Assembly: GCA_944319925.1 (NCBI GenBank)
Contig: CALUFQ010000023.1
Span: 1-45,194, forward strand
Origin: an uncultured Paraprevotella sp.
GTDB taxonomy: Bacteria > Bacteroidota > Bacteroidia > Bacteroidales > Bacteroidaceae
Length of the DNA: 45,194 nucleotides
Direction: 5' to 3'
The notes under the pieces are model-generated. The model did not search any database and was not told the origin of the DNA. It saw only the letters and a program-made list of their open reading frames with translations. Position 1 is the stretch's first letter. The number at the start of each line of letters is the position of its first letter. A program made the translations under genes and the position numbers. Shown here piece by piece: positions 1 to 45,194 of this stretch.

Positions 1-70
1 CTTGTAAGACAGGTCGAAATTTTCCTTCTTTTAATTCGTTGATGAATTCTTCACTTAATTTTCTAGCCAT
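1..70 (-). CDS. Hypothetical protein, N-terminus only
   Basis: An ATG on the minus strand at 70-68 opens a frame that reads MARKLSEEFINELKEG and stays open to the window edge, giving 23 codons. It begins only four bases after the stop codon of the WYL regulator gene, so the two are almost certainly co-transcribed. The visible part is polar and probably helical, with no signal peptide. I cannot assign a family from 23 residues. Being directly downstream of a WYL regulator, it may be the gene that the regulator controls or works with. Confidence 0.6.
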   Translation of the reverse strand, partial: MARKLSEEFINELKEGKFRPVLQ

Positions 71-74
71 AATC

Positions 75-980
75 TCATAATTTATAAAAGTTAAACATAT
101 AGTATAAACACTTCTTCATTTCTAATCTCAAGCTTTCAGGTTCCATAACCTGAATGGTCTTGCCTTTAGCCAATAATTCGCTGATAAGATTCTGAGTGAC
201 ACATAGTTGATATTCAAAATCGCAATACTCATCAGAGGTATAAGTTTCTTTTTGCGAATGATGCAAGGGCAAGGTGCGCAGGTATTTGCTTTGCGTACCG
301 TAGGCACGGATGATTACCTTTTCGGGTTTGATTTCCTCGTTCACCCAAATGCCGATAGAATCTTTATAATATGCTTCGGGCGAGAAGCTGGAAGGATAAT
401 CGAACCGGGTTTCCGTAATGTCTACATGTTGTATGCGGTCGAGAGAAAAATGGCGGATGCCTTTCAATTCCTCGCAATGTCCCAATATGTACCACCTTTG
501 TCTGTATACCTTTAAGCAATAGGGGCATACGTGATAAAGGGTGCTTTCGGCTTCGTAGAAAGGCTGGTAAATTATTTCCACGATTCGGTTTTGCTTCATT
601 GCTTCGATAAGGGTTTGAAGGTATTCCGTGCCTTCGGGAATTTCTTCGAGCAAGATGCGGTCTTTCATTTGTTTGCCTTCGGTTATGAGATTGGCTGTAC
701 TGAATGAGTTGAGCAACCATTGGCGCGTCTTGTCTTCGCGTAGGGAGGATAAGTCTTCGATGTAATACTTATGCCCGTCGGAATTGTCACACTCGATATT
801 GATTTGGAACAATTCTTCCACGGCTTTGCGGTGGTCATGGAAGGTTCGCAGGGGCAAAGGTTTCCCTTCACCCAGCGAAGAGCGTTCCCACTTGCGGCTT
901 ATCTCTTCGAAGGTAAGTCGTCCGGCTTGAATCAAGGTATTCACCAGCCAGATGTAGCGGTTGAATGTCGTGCTTATCAT
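75..980 (-). CDS. WYL-domain transcriptional regulator
   Basis: A 301-residue cytoplasmic protein with the YafY/WYL layout. Residues 1-60 form an N-terminal helical DNA-binding part (AGRLTFEEISRKWERS, then LRTFHDHRKAVEELF), and a WYL domain covers roughly residues 115-220. The WYL core shows as IVEIIYQPF followed by CPYCLKVYRQRWYILGHC, and a WCX-like tail follows. WYL domains are ligand sensors, in several cases of nucleic acid or nucleotides, and such regulators often control defence or stress genes. The ligand here is unknown. The gene lies 58 bases downstream of the FtsZ-C-like gene on the same strand and four bases before the next start, so it probably sits inside an operon. The region is AT-rich relative to the rest of the window. 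Confidence 0.88.
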   Translation of the reverse strand: MISTTFNRYIWLVNTLIQAGRLTFEEISRKWERSSLGEGKPLPLRTFHDHRKAVEELFQINIECDNSDGHKYYIEDLSSLREDKTRQWLLNSFSTANLITEGKQMKDRILLEEIPEGTEYLQTLIEAMKQNRIVEIIYQPFYEAESTLYHVCPYCLKVYRQRWYILGHCEELKGIRHFSLDRIQHVDITETRFDYPSSFSPEAYYKDSIGIWVNEEIKPEKVIIRAYGTQSKYLRTLPLHHSQKETYTSDEYCDFEYQLCVTQNLISELLAKGKTIQVMEPESLRLEMKKCLYYMFNFYKL

Positions 981-1038
981 AAGCGATTCGATTAAAGTCT
1001 GGTAAAAAATGAAGGATTGGCATCGTCACCACGACCTT

Positions 1039-1491
1039 CTACTTAAATCCCGCCACGAGAAACCAGCTCAACCGCGGATTGTCAGCTTTATCTAAAGAAA
1101 GCCCCCATTTGATTTTCAAGCCTTCCGGTATGACATTAGCCCCATCTGCGAAGTCAATCTCTTCCATCGTTATCCCTTCGGGAATAAGCCATTGGAATAA
1201 AAGTTCGTTCATTTCCCGTCCTGGATGCGCTTTTTCCATTTTCCCAATGGCTTTTTCCCATTGCAACCTCTTTCTTTTCTGTCCTACTTCCACTACAATG
1301 GCATCGATTTCCATATTGTCACGAAGTAAAGCTGATATATCGTCATAATCAAGCTTAACTATCCCCTGCGGGGCAAGGATGTATTCTTCCACCATATTAC
1401 TAAAAGACACAGCATCCACCAAGCCACAAAACCTGTCGCGATAATCCGTAATTATCAAACTGCGGACATCCTTAATATATTCATTACCCAT
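1039..1491 (-). CDS. Orphan protein resembling the FtsZ C-terminal half
   Basis: A 150-residue protein if started at the ATG at 1491; an in-frame TTG at 1509 would add six residues, and an in-frame stop lies just upstream of that. By eye it follows the FtsZ helix-H7 and C-terminal domain. GIVKLDYDDISALL sits where FtsZ has the T7 loop (GLxNxDFADVxxxx). It is followed by a strand (DAIVVEVGQ), a helix with AIGKM, and a final strand region KIKWGLSLDKADNPRLSW ending LVAGF, comparable with the FtsZ end xxxGxxxDxxxxDExRVTVxATGF. The GTPase half with its GGGTGTG tubulin signature is absent, and nothing upstream on this strand resembles it. It cannot therefore bind GTP as FtsZ does. It could be a decayed gene, a tubulin-fold partner or a modulator of division. 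The assignment rests on pattern matching only. Confidence 0.5.
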   Translation of the reverse strand: MGNEYIKDVRSLIITDYRDRFCGLVDAVSFSNMVEEYILAPQGIVKLDYDDISALLRDNMEIDAIVVEVGQKRKRLQWEKAIGKMEKAHPGREMNELLFQWLIPEGITMEEIDFADGANVIPEGLKIKWGLSLDKADNPRLSWFLVAGFK

Positions 1492-1709
1492 TTTTGCATA
1501 CGATTTCAAGTTAACACTCCAAAGGACAATTGCTTTTCAAAATTGAAAACAGCTAAAAAAGAACTGTCGTAAATGCAAAAATAACTGATTCCAGCGAGAC
1601 GGGAAACATATTGAGGGCTAAAAATAACATAAATGATGAAGTACCTGAAATACCAACATGGAGCTCTGAATCTGAATACTTTTTTATAATAGAAAAAGAA
1701 GACCTCACG

Positions 1710-1741
1710 TTTGCTTTGTTGCGGCTGAATCCGTATATTTG
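1710..1741 (+). promoter_or_regulatory. Bacteroidetes-type promoter for the ATPase gene
   Basis: TTTG at 1710-1713, 20 bases, then TATATTTG at 1734-1741. This matches the Bacteroidetes -33 TTTG and -7 TAnnTTTG pattern with normal spacing. It lies about 80 bases before the start of the ATPase gene. Confidence 0.65.
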
Positions 1742-1746
1742 CCAAA

Positions 1747-1764
1747 AATATACCACGGTATATT
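1747..1764. promoter_or_regulatory. 18-bp palindrome at the transcription start, candidate operator
   Basis: AATATACC and GGTATATT form a perfect 8+8 inverted repeat around a 2-base centre. It starts five bases after the -7 box of the ATPase promoter, so it covers the expected transcription start. A repressor bound here would block initiation. The repressor is not identified; the WYL protein nearby is one candidate. Confidence 0.5.
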
Positions 1765-1819
1765 ATATGACCGTATATTTTCATCTTAATGTTGAACGCA
1801 GGGCACGAAAGTCGGAATT

Positions 1820-3151
1820 ATGAGATTTTACGATAGAAAAGCGGAATTGGCGCAGTTGGAGCGGAGGCGCGAAATAGCCTTTAGTGACCATTCACAAATG
1901 ACGGTGTTGACAGGCAGAAGGCGCATAGGAAAGACTATGCTGATAAGGAAAAGCTGTGAAGGCACCACGATGGTCTATTTGTTTGTAAGCCGTGGCAATG
2001 AGGCTATGCTATGTAATGGCTTTGCCAAGGTAATCAATGAAACGCTGAAAAATGTATTTGTGCCGGGCAATATCGAATCATTTGCCGATGTTTTTGAGAT
2101 GCTGATGCGGGCAGGCCGTACGGAAAAGTTCAATCTCGTGATAGACGAGTTCCAAGAGTTTTTCTACATCAATCCCACGCTATATAGTAAGATACAAGAT
2201 ATTTGGGACCGTTACAAAGATTCCACTCACGTGTTTTTTGTGGCAAGCGGGTCGGTATATACGCTGATGACGCGCATTTTCCAAGATGCACGGGAGCCTC
2301 TTTACGGCCGTTGCGACAGTATCATAAAATTGAAACCTTTTACAACGGATGTGTTGAAGGAGGTGTTGGCTGACCACAAGCCGGATTACACGAAAGAGGA
2401 TTTGCTGGCTCTCTACACGTTTACAGGCGGCGTACCAAAATATGTGGATTTATTCATGCAAAACAGGTGTACGGACGTAGAGGTAATGATAGACTATATG
2501 GTGCAGCCCGATTCTCCATTCCTTGATGAAGGGAATGCACTGTTGATACAAGAATTCGGAAGGAAATACGGTAACTATTTTGCCGTGTTGGCAGATATAG
2601 CCTGCGGAAGGAATACGTTGTCAGAATTGGGGAAAAGTATGGGCGAAACCAATATAGCAGGCCATATCAGAAGACTGGAGGAGGATTATGAACTGATAGC
2701 CAAGAAACGACCCATCTTTGCTAAGGAAGGTACACAAACGGTACGCTTTGAGATTGCTGACCTTTTTCTTCGGTTTTGGTTCAGATATTTTATAAAATAC
2801 AGGTCTTTGGTGGAGCTTGCAAACTATGCGGTACTCGGTGAACTAATAAAGGCGGATTATCCTACCTATTCGGGATTGGTGCTGGAAATCTATTTCCGAC
2901 AGAAGATGGCAGAAAGCGGAGAATACATCAACATCGGTTCGTGGTGGCAAGCCAAAAAAGGAAAAGAAGCCTGCGAAATAGACATTGTCGGAATAAAGGC
3001 GGATAATAAGTCCGCTGTGGTAGCCGAAGTGAAAAGGCAACGGAAGAATTTCAAGCCCGATGAGTTCGCGGAGAAAGTGAAAATGTTAAAAACGAAAGTA
3101 TTGGCAAATTATGTCATTGATGCCGTTTGCCTCACGATGGAAGACATGTAA
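1820..3151 (+). CDS. ATPase_2/DUF234-type AAA ATPase with a PD-(D/E)XK-like tail
   Basis: A 443-residue cytoplasmic ATPase. The Walker A motif is GRRRIGKT at residues 32-39, the form typical of the ATPase_2 family, and Walker B is LVIDEF around residues 106-111. A winged-helix segment follows in the middle (TLSELGKSMGETN and after). The C-terminal DUF234 region carries a PD-(D/E)XK-like pattern: Asp388 in CEIDIVG, then Glu403-x-Lys405 in AEVK. The length is normal for the family. The function of this family is poorly defined; members occur in many copies in archaea and gut Bacteroidales. The gene has its own promoter with a palindrome and is followed directly by a transposase remnant. Its base composition matches the AT-rich left edge rather than the later genes. 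Confidence 0.85.
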   Translation: MRFYDRKAELAQLERRREIAFSDHSQMTVLTGRRRIGKTMLIRKSCEGTTMVYLFVSRGNEAMLCNGFAKVINETLKNVFVPGNIESFADVFEMLMRAGRTEKFNLVIDEFQEFFYINPTLYSKIQDIWDRYKDSTHVFFVASGSVYTLMTRIFQDAREPLYGRCDSIIKLKPFTTDVLKEVLADHKPDYTKEDLLALYTFTGGVPKYVDLFMQNRCTDVEVMIDYMVQPDSPFLDEGNALLIQEFGRKYGNYFAVLADIACGRNTLSELGKSMGETNIAGHIRRLEEDYELIAKKRPIFAKEGTQTVRFEIADLFLRFWFRYFIKYRSLVELANYAVLGELIKADYPTYSGLVLEIYFRQKMAESGEYINIGSWWQAKKGKEACEIDIVGIKADNKSAVVAEVKRQRKNFKPDEFAEKVKMLKTKVLANYVIDAVCLTMEDM

Positions 3152-3167
3152 AGCAGCAAGACTATGA

Positions 3168-3425
3168 AATTTCAATTCAAGAAACCGCCCCCTCAAACTG
3201 GCAAGATGGTTCAATGAAGTTGAAAAGTTGGCTGGAAATGCCTTTCAGACCGTCATTGACACTTTCGTAAATCACCATGATACCATACTTAACTTTTTCG
3301 TGAACAGGCAAACCAATGCCGGGGCGGAATCGTTCAATGCCAAAGTGAAGGCTTTCAGAAGTCAGTTCAGGGGAGTGGCTGACATTCCATTCTTCTTGTT
3401 TAGACTATCCAAATTGTGCGCATAG
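3168..3425 (+). pseudogene. 3' remnant of an ISL3-type transposase
   Basis: An open frame without a start codon, from the in-frame stop at 3165-3167 to the TAG at 3423-3425, encodes only the C-terminal 85 residues of a transposase. Its hallmark is NRQTNAGAESFNAKVKAFR followed by SQFRGV and FFLFRL, the conserved end of ISL3 (IS204/IS1001/IS1096/IS1165) transposases, which includes the last acidic residue of the DDE triad (AESFNAK). The N-terminal zinc-finger part and most of the catalytic core are missing, and the remnant starts within 20 bases of the end of the ATPase gene. It is an insertion scar. The family call is firm for the motif; the exact element is unknown. Confidence 0.8.
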
Positions 3426-3464
3426 TACTGAAAACGGGAGGAAAGGTTGCAACCGGCTTTTCGG

Positions 3465-3504
3465 ACTGACCCCTTTTCAGACTGACCCCCATTTCCACTG
3501 ACCC
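3465..3504. repeat. Three ACTGACCC repeats at 16-bp spacing
   Basis: ACTGACCC occurs at 3465-3472, 3481-3488 and 3497-3504, exactly 16 bases apart, with T- and A-rich filler between. Regular short repeats near a dead transposase suggest a multi-repeat transposon end, as IS21-type elements have, or a protein-binding array. No other part of such an element is visible in the window. Confidence 0.6.
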
Positions 3505-3552
3505 GCATCTTTTGGAAATTTAAAAGAGGCGCATCCACACGGACACACCTCT

Positions 3553-3584
3553 TTAAAAAAAAGAAGGTTGTCATCTCGACAACC
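3553..3584 (-). terminator. Rho-independent terminator after the RlmI gene
   Basis: On the minus strand, GGTTGTC-GAGAT-GACAACC (3584-3566) is followed by TTCTTTTTTTT, a 7-bp stem with a strong U tract. It lies about 130 bases after the RlmI stop codon and faces that operon. Confidence 0.7.
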
Positions 3585-3712
3585 AATCTTCCATTAACCT
3601 TAAATCTAATACCATGAAAAACACAGTGCAAAGGTACAGGTTTTCCATATATCTCCAAACATTTCATGGAAAAAACCGCCTGTGTTTAACATGTTTTATC
3701 ACTTTGCCGCTT

Positions 3713-4894
3713 TTATTCCACAAAAAGCACCAATCCTTTAAGATATTCGCCTTCGGGATGGTAAATGTTGACGGGATGGTCGGCAGGCTGATGCAACTGA
3801 TGAAGGATACGCACCCGACGTTTGCTTTGGGCGGCCGCCGTGAAGACAGCCATGCGGAACTGGTCTTTGGTGACCACCTGCGAACAACTGAACGTGAACA
3901 GGATGCCACCGGGACGGATTTTCTCAAATGCCTTGGCGTTAAGCCGCGTGTATCCTTTCAAGGCTTGGCGGAGCGCGTCGCGATGCTTGGCAAAAGCCGG
4001 AGGGTCGAGAACGATGAGGTCATAACGCTGCACCATCGCATCCAGATACTTGAAGGCATCCTCGGCATAAGCCTCATGCCGCGTGTCGCCGGGGAAATTC
4101 AGTGCCACATTAGCCCGTGTCAAGTCCACGGCCTTGGCCGAACTGTCCACGGAATGCACCAACTCTGCCCCGCCCCTTAAGGCATAGACACTGAAACCAC
4201 CGGTGTAGCAGAACATGTTCAGGACGCTACGTCCACGGGCATAACGTTCCAGCAGGGCACGGTTGTCACGCTGATCAACAAAGAATCCCGTCTTTTGGCC
4301 TTTCAGCCAGTCAATGTGGAACTTCAGCCCGTTCTCCGTGGCCACATTGTCCGTACTGCCGCCCACGATGAACCCGTTTTCTTGTCCCAAATCCGCCTTG
4401 AAAGGCAACGTGGTTTCGCTCTTGTAATACACGTTGAACACCTCTCCCCCCGTCACCTTCACCAAAGCGGAGGCTATCTCATGCCGCGCGAGGTGCATGC
4501 CCACGCTGTGAGCCTGCATCACGGCCGTGTGCCCATACACGTCCACCACTAATCCCGGCAAGCAGTCGCCCTCGCCATGCACCAACCGGTAGGTGTCACT
4601 GTCCTCGCGTCCCGCCACGCCGATACTCCGTCGCAGGCCGTAAGCCACTTCCAACCGCCGCGTCCAATAATCCGCATCAATCTCACGGTCTTCAAAATCC
4701 AATACCCTGACGGCGATGGAACCAATCTGCCAATGGCCCACGGCGACGAACCTCCCGTCGGCTGTGAGCACCCGCACGACCTCGCCTTCCTCCGGGTTGC
4801 CCTCCACGTGGTGGACGGCCCCTGAGAATATCCAAGGATGGAAGCGCTCCAAGCTCTCTTCCTTCCCCTTTTTCAAATATAAGTCCTTATACAT
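3713..4894 (-). CDS. rlmI: RlmI-type 23S rRNA cytosine-C5 methyltransferase
   Basis: A class I SAM-dependent methyltransferase of the RlmI/YccW family, which in E. coli makes m5C1962 of 23S rRNA. The PUA-like N-terminus starts YLKKGKEESLERFHPWIFSG, an EEHEE-like segment with FFVDQRDNR follows in the middle, and the Rossmann domain has VLNMFCYTGGFSVYA (motif I), LDPPAFAKH (motif IV) and FTFSCSQVV with the catalytic Cys. I chose the ATG at 4894 (MYKDLYLK) because the family begins there; an upstream ATG at 4912 would add six residues. Length about 393 residues, as expected. It is the last gene of a minus-strand trio with the exonuclease and DUF5063 genes. Confidence 0.88.
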   Translation of the reverse strand: MYKDLYLKKGKEESLERFHPWIFSGAVHHVEGNPEEGEVVRVLTADGRFVAVGHWQIGSIAVRVLDFEDREIDADYWTRRLEVAYGLRRSIGVAGREDSDTYRLVHGEGDCLPGLVVDVYGHTAVMQAHSVGMHLARHEIASALVKVTGGEVFNVYYKSETTLPFKADLGQENGFIVGGSTDNVATENGLKFHIDWLKGQKTGFFVDQRDNRALLERYARGRSVLNMFCYTGGFSVYALRGGAELVHSVDSSAKAVDLTRANVALNFPGDTRHEAYAEDAFKYLDAMVQRYDLIVLDPPAFAKHRDALRQALKGYTRLNAKAFEKIRPGGILFTFSCSQVVTKDQFRMAVFTAAAQSKRRVRILHQLHQPADHPVNIYHPEGEYLKGLVLFVE

Positions 4895-4931
4895 GATGGT
4901 ATGTGTTTGCATTTACCCAAATTAGACTCCC

Positions 4932-5576
4932 TCAAGCCTCGGCCGCCGCCCCGTCGCCCGGCTCGGGCACGACGGCGAGCGTGTAGCCATGGTTGGCTTT
5001 CAACGATTCCAGTTCGCGATAGAGGCGTATGCAGGCCCACGCGTCGGTGGCCGCATAGAGTTTTTGCCCTTCGGTCAGCACATCGGCCTCCCAGTTGGTC
5101 AGTCGCTGCCCCTTGCTGATTTTCTGTCCGAATATGTTGGCATAAAGCTTCTGCAAACTCATGTCCTGAATGCCGAAAGCCTTCACGTAGTCCTGGAGTT
5201 CAAGGAACGCATGTGGTTCAAACGCGCCGCGCTTGTGGAGCGAAGCAAAGTCATCGCGCAGGGAAAGCCCCACTTTCATCACCCGCTCGTCCTGCAACAA
5301 ACGGCGCACACTGTCGGGCACTCCGATGCGGTTCAGGCGGAACAAGAAACAAGTGTCGTCCGTGGAAACCTGCAAAAGAGCCACCTTGTTGACCGCCCCT
5401 TTACGAAAAGAAGGACGCGTTTCAGTGTCCACCCCAACCAATGCGCTGTCCATCAAATAGCTCACGGCCTTGTCGGCCTCTGCTTCCGTCTGGATCACAA
5501 TGATGCGCCCTCCAAACAAAGCACGCGGCAAAGCCGGAATCAGTTTCTTGTCGAATTTATTATATATGGTTTTCAT
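4932..5576 (-). CDS. 3'-5' exonuclease, RNase D-like (DEDDy)
   Basis: A 214-residue DEDD-superfamily exonuclease of the single-domain RNase D type. Exo I is GVDTETRPSF (Asp and Glu), Exo II is KVGLSLRDDFASL, and Exo III is YAATDAWACIRLY with the Tyr-x3-Asp arrangement of the DEDDy subclass. All four metal-binding acidic residues are present. No HRDC domain is attached, so the substrate may be RNA or DNA; tRNA or small-RNA trimming is a guess. It lies six bases after the DUF5063 gene and shortly before the RlmI gene, which suggests a nucleic-acid maintenance operon. The last ten residues are Ala/Gly/Glu-rich and probably disordered. Confidence 0.88.
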   Translation of the reverse strand: MKTIYNKFDKKLIPALPRALFGGRIIVIQTEAEADKAVSYLMDSALVGVDTETRPSFRKGAVNKVALLQVSTDDTCFLFRLNRIGVPDSVRRLLQDERVMKVGLSLRDDFASLHKRGAFEPHAFLELQDYVKAFGIQDMSLQKLYANIFGQKISKGQRLTNWEADVLTEGQKLYAATDAWACIRLYRELESLKANHGYTLAVVPEPGDGAAAEA

Positions 5577-5582
5577 CGTCTT

Positions 5583-6155
5583 TCAATCATTCCATCCGTC
5601 TTCACAACCACATTCTTCCCCTTCATCGTCCTGATGCGGGACATACGCGACCCTGTGGAGCGCACGTAAGGCGTTGGCCAACGTTTGCCCCCAATAAAGG
5701 GAAAAAGAATAGCCCACCTCTGCCACAGCCTCATACATGTTTTCGTCCACCCCGACACGGTAGGTCTCCACGAAGTTCTTCAGTGCCTGGTACAGGTCTG
5801 CCAAATCCTCCGAAATAGCCTTCATGGCCGGCTCGTCGCTGAAACGCACCTCGTCGTTACAGAAATCCAAATAATCGTCCTTGTCTCCCATGATGCCGGC
5901 CAACGTCAGGCGCATGAACTCATAGTCTTGTTCCGATACGAAAGCCTCGGGCAAGAAGTCTTCCGCCCCTTCCACCAAAGGAAGCAAGGAAGCTTTCAGG
6001 TAGAGCAAGGGCAATATTTTGAGCACCGTGCCGATGAAATCCTTGCGCTTGCGCCCCTCCGACTGCTCCAGATAGGCACAAAACTCCGCCGCCACCGTGA
6101 CAAACTCTATCGTGTCACGGGAATACACCACATCTTTCTTTCCGATTGCCTCCAT
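5583..6155 (-). CDS. DUF5063 family protein
   Basis: A 190-residue acidic, mostly helical cytoplasmic protein. The sequence and its place (upstream of a 3'-5' exonuclease and divergent from ftsK) match the DUF5063 family of Bacteroidales, whose function is unknown. There is no signal peptide or membrane segment. The C-terminal tail is very acidic and holds a Cys-Gly-Cys (EECGCEDGWND), which could bind a metal, though nothing else supports this. First gene of the minus-strand operon, with its own TAACTTTG promoter core facing it. Confidence 0.75.
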   Translation of the reverse strand: MEAIGKKDVVYSRDTIEFVTVAAEFCAYLEQSEGRKRKDFIGTVLKILPLLYLKASLLPLVEGAEDFLPEAFVSEQDYEFMRLTLAGIMGDKDDYLDFCNDEVRFSDEPAMKAISEDLADLYQALKNFVETYRVGVDENMYEAVAEVGYSFSLYWGQTLANALRALHRVAYVPHQDDEGEECGCEDGWND

Positions 6156-6183
6156 CGCTCGATCCGTTCACTTTTAAAAACCA

Positions 6184-6191
6184 CAAAGTTA
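6184..6191 (-). promoter_or_regulatory. -7 box of the DUF5063 operon
   Basis: On the minus strand this reads TAACTTTG, a perfect TAnnTTTG core, 28 bases before the ATG at 6155. No clear TTTG is seen at the -33 position. Confidence 0.55.
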
Positions 6192-6234
6192 CGAAAAATT
6201 AAGCGAAAAACTAGATAAATTGGGGTTTTTCATT

Positions 6235-6242
6235 TACTTTTG
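6235..6242 (+). promoter_or_regulatory. -7 box of the ftsK operon
   Basis: TACTTTTG followed by C, 27 bases before the ftsK start. It is divergent from the DUF5063 promoter, and the two cores are about 45 bases apart. The upstream -33 element is not obvious. Confidence 0.5.
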
Positions 6243-6269
6243 CAGTCGTTTTCACAGTGAAAAGCCAAG

Positions 6270-8759
6270 ATGAGCAAGAAAAAGACCGCAATAGAAACCA
6301 CCAAACTAGGCAATAAAATTAAAACAGGAAAAGGGAAGAAACCTGTGGGAAAAGCGGAAGGGAATGTCATGGATGCCGGCGAGGAACCCGTGGGACGCAA
6401 GGAAACCTTCCGTTTCTTCTTCGGCCTCCTGCTGCTTGTGCTGGCCCTGTTCACGCTGCTTTCATTCACCTCCTACCTTTTCACCGGTGCCGACGACCAA
6501 TGCCTCATCGAGGAAGGCACGATGGAAGGGGAGTACACGAACTACGCGGGTGCAGTGGGTGCCTATTGGGCAAACTTTTGGATCAACCATTGCTTTGGCT
6601 TCTCGGCCTTTATCATCCCGGTATTCCTGATTGCCGCGGCGATGAAACTGATGCGGGCCTACAAGGTAAGGCTTTGGAAGTGGTTCCTCCACTGCACCGT
6701 ATTGGTCATCTGGATTTCCGTCACCGCCTCGTTCTGCCTGCAAGAGCTGTTCGAGAACCTGACAGGATGGAATTTCATCAACCCCGGCGGAAACCACGGC
6801 ATGTTCATCTGCCATTGGCTCAACCAGCGCATCGGCGTCATCGGTACATTCATGACCCTGCTCCTTGTGGCCATAGCTTACCTGGCCTACGTGAGCAACG
6901 AAACCATCCAGTGGATCAGGCGGCTCCTGAACCCGGTGGATTACATCAAGTCGAAGATGCCCGCCAAAGAAAAAACGGAAGACATGCCTGAAACCGCCGA
7001 AGCACAAGACACCGGAACAGACGACACTGACAATACAGGCCCATTTGAAGAAGAACCTACGGAAGAACAAGCACAAACCATTGAACTCGAAGTGAACCCG
7101 TCGCCCGACGGACAGGAAAAGCCCAAAGGCCACGCCGCCGCCCGCCGTGCCGGAGACCCAGAACGCCCGGAGCTGGAACTAGACATCGTGGAAACAAAAA
7201 AAGAAGAAGTGGCCGACAAAGACGGAAAGGGTGCCGTGGAACCCTACGACCCGAAGCTGGACTTGGAAAACTACCACTATCCTACGCTGGATTTGCTGGA
7301 CAAGAGGACCGACGACGCGATGCCCATCGACATGACGGAACAGAACCAGAAAAAAGACAGGATCATCGAAGTGCTCAGGAACTTCGGCGTGGAAATCGTA
7401 TCCATCACCGCTACGGTCGGCCCTACCGTCACGCTTTATGAAATCACGCAGGCACAGGGAGTGCGCATCTCGCGCATCCGCAACCTGGAAGACGACATCG
7501 CCCAAAGCCTCAGTGCCAAGGGCATCCGCATCATCGCCCCGATTCCCGGCAAAGGCACCATCGGCATCGAAGTGCCCAACGACAAGCCGCGCATCGTGTC
7601 GATGGAAAGCATCCTGAACAGCCGGAAGTTCCGGGAAACGAGCTACGAACTGCCCATCGCGCTGGGCAAGACCATCACAAACGAAGTCTTCATGGTGGAC
7701 CTCGCCAAGATGCCCCACCTGCTGGTGGCCGGTGCCACGGGACAAGGTAAGTCTGTCGGCCTGAACGCCATCATCACTTCCTTATTATATAAGAAACATC
7801 CGGCGGAACTGAAATTCGTCATGGTCGATCCCAAAAAAGTGGAGTTCAGCATCTACTCTCCCATCGAAAACCACTTCCTGGCCAAAATCGCGGACGAGGA
7901 CGACGAGCCTATTATCACGGACGTGCAGAAGGTGGTGGCCACACTGAAAAGCCTATGCGCCGAAATGGACACGCGCTACGACCTGCTCAAAAAGGCACGG
8001 GTGCGCAACATCAAGGAATACAACGCCAAATTCAAGAACCGCCAACTGAATCCGGAAAACGGGCATCGCTTCATGCCCTACATCGTGGTGGTCATTGACG
8101 AGTTCGGCGACCTCATCATGACGGCGGGCAAGGAAGTGGAACTGCCCATCGCCCGCATCGCCCAGTTGGCACGCGCCGTGGGCATCCACATGATCATTGC
8201 CACGCAACGCCCCACCACCAACATCATCACCGGCACCATCAAGGCGAACTTCCCCGCCCGCATGGCATTCAAGGTCAGCTCGATGATTGACTCGCGCACC
8301 ATCTTGGACCAGCCGGGCGCAAACCGCCTCATCGGGCGCGGCGACATGTTGTTCCTCAGCGGCAGCGAACCGGTGCGCGTCCAATGCGCTTTCGTCGATA
8401 CGCCGGAAGTGGAACGCATCACCAATTATATCGCCCAACAACAGAGCTACCTCGGCCCGTTCGAACTGCCCAAAGTAGAAATGGAAGGTGAAGGCGGCGG
8501 AATTGGCGACACTGCAGACATCGGCAGCTGGGACCCCCTGCTCCACCAGGCCGCCCAGCTGGTCGTGGCCACACAACAAGGCTCCACCTCCATGATTCAA
8601 CGCAAGTTTGCCATCGGCTACAACCGCGCCGGGCGTATCATGGACCAACTGGAGAAAATCGGTGTCGTGGGCGCGGCACAGGGCAGCAAACCGCGCGAAG
8701 TGCTTTACGCCGACGAAAGCTCATTGCAAATGAGATTCGACCAAATGGGAATCAAATAA
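6270..8759 (+). CDS. ftsK: DNA translocase FtsK
   Basis: An 829-residue FtsK/SpoIIIE protein that couples septum formation to chromosome segregation. A basic N-terminal tail is followed by about four membrane segments (roughly residues 50-210), an acidic Glu/Thr-rich linker (about 230-330), then the motor. Walker A is GATGQGKS near residue 487 and Walker B is IVVVIDEFGDL. The ATQRPTTNIITG motif and the C-terminal winged-helix gamma domain (STSMIQRKFAIGYNRAGRI) are intact. The gamma domain reads polar KOPS-type sites. Length is normal for Bacteroidales. Start: ATG 28 bases after a TACTTTTG core. It is followed closely by the LolA-like gene (13 bases) and trxB. Confidence 0.96.
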   Translation: MSKKKTAIETTKLGNKIKTGKGKKPVGKAEGNVMDAGEEPVGRKETFRFFFGLLLLVLALFTLLSFTSYLFTGADDQCLIEEGTMEGEYTNYAGAVGAYWANFWINHCFGFSAFIIPVFLIAAAMKLMRAYKVRLWKWFLHCTVLVIWISVTASFCLQELFENLTGWNFINPGGNHGMFICHWLNQRIGVIGTFMTLLLVAIAYLAYVSNETIQWIRRLLNPVDYIKSKMPAKEKTEDMPETAEAQDTGTDDTDNTGPFEEEPTEEQAQTIELEVNPSPDGQEKPKGHAAARRAGDPERPELELDIVETKKEEVADKDGKGAVEPYDPKLDLENYHYPTLDLLDKRTDDAMPIDMTEQNQKKDRIIEVLRNFGVEIVSITATVGPTVTLYEITQAQGVRISRIRNLEDDIAQSLSAKGIRIIAPIPGKGTIGIEVPNDKPRIVSMESILNSRKFRETSYELPIALGKTITNEVFMVDLAKMPHLLVAGATGQGKSVGLNAIITSLLYKKHPAELKFVMVDPKKVEFSIYSPIENHFLAKIADEDDEPIITDVQKVVATLKSLCAEMDTRYDLLKKARVRNIKEYNAKFKNRQLNPENGHRFMPYIVVVIDEFGDLIMTAGKEVELPIARIAQLARAVGIHMIIATQRPTTNIITGTIKANFPARMAFKVSSMIDSRTILDQPGANRLIGRGDMLFLSGSEPVRVQCAFVDTPEVERITNYIAQQQSYLGPFELPKVEMEGEGGGIGDTADIGSWDPLLHQAAQLVVATQQGSTSMIQRKFAIGYNRAGRIMDQLEKIGVVGAAQGSKPREVLYADESSLQMRFDQMGIK

Positions 8760-8772
8760 CTAAAAGCCTATA

Positions 8773-9417
8773 ATGATGAAAAAAATCCTATGCCTCATGG
8801 CACTTTCCCTGTACCTCACCGCCGGACATGCCCAACAGAATGGCGACGCACGGAAGGTGCTGGATGCCACAGCGGCCCAAATCACCGGAAAAGGCGGCGT
8901 GAAAGCCGACTTCAAAGCCGACAGCTTCTCTGGCGGCAACCTGCAAGGCAGCGCGTCGGGGACGATGTGCATCCAAGGTGAGAAATTCCAAATGACCACC
9001 CCCGACATGATTACATGGTACAACGGGGAGACACAGTGGAGCTACGTGAAAGCCAATGAAGAGGTAAACGTGAGCGTCCCCACGCCAGAAGAACGGCAAA
9101 GCATGAACCCCTATGCTTTCGTCAACTTGTATAAAGACGGCTATGACTACACGATAAAGGAGACCACCCTGCGCGGAAAACCCTGCTACGAAGTGACACT
9201 GACCGCCAAAGACAAACGGAAAAGCCTGCGCACCATCATCCTCGACATCGACCAACGGACATATGCCCCGATGTGTGTCCGCATGCAACAACGCGACAAC
9301 GGGAACTGGACGCGCATCGCCATCCACCAGTTCCACACCGGACAGTCCTTCAAGGCTGCGGTCTTCGAATTTAACCCGAAAGACTTTCCCCAAGCCGAAA
9401 TCATCGACTTGAGATGA
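8773..9417 (+). CDS. LolA-like outer-membrane lipoprotein carrier
   Basis: A 214-residue secreted protein. The signal peptide is MMKKILCLMALSLYLTAGHAQQ, with cleavage expected after the AxA-like GHA. The mature part follows the LolA fold: repeated beta strands (GTMCIQGEKFQM, MITWYNGETQWSYV) ending in a C-terminal strand with FEFNPKDFPQAEIIDLR. LolA carries lipoproteins through the periplasm from LolCDE to the outer membrane. Bacteroidales usually have this gene directly after ftsK, as here (13-base gap). The first two codons are both ATG and either may be used. A divergent LolA relative with a different cargo cannot be excluded. Confidence 0.85.
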   Translation: MMKKILCLMALSLYLTAGHAQQNGDARKVLDATAAQITGKGGVKADFKADSFSGGNLQGSASGTMCIQGEKFQMTTPDMITWYNGETQWSYVKANEEVNVSVPTPEERQSMNPYAFVNLYKDGYDYTIKETTLRGKPCYEVTLTAKDKRKSLRTIILDIDQRTYAPMCVRMQQRDNGNWTRIAIHQFHTGQSFKAAVFEFNPKDFPQAEIIDLR

Positions 9418-9457
9418 GCACCGTGCTAAAAAAAAACTATATACCACTTAAAAAAAC

Positions 9458-10396
9458 ATGGAACATATACGCTGTTTGATTATCGGTTCCGGCCCTGCCG
9501 GATACACGGCGGCCATCTATGCGGGCCGCGCAAACCTTTCCCCCGTGTTGTACGAAGGCATACAGCCTGGCGGACAGTTGACAATCACCACTGAAGTGGA
9601 GAATTTCCCCGGCTATCCGGAAGGAGTGGCCGGCCCCGACCTGATGGAAGACCTGCGCAAGCAGGCTGAACGCTTCGGCACGGACATACGCAGTGCCATC
9701 GCCGTGAAAGCCGACCTGGACGAACGTCCCTACAAAATCACATTTGACGATGGCAACACGGTGGAAGCCGACACGGTGATTATCGCCACGGGAGCCACGG
9801 CCAAATATCTCGGCCTGGAAGACGAAAAGAAATATGCCGGCATGGGGGTCAGTGCCTGCGCCACCTGCGACGGATTCTTCTACCGCAAAAAGACGGTGGC
9901 CGTGGTCGGCGGCGGCGACACAGCCTGCGAGGAAGCATCCTACCTGGCCGGTTTGGCCTCCAAAGTCTATCTGCTGGTACGCAAGCCCTTCCTCCGCGCG
10001 TCCAAAATCATGCAGGAACGTGTGTTGGACAACCCGAAAATCGAAGTGCTCTTTGAACACAACGCAGAAGGACTCTATGGCGAAAACGGCGTGGAAGGTG
10101 TCCACGTGGTGAAACGAAAGGGCGAAGCCGACGAACAGCATTACGACCTGGCCATCGACGGATTCTTCCTGGCCATCGGACACAAACCCAATTCAGAGAT
10201 ATTCAAGCCGTGGGTCAAAACCGATGAGACTGGCTACATCATTACCGAAGGAGCTTCGCCTTGCACGGGTATCCCTGGCGTGTTTGCCGCAGGCGATGTG
10301 GCAGACCCGCACTATCGCCAGGCCATCACTGCCGCCGCAAGCGGATGCAAAGCTGCCATCGAAGCCGAACGGTACTTGTTGGGTAACAAATTGTAA
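9458..10396 (+). CDS. trxB: Thioredoxin-disulfide reductase
   Basis: A 312-residue FAD/NADPH enzyme that reduces thioredoxin. The FAD-binding motif is IGSGPAGYTAAIYAGRA at the N-terminus, the redox-active pair is CATC at Cys134 and Cys137, and the NADPH-binding motif is VVGGGDTACEEASYLA. The C-terminal FAD motif (GVFAAGDVAD) is intact. Length and motif spacing fit low-molecular-weight bacterial TrxB. Third gene after ftsK and the LolA-like gene, 40 bases downstream, and followed by a strong terminator, so it closes this unit. Confidence 0.96.
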   Translation: MEHIRCLIIGSGPAGYTAAIYAGRANLSPVLYEGIQPGGQLTITTEVENFPGYPEGVAGPDLMEDLRKQAERFGTDIRSAIAVKADLDERPYKITFDDGNTVEADTVIIATGATAKYLGLEDEKKYAGMGVSACATCDGFFYRKKTVAVVGGGDTACEEASYLAGLASKVYLLVRKPFLRASKIMQERVLDNPKIEVLFEHNAEGLYGENGVEGVHVVKRKGEADEQHYDLAIDGFFLAIGHKPNSEIFKPWVKTDETGYIITEGASPCTGIPGVFAAGDVADPHYRQAITAAASGCKAAIEAERYLLGNKL

Positions 10397-10417
10397 TCTC
10401 ACCAAAACAGCCTACAT

Positions 10418-10464
10418 AAGAGGTATATCCTGCCTTTTCCTACAGGATATGCCTCTTTTCTTTT
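10418..10464 (+). terminator. Terminator after trxB
   Basis: AAGAGGTATATCCTG at 10418-10432 pairs with CAGGATATGCCTCTT at 10443-10457 (15 bp with one G-U pair), followed by TTCTTTT. It lies 22 bases after the trxB stop codon. Confidence 0.9.
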
Positions 10465-10687
10465 AGCATGCCCATAGAGTTGCATCGAAATAGAGCTTGA
10501 TTTCAGAATCTGAAATTCAGGACTTTTCATGCATGGGACACACATTCCATCACACATCCTTACCTTTGCAAGAGCAAAAAGCGATATTTCAGCCCATTAC
10601 CCAAACAAATCCATCTTTTTTTCATGGAGAAATCCCCCCGCCTACTAATTTGGCCTCCCTTGTTACACGATTTTTAATAAAATGTAG

Positions 10688-10695
10688 TAACTTTG
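10688..10695 (+). promoter_or_regulatory. -7 box of the peptidase/SusCD operon
   Basis: TAACTTTG, a perfect TAnnTTTG core, 52 bases before the subtilase start. A CTTG at 10659-10662 is a weak -33 candidate with rather long spacing (25 bases). The rest of the 350-base gap between trxB and this gene holds the trxB terminator and AT-rich DNA; I see no operator or sigma-factor gene next to it. Confidence 0.6.
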
Positions 10696-10747
10696 CAAAC
10701 CAAAATGCGGATTTAGCGAAGAATCGCACATTAATCACACAGGAAAT

Positions 10748-12298
10748 ATGAAAAAATGCTATTTATTTGGAATTGGCCTACTCTTGTTTGTTTCTTCCAA
10801 CATTGCGTTTGGACAAGACGGAAACGGCCATGCCGGATGGCATAAGATATTCAACGATTCGTTACAAGGCACACGCTCTGATGAAGCATTGCAATATCTA
10901 GAAGCAAGACAAAAGTCCGCCACAGAAACAGTCATTGTCGGCCTCATCGACACTGGGATTGACACAACCGCCACGGATCTCCGCCCCGCATTATGGAACA
11001 ACCCAAAGGAAATTGCAGATGGTAAGGACAACGACCAAAACGGATACGTGGACGACCTGCACGGTTGGAACTTCCTGGGCACAAAAGACGGCACGTTCAA
11101 CATGGGCAACGCCGGCACGGAAGAATATCGGGAATTCAAACGGCTTTATCCCAAATACAAAAACCTGGATCCGGCACAAGTACAAGACAAGGAAGAATAT
11201 GCCTATTATCTGAAAATGCGCAAGAAAGCCAACATCGACAGCTACCTCAAGTTCGTGGGCTACACAGGCATCAAAGATGACGCTTACCAGTATATAGACT
11301 CAGTGTTGGCAGCCATGCCCGATTTGCAGAAAGACACCCTGACCATCAGCGGGCTAATGTATATCCCTATCGATGAAGCACGTTGGAACAAAGCGTGCGA
11401 AACACTGCTCGTTGACCTTTACCAAGCTCCGAAAGGTTCACTATGGAACCAACTGCTTGAGCAACATGACAACGAGTTCGACCTGATGAAAAAACGCATC
11501 TATGGCATAGAGCACGACCAAGACAAACGCCTGCTGATGGGCGACGACATGAACAATCCCGAAGACCGTTTTTATGGTAACGCAACCCTGACAACCGAAA
11601 ATGCACTGCACGGCACATTCAACGCGGGCATCATCGCCGGACAAGGAACGGGCAACCCCGATGCAAAAGGAATCTTTCCTGACGCACGTATTATGGCCAT
11701 CCGCGCCCTGCCCAACGGAGACGAATATGACAAAGACATTGCCACCGCCATACGGTATGCCGTGGACAACGGAGCCAAAATCATCAACATGAGTTTTGGG
11801 AAATACACTTCCCCACAGGCAGACATGGTCAACAAAGCTATCGGATATGCCGCCGAAAAAGACGTGCTGATTATCCAAGCTGCCGGCAACGACCATCTCA
11901 ACCTTGACTCCGTCACTTGTTTCCCCACAGGAAAAGACGCTACAGGCAAACCATTTCCGAATGTGATAAAAGTAGGGGCTTCGGATGAAGACGGAATTTG
12001 TTGCCCATTCTCCAATTACGGGAAACATGAAGTGGATGTTTTCGCTCCCGGAAAAGACATCATCTCCGTTTGTCCCGGCGACCAATACGCAACCTCGCAA
12101 GGCACTAGCGTGGCCGCCCCGGTTGTCACAGGAATCGCGGCAATGCTCCGTGCTTATTTCCCGCGACTAAAAGCTGCACAAGTGAAAGAAATCCTGATCA
12201 AGAGCGTACGTCCAATGAAAACACCCGGCCTGTCCGCCAGCGGTGGCATCATCGATGCGATGGAAGCTGTCAAACTGGCAAAAAAATATAATCAATGA
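10748..12298 (+). CDS. Secreted S8 (subtilisin-like) serine peptidase
   Basis: A 516-residue endopeptidase with signal peptide MKKCYLFGIGLLLFVSSNIAFG, so periplasmic or exported. The catalytic triad is visible: Asp68 in VGLIDTGID, His288 in ALHGTFNAG and Ser454 in GTSVAAP; the oxyanion Asn is in AAGND. There are about 220 residues between Asp and His, against about 30 in subtilisin. The inserted part is charged and mostly helical (YPKYKNLDPAQVQDKEEY). No pro-domain or C-terminal sorting domain is evident. The stop overlaps the start of the S9 peptidase gene by four bases (ATGA), so the two are translationally coupled. Together they could cut proteins to short peptides for the SusCD pair downstream. 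Confidence 0.92.
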   Translation: MKKCYLFGIGLLLFVSSNIAFGQDGNGHAGWHKIFNDSLQGTRSDEALQYLEARQKSATETVIVGLIDTGIDTTATDLRPALWNNPKEIADGKDNDQNGYVDDLHGWNFLGTKDGTFNMGNAGTEEYREFKRLYPKYKNLDPAQVQDKEEYAYYLKMRKKANIDSYLKFVGYTGIKDDAYQYIDSVLAAMPDLQKDTLTISGLMYIPIDEARWNKACETLLVDLYQAPKGSLWNQLLEQHDNEFDLMKKRIYGIEHDQDKRLLMGDDMNNPEDRFYGNATLTTENALHGTFNAGIIAGQGTGNPDAKGIFPDARIMAIRALPNGDEYDKDIATAIRYAVDNGAKIINMSFGKYTSPQADMVNKAIGYAAEKDVLIIQAAGNDHLNLDSVTCFPTGKDATGKPFPNVIKVGASDEDGICCPFSNYGKHEVDVFAPGKDIISVCPGDQYATSQGTSVAAPVVTGIAAMLRAYFPRLKAAQVKEILIKSVRPMKTPGLSASGGIIDAMEAVKLAKKYNQ

Positions 12299-14562
12299 AA
12301 CGAATACTGACCTGCATTTTAATCTGCCTGACACCACTTCCCGCTCTCACACAAAAAGCGGACTGGGATTCGGCCGAGAGAGCCTGCGAAGACTCCCTCT
12401 CGCGACATCTGAGAGGATTGTTGTTTTATCCCAATTGGATCAAAGGAAGCCACCACTTCTATTATGACATCAACCGCGACGGAACCAACCGCTACTACCT
12501 GGTCAATGCGGAAAACGGCGAGAAGAAGGAAATGATCAAAGACAACGACATGTTCGTGCGCCAATACTTGCAAATCACCGGAGACACATTGGATGCGGAA
12601 GAGCTCAATGTCTATGGTTTCCATTTCAAGCCCGGCGACTTCGACCGCTTCTACTTGAAAAAGAAAGGCAAAAACATGGTGTATGACATGGAAAGCGGCA
12701 TCCTGTCGGAAACAACGCCGTTCGAGGAAGAACGCAAAGGGACGCCTGTCTTCCCCAAGTCGTACCACACGAAAGACTCCCTGTTCACCATGCTGGGATG
12801 CGGGCACGACCTGTATGTCCGCGACAACAGGACGGGCACCGTCAAAAGAATCACCTTCGACGGCAAGGAGGACGCGGCATACACCTACCGCAACACCCCG
12901 GACACCACGACCTGCGCCAACGGATTTTGGCTCGGGCACAAGTTCGTTTACCTGATGCAGGACATGAGCGGAGTGAAAGAGATGAGCCTCATCCATTCGC
13001 TGGGCAAGTCGCGCCCCACGACGGAAACCTTCAAAATGCCGATGCCGGGCGACAGCTGTGTGCGACAATACCACCTGTATTGGTATGATGCCGACCAAGG
13101 CGAAGGACGGATGCTCCCCATCGGGAAATACCCTGACCAAACCGTAAAGATGGACTTTTTCCGGTCTCCCACGGCTTTGTATATCACGCGCCGAAACCGG
13201 AAAGCCGACAAGACCGACCTTTGCCGCATCAACGTGGAAGAAGGCACCGTCACCGAACTGATTTCGGAAGAGTGCAAGCCGCATTTCAACATGACGCTAT
13301 TCAACTACCAGATTGTGGAGCAAGGTAAATACTTTATATGGTGGTCTGAATGCACGGGACGCGGGAACTACTACCTCTATGACAGAAACGGGAAACTGTT
13401 GAACCGCATCACACAAGGCGACAGCTTGGTAGCCGGCCCTATTGTCCACGTCGATACAGTGAAACGTGAAATCATTTTTGCCGGATATGGTTTGGAGAAA
13501 GGTATCAATCCCTATTACACCTTTTATTACAAGGCGAAATGGAACGGGAAAAAGCAAGTGTTGCTCACACCGGGAGACGGCAATCACGAGCTTTCACTCT
13601 CCGAAGACAAGAAATATGCCATCGACAAGTATTCACGGATGGACATGCCGCCTGTCGTGAGTGTGTTATCGATTGAAAAACCGAAAAACCGCCATGAAGT
13701 GGAGCGCACCGATGACACCCCTTTGCGACGGGCAGGCTGGAAAGCCCCCACGCTGGTGAACGTGAAAGCCGCCGATGGGGAAACCGACCTCTACGGGGTG
13801 ATGTACACTCCCTCGAACCTTGACCCGACAAAGAAATACCCCATCATCAGCAACGTCTATCCCGGCCCGCAAATCGACCAGATTCCGCGCTCTTTCGCCT
13901 TGGACGACAATGGCAACCAATCCTTGGCCGAACTGGGATTCGTGGTCATCAACATGCCCTCACGCGGCAGTTCCCCTTGGCGCGGGCGCGACTTCTATTG
14001 TTATGGCTACGGCAACCTGCGCGACTACCCGCTGGCCGACGACAAGCACACCATAGAAGAACTGGCCAAACGCTATCCCTTCATCGACCTCGACCGCGTG
14101 GGCATTTACGGACACTCGGGAGGTGGATTCCAAACTGCGGCTGCCATGCTGACTTATCCGGATTTCTACAAAGTGGGCGTGGCCGCCTCGGGCAACCACG
14201 ACAACAACATCTACATACAATGGTGGGGCGAAACGTTCCACGGACTGGAAGAAAAGACCGACTCCACAAGCGGGAAAACCACGTTCTCCGCAAGCATTCC
14301 CACCAATGCCGAACTGGCAGGCAAGCTGAAAGGCAAGCTGCTGCTCATCACCGGAGACGTGGATAAAAACGTCCCGCCTTCGTCCACCTACCGGCTGGCC
14401 GACGCCCTGATCAAGGCGGGCAAACGTTTCGACATGTTCGTCTTCCCGGGAAAAGACCACGGGCTTACTTCTCCGTACTACACGAACCTGATACGCTACT
14501 ATTTCGTGGAAAACCTGCTGAAACCGTCGCCCAGGCACATTGACATTATTCACCATAAATAA
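12295..14562 (+). CDS. Secreted S9 prolyl oligopeptidase / DPP IV-like peptidase
   Basis: A 755-residue exopeptidase-type enzyme. The signal peptide is MKRILTCILICLTPLPALTQ. A DPP IV-type beta-propeller covers about residues 60-470, and an alpha/beta-hydrolase domain follows. The triad is Ser608 in GIYGHSGGGFQ, Asp690 in GDVDKNV and His722 in GKDHGL. DPP IV relatives release dipeptides from peptide N-termini, often X-Pro. The Glu motif that binds the free N-terminus in true DPP IV is not obvious to me, so cleavage specificity is open. It overlaps the subtilase gene by four bases and is followed after 17 bases by the SusC gene. Confidence 0.9.
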   Translation: MKRILTCILICLTPLPALTQKADWDSAERACEDSLSRHLRGLLFYPNWIKGSHHFYYDINRDGTNRYYLVNAENGEKKEMIKDNDMFVRQYLQITGDTLDAEELNVYGFHFKPGDFDRFYLKKKGKNMVYDMESGILSETTPFEEERKGTPVFPKSYHTKDSLFTMLGCGHDLYVRDNRTGTVKRITFDGKEDAAYTYRNTPDTTTCANGFWLGHKFVYLMQDMSGVKEMSLIHSLGKSRPTTETFKMPMPGDSCVRQYHLYWYDADQGEGRMLPIGKYPDQTVKMDFFRSPTALYITRRNRKADKTDLCRINVEEGTVTELISEECKPHFNMTLFNYQIVEQGKYFIWWSECTGRGNYYLYDRNGKLLNRITQGDSLVAGPIVHVDTVKREIIFAGYGLEKGINPYYTFYYKAKWNGKKQVLLTPGDGNHELSLSEDKKYAIDKYSRMDMPPVVSVLSIEKPKNRHEVERTDDTPLRRAGWKAPTLVNVKAADGETDLYGVMYTPSNLDPTKKYPIISNVYPGPQIDQIPRSFALDDNGNQSLAELGFVVINMPSRGSSPWRGRDFYCYGYGNLRDYPLADDKHTIEELAKRYPFIDLDRVGIYGHSGGGFQTAAAMLTYPDFYKVGVAASGNHDNNIYIQWWGETFHGLEEKTDSTSGKTTFSASIPTNAELAGKLKGKLLLITGDVDKNVPPSSTYRLADALIKAGKRFDMFVFPGKDHGLTSPYYTNLIRYYFVENLLKPSPRHIDIIHHK

Positions 14563-14579
14563 AAAAGGCTGCAAAAACG

Positions 14580-17500
14580 ATGAAACTTTTGAGAACATTC
14601 CTGTTGTGCATGATGTGCGCCCTGGCCATGGGGCTGCACGCCCAACAACGCCCGAAAGGCGATGCCGCCATCTTGGTCAAAGTGACGATAGTGGACTCGG
14701 AACAGAATCCTTTGCCCGGCGCCACGGTCAGAGTCGCCGGCAAAGCACAAGGCGTGGTGTCCGACATAGACGGCCACGTGTCGCTATGGGTGGACAAAAA
14801 CACCGAAATCGAAGTCCGGTATGTCGGCATGAAGCCCGTCCACATGACCGTGACCAAGCCCGTCAGCGGAAAAATCGTGCTGGAAGACGAGAACGCGGAG
14901 TTAGACCAGGTGGTCGTCACCGGCTACCAACGCACGACGAAACGCCGCACGACCGGTTCCATCGCCACATTGACTTCCAAAGACCTGAAAGGAAATCCCA
15001 TGGCCAACCTGGACATGCTGATGCAGGGCAAAGTCGCCGGCATGGATGTCAAAGCCCTGTCCGGCCGTCCGGGAGAAACTGCCAAAATCCGTATCCGCGG
15101 CACCAACACCATCACGGGCAACGCAGACCCGCTGTGGGTGATTGACGGAGTGCCCTTGCAGCGCGACATCCCGGCTATCTCCAGCGCACAGATCCGTGCC
15201 GGGGACTTCAACGACATCTTCACCAACGGCATCGCAGGCATCAACCCTCATGACATAGAGTCCATCAGCATCCTGAAAGATGCCTCAGCCGCCGCGATTT
15301 ACGGCTCGCGGGCTGCCGGAGGTGTCATCGTGGTGACGACCAAACGGGGCAAGGAAGGGAAGATGAGCATCAACTACTCGGCCAACGTGTCTGTTGTCAG
15401 CGCGCCTCCCCGCGATGCCAATCTGATGAACTCATCCGAGAAACTGGCATGGGAACAAGAGCTGTGGGACGAATTTGCCGCCGAAAAGTTCGCCAACGGG
15501 GAGGACTACCCGGTAGTAGGCGTGGTGGGCATGATCCGTTCGGGCTACGGGAAATACGCGGGCATGAGCCGTGCCGAACAAGACGCGGAAATCGCCCGTC
15601 TGGGGCAGCATTCAACCGACTGGTTCGAGGAACTGTTCCGCAACTCCGTGTCCCACGACCACTACCTGTCCATGTCCGGAGGTTCGGACAAGAGTACCTA
15701 CTACGTATCCCTGGGCTACTCCAAGAACAACGGGCTGGTGAAGAAGACCGACTACGAACGCTACAACGCGAGCATCAAATTGGACATGAAACCCAACCGG
15801 AGAGTGAAAATCGGACTGAACGCCGACCTCTCCATGCAGGAATCCAATTCGCCATCGATGAACACCGACCCGTTCACTTATGCCTATTTTGCCAACCCGT
15901 ATGAACGGCCATACAACGATGACGGTTCTTATTCCGCCGACCAGACCTATTACAGCCTGGCGCATGCCAACGGCTCGGTGGCCGCACGCCTGCCGGAAAA
16001 CGGGTTCAACATCTTCCGCGAAATCAACGAGACCTCGAACGTGGCCAAAAACCTTTCCGCCTCGTTAATCGCCAACATGTCGGTGCGCATCATCGACAAC
16101 CTGACGTTCGAGGGGCTGGCCTCCTACAACTACGTGACGAACACATCCGACAACATCAACGGCAAGGACACCTATGCCGCATGGCAAGACCGCCCCTTCG
16201 ATGCCAACGAGATTGCATCCGACCGGACATACAGCTCCATCACGCAGACCTCGGCCTACAACACCAACTACAACCTGCGCGGACAGTTCCACTACTCCAA
16301 CACGTTTGCCGAAGACCACTACATCAGTGCCTTGGCCGGCACGGAAATCCGCAGTTCCTACTCCAAGAGTATCTTCGAGAAACGTTATGGCTACGACCCC
16401 GTGTCCGGCAACTCGGCCATGCCGGTGTTCCCCGAAGACACCCAACTGGAATATGCCGACATGCTGCGCTACGGTTCCATCATGGATGCCCTCTCGGGAC
16501 AGAGCATTGTGGAAGATGCATTCGCCTCGTTCTACTTCTCGCTGGACTACGTGTTCAAGCAACGCTACATCGCCAGCTTCACCGGGCGCACGGACGGGTC
16601 GAACAACTTCGGCAGCGACGAGCAGTTCAACCCCACCGGCTCCATCGGACTGGCCTGGAACATCGACCAAGAAAAGTTCATGAAGCCCATCAAACACATC
16701 ATCAGCAGCCTGTCGCTGCGCACGGCCTTCGGCTACACGGGCAACATCAACAAGTCCGTCTATCCGCAGTTGGTCATGGACTATTCCACCTCGTTCCGCC
16801 GGACTGATGATGACTACTACCGCATCGGATGGCTGAAAAACGCCCCGAATCCTAACCTGCGCTGGGAAAAGACGCGCGACATGAAGGTGTCGCTCGACAT
16901 CGGCTTCCTGGACGACCGCCTGCGCCTGCAGGGCGAGCTCTACGACCGCCGCACCCGCGATGCCGTGACCAGCGTCTCCGTCCCCTACACCACCGGGTTC
17001 TCCGTGCAGAGCTTCAACACGTCGGAACTGCTCAACCAAGGCGCGGAACTGACACTGAACGCCCAAATCGTGAAAACCCGCGACTGGCGGCTCTCGCTCT
17101 CGGCCAACATCGCCTACAACCGCAACAAGCTGCTGAGCTATGCCGCGCCCAACCCCAGCCTGTGGGGCAGCTACTACGAGGGCTACCCGCTCGACATGAT
17201 TATCAGCGGAAAGATACAGGGCATCGACAAGAACCTTGGCATCTACACCTACGAACCACGCCCCGACGCCGTGTTCAATTCGGCTGCCGACCGCGGCCTG
17301 GCAGAAAATTACGCCTTCTACCTCGGCACGGCCAACGCGCCGACCAACGGCGGCTACTCCCTCACGCTCTCCTACAAGCAGCTCACGCTAAGCCTGGGCG
17401 GCTCGTTCTCCATCAACGGGAAAATCGAGAACAACATCAACTGCCCGGTGAGCTACAGCACTGTGGACAAAAGCGTCGTGGAACCCATCCCCGCGCAGGA

Positions 17501-17888
17501 GAACGACCTCTACGTAAACCACCTGAACGTGACCAAGGATGCCGTCAACCGCTGGACACCGAACAATCCCATCACCAACGGCCACCCACGCATCATCGAT
17601 GCCTATGGGGACTACTTGGGACTGGACGACTACATGGTCACCACCAGCGTCATCACCCGGGCTTCCATGCTGGAGGACATCTCCTACTTCAAGCTCGGCT
17701 CGCTGATGCTCAGCTACAACTTCGACGGCAATTGGATGAAGAAGGCTCACATCAGCTCGCTCGGCCTGTCGTTCAGCGTCAGCAACCTGTTCATCATCAC
17801 GGACTACGACGGCATCGACCCGGAAACACCGGGAGCGGTCTATCCCATCCCCCGCACATATTCCATGGGAGTGTCTGTCGGATTCTAA
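14580..17888 (+). CDS. SusC/RagA-family TonB-linked outer-membrane transporter
   Basis: A 1102-residue outer-membrane importer. The signal peptide is MKLLRTFLLCMMCALAMGLHAQ. A CarboxypepD_reg-like domain follows at about residues 30-110 (GATVRVAGKAQGVVSDIDGH). The plug begins VVVTGYQRTTKRRTTGSIAT and contains the SusC signature region ILKDASAAAIYGSRAAGGVI. The 22-strand barrel ends in MGVSVGF with the usual C-terminal Phe. SusC proteins pair with SusD to import oligomers with TonB energy. Because the two genes upstream encode secreted peptidases, and no glycoside hydrolase is nearby, the cargo is more likely peptide than glycan. That is inference. Confidence 0.95.
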   Translation: MKLLRTFLLCMMCALAMGLHAQQRPKGDAAILVKVTIVDSEQNPLPGATVRVAGKAQGVVSDIDGHVSLWVDKNTEIEVRYVGMKPVHMTVTKPVSGKIVLEDENAELDQVVVTGYQRTTKRRTTGSIATLTSKDLKGNPMANLDMLMQGKVAGMDVKALSGRPGETAKIRIRGTNTITGNADPLWVIDGVPLQRDIPAISSAQIRAGDFNDIFTNGIAGINPHDIESISILKDASAAAIYGSRAAGGVIVVTTKRGKEGKMSINYSANVSVVSAPPRDANLMNSSEKLAWEQELWDEFAAEKFANGEDYPVVGVVGMIRSGYGKYAGMSRAEQDAEIARLGQHSTDWFEELFRNSVSHDHYLSMSGGSDKSTYYVSLGYSKNNGLVKKTDYERYNASIKLDMKPNRRVKIGLNADLSMQESNSPSMNTDPFTYAYFANPYERPYNDDGSYSADQTYYSLAHANGSVAARLPENGFNIFREINETSNVAKNLSASLIANMSVRIIDNLTFEGLASYNYVTNTSDNINGKDTYAAWQDRPFDANEIASDRTYSSITQTSAYNTNYNLRGQFHYSNTFAEDHYISALAGTEIRSSYSKSIFEKRYGYDPVSGNSAMPVFPEDTQLEYADMLRYGSIMDALSGQSIVEDAFASFYFSLDYVFKQRYIASFTGRTDGSNNFGSDEQFNPTGSIGLAWNIDQEKFMKPIKHIISSLSLRTAFGYTGNINKSVYPQLVMDYSTSFRRTDDDYYRIGWLKNAPNPNLRWEKTRDMKVSLDIGFLDDRLRLQGELYDRRTRDAVTSVSVPYTTGFSVQSFNTSELLNQGAELTLNAQIVKTRDWRLSLSANIAYNRNKLLSYAAPNPSLWGSYYEGYPLDMIISGKIQGIDKNLGIYTYEPRPDAVFNSAADRGLAENYAFYLGTANAPTNGGYSLTLSYKQLTLSLGGSFSINGKIENNINCPVSYSTVDKSVVEPIPAQENDLYVNHLNVTKDAVNRWTPNNPITNGHPRIIDAYGDYLGLDDYMVTTSVITRASMLEDISYFKLGSLMLSYNFDGNWMKKAHISSLGLSFSVSNLFIITDYDGIDPETPGAVYPIPRTYSMGVSVGF

Positions 17889-17908
17889 CGCATAATAAAG
17901 AAAAGGAT

Positions 17909-19315
17909 ATGAAAACGAAACATATATTAGCCGGCATCGGCATCGTGCTCTTCACATCGTGTACGGACTACCTGGACATCAAGCCCTACGGACGCACGAT
18001 TCCCAAAACGGCGGAAGAATTCTCCGCACTGATGCACAACCACCTGAACAACATCGACAGTGGGGAAGACGAGGACATCGTGGGCAACTCATCCGCACTG
18101 CTGGAATGGGACGCTGCCTGCGGCGACGATTTCGAGACATGCCTCACGGAAACCTACGGCAACATTCTCCGCAATTATGTGGGGGATATCCTCGGTTCAC
18201 TCGGCTGCGAGATAACCTACCAGCACCTGTATGAAACCATCCGCGACTGCAACATCGTGCTGGGCGAGATGGAGGAAAGCGGCACGGAAGAGGCCGACAA
18301 TGTGCGCGCCACGGCCTACGCCCTGCGCGGCGTGTGCTACTACCAGCTGCTCCGCATTTATTGCGAGCCGCCCGTGCCCGGCAACTTCTCCGCCCAACTG
18401 GGCGTCCCCCTGGTCATGACCTTCGACATGGAGGAAAAGCCCTTGCGCAGCTCCATGCAACAGACCATCGACCAAATTGAGAGCGACTTGGAAAATTCCT
18501 TGGCCTACCACATGGACGAAGAGGTTTACCGCTTCACCGAGGACGTGGTGAAAGGCTATCTGGCACGTCTCTACTTCTGGACCCGGCAATGGAGCATGGC
18601 ACTCCCGATTGCACAGGAACTGCTCGGCAAATACCCGCTGCTCGAAGGGGAAGCCTACGAGACCATGATGACCACCAGCTACGACCTGGCGGGCAACCAG
18701 CTTCTGAAAGCCTACCGCACCGTCTCCACACAAGGCAGCACCGGGCTGGAAAGCAGCTCCACGACCCTGCAATACCGCCCCGTGAGCACCCGCTTCCTGG
18801 ACGCATTCATCGGGGACGAGAAAAAGACCGACATCCGCTACCGCCTGTGGGTCAACACGAAGCGGCAGTCCGTCAAGACCATCTTCTGCGGGATGCGCAG
18901 CGCGGAATTCAAACTGATGGAGGCCGAATGCTACTACCACCTCGGCCAGGAGGACAAGGCACTCCAGTCCATCAACGACCTGCGCCGCCACCGCATCAGC
19001 GATTACGTGGATCAGAAGATGGAGGACCTCATGGACGTGTTGCCTTCCGAAATCATCCGCCAGGATGCTGAGGGCAACGCCCTCACGCCCCTGATGGCCA
19101 CCATCCTGCGCGAACGCCGCAAGGAGCTGTTCCTGGAAGGAGACCGCTTCTTCGAGCAAAAGCGGAACGGCCGGCCGGAATACTGGACGGCAGCCGACGG
19201 GCGCAAGTACACCACCCTGAAGTACATGTACACGTATCCCATCCCCATCCACGACATCGAAATCATCCCGGGGCTGGTACAAAATCCCGGATACACGGAA
19301 ATCGTAAGCAACTAA
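17909..19315 (+). CDS. SusD/RagB-family nutrient-binding lipoprotein
   Basis: A 468-residue lipoprotein. I chose the ATG at 17909 because MKTKHILAGIGIVLFTSC gives a signal peptide ending in a lipobox Cys, and because the open frame further upstream overlaps the end of the SusC gene without a start. After the Cys comes the typical DYLDIKPYGRTIPKTAEEF. The SusD helical TPR-like body includes NVRATAYALRGVCYYQLLR and the conserved RRKELFLEGDRFF segment near the end. It should sit on top of the SusC barrel as a lid at the cell surface. Gap to SusC: 20 bases. Confidence 0.95.
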   Translation: MKTKHILAGIGIVLFTSCTDYLDIKPYGRTIPKTAEEFSALMHNHLNNIDSGEDEDIVGNSSALLEWDAACGDDFETCLTETYGNILRNYVGDILGSLGCEITYQHLYETIRDCNIVLGEMEESGTEEADNVRATAYALRGVCYYQLLRIYCEPPVPGNFSAQLGVPLVMTFDMEEKPLRSSMQQTIDQIESDLENSLAYHMDEEVYRFTEDVVKGYLARLYFWTRQWSMALPIAQELLGKYPLLEGEAYETMMTTSYDLAGNQLLKAYRTVSTQGSTGLESSSTTLQYRPVSTRFLDAFIGDEKKTDIRYRLWVNTKRQSVKTIFCGMRSAEFKLMEAECYYHLGQEDKALQSINDLRRHRISDYVDQKMEDLMDVLPSEIIRQDAEGNALTPLMATILRERRKELFLEGDRFFEQKRNGRPEYWTAADGRKYTTLKYMYTYPIPIHDIEIIPGLVQNPGYTEIVSN

Positions 19316-19321
19316 CCCAAA

Positions 19322-19329
19322 AAGGAGGT
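19322..19329 (+). promoter_or_regulatory. Full Shine-Dalgarno sequence
   Basis: AAGGAGGT, a complete match to the anti-SD sequence, six bases before the ATG at 19336. Bacteroidetes genes usually lack such sites, and the other starts in this operon do. Confidence 0.65.
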
Positions 19330-19335
19330 ACAGAC

Positions 19336-19557
19336 ATGAAGAAAAACAAATGTTGTCAATGGGCAGTCGTCGGTTGCCTGATATGGGCAGGATTCACATG
19401 CGCGGCATGCGAGGAAATTGACGAAGTGCCGCCACGCAACGAAAACAGCACCAGCAACAAAGTCTATAAAATGCCGGCTCCCGTGCCGCTCACGGCAGAC
19501 GAAACGAGCGAAATAGACAAAATCAAAGCGGAATATAGAGAGAATACCGTTCAATAA
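19336..19557 (+). CDS. Small lipoprotein of the SusCD operon
   Basis: A 73-residue protein. It has an N-terminal hydrophobic stretch (WAVVGCLIWAGFTCAAC) with a plausible lipobox ending at Cys25, and the mature part of about 48 residues is acidic and Pro-rich. It has no recognisable domain. It lies between the SusD gene and a larger lipoprotein gene and has an unusually strong ribosome-binding site. A surface accessory subunit of the SusCD complex is possible, but nothing in the sequence shows it. Confidence 0.7.
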   Translation: MKKNKCCQWAVVGCLIWAGFTCAACEEIDEVPPRNENSTSNKVYKMPAPVPLTADETSEIDKIKAEYRENTVQ

Positions 19558-19583
19558 CAAGTTTCACTTAAACAAAAAAGCGT

Positions 19584-20831
19584 ATGAAAAAGTTTTTTTA
19601 TCTAATGATGGCTGCCTTCACGTTCGTGCTCGCAGCTTGTTCCGATGACGACGAAGGGGGCACACAGAACCTCCCGCAGCTGAATTTCGCTGCCGCACGT
19701 TACGTGCTGGCCGATGATTCGGTGGACATCGTGCTCAAGGCCGACCAGGCTCCCGCCTCCACAGTGGAAATCCCCGTGACATTCAGCGGGGCGACAGAAG
19801 GACAGGACTTCACAGCCTCTTCCACCTCGTTCGTGCTGGAAGCCGGCATGACCGAAGCCACCATCCGGCTGACACGTATCGTTGAAAACATTGCAGACGA
19901 GGAAAAAACGCTCACCATTAACTTGGGAACAGTTCCTGCAGGTTACCGCGCCGGCACGATGAACTACACCACCGTACAGCTACTGAGCAACAATTCCGTG
20001 TTCATGACCTTCGAAAAAGCCACGGATGTGTTGACCGAGAACGGGAATTATACCATCAGCCTGGGAACCTTGGAAGGATTGCGTTACAAAGTGCCGGCGG
20101 CAACCACATTCGAAGTGACCGTCGATGAAACCTCCACAGCCGTGGAAGGCACACACTTCGAATTCCCCAACGGCAAAACCATCACCTTGGATGCCAACGA
20201 CTACGAAGGGAAAATCGCCGTCAAGTTCCTGAAGAAAGAAGAAGGAAAAGACAAGCTGGTACTCCGTTTGGCTGAAAAATCGGGCTATGCCTTCGGCAGC
20301 AACCAAACCATCACGATTGAGCTGATTGGCCGTTATGGAGCGAATGGCACGTGGGCTTTCAAGGAAATCAAAAACTTGGAATATTATGCCACGATGTGGG
20401 GCTCGGACACCAGCAAATTCCCGACCGGAACGGCTGAAGACCTCATCACATTCATCGGAGACGAAGAAGGAAACACTTATGAGTTCATCCCCGACTTGCA
20501 AGGCGACCTGAAAAACTTCTTCGTAACCTCCTGCACGGCAACCTACAAAGGCGAAGCCGAAAAACTCATTGAGGAAGACAGCGGCATGCGCCCTGTATAT
20601 GCCAACATGACCGTATTGGAGTTCGGAGAAGTAAACGTCAACTTTTCCGCCACAAATTCCACGCTTCGTGCGGCAGAAGTAAGTTTCCGCACCATCACCG
20701 TGGACGATGAGGAAATCCTGGAACTCACTATTGACGACTACGAACCGACAGACTTCCTCACAGATGAATACGGGCTGTTTGGCGACACGGAATCTTTGCC
20801 GCTCCGCCTTTACTTCACAAGAGTGAACTAA
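19584..20831 (+). CDS. Surface lipoprotein with Calx-beta-like domains
   Basis: A 415-residue lipoprotein. The signal peptide MKKFFYLMMAAFTFVLAAC ends in a lipobox Cys followed by SDDDEGG, an acidic stretch that resembles the Bacteroidetes surface-export signal. Two Ig-like Calx-beta-type repeats follow (about residues 30-140 and 140-250); the marker phrases are ATEGQDFTASSTSFVLEAGM and VEGTHFEFPNGKTITLDAND. The last 165 residues are a separate domain beginning GANGTWAFKEIKN. In SusCD operons this place is usually taken by a surface-exposed binding lipoprotein (SusE/F/G-like). Binding of a protein substrate is inferred. Last gene of the operon, before a strong terminator. Confidence 0.8.
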   Translation: MKKFFYLMMAAFTFVLAACSDDDEGGTQNLPQLNFAAARYVLADDSVDIVLKADQAPASTVEIPVTFSGATEGQDFTASSTSFVLEAGMTEATIRLTRIVENIADEEKTLTINLGTVPAGYRAGTMNYTTVQLLSNNSVFMTFEKATDVLTENGNYTISLGTLEGLRYKVPAATTFEVTVDETSTAVEGTHFEFPNGKTITLDANDYEGKIAVKFLKKEEGKDKLVLRLAEKSGYAFGSNQTITIELIGRYGANGTWAFKEIKNLEYYATMWGSDTSKFPTGTAEDLITFIGDEEGNTYEFIPDLQGDLKNFFVTSCTATYKGEAEKLIEEDSGMRPVYANMTVLEFGEVNVNFSATNSTLRAAEVSFRTITVDDEEILELTIDDYEPTDFLTDEYGLFGDTESLPLRLYFTRVN

Positions 20832-20858
20832 CCCACTTCCTGAATACAGGAAACATCC

Positions 20859-20900
20859 AGCCCCGGCTACGGTCCCACCCGCAGCCGGGGCTTCTGTTTC
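20859..20900 (+). terminator. Terminator of the peptidase/SusCD operon
   Basis: AGCCCCGGCT at 20859-20868 and AGCCGGGGCT at 20883-20892 form a perfect 10-bp stem with a 14-base loop, followed by TCTGTTTC. Confidence 0.85.
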
Positions 20901-20943
20901 AGACAGCCGTCCACAAATATCCATCAAGAAAAAGCGGGAAACG

Positions 20944-20975
20944 TTTGGCCAAGTGGCACATTTTTGCTAATTTTG
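20944..20975 (+). promoter_or_regulatory. Promoter of rplU-rpmA
   Basis: TTTG at 20944-20947, 20 bases, TAATTTTG at 20968-20975: a full Bacteroidetes-type promoter. The transcript would begin near 20982 and carry a leader of about 78 bases. Confidence 0.75.
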
Positions 20976-20988
20976 CAGCCGATTTAGT

Positions 20989-21035
20989 CCATTGGGGCTT
21001 AAACAAGCGAGGCCACGACGGCATCCGCCCCATGG
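20989..21035 (+). promoter_or_regulatory. Structured leader of rplU, candidate autoregulatory element
   Basis: CCATTGGGGC at 20989-20998 pairs with GCCCCATGG at 21027-21035 (nine pairs with one bulged T). Inside lies a second helix, GCG...CGC, with GGCC/GGC pairing around ACGAC. It fills the 5' leader and ends 24 bases before the rplU start. L21 genes of other phyla carry autoregulatory leaders; this one does not match any motif I know by sequence. Confidence 0.5.
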
Positions 21036-21059
21036 AGAAAACCCGTTTAATCATAAGAA

Positions 21060-21377
21060 ATGTACGCAATTGTAGAAATTAACGGTCAGCAGTTCAAGGT
21101 GGAAGAAGGCAAGAAGTTGTTCGTGCAACGCATCCCTGAAGCCGAAGCACACCAGGCTGTTGAATTTGAGAAAGTCCTGTTGGTTGACAACGAAGGCAAT
21201 GTGACAGTAGGTGCTCCGACAGTGGAGGGTGCGAAAGTAGTATGCGAAGTGCTCACCCCGCTGGTAAAGGGCGAAAAAGTATTAGTGTTCCACAAGAAAA
21301 GAAGAAAAGGTTACCGTAAGCTGAATGGCCACCGCCAGCAGTTCACAGAGTTGACCATCAAACAAGTTATTGCTTAA
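21060..21377 (+). CDS. rplU: 50S ribosomal protein L21
   Basis: A 105-residue protein with all L21 marks: [18 protein letters not shown] at the start, the [17 protein letters not shown] strand and the RNA-binding end [17 protein letters not shown]. It binds 23S rRNA domain I in the large subunit. It is followed after 19 bases by rpmA in the standard pairing and preceded by its own promoter and a structured leader. Confidence 0.98.
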
Positions 21378-21396
21378 TCCTAAAAGTTAGAAGAAA

Positions 21397-21672
21397 ATGG
21401 CACATAAAAAAGGTGTAGGTAGTTCTAAGAACGGCCGCGAATCGGAATCCAAAAGATTAGGCGTAAAGATTTTCGGTGGACAGAAGTGTGTGGCTGGCAA
21501 CATCATCGTTCGCCAGCGCGGAACGGTTCACTATCCCGGCACGAACGTGGGCATGGGAAAAGACCACACGCTTTACGCCTTGGTTGACGGCGTGGTGACA
21601 TTCAAGAAATGTTGCTACAGGGGTCGTCACGACAGAAGCCTCGTTTCTGTAGAACCTGTCGCAGAAGCATAA
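21397..21672 (+). CDS. rpmA: 50S ribosomal protein L27
   Basis: A 91-residue protein beginning [20 protein letters not shown], so it has the flexible N-terminal arm that reaches the peptidyl-transferase centre and lacks the cleavable N-terminal extension of Firmicutes L27. The conserved GTxxxPGxNVGxGKDHTL region is intact. Second gene of the rplU operon, closed by a strong terminator. Confidence 0.98.
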
Positions 21673-21700
21673 GGCGAGAACGTTGTTTCACTAAAAACTT

Positions 21701-21745
21701 AACGGGGGAGAGAGCCGCAGCGGTTCTCTCCCCCGTTGAGTTTTT
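21701..21745 (+). terminator. Strong terminator between rpmA and the converging gene
   Basis: AACGGGGGAGAGAGCC at 21701-21716 pairs with GGTTCTCTCCCCCGTT at 21722-21737 (16 bp with one G-U), followed by GAGTTTTT. The opposing gene ends inside the T tract, so the hairpin may serve both directions. Confidence 0.9.
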
Positions 21746-23642
21746 ACCATCCTCCCAACACGGCACACACTTCGTCCTGTGACAACGCGCAGCCATAAAC
21801 CGCCACGCGCCCCAAAGTGCCTGCGTAGCCTCCTATGCGGATTTCACGTCCCTGCAAGCCGACAGGCTCAACGCGCTGGTCAATCAACCCATTGCGATAG
21901 GCCGTCAGCATTTTCCCGTCATAAACCAACGTCACAACGAGCCGTTCCAACGGTTCAAGCCAACTGTCGCCATGCGTCCCGGTGGAATGCCGTGCCCAAC
22001 CATCCGAAGTGTATAGGCGGTTCGTGCTCGCATGCCGTTCCCCTCCCGCTAATATATAAGGATACGCGCGCGCACGGGAAATGCCATACGCCCAATTTCC
22101 TCCACGCAATAACGTGCCGCCATATACAGCGGAGTCCAAGGAAAGTTCCAAACAGATTGTGAAACTCTTCCCTTTAGGAAGTGCGACGCTTTCATAATCG
22201 CCCGGTTCCATCCGCTTTCCTGCAAAATCAGTTCTATATTTCGGGGCATCCCAACTGCGCGGTTGCGCCTTGCACCAATCCGAACAAATCATCGTGGGAT
22301 ACCCTTTCGGATAATGCCGGTTCACCATCCAATATTGGTAGTCGCCACGCATCCATGCCACCCTCAAAGGCGAATTTTCCGAATCCGGCAGGATAAACGG
22401 ACGCACGTTGTTCTGCTCGGAATCTTTTGTCAATTGCATTTTCTCGGCCACATTCCCGTCACCATCCAACGTATATTTCCAAATTTCATGCACGGCCTTT
22501 CCCTGCGCCCCCTCAGTCGGCAAGGACAAATAAACCGTTTCCGGATGCGCGGGGTCAATAGCCGCACCGCCCCCATAACAATATTCCGTAGGAGATGAGT
22601 GGAAAGGCCCTGCGGCCTCGGCCAACAAGCTCTTTCGCCATTCCGTCCCCGTCCATCGCGCATAATAATAAGCATGTTTCCGCTTGGTCTCGTCGATGCG
22701 CACCATGGCCACTGCAGGCATGCCGTCTTGGCCGACATGCAGCTGCCACACCCAGTCGCGCATCCCTTCAGGCGCATCCACCACCGTGGCCGGAAAACGT
22801 TGCAGGTAGCCGGCCGTCTTGCCGACCTCAAACTTGCCGTCCGCAATGACGGACAATTCTTTTCCGTTTACGTCCATCAACACTGGGGAAACCGACACCC
22901 GGCCATCCGCATCGCGCCGGGCTTGCAAATCCACCACGTTAAAATAAAGCCAGTTCGGATATTCATTATCCGGATGCCCTGTGGTGTAAGCCACATAAAT
23001 CTTGTCTTTCCCGTTGCTACAATACTTGGCATATGGACGTGCCCCTGTGGACTGCACCATCTGGTAAGGCCCCCAATCCACCTCCACGTCATCCAACTCG
23101 TCCGGCAAGGTAAAACGGGCAATCGTGGGATGCCATCCCAATCCGCGCCAGCAAAGATAAAAATGCCCAGGGTCGTCGCTCAAGATGAAAGGCGAAGGAT
23201 AAGTCGTGTTGTGGTTAGTCGCGATACGTTTCTCCTTGCCCAGCATGGTGATATCGCCCGGCTTGCGGGACACGCGGTAATAAAATGCCGCCTCGTCCGT
23301 GTGCCGGGAATAGATGATGAGCACCCGCTCGTCTGGCAACACCAGGAACGTGGGATTGTTATGGTCGTCAGGTTGAAAGGCAGAACGGACAAGCACCTCG
23401 CTGCGCTCACCCGTCAAGAAATCGACCTGCACGGCACGGATGTTCCCGTGCACGTCAATGTATCCCACGTATGAAGCGTTTATCGTCCCGCTCTCATTTT
23501 CATAATGCAACGCCCGAGGGTCGGCAAACCAACACCATGCGCCTTCCGCCGCCAACGGGGCACCCGTGAAATTGCCGGATGCCCTGACTGTCCACGCGCA
23601 ACAACATAGCCACACGCACCAAAGAAGTTTCATCGTTTTCAT
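21744..23642 (-). CDS. Secreted BNR_4-type propeller protein with a LamG-like C-terminus
   Basis: A 632-residue exported protein; the N-terminal 22 residues (MKTMKLLWCVWLCCCAWTVRAS) form a signal peptide, possibly Cys-lipidated. Residues about 30-450 have the BNR_4 pattern: GAWCWFADPRALHY at the start, then repeated beta blades with Asp-rich turns (HNNPTFLVLPDERVLIIYS). The last 160 residues look like a LamG/concanavalin-type lectin fold, with LVVTLVYDGKMLTAYRNG. Proteins of this kind in gut Bacteroidales act on or bind polysaccharides (sialidase-like, rhamnosidase or ulvan-lyase relatives). I see no sialidase Asp-box series or certain catalytic residues, so the activity is unassigned. It lies 39 bases after the CNNM/CorC gene. 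Confidence 0.75.
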   Translation of the reverse strand: MKTMKLLWCVWLCCCAWTVRASGNFTGAPLAAEGAWCWFADPRALHYENESGTINASYVGYIDVHGNIRAVQVDFLTGERSEVLVRSAFQPDDHNNPTFLVLPDERVLIIYSRHTDEAAFYYRVSRKPGDITMLGKEKRIATNHNTTYPSPFILSDDPGHFYLCWRGLGWHPTIARFTLPDELDDVEVDWGPYQMVQSTGARPYAKYCSNGKDKIYVAYTTGHPDNEYPNWLYFNVVDLQARRDADGRVSVSPVLMDVNGKELSVIADGKFEVGKTAGYLQRFPATVVDAPEGMRDWVWQLHVGQDGMPAVAMVRIDETKRKHAYYYARWTGTEWRKSLLAEAAGPFHSSPTEYCYGGGAAIDPAHPETVYLSLPTEGAQGKAVHEIWKYTLDGDGNVAEKMQLTKDSEQNNVRPFILPDSENSPLRVAWMRGDYQYWMVNRHYPKGYPTMICSDWCKAQPRSWDAPKYRTDFAGKRMEPGDYESVALPKGKSFTICLELSLDSAVYGGTLLRGGNWAYGISRARAYPYILAGGERHASTNRLYTSDGWARHSTGTHGDSWLEPLERLVVTLVYDGKMLTAYRNGLIDQRVEPVGLQGREIRIGGYAGTLGRVAVYGCALSQDEVCAVLGGW

Positions 23643-23681
23643 GATATCAAAAAATAATTAGGTTAAAGATTGCTTTCCGGC

Positions 23682-24956
23682 TCAATTGTCCCGCGTGACC
23701 AGCACCTTATCGATGCGCGCGCCGTCCATGTCCATGATTTCGAAAGTGAACCCGTTCCATTCCAAAGTGTCGCCGCTGCGAGGGATGCGCTGCAAGCGGT
23801 CGAGAATCAGTCCGGCCAAAGTGTGGTATCCCCCCGAAGCCTCATACATGTCGCTGCAATCGAAATAGCACAACAAGTCATAAAGTGAGCACTGTCCATC
23901 CACCAGCCAGCCTCCATTATTGGCCCGCTTGATGATTTCCGGCTCGTCTTCTTCGTTGTCGATATTGCCCACCAAGCCTTCGAAGATGTCCTTCAGCGTG
24001 ACCATCCCCACGAAGTCGCCAAACTCGTCACAAATCAGCGCACGGCTGATTTTCTTCACCTTCATCTGTTCCAGCACCTTGTAAATGCTCATGCCTTCAT
24101 GAAAATACACCGCGTCACGCGTCAGCTTGGCCAAATCGAAATCCTCGTCACCAAGGCGCATCACCAAATCCTTCAGCCAAACCATGCCTTTCACGTGATC
24201 CAAGTCGCCATCGGCCACAGGATAGGATTCATACAGGTCGTTGTTCAACACTTCTTTCACGTCATCTGCCTTCATGGCCGTGTCCAGCCACACCACATCG
24301 TTCTTGTGCGTCATGATGGAGCCGATTTTCAGGTCACCCAGCAGGAACACGCGCTGCATGATGTTCTGTTCCACCGGTTCCACAGCACCCTCTTCGGCAC
24401 CCTCTTTGATGATAGACTTGATTTCCTCTTCCGTCACCTTGCCGTCTTCTTCCCTGATACCCAAAAGATTGAATATAAGTTCAGTGCTCTTCGACAACAA
24501 CCACACGAAAGGCGAGGCGATAATGGCCAGCACGTTCATCGGGCGCGCCATAAGCTTGGCCACCGACTCCGCCACGCTCAATCCGATGCGCTTGGGCACC
24601 AGCTCTCCGAACACAATCGTCAAATAAGTCACTAGCACGACGATGATGGCCTGTGCCAGCACCGCAGCATAGGCCGCCGAGATGCCGCACGACTTCAACA
24701 AATCCGTCAAGTCCACGGCAATCTGGTTGCCGGAATAAATACCGGTGAGGATGCCGATGAGCGTGATGCCAATCTGCACCGTGGAAAGAAACTTGTCGGG
24801 ATTCCCCGAAAGGTCAAGGGCTTTCTGCGCCGCCTTGCTGCCTTTCTTGGCCTCGGTGGACAAGCGCGACTTGCGCGCGGAAATCATTGCCACTTCGGAC
24901 ATGGAAAACATCCCGTTCAATAATATCAAACCAATAATGATAAGAATCTCATTCAT
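23682..24956 (-). CDS. CNNM/CorC (hemolysin-family) membrane protein
   Basis: A 424-residue inner-membrane protein. The N-terminal CNNM (DUF21) domain covers about residues 1-190 with four hydrophobic segments (ILIIIGLILLNGMFSMSEVA at the start). A CBS pair follows at about 200-335 (SIMTHKNDVVWLDT, FGDFVGMVTLKDIFEGLVG), and a CorC_HlyC domain at about 345-424. These proteins are linked to Mg2+ or Co2+ efflux; the hemolysin label is historical. It is probably co-transcribed with the upstream AAE transporter gene (36-base gap). Confidence 0.9.
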   Translation of the reverse strand: MNEILIIIGLILLNGMFSMSEVAMISARKSRLSTEAKKGSKAAQKALDLSGNPDKFLSTVQIGITLIGILTGIYSGNQIAVDLTDLLKSCGISAAYAAVLAQAIIVVLVTYLTIVFGELVPKRIGLSVAESVAKLMARPMNVLAIIASPFVWLLSKSTELIFNLLGIREEDGKVTEEEIKSIIKEGAEEGAVEPVEQNIMQRVFLLGDLKIGSIMTHKNDVVWLDTAMKADDVKEVLNNDLYESYPVADGDLDHVKGMVWLKDLVMRLGDEDFDLAKLTRDAVYFHEGMSIYKVLEQMKVKKISRALICDEFGDFVGMVTLKDIFEGLVGNIDNEEDEPEIIKRANNGGWLVDGQCSLYDLLCYFDCSDMYEASGGYHTLAGLILDRLQRIPRSGDTLEWNGFTFEIMDMDGARIDKVLVTRDN

Positions 24957-24992
24957 ATTTTTCTCTTTTTATATTTTACTCACAAAATCGGC

Positions 24993-26588
24993 CTACACCA
25001 CCAACGCCATGACCTGAATGCACACAATCAGCAAAACCATGGCGATCGGATAGACCGTGGCGTAAGCCACTCCGGGGATATTGCTGTCCACCATGGAATC
25101 GGCGGCGGCCAATCCGGGCGTACTGGTCATTCCGCCCGTAATCGTCCCCAACAAGTCTAAAAGGGAAATCTTAAACACCAAACGGCCAACCAACACCGAA
25201 ACCAGCATGGGTACCAACGTGATGGCCACTCCCACCCCGAAAAGCAACATGCCGTTGTCTTGGAAGGTGGCAACCAACGTTTTTCCGGCTGATGTCCCGA
25301 CCTCTGCCAAAAAAAGCAATAACCCCAACTGTCTCAACAAATGATTGGAAGGGCCGGACATGGACCACAGTATCGGCCCGGTTTTCCCCACCGCGCTCAA
25401 CACCAACGCCACAATCAGCACCCCGCCGGTCAATCCCGGAGAAAAAGACATCCCGTCGCCAAACGACAGGTTCAACTTGCCAAACAAAACGCCCAGCACA
25501 ATCCCCATCGCAATGGGAAAGAAGTCTGTATCGGAAAGCAGTTTGGCATTATTGCCCAACATGCATGCCAACCCGTTCAAGCCGTCTTTCTCGCCCACCA
25601 CCGTCAGTTTGTCGCCAAACTTCAAAGCCAAGTCGGGCGAAGGCACCAGGTCGATACCGCTACGGCGCACCCTCGTCACCGTACAACCGAAATTTTGGTG
25701 TAGGTTCAGGTCGCCAATTTGTTTACCGACCATAGCCTTGTTCGTCAACAACAGCGACTGTATGTCTTGGCTTTCCACCAACGGCAGTTCCCCGTCCTGC
25801 CGTTCGCCCAGCAACACCTCCAACTGCCCGAGTGCCTCCAAGCTTCCTACAGCTTGCACGTAATCACCTTCATTCAGCTGTGTATCGCCCATGGGAATCA
25901 CAATCCGTGCACCGGATTTCACCCGCGAAAACACGGCACCGGCCATCCGCCCCACATTCAATTGCGCCAAAGTGTGCCCGAAAACCTGCGGGTTCGTCAC
26001 CCTGAACACGCAAGTCTGCAGTTCAGGATATTTGCTCCGTCTTTCCGTTTCGAGCCTGCGCGCTTCCTGTTCCAAGTCCACACGCAACAGGCGCGGCAAC
26101 AATTTGACAAACAAGATCACCCCGATAACCCCGAACGGATACGCGATGCCATAGGTGATAGACGCCAAAGGAGACCCCGTGCTGTCTATGGCCGCAGCCA
26201 AGCCGGGCGTACTGGTCAACGCACCGGCCATCAGCCCCACTACGGCAGACGTGTCAAGCCGGAAAGCATACTTCGCCCCCACGGCTGTCAACGCGGCAGA
26301 CAAGACGATTAGCGACGTAATCAAAATCAACGTTTTGCCTTTAGTGCGAAACGAGTCGAAAAAACCGGGGCCGGCCTGTATGCCGATAGTGAAGATAAAC
26401 AGCACCAATCCGAAATTGCCCAGTTCTTTCGGAATGGAAACGCCAAAATGCCCGAAAAGCAAAGCTATGAAAATGACCGCCGAAACATCAAGAGAAATGC
26501 CCCGTACTCTGATGCGCCCCAGCATAAAGCCCAAAGCTACGATAAGGAACAAGGCAAAATAAGAAGAATTCAATAGTTCTGTCCACAT
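24993..26588 (-). CDS. AAE-family (aspartate:alanine exchanger-type) transporter
   Basis: A 531-residue inner-membrane transporter with the internal duplication of the AAE/YidE-YbjL family. Each half has hydrophobic helices and the signature LTSTPGLAAA (first half) or MTSTPGLAAA (second half). Two TrkA_C (RCK_C) domains lie between, at about residues 190-275 and 280-360, each ending in a GDxxxxVG-type turn (NEGDYVQAVGS, KFGDKLTVVGE). The tested family member swaps aspartate for alanine, but substrates vary and cannot be read from the sequence. A TATCTTTG core 31 bases upstream is its likely promoter. Confidence 0.88.
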   Translation of the reverse strand: MWTELLNSSYFALFLIVALGFMLGRIRVRGISLDVSAVIFIALLFGHFGVSIPKELGNFGLVLFIFTIGIQAGPGFFDSFRTKGKTLILITSLIVLSAALTAVGAKYAFRLDTSAVVGLMAGALTSTPGLAAAIDSTGSPLASITYGIAYPFGVIGVILFVKLLPRLLRVDLEQEARRLETERRSKYPELQTCVFRVTNPQVFGHTLAQLNVGRMAGAVFSRVKSGARIVIPMGDTQLNEGDYVQAVGSLEALGQLEVLLGERQDGELPLVESQDIQSLLLTNKAMVGKQIGDLNLHQNFGCTVTRVRRSGIDLVPSPDLALKFGDKLTVVGEKDGLNGLACMLGNNAKLLSDTDFFPIAMGIVLGVLFGKLNLSFGDGMSFSPGLTGGVLIVALVLSAVGKTGPILWSMSGPSNHLLRQLGLLLFLAEVGTSAGKTLVATFQDNGMLLFGVGVAITLVPMLVSVLVGRLVFKISLLDLLGTITGGMTSTPGLAAADSMVDSNIPGVAYATVYPIAMVLLIVCIQVMALVV

Positions 26589-26618
26589 AAAAATTCATAT
26601 CCTCATGGATGTGTGCTG

Positions 26619-26626
26619 CAAAGATA
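26619..26626 (-). promoter_or_regulatory. -7 box of the AAE transporter gene
   Basis: On the minus strand this reads TATCTTTG, a TAnnTTTG core 30 bases before the ATG at 26588 and just after the terminator of the upstream gene. Confidence 0.6.
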
Positions 26627-26628
26627 GG

Positions 26629-26679
26629 AATAAAAACAACAGTGCCCCAAAAGTTTCACGAAAAACTTTCGGGGCACTG
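26629..26679 (-). terminator. Terminator after the small periplasmic protein gene
   Basis: On the minus strand, CAGTGCCCCGAAAGTTT pairs with AAACTTTTGGGGCACTG (17 bp with one G-U) around a short loop, followed by TTGTTTTTA. A second, smaller inverted repeat (CCCCGC/GCGGGG, 26691-26708) lies between it and the stop codon. Confidence 0.85.
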
Positions 26680-26717
26680 CCCGTATTTCACCCCGCCATC
26701 CAGCGGGGACATTCCCA

Positions 26718-27176
26718 TTACTCGTTCAACGACAGCGAAGTCTCATCCTTTCGGGCTTCCTCTACGGCTTTGACCGACACGGCCACGTAGTCAGCAGAAG
26801 TCCTGAATACAGGCATGTCCGGCGCCATGACTGTGATGACGATATTTTCCGTCTCACTGTCGTTGGCCAACACAAGATTGCCCTTGTTCACGCCATAGTA
26901 GTAAACACCTTTCTTGGCGTCATAACGAGTTTCACCCGGCTGCAGGGAATTGCCCAAAGAAAAACGGATTATCCCGTCCTTCACGGTGCAACGCACAGCA
27001 CGCGCCACGATAGAATCCTTGGCTTCCACACTGAACCCGTAATCCTCGCTCTGGACAAAACGCACACGCGCCGGAATGTTTACACGGGCTTCGTTGAAAG
27101 CCACCGTTACCACTTCGCTTGCATTTGCGGCAGCAGCCATCATGATGGCCCCTACCATCGTCATTAACTTCTTCAT
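26718..27176 (-). CDS. Small periplasmic protein, GIN/DUF2807-like strands
   Basis: A 152-residue protein with signal peptide MKKLMTMVGAIMMAAAANAS. The mature part is short alternating strands (VNIPARVRFVQSEDYGFSVE, VKDGIIRFSLG), reminiscent of the DUF2807/GIN head domain of putative adhesins, though shorter than usual. That likeness is weak. It stands alone, with its own promoter core at 27241-27248 and its own terminator. Function unknown. Confidence 0.7.
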   Translation of the reverse strand: MKKLMTMVGAIMMAAAANASEVVTVAFNEARVNIPARVRFVQSEDYGFSVEAKDSIVARAVRCTVKDGIIRFSLGNSLQPGETRYDAKKGVYYYGVNKGNLVLANDSETENIVITVMAPDMPVFRTSADYVAVSVKAVEEARKDETSLSLNE

Positions 27177-27240
27177 CTTTTCAATCTTTTTACCTAAATA
27201 CTAAATATACGGCCTATGGCCTTCTCTCCTAAAAACATTG

Positions 27241-27248
27241 CAAAGTTA
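27241..27248 (-). promoter_or_regulatory. -7 box of the small periplasmic protein gene
   Basis: On the minus strand TAACTTTG, 64 bases before the ATG at 27176. Between them lies GGCCATAGGCC, a small inverted repeat in the expected leader. The rest of the 370-base gap up to serS is AT-rich and holds no credible gene. Confidence 0.55.
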
Positions 27249-27501
27249 ATGGCGGAGACATGTGCTTGCAAGGAAAAAAGAGTTTTTTTGCGGGTTTGAA
27301 GCTTCATTCTTGATTTACGTCAAGAAAAAACACCCGTTTACAGCCTTTTGTTACAAGAAAGTTTCATCTTGTCAAGGAAAACAGGCCGAGGCACACCTTT
27401 TCGAAAGCAATCCGCCCATTTTTGAAGATTTTCATTGGCCATAAAGGCAAGACAAAATACATTTTTTCACCCAATTCCTATTCCCGCTCCCTTTTTTTAG
27501 T

Positions 27502-27509
27502 TAACTTTG
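27502..27509 (+). promoter_or_regulatory. -7 box of serS
   Basis: TAACTTTG followed by C, 38 bases before the serS start. No TTTG stands at -33. Confidence 0.55.
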
Positions 27510-27547
27510 CAAATCGTAATAAAGGATAATATATATAATATATAGGT

Positions 27548-28837
27548 ATGCTCACATTAAAACTCATTAACGAGAAGACCGAATGGGTCATCAAAGGCTT
27601 GGAGAAAAAACATTTCACCGGAGCCAAAGAAGCGATTGACAAGGTGCTGGCCACAGACAAAAAGCGCCGTGAAGCACAGACGCAGTTGGATGTCAACCTC
27701 TCGGAAAACAAAAAGCTGGCCGCACAAATCGGCGCGTTGATGAAACAAGGGAAAAAGGAAGAAGCCGAAACCATCAAGACAGAAGTGGCGCAACTAAAAG
27801 ACAAGAACAAAGCCCTGCAAGAAACCATGGACCAAGCGCAACAGGAACTCACCACCCTGCTTTGCGCCATCCCCAACGTGCCCTACGACATCGTACCCGA
27901 AGGTGCGGGAGCGGAAGACAACGTGGTGGTGAAAATGGGCGGCATGGAAACGGCACTGCCCCAAAACGCCCTGCCCCACTGGGAACTGGCAAAAAAATAT
28001 AACCTTATAGACTTCGACCTCGGCGTGAAAATCACAGGAGCGGGCTTCCCCGTCTATCGCGGCAAAGGCGCGCGGCTGCAACGTGCGCTCATCAACTTCT
28101 TCCTCGACGAGGCGCGCAAGTCCGGCTACGAGGAAATCATGCCGCCCACGGTGGTCAACGCGGCTTCGGGCTACGGCACCGGGCAATTGCCCGACAAGGA
28201 AGGGCAGATGTACCACTGCAACCTGGACGATTTCTACCTCATCCCCACGGCCGAAGTGCCTGTAACGAACATCTACCGCGACGTGATTCTTGACGAGAAA
28301 GACCTTCCCATCAAAAATTGTGCCTACACGGAATGTTTCCGCCGCGAAGCCGGCTCATACGGCAAAGACGTGCGCGGTCTGAACCGCCTGCATGAATTTT
28401 CCAAGGTCGAGCTAGTGCGCATTGACAAGCCCGAACACTCCGAACAGTCACACCAGGAAATGCTGGCCCACGTGGAAGGGCTGCTCCAAAAGCTGGAACT
28501 CCCCTATCGCATCCTGCGGCTCTGTGGCGGCGACATGAGCTTCACTTCTTCCATCTGCTACGACTTCGAGGTCTATTCCGAAGCACAAAAACGCTGGCTG
28601 GAGGTTAGCTCTGTCTCCAACTTCGACACCTACCAGGCCAACCGACTGAAGTGCCGCTACCGCCGCACGGAAGACAAGAAGACGGAACTCTGCCACACGC
28701 TCAACGGCTCGGCCTTGGCTTTGCCGCGCATCGTGGCCGCCATTTTGGAAAACAACCAAACGCCCGAAGGCATCCGTGTACCGAAATGCCTCGTGCCTTA
28801 CTGTGGATTCGAGATGCTGGACGACCAACCCTATTAA
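27548..28837 (+). CDS. serS: Serine--tRNA ligase
   Basis: A 429-residue class II synthetase that charges tRNA-Ser (and tRNA-Sec where present). The N-terminal long coiled-coil arm that grips the tRNA extra arm covers about residues 25-105 (QTQLDVNLSENKKLAAQIG). The catalytic core has motif 2 (FRREAGSYGKDVRGLNRLHE), WLEVSSVSNFDTYQANR and motif 3 with the end LNGSALALPRIVAAILE. Length and motif order are standard. Own promoter; the PyrK-GltA fusion gene follows after 39 bases. Confidence 0.97.
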   Translation: MLTLKLINEKTEWVIKGLEKKHFTGAKEAIDKVLATDKKRREAQTQLDVNLSENKKLAAQIGALMKQGKKEEAETIKTEVAQLKDKNKALQETMDQAQQELTTLLCAIPNVPYDIVPEGAGAEDNVVVKMGGMETALPQNALPHWELAKKYNLIDFDLGVKITGAGFPVYRGKGARLQRALINFFLDEARKSGYEEIMPPTVVNAASGYGTGQLPDKEGQMYHCNLDDFYLIPTAEVPVTNIYRDVILDEKDLPIKNCAYTECFRREAGSYGKDVRGLNRLHEFSKVELVRIDKPEHSEQSHQEMLAHVEGLLQKLELPYRILRLCGGDMSFTSSICYDFEVYSEAQKRWLEVSSVSNFDTYQANRLKCRYRRTEDKKTELCHTLNGSALALPRIVAAILENNQTPEGIRVPKCLVPYCGFEMLDDQPY

Positions 28838-28876
28838 ACACTTTTAGACGTTCTAACTACCAAAACGAAACGCATC

Positions 28877-31240
28877 ATGAACAAGATTATCAGCAAGTGC
28901 CAGTTTTCAGAAAAGGTCTTCAAGTTCGAAATAGAAGCCCCCTTGATTGCCAAGGCCCGCAAGGCCGGACACTTCGTCATCGTGCGCGTAGGTGAAAAAG
29001 GCGAACGCATGCCGTTGACCATCGCCGGAGCCGACCCTGTGAAAGGCACTATCACATTGGTGGTGCAGGAAGTGGGACTTTCTTCCACCAAGCTGTGCAA
29101 CCTCAGCGAAGGCGACTACATCACAGACGTGGTAGGCCCGCTGGGCAAAGCCACCCATATTGAAAACTTCGGCACGGTGGTCTGCGCCGGAGGCGGCGTG
29201 GGCGTAGCGCCCATGCTTCCCATCATCGAAGCCCTGAAAGCTGCGGGCAACCGCGTGATTTCCGTCCTGGCCGGACGCACCAAGGAACTGATTATCCTCG
29301 AAGACGAGGTGCGCAAACACTCCGACGAAGTCATTATCATGACCGACGACGGCAGCTACGGACAAAAAGGGCTCGTGACCGCCGGCATCGAAAGCGTCAT
29401 CCTGCGCGAGAAGGTGGACAAGTGTTTCGCCATCGGCCCCGCCATCATGATGAAGTTCTGCTGCCTGCTCACCAAGAAATACGACATCCCCACGGATGTG
29501 TCGCTGAACACCATCATGGTCGATGGCACGGGCATGTGCGGCGCATGTCGCATCACCGTGGGCGGAAAGACGCGTTTCGTCTGTGTGGACGGTCCGGAGT
29601 TCGACGGCCACCAAGTGGATTTCGACGAAATGCTGAAACGCAGCAGCGCGTTCAAGAAAGAAGAAATAGAGGAGTTTGAACGTTGGGAACAACACGGACA
29701 CCAGGAACCGACGGACACCACCTGCCAACTTGACAAGACATCAATGCCCGCACCCGATGCTTCGGACATGGACACCACCACCCCGCTCAGCGAACTGACC
29801 GACCGCAACGCACCGTGGCGGCAGGAAATCCGCAAGGCCATGAAGCCCAAGGAACGCACGGCCATCCCACGCGTCATCATGCCGGAGCTCGACCCCGTCT
29901 ATCGCGCCACGACCCGCACGGAAGAGGTGAACATCGGCCTCAGCGCGGAACAGGCCATGACGGAAGCCAAACGTTGCCTGGACTGCGCCAACCCCACTTG
30001 CATGCAGGGTTGCCCCGTGAGCATCAACATTCCTTCCTTCATCAAAAACATCGAACGGGGTGAGTTCCTCAACGCCGCCCGCGTACTGAAAAGCACTTCG
30101 GCCCTGCCCGCAGTGTGCGGCCGCGTCTGCCCGCAAGAGAAACAATGTGAGAGCCGGTGCATACACCTGAAGATGAACGAACCGGCCGTGGCCATCGGCT
30201 ATCTGGAACGCTTCGCCGCCGACTTCGAACGCGAAAGCGGACACAGTTCCGTGCCCGAATGCGCCCCGGCCAATGGCATCAAAGTGGCTGCCATCGGTTC
30301 TGGCCCCGCCGGACTTTCATTTGCCGGCGACATGGCCAAGCTGGGCTACGACGTGACGGTCTTCGAGGCCCTGCATGAGATTGGGGGCGTATTAAAATAT
30401 GGCATTCCCGAGTTCCGCCTGCCCAACAAGATTGTCGATGTGGAAATCCAGAATCTGGAGAAGATGGGCGTGAAATTCGAAAAGGATTGCCTCGTGGGCA
30501 AGACCATCAGTGTGAAAGAACTGGAAGACAAAGGTTTCAAGGGCATCTTCGTGGGCTCCGGCGCGGGGCTTCCCAACTTCATGGGCATCCCCGGAGAAAA
30601 CAGCATCAACATCATGTCAAGCAACGAATACCTGACGCGCGTCAACCTGATGGATGCCTCCAACCCCGACACTGACACGCCGATACACATCGGACGCCGG
30701 GTGATGGTGGTCGGCGGCGGCAACACGGCCATGGACTCTTGCCGCACGGCCAAACGCCTCGGCGCGGAGCGCGTGGTCATCGTCTATCGCCGTTCGGAAG
30801 CAGAAATGCCGGCCCGCATCGAGGAAGTGAAGCATGCCAAGGAGGAAGGCATCGAGTTCCTCACGCTCCACAACCCGATTGAATACATCGCCGACGAAAA
30901 AGGTGCCGTGAAACAAGTTGTGCTGCAGAAAATGCAGCTGGGCGAACCGGATGCCAGCGGACGCCGCAGCCCCGAACCCATCCCCGGCGCCACAGAAACA
31001 CTGGACATCGACATGGCCATCGTGGCCGTGGGCGTGTCGCCCAATCCCATCGTGCCCACGTCCATCCAAGGATTGGAACTGGGACGCAAGAACACCATCG
31101 TGGTCAACGAAGGCATGCAGACCAACATCCCCTGCATCTTCGCCGGCGGCGACATCGTGCGCGGAGGCGCCACGGTCATCCTCGCCATGGGCGACGGGCG
31201 GCGCGCAGCCAGCAGCATGCACGAATACCTGCAGCAATAA
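28877..31240 (+). CDS. PyrK-GltA fusion, Nfn-like NADH/ferredoxin:NADP+ oxidoreductase
   Basis: A 787-residue fusion. Residues 1-285 are PyrK/NfnA-like: an FAD/NAD domain (VVCAGGGVGVAPMLPI) and a [2Fe-2S] Cys cluster near residue 215 (GTGMCGACR, then FVCVDGPEFD). Residues about 300-787 are GltA/NfnB-like: two [4Fe-4S] Cys sets (CLDCANPTCMQGCP near 368, CGRVCPQEKQCESRC after it), FAD motif AIGSGPAGLSFAGDMAKLG and NADPH motif VVGGGNTAMDSCRTAKRLG. In Nfn these two chains are separate and bifurcate electrons between NADH, NADPH and ferredoxin. Public annotation often calls the fused protein dihydroorotate dehydrogenase B / glutamate synthase, but no large glutamate synthase subunit or pyrD is next to it. 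All cofactor ligands appear present, so an Nfn role is favoured. Confidence 0.88.
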   Translation: MNKIISKCQFSEKVFKFEIEAPLIAKARKAGHFVIVRVGEKGERMPLTIAGADPVKGTITLVVQEVGLSSTKLCNLSEGDYITDVVGPLGKATHIENFGTVVCAGGGVGVAPMLPIIEALKAAGNRVISVLAGRTKELIILEDEVRKHSDEVIIMTDDGSYGQKGLVTAGIESVILREKVDKCFAIGPAIMMKFCCLLTKKYDIPTDVSLNTIMVDGTGMCGACRITVGGKTRFVCVDGPEFDGHQVDFDEMLKRSSAFKKEEIEEFERWEQHGHQEPTDTTCQLDKTSMPAPDASDMDTTTPLSELTDRNAPWRQEIRKAMKPKERTAIPRVIMPELDPVYRATTRTEEVNIGLSAEQAMTEAKRCLDCANPTCMQGCPVSINIPSFIKNIERGEFLNAARVLKSTSALPAVCGRVCPQEKQCESRCIHLKMNEPAVAIGYLERFAADFERESGHSSVPECAPANGIKVAAIGSGPAGLSFAGDMAKLGYDVTVFEALHEIGGVLKYGIPEFRLPNKIVDVEIQNLEKMGVKFEKDCLVGKTISVKELEDKGFKGIFVGSGAGLPNFMGIPGENSINIMSSNEYLTRVNLMDASNPDTDTPIHIGRRVMVVGGGNTAMDSCRTAKRLGAERVVIVYRRSEAEMPARIEEVKHAKEEGIEFLTLHNPIEYIADEKGAVKQVVLQKMQLGEPDASGRRSPEPIPGATETLDIDMAIVAVGVSPNPIVPTSIQGLELGRKNTIVVNEGMQTNIPCIFAGGDIVRGGATVILAMGDGRRAASSMHEYLQQ

Positions 31241-31256
31241 GAAAACACCCCAATCA

Positions 31257-31291
31257 AGGAATCCCATCCACTGGGATGGGATTCCTATTTT
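31257..31291 (+). terminator. Terminator after the PyrK-GltA fusion gene
   Basis: AGGAATCCCATCC at 31257-31269 pairs with GGATGGGATTCCT at 31274-31286 (13 perfect pairs, 4-base loop), followed by ATTTT. Confidence 0.85.
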
Positions 31292-31306
31292 CCCCAAAAT
31301 AATACC

Positions 31307-32461
31307 ATGAAACATCAACCTTTTATCCACATCCTGTCCGTATGCCTCCTTTTCCTTTCGCACACGGCATCCGGGTACGCACAATCCGAAACCCTCTCGG
31401 AAAAACTTATTGTCCAAAAAGCCGTCAACCTCATGGAACAAGGCCGTTACGCCGAAAGCCGGGCTTTACTGGAGAAAATACCTGAAACCGGAACAGCCCA
31501 CCACATAGCACGCTACGAAACGGCATTCTCCTACATTTTAGAAAAAGACTATCGGAAAGCCCTGAAAGAACTGAAACGAATCAAAGAACCCGGAAGCTTG
31601 GAGTGGAAATACTACCAACTTCTCGGCTCTACCTACCACTACTTGGAACAAGAAGACAAAGCCTTGGACACTTTCAACGAGGGATTGGAAGCCTATCCCC
31701 GTTCCGGCATGCTCTACTTGGAACGCGGAATGATGAAACAACGCAAACAGCTGCCCAATGAAGCGTTGTCGGATTATGAGAAAGGCATCGAGGCTGAACC
31801 CATGTTCCCCTCTAATTATTACCGGGCTTCCCAGCTTTTCGCATTGGGAAGTTCCGAACCCGTATGGGCACTCATGTACGGAGAAATCATGGTCAACCTC
31901 ATTCCCGACCACCCCCGTGCCGACGAAATCAGCCGTCTTATGTACAACTGCCTGCAGCAGAATGTGACACACAACGACAGTGCTTTCCAAATTAAACTGA
32001 CCCAAGACAACACCCTCCACGTCAACCCGAAAGACTCCACCCTGTCATTTCCATTCCCGGCCCTTTACCAACTCTATTTCAACCACGCGGCCAGAGCCAT
32101 CAAGGGCGCTCCCGGAAAATCTATTGACTTCCACACCCTCTGCCGGATACGAGAAAAACAAATACTCCTGCTCAATGCCCAGGACACAGGGGAACATTCC
32201 CCAAAAAATGTCCTGTTCGACTATCTGGGCCGGATAATCGAGGCAGGACATTTTGAAGCCTACATGATGTACACTTTCAAAAAGCAAGTGCCGGAACTGT
32301 ATCGCTCATGGCTTGCAGGACACCAGGAAGAACTGTCTCATCTCAAACACTGGCGGAAAGCCTGTCCCTTATCCATCACGCCGGACAACGCATTCTACCG
32401 AAACAAATACGCCTATGTGGATTTCATTATCCCGGCCCATGAGTTCTTCAACCCGGAATAG
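31307..32461 (+). CDS. Secreted TPR-repeat protein
   Basis: A 384-residue exported protein; signal peptide within the first 27 residues (HILSVCLLFLSHTASGYAQ). Residues about 30-210 hold four or five TPR-like helix pairs, with phrases such as AVNLMEQGRYAESRALLEKI, ALDTFNEGLEAYPRSGMLYL and EALSDYEKGIEAEPM. The C-terminal half (about 215-384) is helical and unfamiliar, with ARAIKGAPGKSIDFHTLC. TPRs mediate protein contacts, so an adaptor in the periplasm is likely; the partner is unknown. The gene starts 16 bases after the terminator T tract, and no clear promoter core is seen. Confidence 0.75.
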   Translation: MKHQPFIHILSVCLLFLSHTASGYAQSETLSEKLIVQKAVNLMEQGRYAESRALLEKIPETGTAHHIARYETAFSYILEKDYRKALKELKRIKEPGSLEWKYYQLLGSTYHYLEQEDKALDTFNEGLEAYPRSGMLYLERGMMKQRKQLPNEALSDYEKGIEAEPMFPSNYYRASQLFALGSSEPVWALMYGEIMVNLIPDHPRADEISRLMYNCLQQNVTHNDSAFQIKLTQDNTLHVNPKDSTLSFPFPALYQLYFNHAARAIKGAPGKSIDFHTLCRIREKQILLLNAQDTGEHSPKNVLFDYLGRIIEAGHFEAYMMYTFKKQVPELYRSWLAGHQEELSHLKHWRKACPLSITPDNAFYRNKYAYVDFIIPAHEFFNPE

Positions 32462-32960
32462 CGTACAACCGGAACGTGCCATCGGGGTATAAGTTTTCAA
32501 CCGGGCAGAAAAAAACTATGAATTCCGCAAACGGCCCAAAGTCCGCAGTAATGACAATATCCCCTGAAAGAGGACATTATCCGGATTTCGGCGCGAAAGG
32601 AAATGCGCCCTCCTGCGCACATCCTTCCATTGACACAATGACACATTCGGGTGCGCGTTGACATTTTGCTCATTTTCGCCTCCTGAAATTCGCGTATTCG
32701 GCCGCCGGGCCGGGACAGCGCGGAAAGAACGCAGCCACACGCGCCATGCGGGAATCAAAATGTTGCGGAATCCCCTCCAAACCTGTCCTTTTGACGGGAC
32801 ACGGGACACTCCCGGCGCAGAAACCTGGCTGGCGGGAAAGCCCGCCGGGGGATTCCGCCGACAAAATGACACGGGAAACGTGTCCGGGAAAAAGTTCCAA
32901 CGGGAAGGAAAAACGCTCCCGGAGCCGCCGCGAAAAAGTTTCTGTACCGGGATTTTTTCG

Positions 32961-33019
32961 TCCGAGCCCCGAAATAAAAATTCCGAGCCCCGAAAAAAGA
33001 ATTCCGGGGCTCGGAATTT
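32961..33019. repeat. Direct repeat plus 15-bp perfect inverted repeat
   Basis: TCCGAGCCCCGAAA occurs at 32961-32974 and again at 32982-32995, 21 bases apart. The second copy is the left arm of AAATTCCGAGCCCCG (32978-32992), which pairs perfectly with 33005-33019 across a 12-base loop. No T tract follows, so it is not an obvious terminator for either strand. Confidence 0.7.
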
Positions 33020-33084
33020 CACGTTCCGGCCTCGAAATTTCTCGTCAGAACATCCAAAAAATAAATGATACTGACAAAATCTTG

Positions 33085-33151
33085 CACAGAAGCCCCGTTT
33101 TGTGCAAAAAAATCGCGCAAAAATCTGCTATTTTGGCCGGATCGCGCAAAA
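33085..33151. repeat. TTGCACA/TGTGCAA hairpin and ATCGCGCAAAA direct repeats
   Basis: TTGCACA and TGTGCAA flank a 12-base loop near 33082-33107. Just after, ATCGCGCAAAA occurs at 33112-33122 and 33141-33151, 29 bases apart. Their spacing is compatible with paired protein-binding sites, but none is known to me. Confidence 0.45.
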
Positions 33152-33226
33152 GTCGCGTCACGGAAATCATTCAAAACGGAACATTTTGTCTGTTTTTACA
33201 AGCATTTCATGACATTCTGATTTTGG

Positions 33227-33241
33227 GGGTCGTAACGACCC
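33227..33241. repeat. GGGTCG-TAA-CGACCC hairpin
   Basis: A perfect 6-bp inverted repeat with a 3-base loop, followed on the plus strand by TTTTG. It could be a weak terminator or an operator. A second small hairpin, GCCCC-GAA-GGGGC, lies at 33296-33308. Confidence 0.45.
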
Positions 33242-33546
33242 TTTTGTGCGCATGCGGACGGCCATGAAAAACTGTCCCGCCTCGCAGGGGGACGAGCCCC
33301 GAAGGGGCGGAGGGGGTCTCACGCCCACGGGAACAACGCCGGACACATCCACGGACAACATAAACGGGTCGAAAAAAAAGGAAAATTCCAATGGCTGCAT
33401 TGGCAGTTGCAAATTTGCTAATTGGGACAGTTGCGGAATTCATAAAAACTTTCGCCGGACAGTGTCAGAAGATTCACCGCCTCAAAAAGACACTATTCCA
33501 AAAAGCATCAAATCTGTCACATACTTCCGAAACACGGATGACCCGT

Positions 33547-33577
33547 TTTGCCATAGATAAGTTTCGGCGTATTTTTG
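33547..33577 (+). promoter_or_regulatory. Promoter of the lipid/polyene operon
   Basis: TTTG at 33547-33550, 19 bases, TATTTTTG at 33570-33577: a full Bacteroidetes-type promoter. The ATG of the first gene is at 33587, only nine bases after the -7 box, so the transcript would have almost no leader. Confidence 0.7.
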
Positions 33578-33586
33578 CGCCTGCTT

Positions 33587-34756
33587 ATGAAGAATGTGAC
33601 AGTAAAAACAGTATCCACGAAAAGCGAGTTGAGGGACTTCGTAAGGCTTCCCCGACGGATTTACGCGCATTATCCCTGCTACGTCCCCGACATGGAATCA
33701 GACGTGCGAGACACGTTCTCCCCTCAAAAAAACGTAGAACTGGAAAGCAGCGACATCCAACCATTCATCGCTTACGCCGACGAAGAGCCCGCAGGACGTA
33801 TCGTCGGCATCGTCAACCACCGGGCCAACAAGCAATGGCACACCCGCAACGTGCGGTTCGGTTTCCTTGAATTCACCGATGACAACGACGTGTCGCGCGC
33901 ACTGCTGGAAGCCGTGGAGGAATGGGGCCGCAGGCAGGGCATGACCCGCATACAAGGCCCCATGGGATTTTCCGACCTCGACAAGGAAGGCATGCTCGTG
34001 GAGGATTTCGACATGAACGGTTCCATGACCGCACTCTACAATCCGCCTTACTATCCTGTGCATTTGGAACAGTTGGGCTATGAAAAGGAAGTAGATTGGC
34101 TGCAGGCACGCATCAACATCCCGCGGGAAGTTCCGGAAAAATATGCCCGCGTGGCCCGCCTGACCCGCGAAATGTTCGGGCTGCACACACGGGGGCTCAC
34201 CAAAAAGGAGATTTACAGCGGGTACGGACAGAAAATATTCCAGCTGATCAACCTCGCCTACGCCCCCATCTTCGGGTATGCGGAACTTTCTGAGAGGCAA
34301 ATCGACTTTTATCTCAACCGTTACGTTCCCCTGCTGGACACCAGGATGCTTTCCGTGGTGGAAGACGAGAAAGGCGGACTGGTCGCGGTGGCCATCACGA
34401 TGCGCAGCCTTGCCCTTGCCCTGCAAAAAAGCCAAGGACGGCTGTTCCCTTTCGGATGGTTTCACCTGCTCCGCGCCCTGACTTGCCAACGGGAAGACAA
34501 GGCTGAAATGTTGCTCGTGGCCGTCCATCCCGACTACCAAGGCTTGGGAGTCAACGCGCTGTTTTTCGAAAACCTGATTCCGGTCTATAACCGATTGGGC
34601 ATCCGCTGGGCCGAAACCGGCCCCCAACTGGAGAGCAACGTCCGGGAACTGTCGCAATGGAAACCGCTGAGTCCGAGATTCGTCAAAAGGAGGCGGTGTT
34701 ACACGAAAGATTTATACCATACAGACAACAAAGACATACAATGGAAAAAAGAGTAG
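33587..34756 (+). CDS. Tandem GNAT-like acyltransferase, YghO-like
   Basis: A 389-residue cytoplasmic protein from the ATG at 33587 (an in-frame TTG at 33575 would lie inside the promoter). It has two GNAT-like halves. The N-terminal half (about 20-165) contains RIYAHYPCYVPDMESDV, GRIVGIVNHRAN and IQGPMGFSDLDKEGMLVEDF; the C-terminal half has the acyl-CoA or acyl-ACP binding turn HPDYQGLGVNALFFENL. The same layout is seen in E. coli YghO, and to my memory the bacterial ceramide synthase of Caulobacter is of this GNAT-like kind. N-acylation of an amine with the chain made by the genes that follow is therefore possible. This is inference from family and place. Its 3' end overlaps the ketosynthase gene by 16 bases. 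Confidence 0.75.
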   Translation: MKNVTVKTVSTKSELRDFVRLPRRIYAHYPCYVPDMESDVRDTFSPQKNVELESSDIQPFIAYADEEPAGRIVGIVNHRANKQWHTRNVRFGFLEFTDDNDVSRALLEAVEEWGRRQGMTRIQGPMGFSDLDKEGMLVEDFDMNGSMTALYNPPYYPVHLEQLGYEKEVDWLQARINIPREVPEKYARVARLTREMFGLHTRGLTKKEIYSGYGQKIFQLINLAYAPIFGYAELSERQIDFYLNRYVPLLDTRMLSVVEDEKGGLVAVAITMRSLALALQKSQGRLFPFGWFHLLRALTCQREDKAEMLLVAVHPDYQGLGVNALFFENLIPVYNRLGIRWAETGPQLESNVRELSQWKPLSPRFVKRRRCYTKDLYHTDNKDIQWKKE

Positions 34757-35961
34757 TAATCACAGGCATGGGCATCTGGTCGTGCCTAGGCACGACGCTG
34801 GACGAAGTGCGCGACTCCCTCTACGCCGGACGAAGCGGCATCGTGTATAGCCCAGAGCGCAAGGAAGCCGGATTCCGTTCCGCCCTCTGCGCCGACATCC
34901 CCCGCCCCGACCTGAAACCCTTCATCCCACGGGGTCCCCGGCAGTTCATGCCCGAGGAAGCCGGGTATGCCTACATGGCCACCCGGCAGGCGTTGGAGAA
35001 CGCCCGGCTGGACACCGACTATATCGCCAGCCATGAGATAGGCCTCATCTACGGCAACGACTCCGTGGCAGAAGCCACCATGCGCGCCTTAGACAAATTC
35101 CGGGAATATCACGACACGGCGGCCTGCGGGAGCGGAGCCATTTTCCAATCCATGAACTCCACCGTGACGATGAACCTGGCCTGCCTGTTCAGGCTGAGGG
35201 GCATCAACCTGACGGCCTCTGCGGCCTGCGCCTCCGGTTCACACGCCATCGGACTTTCCTTTCTCTTGATACAAAACGGGTTGCAGGACTGCATCGTGTG
35301 TGGCGGGGCACAAGAAGCCAACATGTATAGCGTGGCGGCCTTCGACGGCATCCAGTCATTCTTCCTCCGCGAAGATGCCCCCGCGAAAGCCTGCCGCCCG
35401 TTCGACCGCGACCGCGACGGGCTTGTGCCGGGCGGCGGGGCGGCCACGCTCGTGGTAGAGAGCTACGAACACGCCGTGAAGCGCGGAGCACCCATTTTGG
35501 CCGAGATCATCAGTTGGGGATTTTCCGGCAACGGCAACCACATCTCCACCCCGGACATCGACGGCCCCGCCCGCTCATTGGAACTCTGCCTGCAACACGG
35601 CGGCATCCGTCCCGAAGAAATTGGCTACATCAACGCACATGCCACTTCGACCCGCATCGGCGATGCCCGCGAAGCGCAAGCCATCGCCCGCTTCTTCGGC
35701 AGTTTGCAAACGCCCGTCACGTCCACGAAAAGCCAGACAGGGCATGAGATGTGGATGGCCGGCGCCAGCGAAATCATCTATTCCACGCTGATGATGAAAA
35801 ACGGATTCATCGCCGGCAGCCTCAATTTCGAACGCCCGGACGAAGACACGGCCTGCATCAACGTGCTGCCCGATCGGCGGGAAACGCATTTCGACATGTT
35901 CCTCTCCAACTCTTTCGGATTCGGAGGTACCAATTCCACGCTCATCATCAAAAATCTATAA
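34741..35961 (+). CDS. Beta-ketoacyl-ACP synthase
   Basis: A 406-residue condensing enzyme of the FabB/FabF class. I chose the ATG at 34741 (MEKRVVITGMGIWSCLG, the standard family start), which overlaps the previous gene by 16 bases. The catalytic set is complete: Cys163 in SAACASGSH, His300 in NAHATST, Lys330 and His335 in STKSQTGH; the C-terminal GFGGTNS loop is also intact. It extends an acyl-ACP by two carbons from malonyl-ACP. It is the only ketosynthase in the operon, so either it works as a homodimer or a partner is encoded elsewhere. It resembles the ketosynthases of aryl-polyene-type clusters in context more than housekeeping FabF. Confidence 0.93.
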   Translation: MEKRVVITGMGIWSCLGTTLDEVRDSLYAGRSGIVYSPERKEAGFRSALCADIPRPDLKPFIPRGPRQFMPEEAGYAYMATRQALENARLDTDYIASHEIGLIYGNDSVAEATMRALDKFREYHDTAACGSGAIFQSMNSTVTMNLACLFRLRGINLTASAACASGSHAIGLSFLLIQNGLQDCIVCGGAQEANMYSVAAFDGIQSFFLREDAPAKACRPFDRDRDGLVPGGGAATLVVESYEHAVKRGAPILAEIISWGFSGNGNHISTPDIDGPARSLELCLQHGGIRPEEIGYINAHATSTRIGDAREAQAIARFFGSLQTPVTSTKSQTGHEMWMAGASEIIYSTLMMKNGFIAGSLNFERPDEDTACINVLPDRRETHFDMFLSNSFGFGGTNSTLIIKNL

Positions 35962-35987
35962 ACTATAACGACAAAAACAAACCCATT

Positions 35988-36236
35988 ATGACACGCGAAG
36001 AAATCGTCAAACAAGTGAACAGCCTGCTTGCTGAAGAATTCGAAGTTAACGCCACAAACTTCACCCCGGATGCCAACGTGAAGGAAACGCTCAATCTGGA
36101 CAGCCTGAGCCTGGTGGACTTGGTCGCCCTCGTGCAACAGACCTACAAAGTGAAGATACCCGCGAGCGACCTGCGCGGCATCCAAACCTTCAACAACCTA
36201 TATGATTACATCGAATCCCATCTGCCACAGGCATGA
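35988..36236 (+). CDS. Acyl carrier protein
   Basis: An 82-residue ACP. The phosphopantetheine-binding serine is Ser39 in the motif LDSLSLVDLV (DSL), preceded by an acidic helix I and followed by the acidic helix II region that docks to partner enzymes. It should be the dedicated chain carrier for the neighbouring ketosynthase, reductase and hotdog proteins. Its last codons overlap the start of the next gene by four bases (ATGA). No phosphopantetheinyl transferase is encoded in the window, so a housekeeping one must serve it. Confidence 0.93.
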   Translation: MTREEIVKQVNSLLAEEFEVNATNFTPDANVKETLNLDSLSLVDLVALVQQTYKVKIPASDLRGIQTFNNLYDYIESHLPQA

Positions 36237-36655
36237 TTCACGAAGACATACGGACACTGATTCCGCAACGCGCTCCCATGCTGATGGTGGATGCGCTGCT
36301 GGACGTGGGGCTTGAAGGCGGACGCACCTGTCTCACCATCCGCCACGGAAACTATTTCCTTGACGAAGACGGGCGGATGGAAGAGGCCGGCATCCTGGAA
36401 CACATCGCACAATCTGCTTCCGCCGTGGCCGGACACCATGCCGTCGCAGCCGGGGCGGCCTCGCCGCCTGTCGGTTACATCGGGGAAATCAAAAAGTTCA
36501 AATGCCACAGACTGCCCCGGGAGGGCGAAACGCTGCACACCACCATCACGCTCGGACCGGAAGCAGGCGGAGTGACTTTGCTGAGGGGCGAAACCCGCAC
36601 GGGAAATGCCCTCGTGGCCGACACCCAAATGAAGATTTATCTCCCAACGGAATAA
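36233..36655 (+). CDS. ApeP-like hotdog protein, Glu half-site
   Basis: A 140-residue hotdog-fold protein like ApeP of aryl-polyene clusters, with LIPQRAPMLMVDALL at the start and EAGILEHIAQSASAVAGH on the central helix. Compared with FabZ (HFPxxPxxPG then ExxAQ), the catalytic Glu is kept as Glu56 (LEHIAQ), but the His position is Tyr41 (NYFLDED). Alone it should therefore lack half of the dehydratase site. PVGYIGEIKKFKCHRLPREG matches the following strand pair of the family. It overlaps the ACP gene by four bases and is followed after 11 bases by a second hotdog gene with the opposite loss. A heteromer of the two is the natural reading. Confidence 0.8.
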   Translation: MIHEDIRTLIPQRAPMLMVDALLDVGLEGGRTCLTIRHGNYFLDEDGRMEEAGILEHIAQSASAVAGHHAVAAGAASPPVGYIGEIKKFKCHRLPREGETLHTTITLGPEAGGVTLLRGETRTGNALVADTQMKIYLPTE

Positions 36656-36666
36656 CCCAAACGACC

Positions 36667-37050
36667 ATGCGACTGGAAAACCACTATTATGAGCTCATCA
36701 GCATGCACACGGACGGACAAAGCGGACGGTTCTACATCGCCCTCTGCCCGGATTGCGAGGTCTATCGGGGACACTTCCCGGACAACCCGGTATGCCCGGG
36801 AGTGTGCCACATCCAGACAGTAAAGGAACTTACGGAACGGCTGACGGGCTGCCGCTTGCGCATCCGCGCCATCCGCCTGTGCCGCCTGACCGCCGTGGCC
36901 ACGCCTGCCACTTGCCCGGAACTTCGGGTGGACATCCGTTTGTCGCCTGCGGACAACGGGTTTCACGTGCAAGCCCGCATGGCCGATGCCGAACGGACTT
37001 ACATGGAGTATCAAGGCGAGATGGAGAAAGACAAACCTGAAACAGAATGA
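36667..37050 (+). CDS. FabZ/ApeI-like hotdog protein, His half-site
   Basis: A 127-residue hotdog-fold protein started at the ATG at 36667. It has the FabZ loop YRGHFPDNPVCPGV with the catalytic His36. At the place of the FabZ Glu (14 residues on) it has Gln50 (CHIQTVKEL). The first part, LENHYYELISMHTDG, and the C-terminal strands fit the ApeI/FabZ group. With His but no Glu it complements the previous gene product, which has Glu but no His. Its stop overlaps the start of the oxidoreductase gene by four bases. Role: dehydration of 3-hydroxyacyl-ACP to 2-enoyl-ACP, probably as a heteromer. Confidence 0.8.
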   Translation: MRLENHYYELISMHTDGQSGRFYIALCPDCEVYRGHFPDNPVCPGVCHIQTVKELTERLTGCRLRIRAIRLCRLTAVATPATCPELRVDIRLSPADNGFHVQARMADAERTYMEYQGEMEKDKPETE

Positions 37051-38528
37051 AATACGACGTGCTCATCATCGGTGGCGGACTGGGCGGACTGGAGTGCGGC
37101 TACATACTTTCACGTGCCGGACAACGTGTACTCATATTGGAACAAGGACGGCAACCGGGCGGATGCCTGCAAAGTTATTGCCGGAAAGGCATGGAGTTCG
37201 ACACCGGTTTCCATTATGCCGGCGGGTTGGACGAAGGGCAATCGTTGCATGCCGCCTTCCGCCATCTAGGACTGCTGGAACTCCCTTGGCGACGGCTGGA
37301 TGCCGACAACTTCGACTGCGTGACCATCGACCGTCACTCCTTCCCGTTCGCACAAGGCCATGATGCTTTCGCCAACCGCCTCGCCGAAGCCTTTCCCGCC
37401 GAACGGGCAGCCCTGCACCGGTATGCCGACTTACTGAAACGGTCGGCAAGACTGCAATTCGCGGCATTCAATCCCCAATCATCCGACATGGACTTGATTA
37501 CGGAACTCATGGAAACCCCGGCCTACAAGTATCTCTATGAGCACTTCAAAGACCCGTTGCTCATCAACGTGCTGAGCGGGGCTTCGCTCAAGATGGAACT
37601 CAGGCCGGAATCTCTTCCTTTGTTCGCGTTCCTGCACGGAAACGGTTGTTTCATCGAAAGCAGCTGGCGGCTGAAAGGCAGTGGCTCGTTAATCACCGAC
37701 TCCTTGGTTCAAGGCATCCGTGCACAAGGCGGGGAGATAGTTTGCCAAAGCGAAGTGCAGGAGCTGGTGGAAAAGGACGGGAAACTGACACAAGCCGTAT
37801 GCACCAATGGGGAAACCTACGAAAGCCGGCTGTTCGTCAGCGACATCCATCCGGCACAAACTTGCCGCATGGTGCAGAACAGCCAACGGATAAAGCCACT
37901 CTATCGCGAACGCATCCAATGCCTGCCACAGACATTCGGCATGTTCACCGTCTCGCTCCGTTTCGCGCCCGGCAGGCTCCGCTACTTCAACCGCAACCAC
38001 TACATCTACCGGAAACCCGACGTGTGGACATTCCACTTGGACAACCGTCCCGTGAGCGGCGTACTGGCCAGTTGCCGTGTTCCGGAAGACGACAGTGGAT
38101 ATACCCGGCAGGTGGACTTGCTCACCCCGATGAATTGGGAATACTGCAAGGCATGGAAAGACCGCCGGGACAATTCCTACGAAGAAATGAAAAAACAAAC
38201 AGCCGATGAATGCATCGCCTTGGCAGAAAGCATCCTGCCAGGCCTGGGCGAAGCGGGAACCGCTTACACCAGCACACCGCTGACATGGAACCGCTACACG
38301 CTCACCCCTGAAGGCAGTGCCTACGGCCTGCGCAAAGATTGCCGTGCGGCCTTGCAGACCTTCCTCTCACCGCGCACCCCCATCCCCAACCTCTTCCTCA
38401 CGGGACAGAACGTGGGACTCCATGGACTGCACGGGGTCACGATGACCGCCTTCCAGACCTGCGCCGGAATATTGGGAAAAGATGCCGTATGGAAAATGCT
38501 CAACGGGAACTGCAAGGGCGGGAACTAA
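37047..38528 (+). CDS. CrtI/RetSat-like FAD-dependent oxidoreductase
   Basis: A 493-residue FAD enzyme of the phytoene desaturase / carotenoid isomerase / retinol saturase group. The dinucleotide motif is VLIIGGGLGGLECGYILSRA at the N-terminus, followed by the family's EQGRQPGGCLQSY and the FDTGFHYAGG segment. The C-terminal FAD-contact block is LFLTGQNVGLHGLHGVTM. Known relatives desaturate, isomerise or saturate conjugated polyenes. No FabI-type enoyl reductase or carotenoid gene is close, so this enzyme may edit the double bonds of the ACP-bound or released acyl chain. It overlaps the upstream gene by four bases. Confidence 0.85.
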   Translation: MKYDVLIIGGGLGGLECGYILSRAGQRVLILEQGRQPGGCLQSYCRKGMEFDTGFHYAGGLDEGQSLHAAFRHLGLLELPWRRLDADNFDCVTIDRHSFPFAQGHDAFANRLAEAFPAERAALHRYADLLKRSARLQFAAFNPQSSDMDLITELMETPAYKYLYEHFKDPLLINVLSGASLKMELRPESLPLFAFLHGNGCFIESSWRLKGSGSLITDSLVQGIRAQGGEIVCQSEVQELVEKDGKLTQAVCTNGETYESRLFVSDIHPAQTCRMVQNSQRIKPLYRERIQCLPQTFGMFTVSLRFAPGRLRYFNRNHYIYRKPDVWTFHLDNRPVSGVLASCRVPEDDSGYTRQVDLLTPMNWEYCKAWKDRRDNSYEEMKKQTADECIALAESILPGLGEAGTAYTSTPLTWNRYTLTPEGSAYGLRKDCRAALQTFLSPRTPIPNLFLTGQNVGLHGLHGVTMTAFQTCAGILGKDAVWKMLNGNCKGGN

Positions 38529-38554
38529 AAACAGGCACATAAAAAAGAACAATC

Positions 38555-39283
38555 ATGAAATATGCATTAGTCACAGGAGGCAGCCGCGGAATAGGCCGCG
38601 CCGTCTGCGTCAAACTGGCCCGAATGGGCTACCACGTCCTCATCAATTACGCAAGCCGTGCAGAAGAAGCCCAAAAAACTTTGGAACTGGTGCGCGAAAC
38701 GGGACAAGACGGCGAAATCCTGCCATTCGACGTCAGCCGGCACGAAGAAGTATGCGCCGCCATCAACGAATGGGAAAACCGACATCCGGACGAATACATC
38801 GAAGTGTTGGTCAACAACGCGGGCATCCGTAGCGACAGCGTACTGGCTTTCATGCCCGACAAGGACTGGCACCGCGTGTTGGAAGTCACCCTCACAGGAT
38901 TCTACAATGTGACACAAGCCGTACTGCAACCCATGCTGGTACGCAAATACGGACGCATCATCAACATGGCCAGCGTCAGCGGGCTCAAAGGACAACCGGG
39001 ACAAACCAATTACTCCGCAGCCAAAGGCGGACTCATCGCCGCCACAAAAGCATTGGCCCTCGAAGTGGCCCGCAAGCAGGTGACCGTCAACGCCGTGGCA
39101 CCCGGATTCATCGAGACCGACATGACCGGCGACTTGGACGAAGCGTCCCTGAAGAACAGCATTCCGCTCCTGCGCTTCGGCCATCCCGAGGAAGTGGCCG
39201 AACTCGTGGGATTCCTCGCCTCGCCCCAAGCTGGATACATCACCGGAGAGGTGGTTTCCATCAACGGCGGGCTTCATACATAG
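38555..39283 (+). CDS. FabG-like 3-oxoacyl-ACP reductase
   Basis: A 242-residue classical short-chain dehydrogenase. NADP(H) motif TGGSRGIG at residues 7-14, NNAG at about residues 88-91, then the Ser of MASVSG and Tyr-x3-Lys in NYSAAKGG. The end VVSINGG is typical of FabG. It reduces the keto group made by the ketosynthase. It stands 26 bases after the oxidoreductase gene and 12 before the thioesterase gene, with ApeQ of aryl-polyene clusters as the nearest role. Confidence 0.93.
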   Translation: MKYALVTGGSRGIGRAVCVKLARMGYHVLINYASRAEEAQKTLELVRETGQDGEILPFDVSRHEEVCAAINEWENRHPDEYIEVLVNNAGIRSDSVLAFMPDKDWHRVLEVTLTGFYNVTQAVLQPMLVRKYGRIINMASVSGLKGQPGQTNYSAAKGGLIAATKALALEVARKQVTVNAVAPGFIETDMTGDLDEASLKNSIPLLRFGHPEEVAELVGFLASPQAGYITGEVVSINGGLHT

Positions 39284-39295
39284 GAAAAAACGCAC

Positions 39296-39736
39296 ATGAA
39301 AAAGACAGAATTGGAAGACATCTGCCGGATGACGGTGCGTTTCAGTGAGATTGACTCCATGCAACGCGCTTGGCACGGCTCATTCGTCACCTATTTGGAA
39401 GACGGGCGTGAATCGTTCGGGCGGCATTATCCCGGCATCGGGTACGCCGACATGAGCCGGGCAGGCATCTATGCGGCCATCTATGACCTCCGCATCCGCT
39501 ACCTGGCCCCGCTCACGCTGGACGACGCGGCAAGGATACACACACGTTATGTTTACCATCCCGGCGCACGAATAGACTTCCTCTATGAGATCTATCGCGA
39601 ACGGGACAACAGGTTGTGTGCCAAGGCGAACACCACGCAGTTGTTCGTGGACACGGAAGGTGTCCTGCTGGTGGACATACCTGACTTCTTCAAGGAATGG
39701 CAAGACAAACATTTGGGAGGCGCACCGCAACCATGA
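39296..39736 (+). CDS. Acyl-ACP/acyl-CoA thioesterase, 4HBT (YbgC-like)
   Basis: A 146-residue hotdog thioesterase. The family active-site region is FSEIDSMQRAWHGSFVTYLE with the catalytic Asp20 and a nearby His27, followed by the long central helix and the strand DLRIRYLAPLTLDD. It probably releases the finished chain as a free acid or edits wrong chains. Its stop overlaps the start of the membrane protein gene by four bases. Confidence 0.85.
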   Translation: MKKTELEDICRMTVRFSEIDSMQRAWHGSFVTYLEDGRESFGRHYPGIGYADMSRAGIYAAIYDLRIRYLAPLTLDDAARIHTRYVYHPGARIDFLYEIYRERDNRLCAKANTTQLFVDTEGVLLVDIPDFFKEWQDKHLGGAPQP

Positions 39737-40770
39737 GAAAAAAAATCAACAACCTGCTTTTCTCCATCGGCCTGGCGGCAGTCATCGTCATGCTATGCAC
39801 ATTCGAAGTGAGCTTTGCGGAACTATGGGCATACATCACCCGGGCAGGCTATTGGCTGGCGGCCATCTTGGGATTATGGATCGTGCTCTACCTCATGAAT
39901 GCATGGGCTTGGCGCGTCATTATCCTCGGGAGCGGGCCGTGCCCCATCAGTTTCTTCCGCCTGCTGAAACTGACCATCTCCGGATTCGCCCTCAACTATG
40001 CCACTCCAATCGGACTGCTGGGCGGCGAGCCTTACCGCATCATGGAATTGTCCAAGTACATTGACGTGCGGCGCGCCACTTCTTCTGTCGTACTGTTCGC
40101 CATGATGCACATATTCTGCCATTTCTGGTTCTGGGCGACCGGCATTGTGACGTATCTGGCACTGGCCGCTGCGGGCAAAGTCCCGTTGGAAACCGGTACG
40201 GTGGTGGTACTGGTGTTCATCGGCCTGTTCTGCTGGGCAGGAATTTACCTGTTCATGAAAGGATACAAGAACGGAATGGCGGTAAGATTCATCCATTGGC
40301 TGGGACATTTGCCCGGCCTGAAAAAATGGGGGGCACATTTCATTGCAGCCCACGAAGAAGATTTGGAAAAGATAGACCGGCAAATCACGGAACTGCAAGG
40401 ACAGAACAAACGTTCCTTCTTCGGCAGCTTCTGCTTGGAATATGTCGGCCGGCTCTGTCAAAGTTTTGAAATTTTCTTCATGCTGCTCCTCTTCGGCATC
40501 GACGGGGGCGGTGGTGCAGCGGGCTACCTGCTGACGTTTCTTCATGCGTTCCTCATCCTTGCCTTCACTTCGCTGTTCGCCAACCTGCTCGGATTCATCC
40601 CCCTGCAACTGGGCGGACGGGAAGGCGGATTCGCCATTTCCGTGGCACAGCTGGGCATGACCGGCGGCACGGCCATGTTCATCAGCATCATCAGCCGCGT
40701 CCGCGAGTTGTTTTGGGCTGCGGCCGGCATCTTGCTCATGAAAGTGGGAAAAGACAACAAGCCACATTAG
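39733..40770 (+). CDS. Flippase-like membrane protein (LPG synthase TM / YbhN family)
   Basis: A 345-residue inner-membrane protein started at the ATG at 39733, which overlaps the thioesterase stop; the open frame upstream to 39697 has no better start. About eight hydrophobic helices are seen. The family mark is the GFALNYATPIGLLGGEPYR loop (N-P-GG-EP), and a second GG-REGG loop near the end (QLGGREGGFAI). The soluble lysyl-transferase domain of MprF is absent, so only the membrane part that moves or binds lipids is kept. In this operon it may carry the acyl product or a lipid made from it across the inner membrane. Confidence 0.82.
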   Translation: MRKKINNLLFSIGLAAVIVMLCTFEVSFAELWAYITRAGYWLAAILGLWIVLYLMNAWAWRVIILGSGPCPISFFRLLKLTISGFALNYATPIGLLGGEPYRIMELSKYIDVRRATSSVVLFAMMHIFCHFWFWATGIVTYLALAAAGKVPLETGTVVVLVFIGLFCWAGIYLFMKGYKNGMAVRFIHWLGHLPGLKKWGAHFIAAHEEDLEKIDRQITELQGQNKRSFFGSFCLEYVGRLCQSFEIFFMLLLFGIDGGGGAAGYLLTFLHAFLILAFTSLFANLLGFIPLQLGGREGGFAISVAQLGMTGGTAMFISIISRVRELFWAAAGILLMKVGKDNKPH

Positions 40771-40834
40771 ACCTCGTTCGAAACGACCTTGGAAGACACA
40801 AACAAGCATAAAACCGTAAAAAAACGAGTGCAGA

Positions 40835-43396
40835 ATGAAAAAAACTTTGATGCTTTGGCTGGTTCTTTGGTTTTCCGTATGCGCCGCACAAGCACAGCGG
40901 ACACGAGTGGAAGGCATTGTGAAAGATTCCCTCACGGGGGAAGGCTTGCCATACGCCGCAGTGATATGGGAAAACTCCAATGTCAAGACCGCCACCGACA
41001 TCAACGGCCGCTTCTCCCTTTCCGTCCCCAACCGGAAAGGGACTTTGCTGATTTCATACATGGGTTATCATACGCGTGAAATCAACCTTTCCCCCCAAGG
41101 GCGGCGCATCAGCCTGGACATCCCGATGGCCGATGCCGACATTGCGCTGGACGAAGTCACCGTGAAACCTAAGCGGGAAAGGTATCGCAGGCGGGACAAC
41201 CCGGCCGTGGAATTCGTGCGCCGGGTCATTGAGTCGCGTGATGCCAACGACCCGAAAGCCCACGACTTCTACAGTTACGACCACTACGAAAAGATACTCT
41301 TCGCCAAAAACGATTATACTTTCAAACCCAAGGCTGACGGCAAGAAAGGCCGCTTCGACTTCCTGCAGGAATTTGTGGATACGCTGGATGCCGGCACCAC
41401 CATCCTTCCCGTATCGGAAAAGGAGAAGATGGAGACCGTATATTTCCGAAAGTCCCCCCAATCGGAGAAACGTGTCGTGAAAGGATACAAGTCTTCCGGC
41501 ATCGACGAGATATTTTCCAGCGACGGCGTACACCAATTTCTGAGCGAAGTGTTCCGCGAGGTAAACATCTTCCAAAACAACATCCCGCTATTCCTGCAAC
41601 GTTTTGTCAGCCCGCTTTCCACCATCGGCCCCAGCTACTACAAATATTACCTGCTCGATACGCTCACGGTCGGCGGAAAGCAGTGCGCGGATCTTTCTTT
41701 CGTGCCCTTCAACTCGGAGACTTTCGGCTTCACCGGCCATCTGTACGTCACGCTCGACTCCACCTATTTTGTCCAAAAAGCCGTGCTCAGCGTACCGCGG
41801 AAAATCAACCTGAACTTCGTCTCGCGGATGGCCATCGAACAGGAGTTCACGCGCACGGCGGACGGCACCCGCCTGCCCGTGAAAGACGACATACAGGTCA
41901 ACTTCAAGCTCACGGAAAACAGCAAAGGCTTGTATGCCCGCCGCCTGAACATCTATACCCGCCATTCGTTCGAAGTACCCGCGCCCGAGGAAGCCCAAGT
42001 GTTCCGGCAAGCCCCCGCATCCGTCACGTTGGACGATGCCTACCGCCAAACGGAAGACTTTTGGGAGGAACATCGTCCGTCGGAAGCCGTCCGCCGCAAC
42101 CCCAACTCAACGGAAAAACTGATGGAACGGCTGAACTCTGTCCGAGCCTATCGTTGGGGCAAGGAAATCTTCTCCAGCATCGTGGCGGGCTACGTGCCCA
42201 CCCACCGCAACCGGGAACTCAGCAAGTTCGACTTCGGCCCCGTCAATTCCATCGTCAACCACAACACGCTGGAAGGCATGCGCTTACGCGTCGGCGGAGC
42301 CACCACCACGGCACTCAGCCGCCGCTGGTCGTTCGATGGCTATGTGGCCTACGGCGTGAAAGACCGGAAAATGAAATACGACGCGCTGGCGGAATATTCG
42401 TTCAACGACCGCAAGGAGTTCCGCAAGGAATTCCCCGTGCACTCGCTCCGCTTCGAATACATGTACGACATCAACAAGCTGGGGCAGAACTACATGTACA
42501 CCAGCAAGGACAACATGATGCTGATGATTCGCCGCAAGAAAGACCGCAACATCTCTTACCTGCGGCTGGCGGAACTGACCTACACCCGCGAACACTACAA
42601 CGGTCTCTCCTACAACGCCATCGTGCGCAACCGCCGCGAATACGCCACTCCATACGCCGTGTTCGAACGTTTTGACCCCGACGGGTCGGCACGTCCCGTC
42701 GGACATTACGACATGACCCAGTTGGAAATAGGCATCCGCTATGCCTACAAAGAGAAGTTCTACCAGACCCGCAACCTGCGCGTCCCCATCACCTTCGATG
42801 CCTGGATTGTCAATGCCAACCACGTCATGGCAAAGAAAGGTTTCCTCGGCACGGATTACGATTACCAGCGCACGGAAATCGGCCTGCAGAAACGGTTCTG
42901 GTTCTCCGCCTTCGGCTACCTCGATGTCATTGCCAAGGGCGGGAAGGTGTGGAGCAAAGTCCCCTACCCGCTCCTGCTCCTGCCCAACGCCAACCTGACC
43001 TACACCATCCAAAAGGAATCCTACACCAACATGAACGCCCTGGAGTTCATCAACGACGAATACGCGTCGTGGGACATCACTTATTACATGAACGGCAACC
43101 TGCTCAACCGCCTCCCGCTCATCCGGAAACTCAAATGGCGCGAAGTGTTCTGCTTCCGCGGGCTGTGGGGGCATCTGACGGACAAGAACAATCCCATGAA
43201 GCACCCATCCGAAGGACTGTTCCGCTTCCCCGCCGGCACCCGCACCATGGGACGCACCCCTTACATGGAAGCCAGCGTGGGCATTGAGAATATCTTCAAG
43301 TTCCTGCGCATCGACTACGTGTGGCGGATGACCTACCGCGACAATCCCGGCATCCAGCAGCGGGGTGTGCGGATGACCATGTCGCTTTCGTTCTAA
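40835..43396 (+). CDS. DUF5686 outer-membrane protein with CarboxypepD_reg-like domain
   Basis: An 853-residue exported protein. The signal peptide is MKKTLMLWLVLWFSVCAAQAQ. A CarboxypepD_reg-like domain covers about residues 22-105 (YAAVIWENSNVKTATDINGR), followed by the DUF5686 region (RRRDNPAVEFVRRVIESRD) and a long tail rich in alternating strands that ends MTMSLSF, with the C-terminal Phe of outer-membrane barrels. No TonB-dependent plug is present, so it is not a SusC. DUF5686 proteins are common in Bacteroidetes with no settled role. The place suggests outer-membrane insertion or transport of the operon's product, or simple co-regulation. Confidence 0.82.
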   Translation: MKKTLMLWLVLWFSVCAAQAQRTRVEGIVKDSLTGEGLPYAAVIWENSNVKTATDINGRFSLSVPNRKGTLLISYMGYHTREINLSPQGRRISLDIPMADADIALDEVTVKPKRERYRRRDNPAVEFVRRVIESRDANDPKAHDFYSYDHYEKILFAKNDYTFKPKADGKKGRFDFLQEFVDTLDAGTTILPVSEKEKMETVYFRKSPQSEKRVVKGYKSSGIDEIFSSDGVHQFLSEVFREVNIFQNNIPLFLQRFVSPLSTIGPSYYKYYLLDTLTVGGKQCADLSFVPFNSETFGFTGHLYVTLDSTYFVQKAVLSVPRKINLNFVSRMAIEQEFTRTADGTRLPVKDDIQVNFKLTENSKGLYARRLNIYTRHSFEVPAPEEAQVFRQAPASVTLDDAYRQTEDFWEEHRPSEAVRRNPNSTEKLMERLNSVRAYRWGKEIFSSIVAGYVPTHRNRELSKFDFGPVNSIVNHNTLEGMRLRVGGATTTALSRRWSFDGYVAYGVKDRKMKYDALAEYSFNDRKEFRKEFPVHSLRFEYMYDINKLGQNYMYTSKDNMMLMIRRKKDRNISYLRLAELTYTREHYNGLSYNAIVRNRREYATPYAVFERFDPDGSARPVGHYDMTQLEIGIRYAYKEKFYQTRNLRVPITFDAWIVNANHVMAKKGFLGTDYDYQRTEIGLQKRFWFSAFGYLDVIAKGGKVWSKVPYPLLLLPNANLTYTIQKESYTNMNALEFINDEYASWDITYYMNGNLLNRLPLIRKLKWREVFCFRGLWGHLTDKNNPMKHPSEGLFRFPAGTRTMGRTPYMEASVGIENIFKFLRIDYVWRMTYRDNPGIQQRGVRMTMSLSF

Positions 43397-43439
43397 AAGG
43401 AATGAGATACATCTATTATATATAAGTAAACCGAATCAC

Positions 43440-44132
43440 ATGGGAAAAGAAAATTCGAAAAGGATTCAGACTTCAATCCTCAACAACGCAGAAAAGAAAG
43501 TTTTGATGTGGCTGGCCGGGAAACAGCCCGCCTGGATGAACTCGGACATCATGACCGGCATCGGCGTATTCGGAGCCGTGCTCTACATGCTAGGCGGCTA
43601 TTTGTCCAACGCCAACCTCAATTACCTGTGGCTGGCCTCGTTCGGACTGGTGCTCCACTGGTATGGCGACAGCCTGGACGGCACCCTCGCGCGGGTGCGC
43701 CACGAGGAACGTCCCGTCTTCGGCTTCTTCATCGACCACACGCTGGATGCCGTGACCACGGCCATGATTTTCATCGGAGCCGGCCTTTCGCCCATTTTCC
43801 GCATGGACGTGGCCTTGTTCGCCCTTTCCGGCTATCTGTGCCTCTCGGTCTATACCTACATCCTGACCATCCTGAAAGGCGAGTTCCGCCTGACCTACGG
43901 GGGCATGGGCCCCACCGAGTTCCGCCTGCTGCTCATTCTGCTCAACATCGTTTACATGTACACCCCCCTGCAGGACATCCGCATCCAGATGTGCGGTTCC
44001 AGCCTGAACGTGTTCGACATCGCCTGCGCCGTCGTCGCCCTGCTTCTTTTCATCGTTTACATCATCCAATTGGCCAAAGATGCCCCCGGTTTCCTGATAC
44101 AAGACAAAGAAAAAGGCAGCCACGATGCATAA
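43440..44132 (+). CDS. CDP-alcohol phosphatidyltransferase
   Basis: A 230-residue inner-membrane enzyme that joins a CDP-linked group to an alcohol in phospholipid synthesis. The signature Dx2DGx2ARx8-9Gx3Dx3D is complete: DSLDGTLAR, then after nine residues GFFIDHTLD. About six hydrophobic helices. Substrates vary widely in the family (glycerol-phosphate, inositol-phosphate, serine, choline), and none can be chosen here. The gene follows the DUF5686 gene by 43 bases and is the last of the run before a new promoter core, so it may supply a lipid head group to the product of the operon. That link is inference. Confidence 0.9.
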   Translation: MGKENSKRIQTSILNNAEKKVLMWLAGKQPAWMNSDIMTGIGVFGAVLYMLGGYLSNANLNYLWLASFGLVLHWYGDSLDGTLARVRHEERPVFGFFIDHTLDAVTTAMIFIGAGLSPIFRMDVALFALSGYLCLSVYTYILTILKGEFRLTYGGMGPTEFRLLLILLNIVYMYTPLQDIRIQMCGSSLNVFDIACAVVALLLFIVYIIQLAKDAPGFLIQDKEKGSHDA

Positions 44133-44149
44133 CCGGGCATTTATTTTCG

Positions 44150-44157
44150 TAACTTTG
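44150..44157 (+). promoter_or_regulatory. -7 box before the DUF486 gene
   Basis: TAACTTTG followed by C, 22 bases before the DUF486 start. It suggests that DUF486 and TtcA-like genes have their own transcript even though they follow the operon closely. Confidence 0.55.
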
Positions 44158-44179
44158 CGCCCGAAAAAAAGCCACACAC

Positions 44180-44545
44180 ATGAACGCAGTCTATACCATC
44201 CTGCTGCTCATCTGCAGCAACATCTTCATGACCTTGGCTTGGTACGGCCACCTGAAACTTCAACAAACGGGCGTATCGTCCCATTGGCCTCTCATCGGCG
44301 TCATCCTGTTCTCTTGGATTATCGCCTTTGCCGAATATTGTTGCCAGGTGCCGGCCAACCGCATCGGCTTCGACGGCAACGGCGGCCCCTTCAACCTGAT
44401 GCAGCTCAAGGTGATTCAGGAAGTCATCTCACTCATTGTGTTCACAATTATCGCGACGGTGCTGTTCCAGGGGCAGGCTTTGCATTGGAACCATCTCGCA
44501 GCCTTTCTCTGCCTCATCCTCGCCGTCTATTTCGTTTTCCTCTGA
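44180..44545 (+). CDS. DMT-superfamily membrane protein, DUF486
   Basis: A 121-residue inner-membrane protein with four hydrophobic helices (starting YTILLLICSNIFMTLAWYGH) and the DUF486 mark EYCCQVPANRIGFDG. DUF486 is a short DMT-like family of unknown role. Its stop shares a base with the start of the next gene (TGATG). Start chosen at the first ATG after the promoter core. Confidence 0.85.
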   Translation: MNAVYTILLLICSNIFMTLAWYGHLKLQQTGVSSHWPLIGVILFSWIIAFAEYCCQVPANRIGFDGNGGPFNLMQLKVIQEVISLIVFTIIATVLFQGQALHWNHLAAFLCLILAVYFVFL

Positions 44546-45194
44546 TGCCCGCGCCCACCGAAACCCAACTCTTGGAACGCCGCATCTGGCACCACTTCAG
44601 CAAGGGCCTGACGCAATACGGCCTGCTGGAAGAGGGCGACCGCATCCTCATCGGCGTCTCCGGCGGAAAAGATTCGCTAGCCTTGCTGGAGTTCATGGCA
44701 CGGCGAGCCCGCATCTACCGTCCGCACATCGAACTGACGGCCCTCCATGTACGCATGACGAACATCGCATACGAGAGCGACACGGACTGGTTGGAACGGT
44801 TCGCCGCCGCACAAGGTGTGCGCCTCATCGTGCGCGAAACGGGCTTCGACCCTTCCACCGACACGCGCAAAAGCCCTTGCTTCCTCTGTTCCTGGAACCG
44901 GCGAAAGACGCTTTTCACCGTGGCGCAAGAACTGGGTTGCAACAAAATCGCGCTAGGACACCATCAGGACGACATCCTGCACACCACGTTGCTCAACCTC
45001 GCTTTCCAAGGCCAGTTCTCCACCATGCCCGCCCGCCTGCAGATGCGCAAGTTCCCCATGACGATTATCCGCCCGCTGTGCATGGTACACGAAAGCGACC
45101 TCCGCGCCTGGGCCGCGTTGCGGGAATATCCCAAACAGAAGAAACTCTGCCCCTACGAGACGGACTCCCACCGCTCGGACATGAAGCGCATCTT
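44545..45194 (+). CDS. TtcA-like PP-loop ATPase (tRNA 2-thiocytidine-type), 3' end cut
   Basis: The first 216 codons of a PP-loop ATPase, started at the ATG at 44545 that overlaps the DUF486 stop by one base. The PP-loop is GVSGGKDSLALLEF, the Cys pair is CFLC in PCFLCSWNRRK, and the family phrase GHHQDDILHTTLLNL follows. TtcA uses ATP and an iron-sulphur cluster to make 2-thiocytidine at position 32 of some tRNAs. Bacteroidetes proteins of this type are often annotated ttcA, but whether they make s2C32 is unproven, so I leave the symbol empty. The frame is open at the window edge. Confidence 0.85.
   Translation, partial: MPAPTETQLLERRIWHHFSKGLTQYGLLEEGDRILIGVSGGKDSLALLEFMARRARIYRPHIELTALHVRMTNIAYESDTDWLERFAAAQGVRLIVRETGFDPSTDTRKSPCFLCSWNRRKTLFTVAQELGCNKIALGHHQDDILHTTLLNLAFQGQFSTMPARLQMRKFPMTIIRPLCMVHESDLRAWAALREYPKQKKLCPYETDSHRSDMKRI

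What the first reader, a model, noticed from the sequence alone, without database searches (positions are those of the whole stretch)
33547..44132. Compact lipid/polyene-type biosynthetic operon without a classical enoyl reductase
Seen: ten head-to-tail genes behind one full promoter at 33547-33577, with overlaps at 34741-34756, 36233-36236, 37047-37050 and 39733-39736. They encode a GNAT-like acyltransferase, ketosynthase (C163/H300/H335), ACP (Ser39), two hotdog proteins, a CrtI/RetSat-like FAD enzyme, FabG, a thioesterase, a flippase-like protein, DUF5686 and (after a 43-base gap) a CDP-alcohol phosphatidyltransferase. Known: ketosynthase, ACP, ApeI/ApeP-like hotdogs and FabG without FabI make polyenes in aryl-polyene systems. 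Inference: this is a reduced relative lacking the second ketosynthase/chain-length factor, ammonia-lyase, glycosyltransferase and MMPL exporter in view, and the acyl product is passed to an amine or a lipid. The product may be a new Bacteroidales lipid.
Basis: partly seen in the sequence, partly recalled or inferred. Interest (0 to 1): 0.72.

Follow-up and report, generated by a model that had tools for sequence, protein, structure and literature searches.

The report
One-ketosynthase polyene-type lipid operon
This gut-type bacterium carries a compact, conserved gene set that looks built to make an unusual unsaturated fatty chain and attach it to a membrane lipid, using a cut-down relative of the machinery that makes yellow aryl-polyene pigments.

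Summary
In detail: ten co-directional genes at 33587-43396 plus a CDP-alcohol phosphotransferase, with the stated overlaps, active-site residues and promoter, under purifying selection. The FabG passes NCBI's curated flexirubin FlxB model. ACP, hotdogs and thioesterase are nearest to ApeF, ApeP, ApeI and ApeK among the E. coli proteins compared, the hotdogs by small margins over FabZ. The FabB-like ketosynthase belongs to a supported Bacteroidales clade that branches from among ketosynthases of full aryl-polyene clusters. This genome also has a full flexirubin-type cluster and a separate acpP-fabF, so this is not primary fatty-acid synthesis. The operon occurs without a KS/chain-length-factor pair in 26 of 63 tabulated genomes (two bins doubtful). 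The near-constant core is acyltransferase, KS, ACP and a CrtD-like FAD enzyme; reductase and dehydratases are in cis or elsewhere. Best reading: a single-KS polyenoyl synthase whose acyl product is modified by the FAD enzyme and transferred to a membrane lipid. The product is inferred. Against: nine Prevotella-type genomes keep HD1 without HD2. New variant of a known kind.

The parts
33547..33577 (+). Bacteroidetes-type promoter TTTG-N19-TAnnTTTG
   Evidence: exact match; boxes and spacing kept in G010 and G008 while the spacer diverged in G008
33587..34756 (+). GNAT-type acyltransferase, YghO-related
   Evidence: PF00583 28.8 bits, cut-off 20.7; 24% to E. coli YghO, E 6e-31, 46% to own paralogue on C30; own clade in tree
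34741..35961 (+). FabB-like ketosynthase, single, C163/H300/K330/H335
35988..36236 (+). acyl carrier protein, ApeF/AcpP-like, Ser39
   Evidence: PF00550; best match in the compared set ApeF 45 bits, AcpP 40 bits
36233..36655 (+). HD1, ApeP/FabZ-like hotdog with catalytic Glu, His replaced by Asn
   Evidence: ApeP 37.0 bits, FabZ 29.6; Glu in 62 of 62, Asn in 56 of 62 homologues
36667..37050 (+). HD2, ApeI/FabZ-like hotdog with catalytic His, Glu replaced by Gln
   Evidence: ApeI 35.8 bits, FabZ 32.0; Pfam ApeI-like 20.5 bits, under its cut-off 28.5; His in 41 of 41, Gln in 25 of 41 homologues
37047..38528 (+). CrtD/CrtI-type FAD oxidoreductase
38555..39283 (+). 3-ketoacyl-ACP reductase, FlxB/ApeQ-type
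   Evidence: NF053542 FlxB 400.3 bits, cut-off 340
39296..39736 (+). 4HBT thioesterase, ApeK-like
   Evidence: PF13279; ApeK 51.2 bits, YbgC 34.7
39733..40770 (+). LPG_synthase_TM/flippase-like membrane protein (near the operon in 7 of 88 loci)
   Evidence: PF03706
40835..43396 (+). DUF5686 protein with CarboxypepD_reg domain, probably outer-membrane
   Evidence: PF18939; 33 of 88 loci, also in minimal operons such as L101 and L105
43440..44132 (+). CDP-alcohol phosphatidyltransferase, neighbour, probably not part of the pathway
   Evidence: PF01066; 6 of 88 loci: same strand in window, G008, G010, opposite strand in G013, G015, L082

Best explanation
A single-ketosynthase relative of the aryl-polyene/flexirubin pathway that can stand alone. 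Acyl chains on the dedicated ACP are extended by the FabB-like KS, reduced by the FlxB-type ketoreductase and dehydrated by the ApeP/ApeI-type hotdogs. With no enoyl reductase in the operon, the chain keeps conjugated double bonds. The CrtD-like FAD enzyme then desaturates or isomerises the chain; the thioesterase edits or releases it; the GNAT acyltransferase joins it to a membrane lipid or amine; membrane and outer-membrane proteins move the product outward. Shown here: gene content, family kinship, active-site residues, conservation, purifying selection, occurrence without a KS/CLF cluster. Inferred: polyene product, starter, chain length (short, by analogy with ApeR), acceptor, FAD-enzyme reaction, transport.
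For: FlxB equivalog above its curated cut-off. Best matches among the E. coli proteins compared: ACP-ApeF, FabG-ApeQ, HD1-ApeP, HD2-ApeI, TE-ApeK. Complementary halves of a dehydratase site, as described for the single-site ApeI/ApeP heterodimer (PMC8041823 passages). Separate acpP-fabF on C14. Core conserved: ACP in 69 of 80, FADox in 66 of 70, GNAT or PlsC-like acyltransferase in 64 of 80 loci with enough flank. HD1 found elsewhere in 10 of 11 genomes whose GNAT-type operon lacks it; three of these carry a FlxB-HD1-thioesterase-HD2 cassette and a fourth the same without FlxB in view, at a contig end. FADox fold closest to a carotenoid desaturase. dN/dS 0.06-0.29 for the eleven genes against G008. 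ApeR, a homodimeric KS, makes polyenes of up to four double bonds with the Ape proteins in vitro (PMC8358021 introduction).
Against: Of 14 genomes searched for HD2, 10 show only a short match inside frames of 461-501 residues (probably LpxC-FabZ, recalled): nine named Prevotella or Prevotellaceae without a full cluster, and L103 with one. In those nine HD1 still has Glu (9 of 9) and Asn (8 of 9, Thr in L100), so an obligate HD1/HD2 pair is not universal. The ApeP and ApeI matches beat FabZ by only 7 and 4 bits, and the Pfam ApeI-like cut-off is not reached. HD2 absence shows no link to the full cluster (p=0.21). The KS is closer to FabB than to ApeR (264 against 208 bits), so a FabB-like product is possible. 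No starter-activating enzyme is present. No product has been observed. A FabI elsewhere in the genome (not searched for) could still reduce the chain.
Confidence: 0.6

Rival explanations
1. Accessory part of the full aryl-polyene/flexirubin pathway: the operon feeds or tailors the product of the C10 cluster.
For: The genome carries both. In L150 and L159 the KS-FADox-FabG trio sits beside full-cluster genes. Two full-cluster KS (L023, L024) branch next to the compact clade. Operons lacking HD1 or FabG in cis are commoner in genomes with a full cluster (GNAT-type: HD1 missing 9 of 18 against 2 of 24, p=0.004; FabG missing 12 of 18 against 3 of 24, p=0.0008).
Against: 26 of 63 tabulated genomes have the operon and no KS/CLF by KS count (two of the 26, L091 and L101, are bins with a single KS match), among them G008, G010, G013, G015 and G030. 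The loci are related, so the p-values overstate the evidence.
Confidence: 0.15
2. Specialised fatty-acid synthesis without polyene: the operon makes a hydroxy-, mono-unsaturated or otherwise modified fatty acid for an N-acyl lipid such as a sphingolipid, with enoyl reduction supplied by the cell.
For: KS nearest to FabB. Hotdogs only slightly nearer ApeP/ApeI than FabZ. GNAT belongs to a family matched at E <= 1e-30 in 287 of 393 Bacteroidales genomes; that the family is the bCerS/YghO kind rests on YghO similarity and recall. HD2 missing in nine genomes without a full cluster.
Against: FlxB above its cut-off and a carotenoid-desaturase-like enzyme point to conjugated chains. A PlsC-like acyltransferase replaces the GNAT in 20 of 80 loci.
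Confidence: 0.2
3. A decaying remnant of an aryl-polyene cluster.
For: Fewer genes than the full cluster; gene loss series among relatives; KS branches from among full-cluster KS.
Against: Frames intact; dN/dS 0.06-0.29 against G008; same gene order from GNAT to DUF5686 in G008, G010, G013, G015.
Confidence: 0.03

Closest known systems
Aryl polyene clusters (E. coli CFT073 apeA-R; Acinetobacter, Xenorhabdus)
   Same: ACP, ketoreductase (ApeQ 44%), ApeP/ApeI-like hotdogs, ApeK-like thioesterase, no enoyl reductase in the operon
   Different: no ApeO/ApeC, ApeH, ApeB, ApeJ, ApeD or ApeM counterpart in the operon; FabB-like KS, with E. coli ApeR outside its group; adds a CrtD-like FAD enzyme and a GNAT
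Flexirubin cluster of Chitinophaga/Flavobacterium (flxA-flxY)
   Same: FlxB ketoreductase above the curated cut-off
   Different: no methyltransferase, ammonia-lyase or ligase in the operon; in this genome a FlxJ methyltransferase is on C10 and no PF00221 gene was found; dialkylresorcinol genes were not searched for
Anammox/Desulfotalea ladderane or PUFA-type FASII clusters
   Same: ACP, FabF, FabZ and a phytoene-desaturase-like enzyme together (passages of PMC2649909 and PMC4790861)
   Different: no radical SAM enzyme and no KS with altered active site; no sequence comparison made
YghO/bacterial ceramide synthase-like GNAT acyltransferases
   Same: 24% identity to YghO over 378 columns
   Different: separate clade tied to this operon; acceptor unknown; the bCerS link is recalled

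Membership tests
Aryl polyene gene cluster | KS-chain length factor pair (ApeO/ApeC type) | tested here: not met
   one KS in the operon; KS2 and CLF of this genome are on C10
Aryl polyene gene cluster | starter-activating enzyme (ApeH ligase or ammonia-lyase) in the cluster | tested here: not met
   no such domain in the operon; no PF00221 in the genome at E <= 0.001
Aryl polyene gene cluster | ApeQ/FlxB-type ketoreductase | tested here: met
   NF053542 400.3 bits, cut-off 340
Aryl polyene gene cluster | ApeP/ApeI heterodimeric dehydratase | tested here: inconclusive
   ApeP 37.0 against FabZ 29.6 bits, ApeI 35.8 against FabZ 32.0; Pfam ApeI-like under its cut-off; split dyad; HD2 missing in ten of 14 genomes searched; no complex modelled
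Aryl polyene gene cluster | MMPL exporter and LolA-like carrier | tested here: not met
   absent in the window operon; MMPL present in 33 of 63 tabulated loci, LolA-like in 31 of 63
Primary fatty-acid synthesis (FAS II) | the KS and ACP are the cell's FabF/AcpP | tested here: not met
   acpP and fabF together on C14
Ladderane-type cluster | radical SAM enzymes beside FASII and CrtI-like genes | tested here: not met
   no such Pfam domain among the eleven proteins
Bacterial ceramide synthase (bCerS) | N-acylation of a sphingoid base | not testable with these tools
   only YghO kinship shown
CrtI/CrtD carotenoid desaturase family | fold of the family over most of the chain | tested here: met

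The most novel reading that the evidence does not exclude
A widespread, unnamed class of Bacteroidales lipids: conjugated non-aryl polyenoyl chains made by one homodimeric KS with no chain-length factor, then reworked (desaturated, isomerised or cyclised) by a CrtD-like flavoenzyme, and attached as an amide or ester to an outer-membrane lipid in gut and rumen bacteria.
Probability: 0.3. Interest if true: 0.75.

Novelty: new variant of a known kind. Interest (0 to 1): 0.52.

Why it matters
If it works as proposed, a large set of gut and rumen Bacteroidales make a conjugated lipid without the KS-CLF pair thought to set polyene length, and couple type II polyketide chemistry to a carotenoid-type flavoenzyme. 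It would give a defined gene set (acyltransferase, KS, ACP, FAD enzyme) by which to find new membrane lipids at the host-microbe interface, and it would split what genome-mining programs may now report simply as 'aryl polyene'.

Tried and rejected
Primary FAS II: rejected, acpP-fabF on C14. Remnant: rejected on dN/dS and conservation. CDP-alcohol phosphotransferase as a pathway member: rejected, because it is near the operon in 6 of 88 loci and on either strand. Use of the ApeR aryl-stacking tyrosine to decide between aryl and non-aryl starters: led nowhere, since the compact and full-cluster KS examined (35 and 7 rows) lack a Tyr at the E. coli ApeR position, and my alignment does not reproduce the published Tyr135-Met138 correspondence. 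GNAT structure from six sequences: pLDDT 49.9, not used further. PDB search with GNAT: one match, E 0.91. HD1 against PDB: none at E <= 0.01. HD2 against PDB: 6qsr, E 0.0032, deposited as 'AMP-dependent synthetase and ligase'; that it is ApeI is recalled. Cinnamoyl-lipid (phytoene-dehydrogenase, 6-pi) analogy: recalled; the eight of 44 papers listed gave no support, so it is left out of the argument. Papers: PMC3992019 parts 1-2 of 5; PMC8358021 part 1 of 4 and passages; PMC8253772, PMC8041823, PMC2649909, PMC4790861, PMC11334938, PMC9278070, PMC8241843 passages only.

Full report
What is there. The window is contig C23 of a genome of 3.11 Mb whose relatives by search are Bacteroidales. Ten genes run head to tail from ATG 33587 to 43396, with a CDP-alcohol phosphotransferase after 43 bases. 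The promoter is an exact Bacteroidetes-type match, and in G008 both boxes are kept while the spacer has changed. The -7 box ends 9 bases before the ATG, so the message would be nearly leaderless.

The same genome. A full flexirubin-type cluster lies on C10: FlxB, FabB-like KS, FlxJ methyltransferase (578 bits, cut-off 560), two ACPs, KS and CLF, hotdogs, thioesterase, LolA, GT2, MMPL and a FAD enzyme 30% identical to the one here. acpP-fabF is on C14. No aromatic ammonia-lyase was found at E <= 0.001; the control rang in 5 of 14 genomes.

Relatives. With the window and seven loci of held genomes, 88 loci were annotated. Of loci with enough flank, the ACP is present in 69 of 80, the FAD enzyme in 66 of 70 (L144, counted as missing, has one), an acyltransferase upstream in 64 of 80: GNAT in 44, a PlsC-like protein in 20, never both. 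The two acyltransferase types suggest that the acyl group is handed to a membrane acceptor, but leave amide or ester open. In the 50-row KS tree 37 rows including the window form one clade (100/99). Two KS of full clusters, L023 and L024, branch just outside it (97/97), and the C10 KS with four more forms the next group; all 44 are apart from FabB, and E. coli ApeR, a long branch, falls outside. The compact KS may thus have come from a full cluster. At E <= 1e-140, 112 of 393 Bacteroidales genomes match, which includes the full-cluster KS; by my count of that list 28 of 393 score at least 650 bits, the range of the compact clade.

In cis or in trans. I tabulated 69 genomes (61 of the 80 named loci plus 8); 63 of the loci have at least 5.5 kb downstream. 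Presence of a full cluster was judged by four or more KS matches, L081 by hand; L091 and L101 have one KS match each and were counted as without. The operon occurs without KS/CLF in 26 of 63. In GNAT-type loci HD1 is missing in 9 of 18 genomes with a full cluster and 2 of 24 without (p=0.004), FabG in 12 of 18 and 3 of 24 (p=0.0008); HD2, thioesterase, MMPL and LolA show no such link. The loci share ancestry, so these are not independent. In 10 of 11 genomes lacking HD1 in the GNAT-type operon, HD1 is elsewhere; L102 gave none. In L101, L105 and L113 genomes it lies in a FlxB-HD1-thioesterase-HD2 cassette; in the L107 genome HD1, thioesterase and HD2 lie at a contig end with no FlxB in view; in L108, L116, L118 and L088 genomes hotdogs stand apart from the operon; in L094 and L098 genomes HD1 lies on the contig and among the KS matches of the full cluster. 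FlxB above its cut-off was found in 9 of 11 genomes searched for it, not in those of L099 and L107. So ketoreductase and dehydratase seem to be required but movable, and the core is acyltransferase, KS, ACP and FAD enzyme.

Results against. Of 14 genomes searched for HD2, ten show only a short match inside frames of 461-501 residues, the housekeeping kind by recall: L089, L090, L091, L093, L096, L097, L100, L106, L111, all without a full cluster, and L103 with one; L099, L104, L108 and L110 have a real match. In the nine, HD1 keeps Glu in 9 and has Asn in 8, so it cannot pair with HD2 and lacks the His. The KS is nearer FabB than ApeR. CDP-AP and the LPG-TM protein are not conserved members.

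Mechanism. Shown: genes, kinship, site residues, conservation, dN/dS 0.06-0.29 against G008. Inferred: iterative extension without enoyl reduction, giving a conjugated chain, short by analogy with ApeR, which makes up to four double bonds in vitro (PMC8358021 introduction); action of the FAD enzyme on that chain; transfer to a lipid; export. Starter and acceptor are unknown. Enoyl reductases elsewhere in the genome were not searched for.

Known or new. Aryl polyenes are already reported in bulk from rumen genomes (2,800 of 14,814 clusters by antiSMASH, some in Prevotella; PMC8241843 passages), so members of this family may be hidden there. The titles and abstract starts that I saw (30 of 95 papers, 1 of 1, 4 of 4, 3 of 3, 15 of 62) describe no such single-KS operon; that covers only the open library held here, and only what was listed. 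Ladderane-type clusters share the FASII plus phytoene-desaturase idea but include radical SAM enzymes, absent here. I file it as a new variant related to aryl-polyene pathways, not as a member, because the KS-CLF pair and starter enzyme were tested and not met.

Noticed in passing
L006 (G000:C10:42000-61900): A full flexirubin-type cluster with FlxB and FlxJ above curated cut-offs, in a genome where no aromatic ammonia-lyase was found; a frame that looks like an acyl-CoA ligase by eye lies near it (L168 8845-10191).
   Followed up: partly
33570-33590: Only 9 bases lie between the -7 box and the first ATG of the operon, suggesting a nearly leaderless transcript; kept in G010 and G008.
   Followed up: partly
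L150 and L159: The KS, FAD enzyme and FabG form a trio beside genes of a full aryl-polyene cluster, without ACP or hotdogs of this family next to them; the trio, with no other family gene detected, also occurs in L129, L134, L136, L149, L156 and L158, three of them at contig ends.
   Followed up: no
L115 around 3935-6035: A trace of HD1 is detected between ACP and FAD enzyme although no room for an intact frame is left; possibly a decayed gene.
   Followed up: no
44125-44545: A small membrane protein gene (121 aa), 99% and 97% identical in G010 and G008, preceded by a TAACTTTG -7-like box, follows the CDP-AP gene.
   Followed up: no
window 1710, 3629, 20944, 26619: Four other exact promoter matches; five in all against 0.46 expected.
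   Followed up: no
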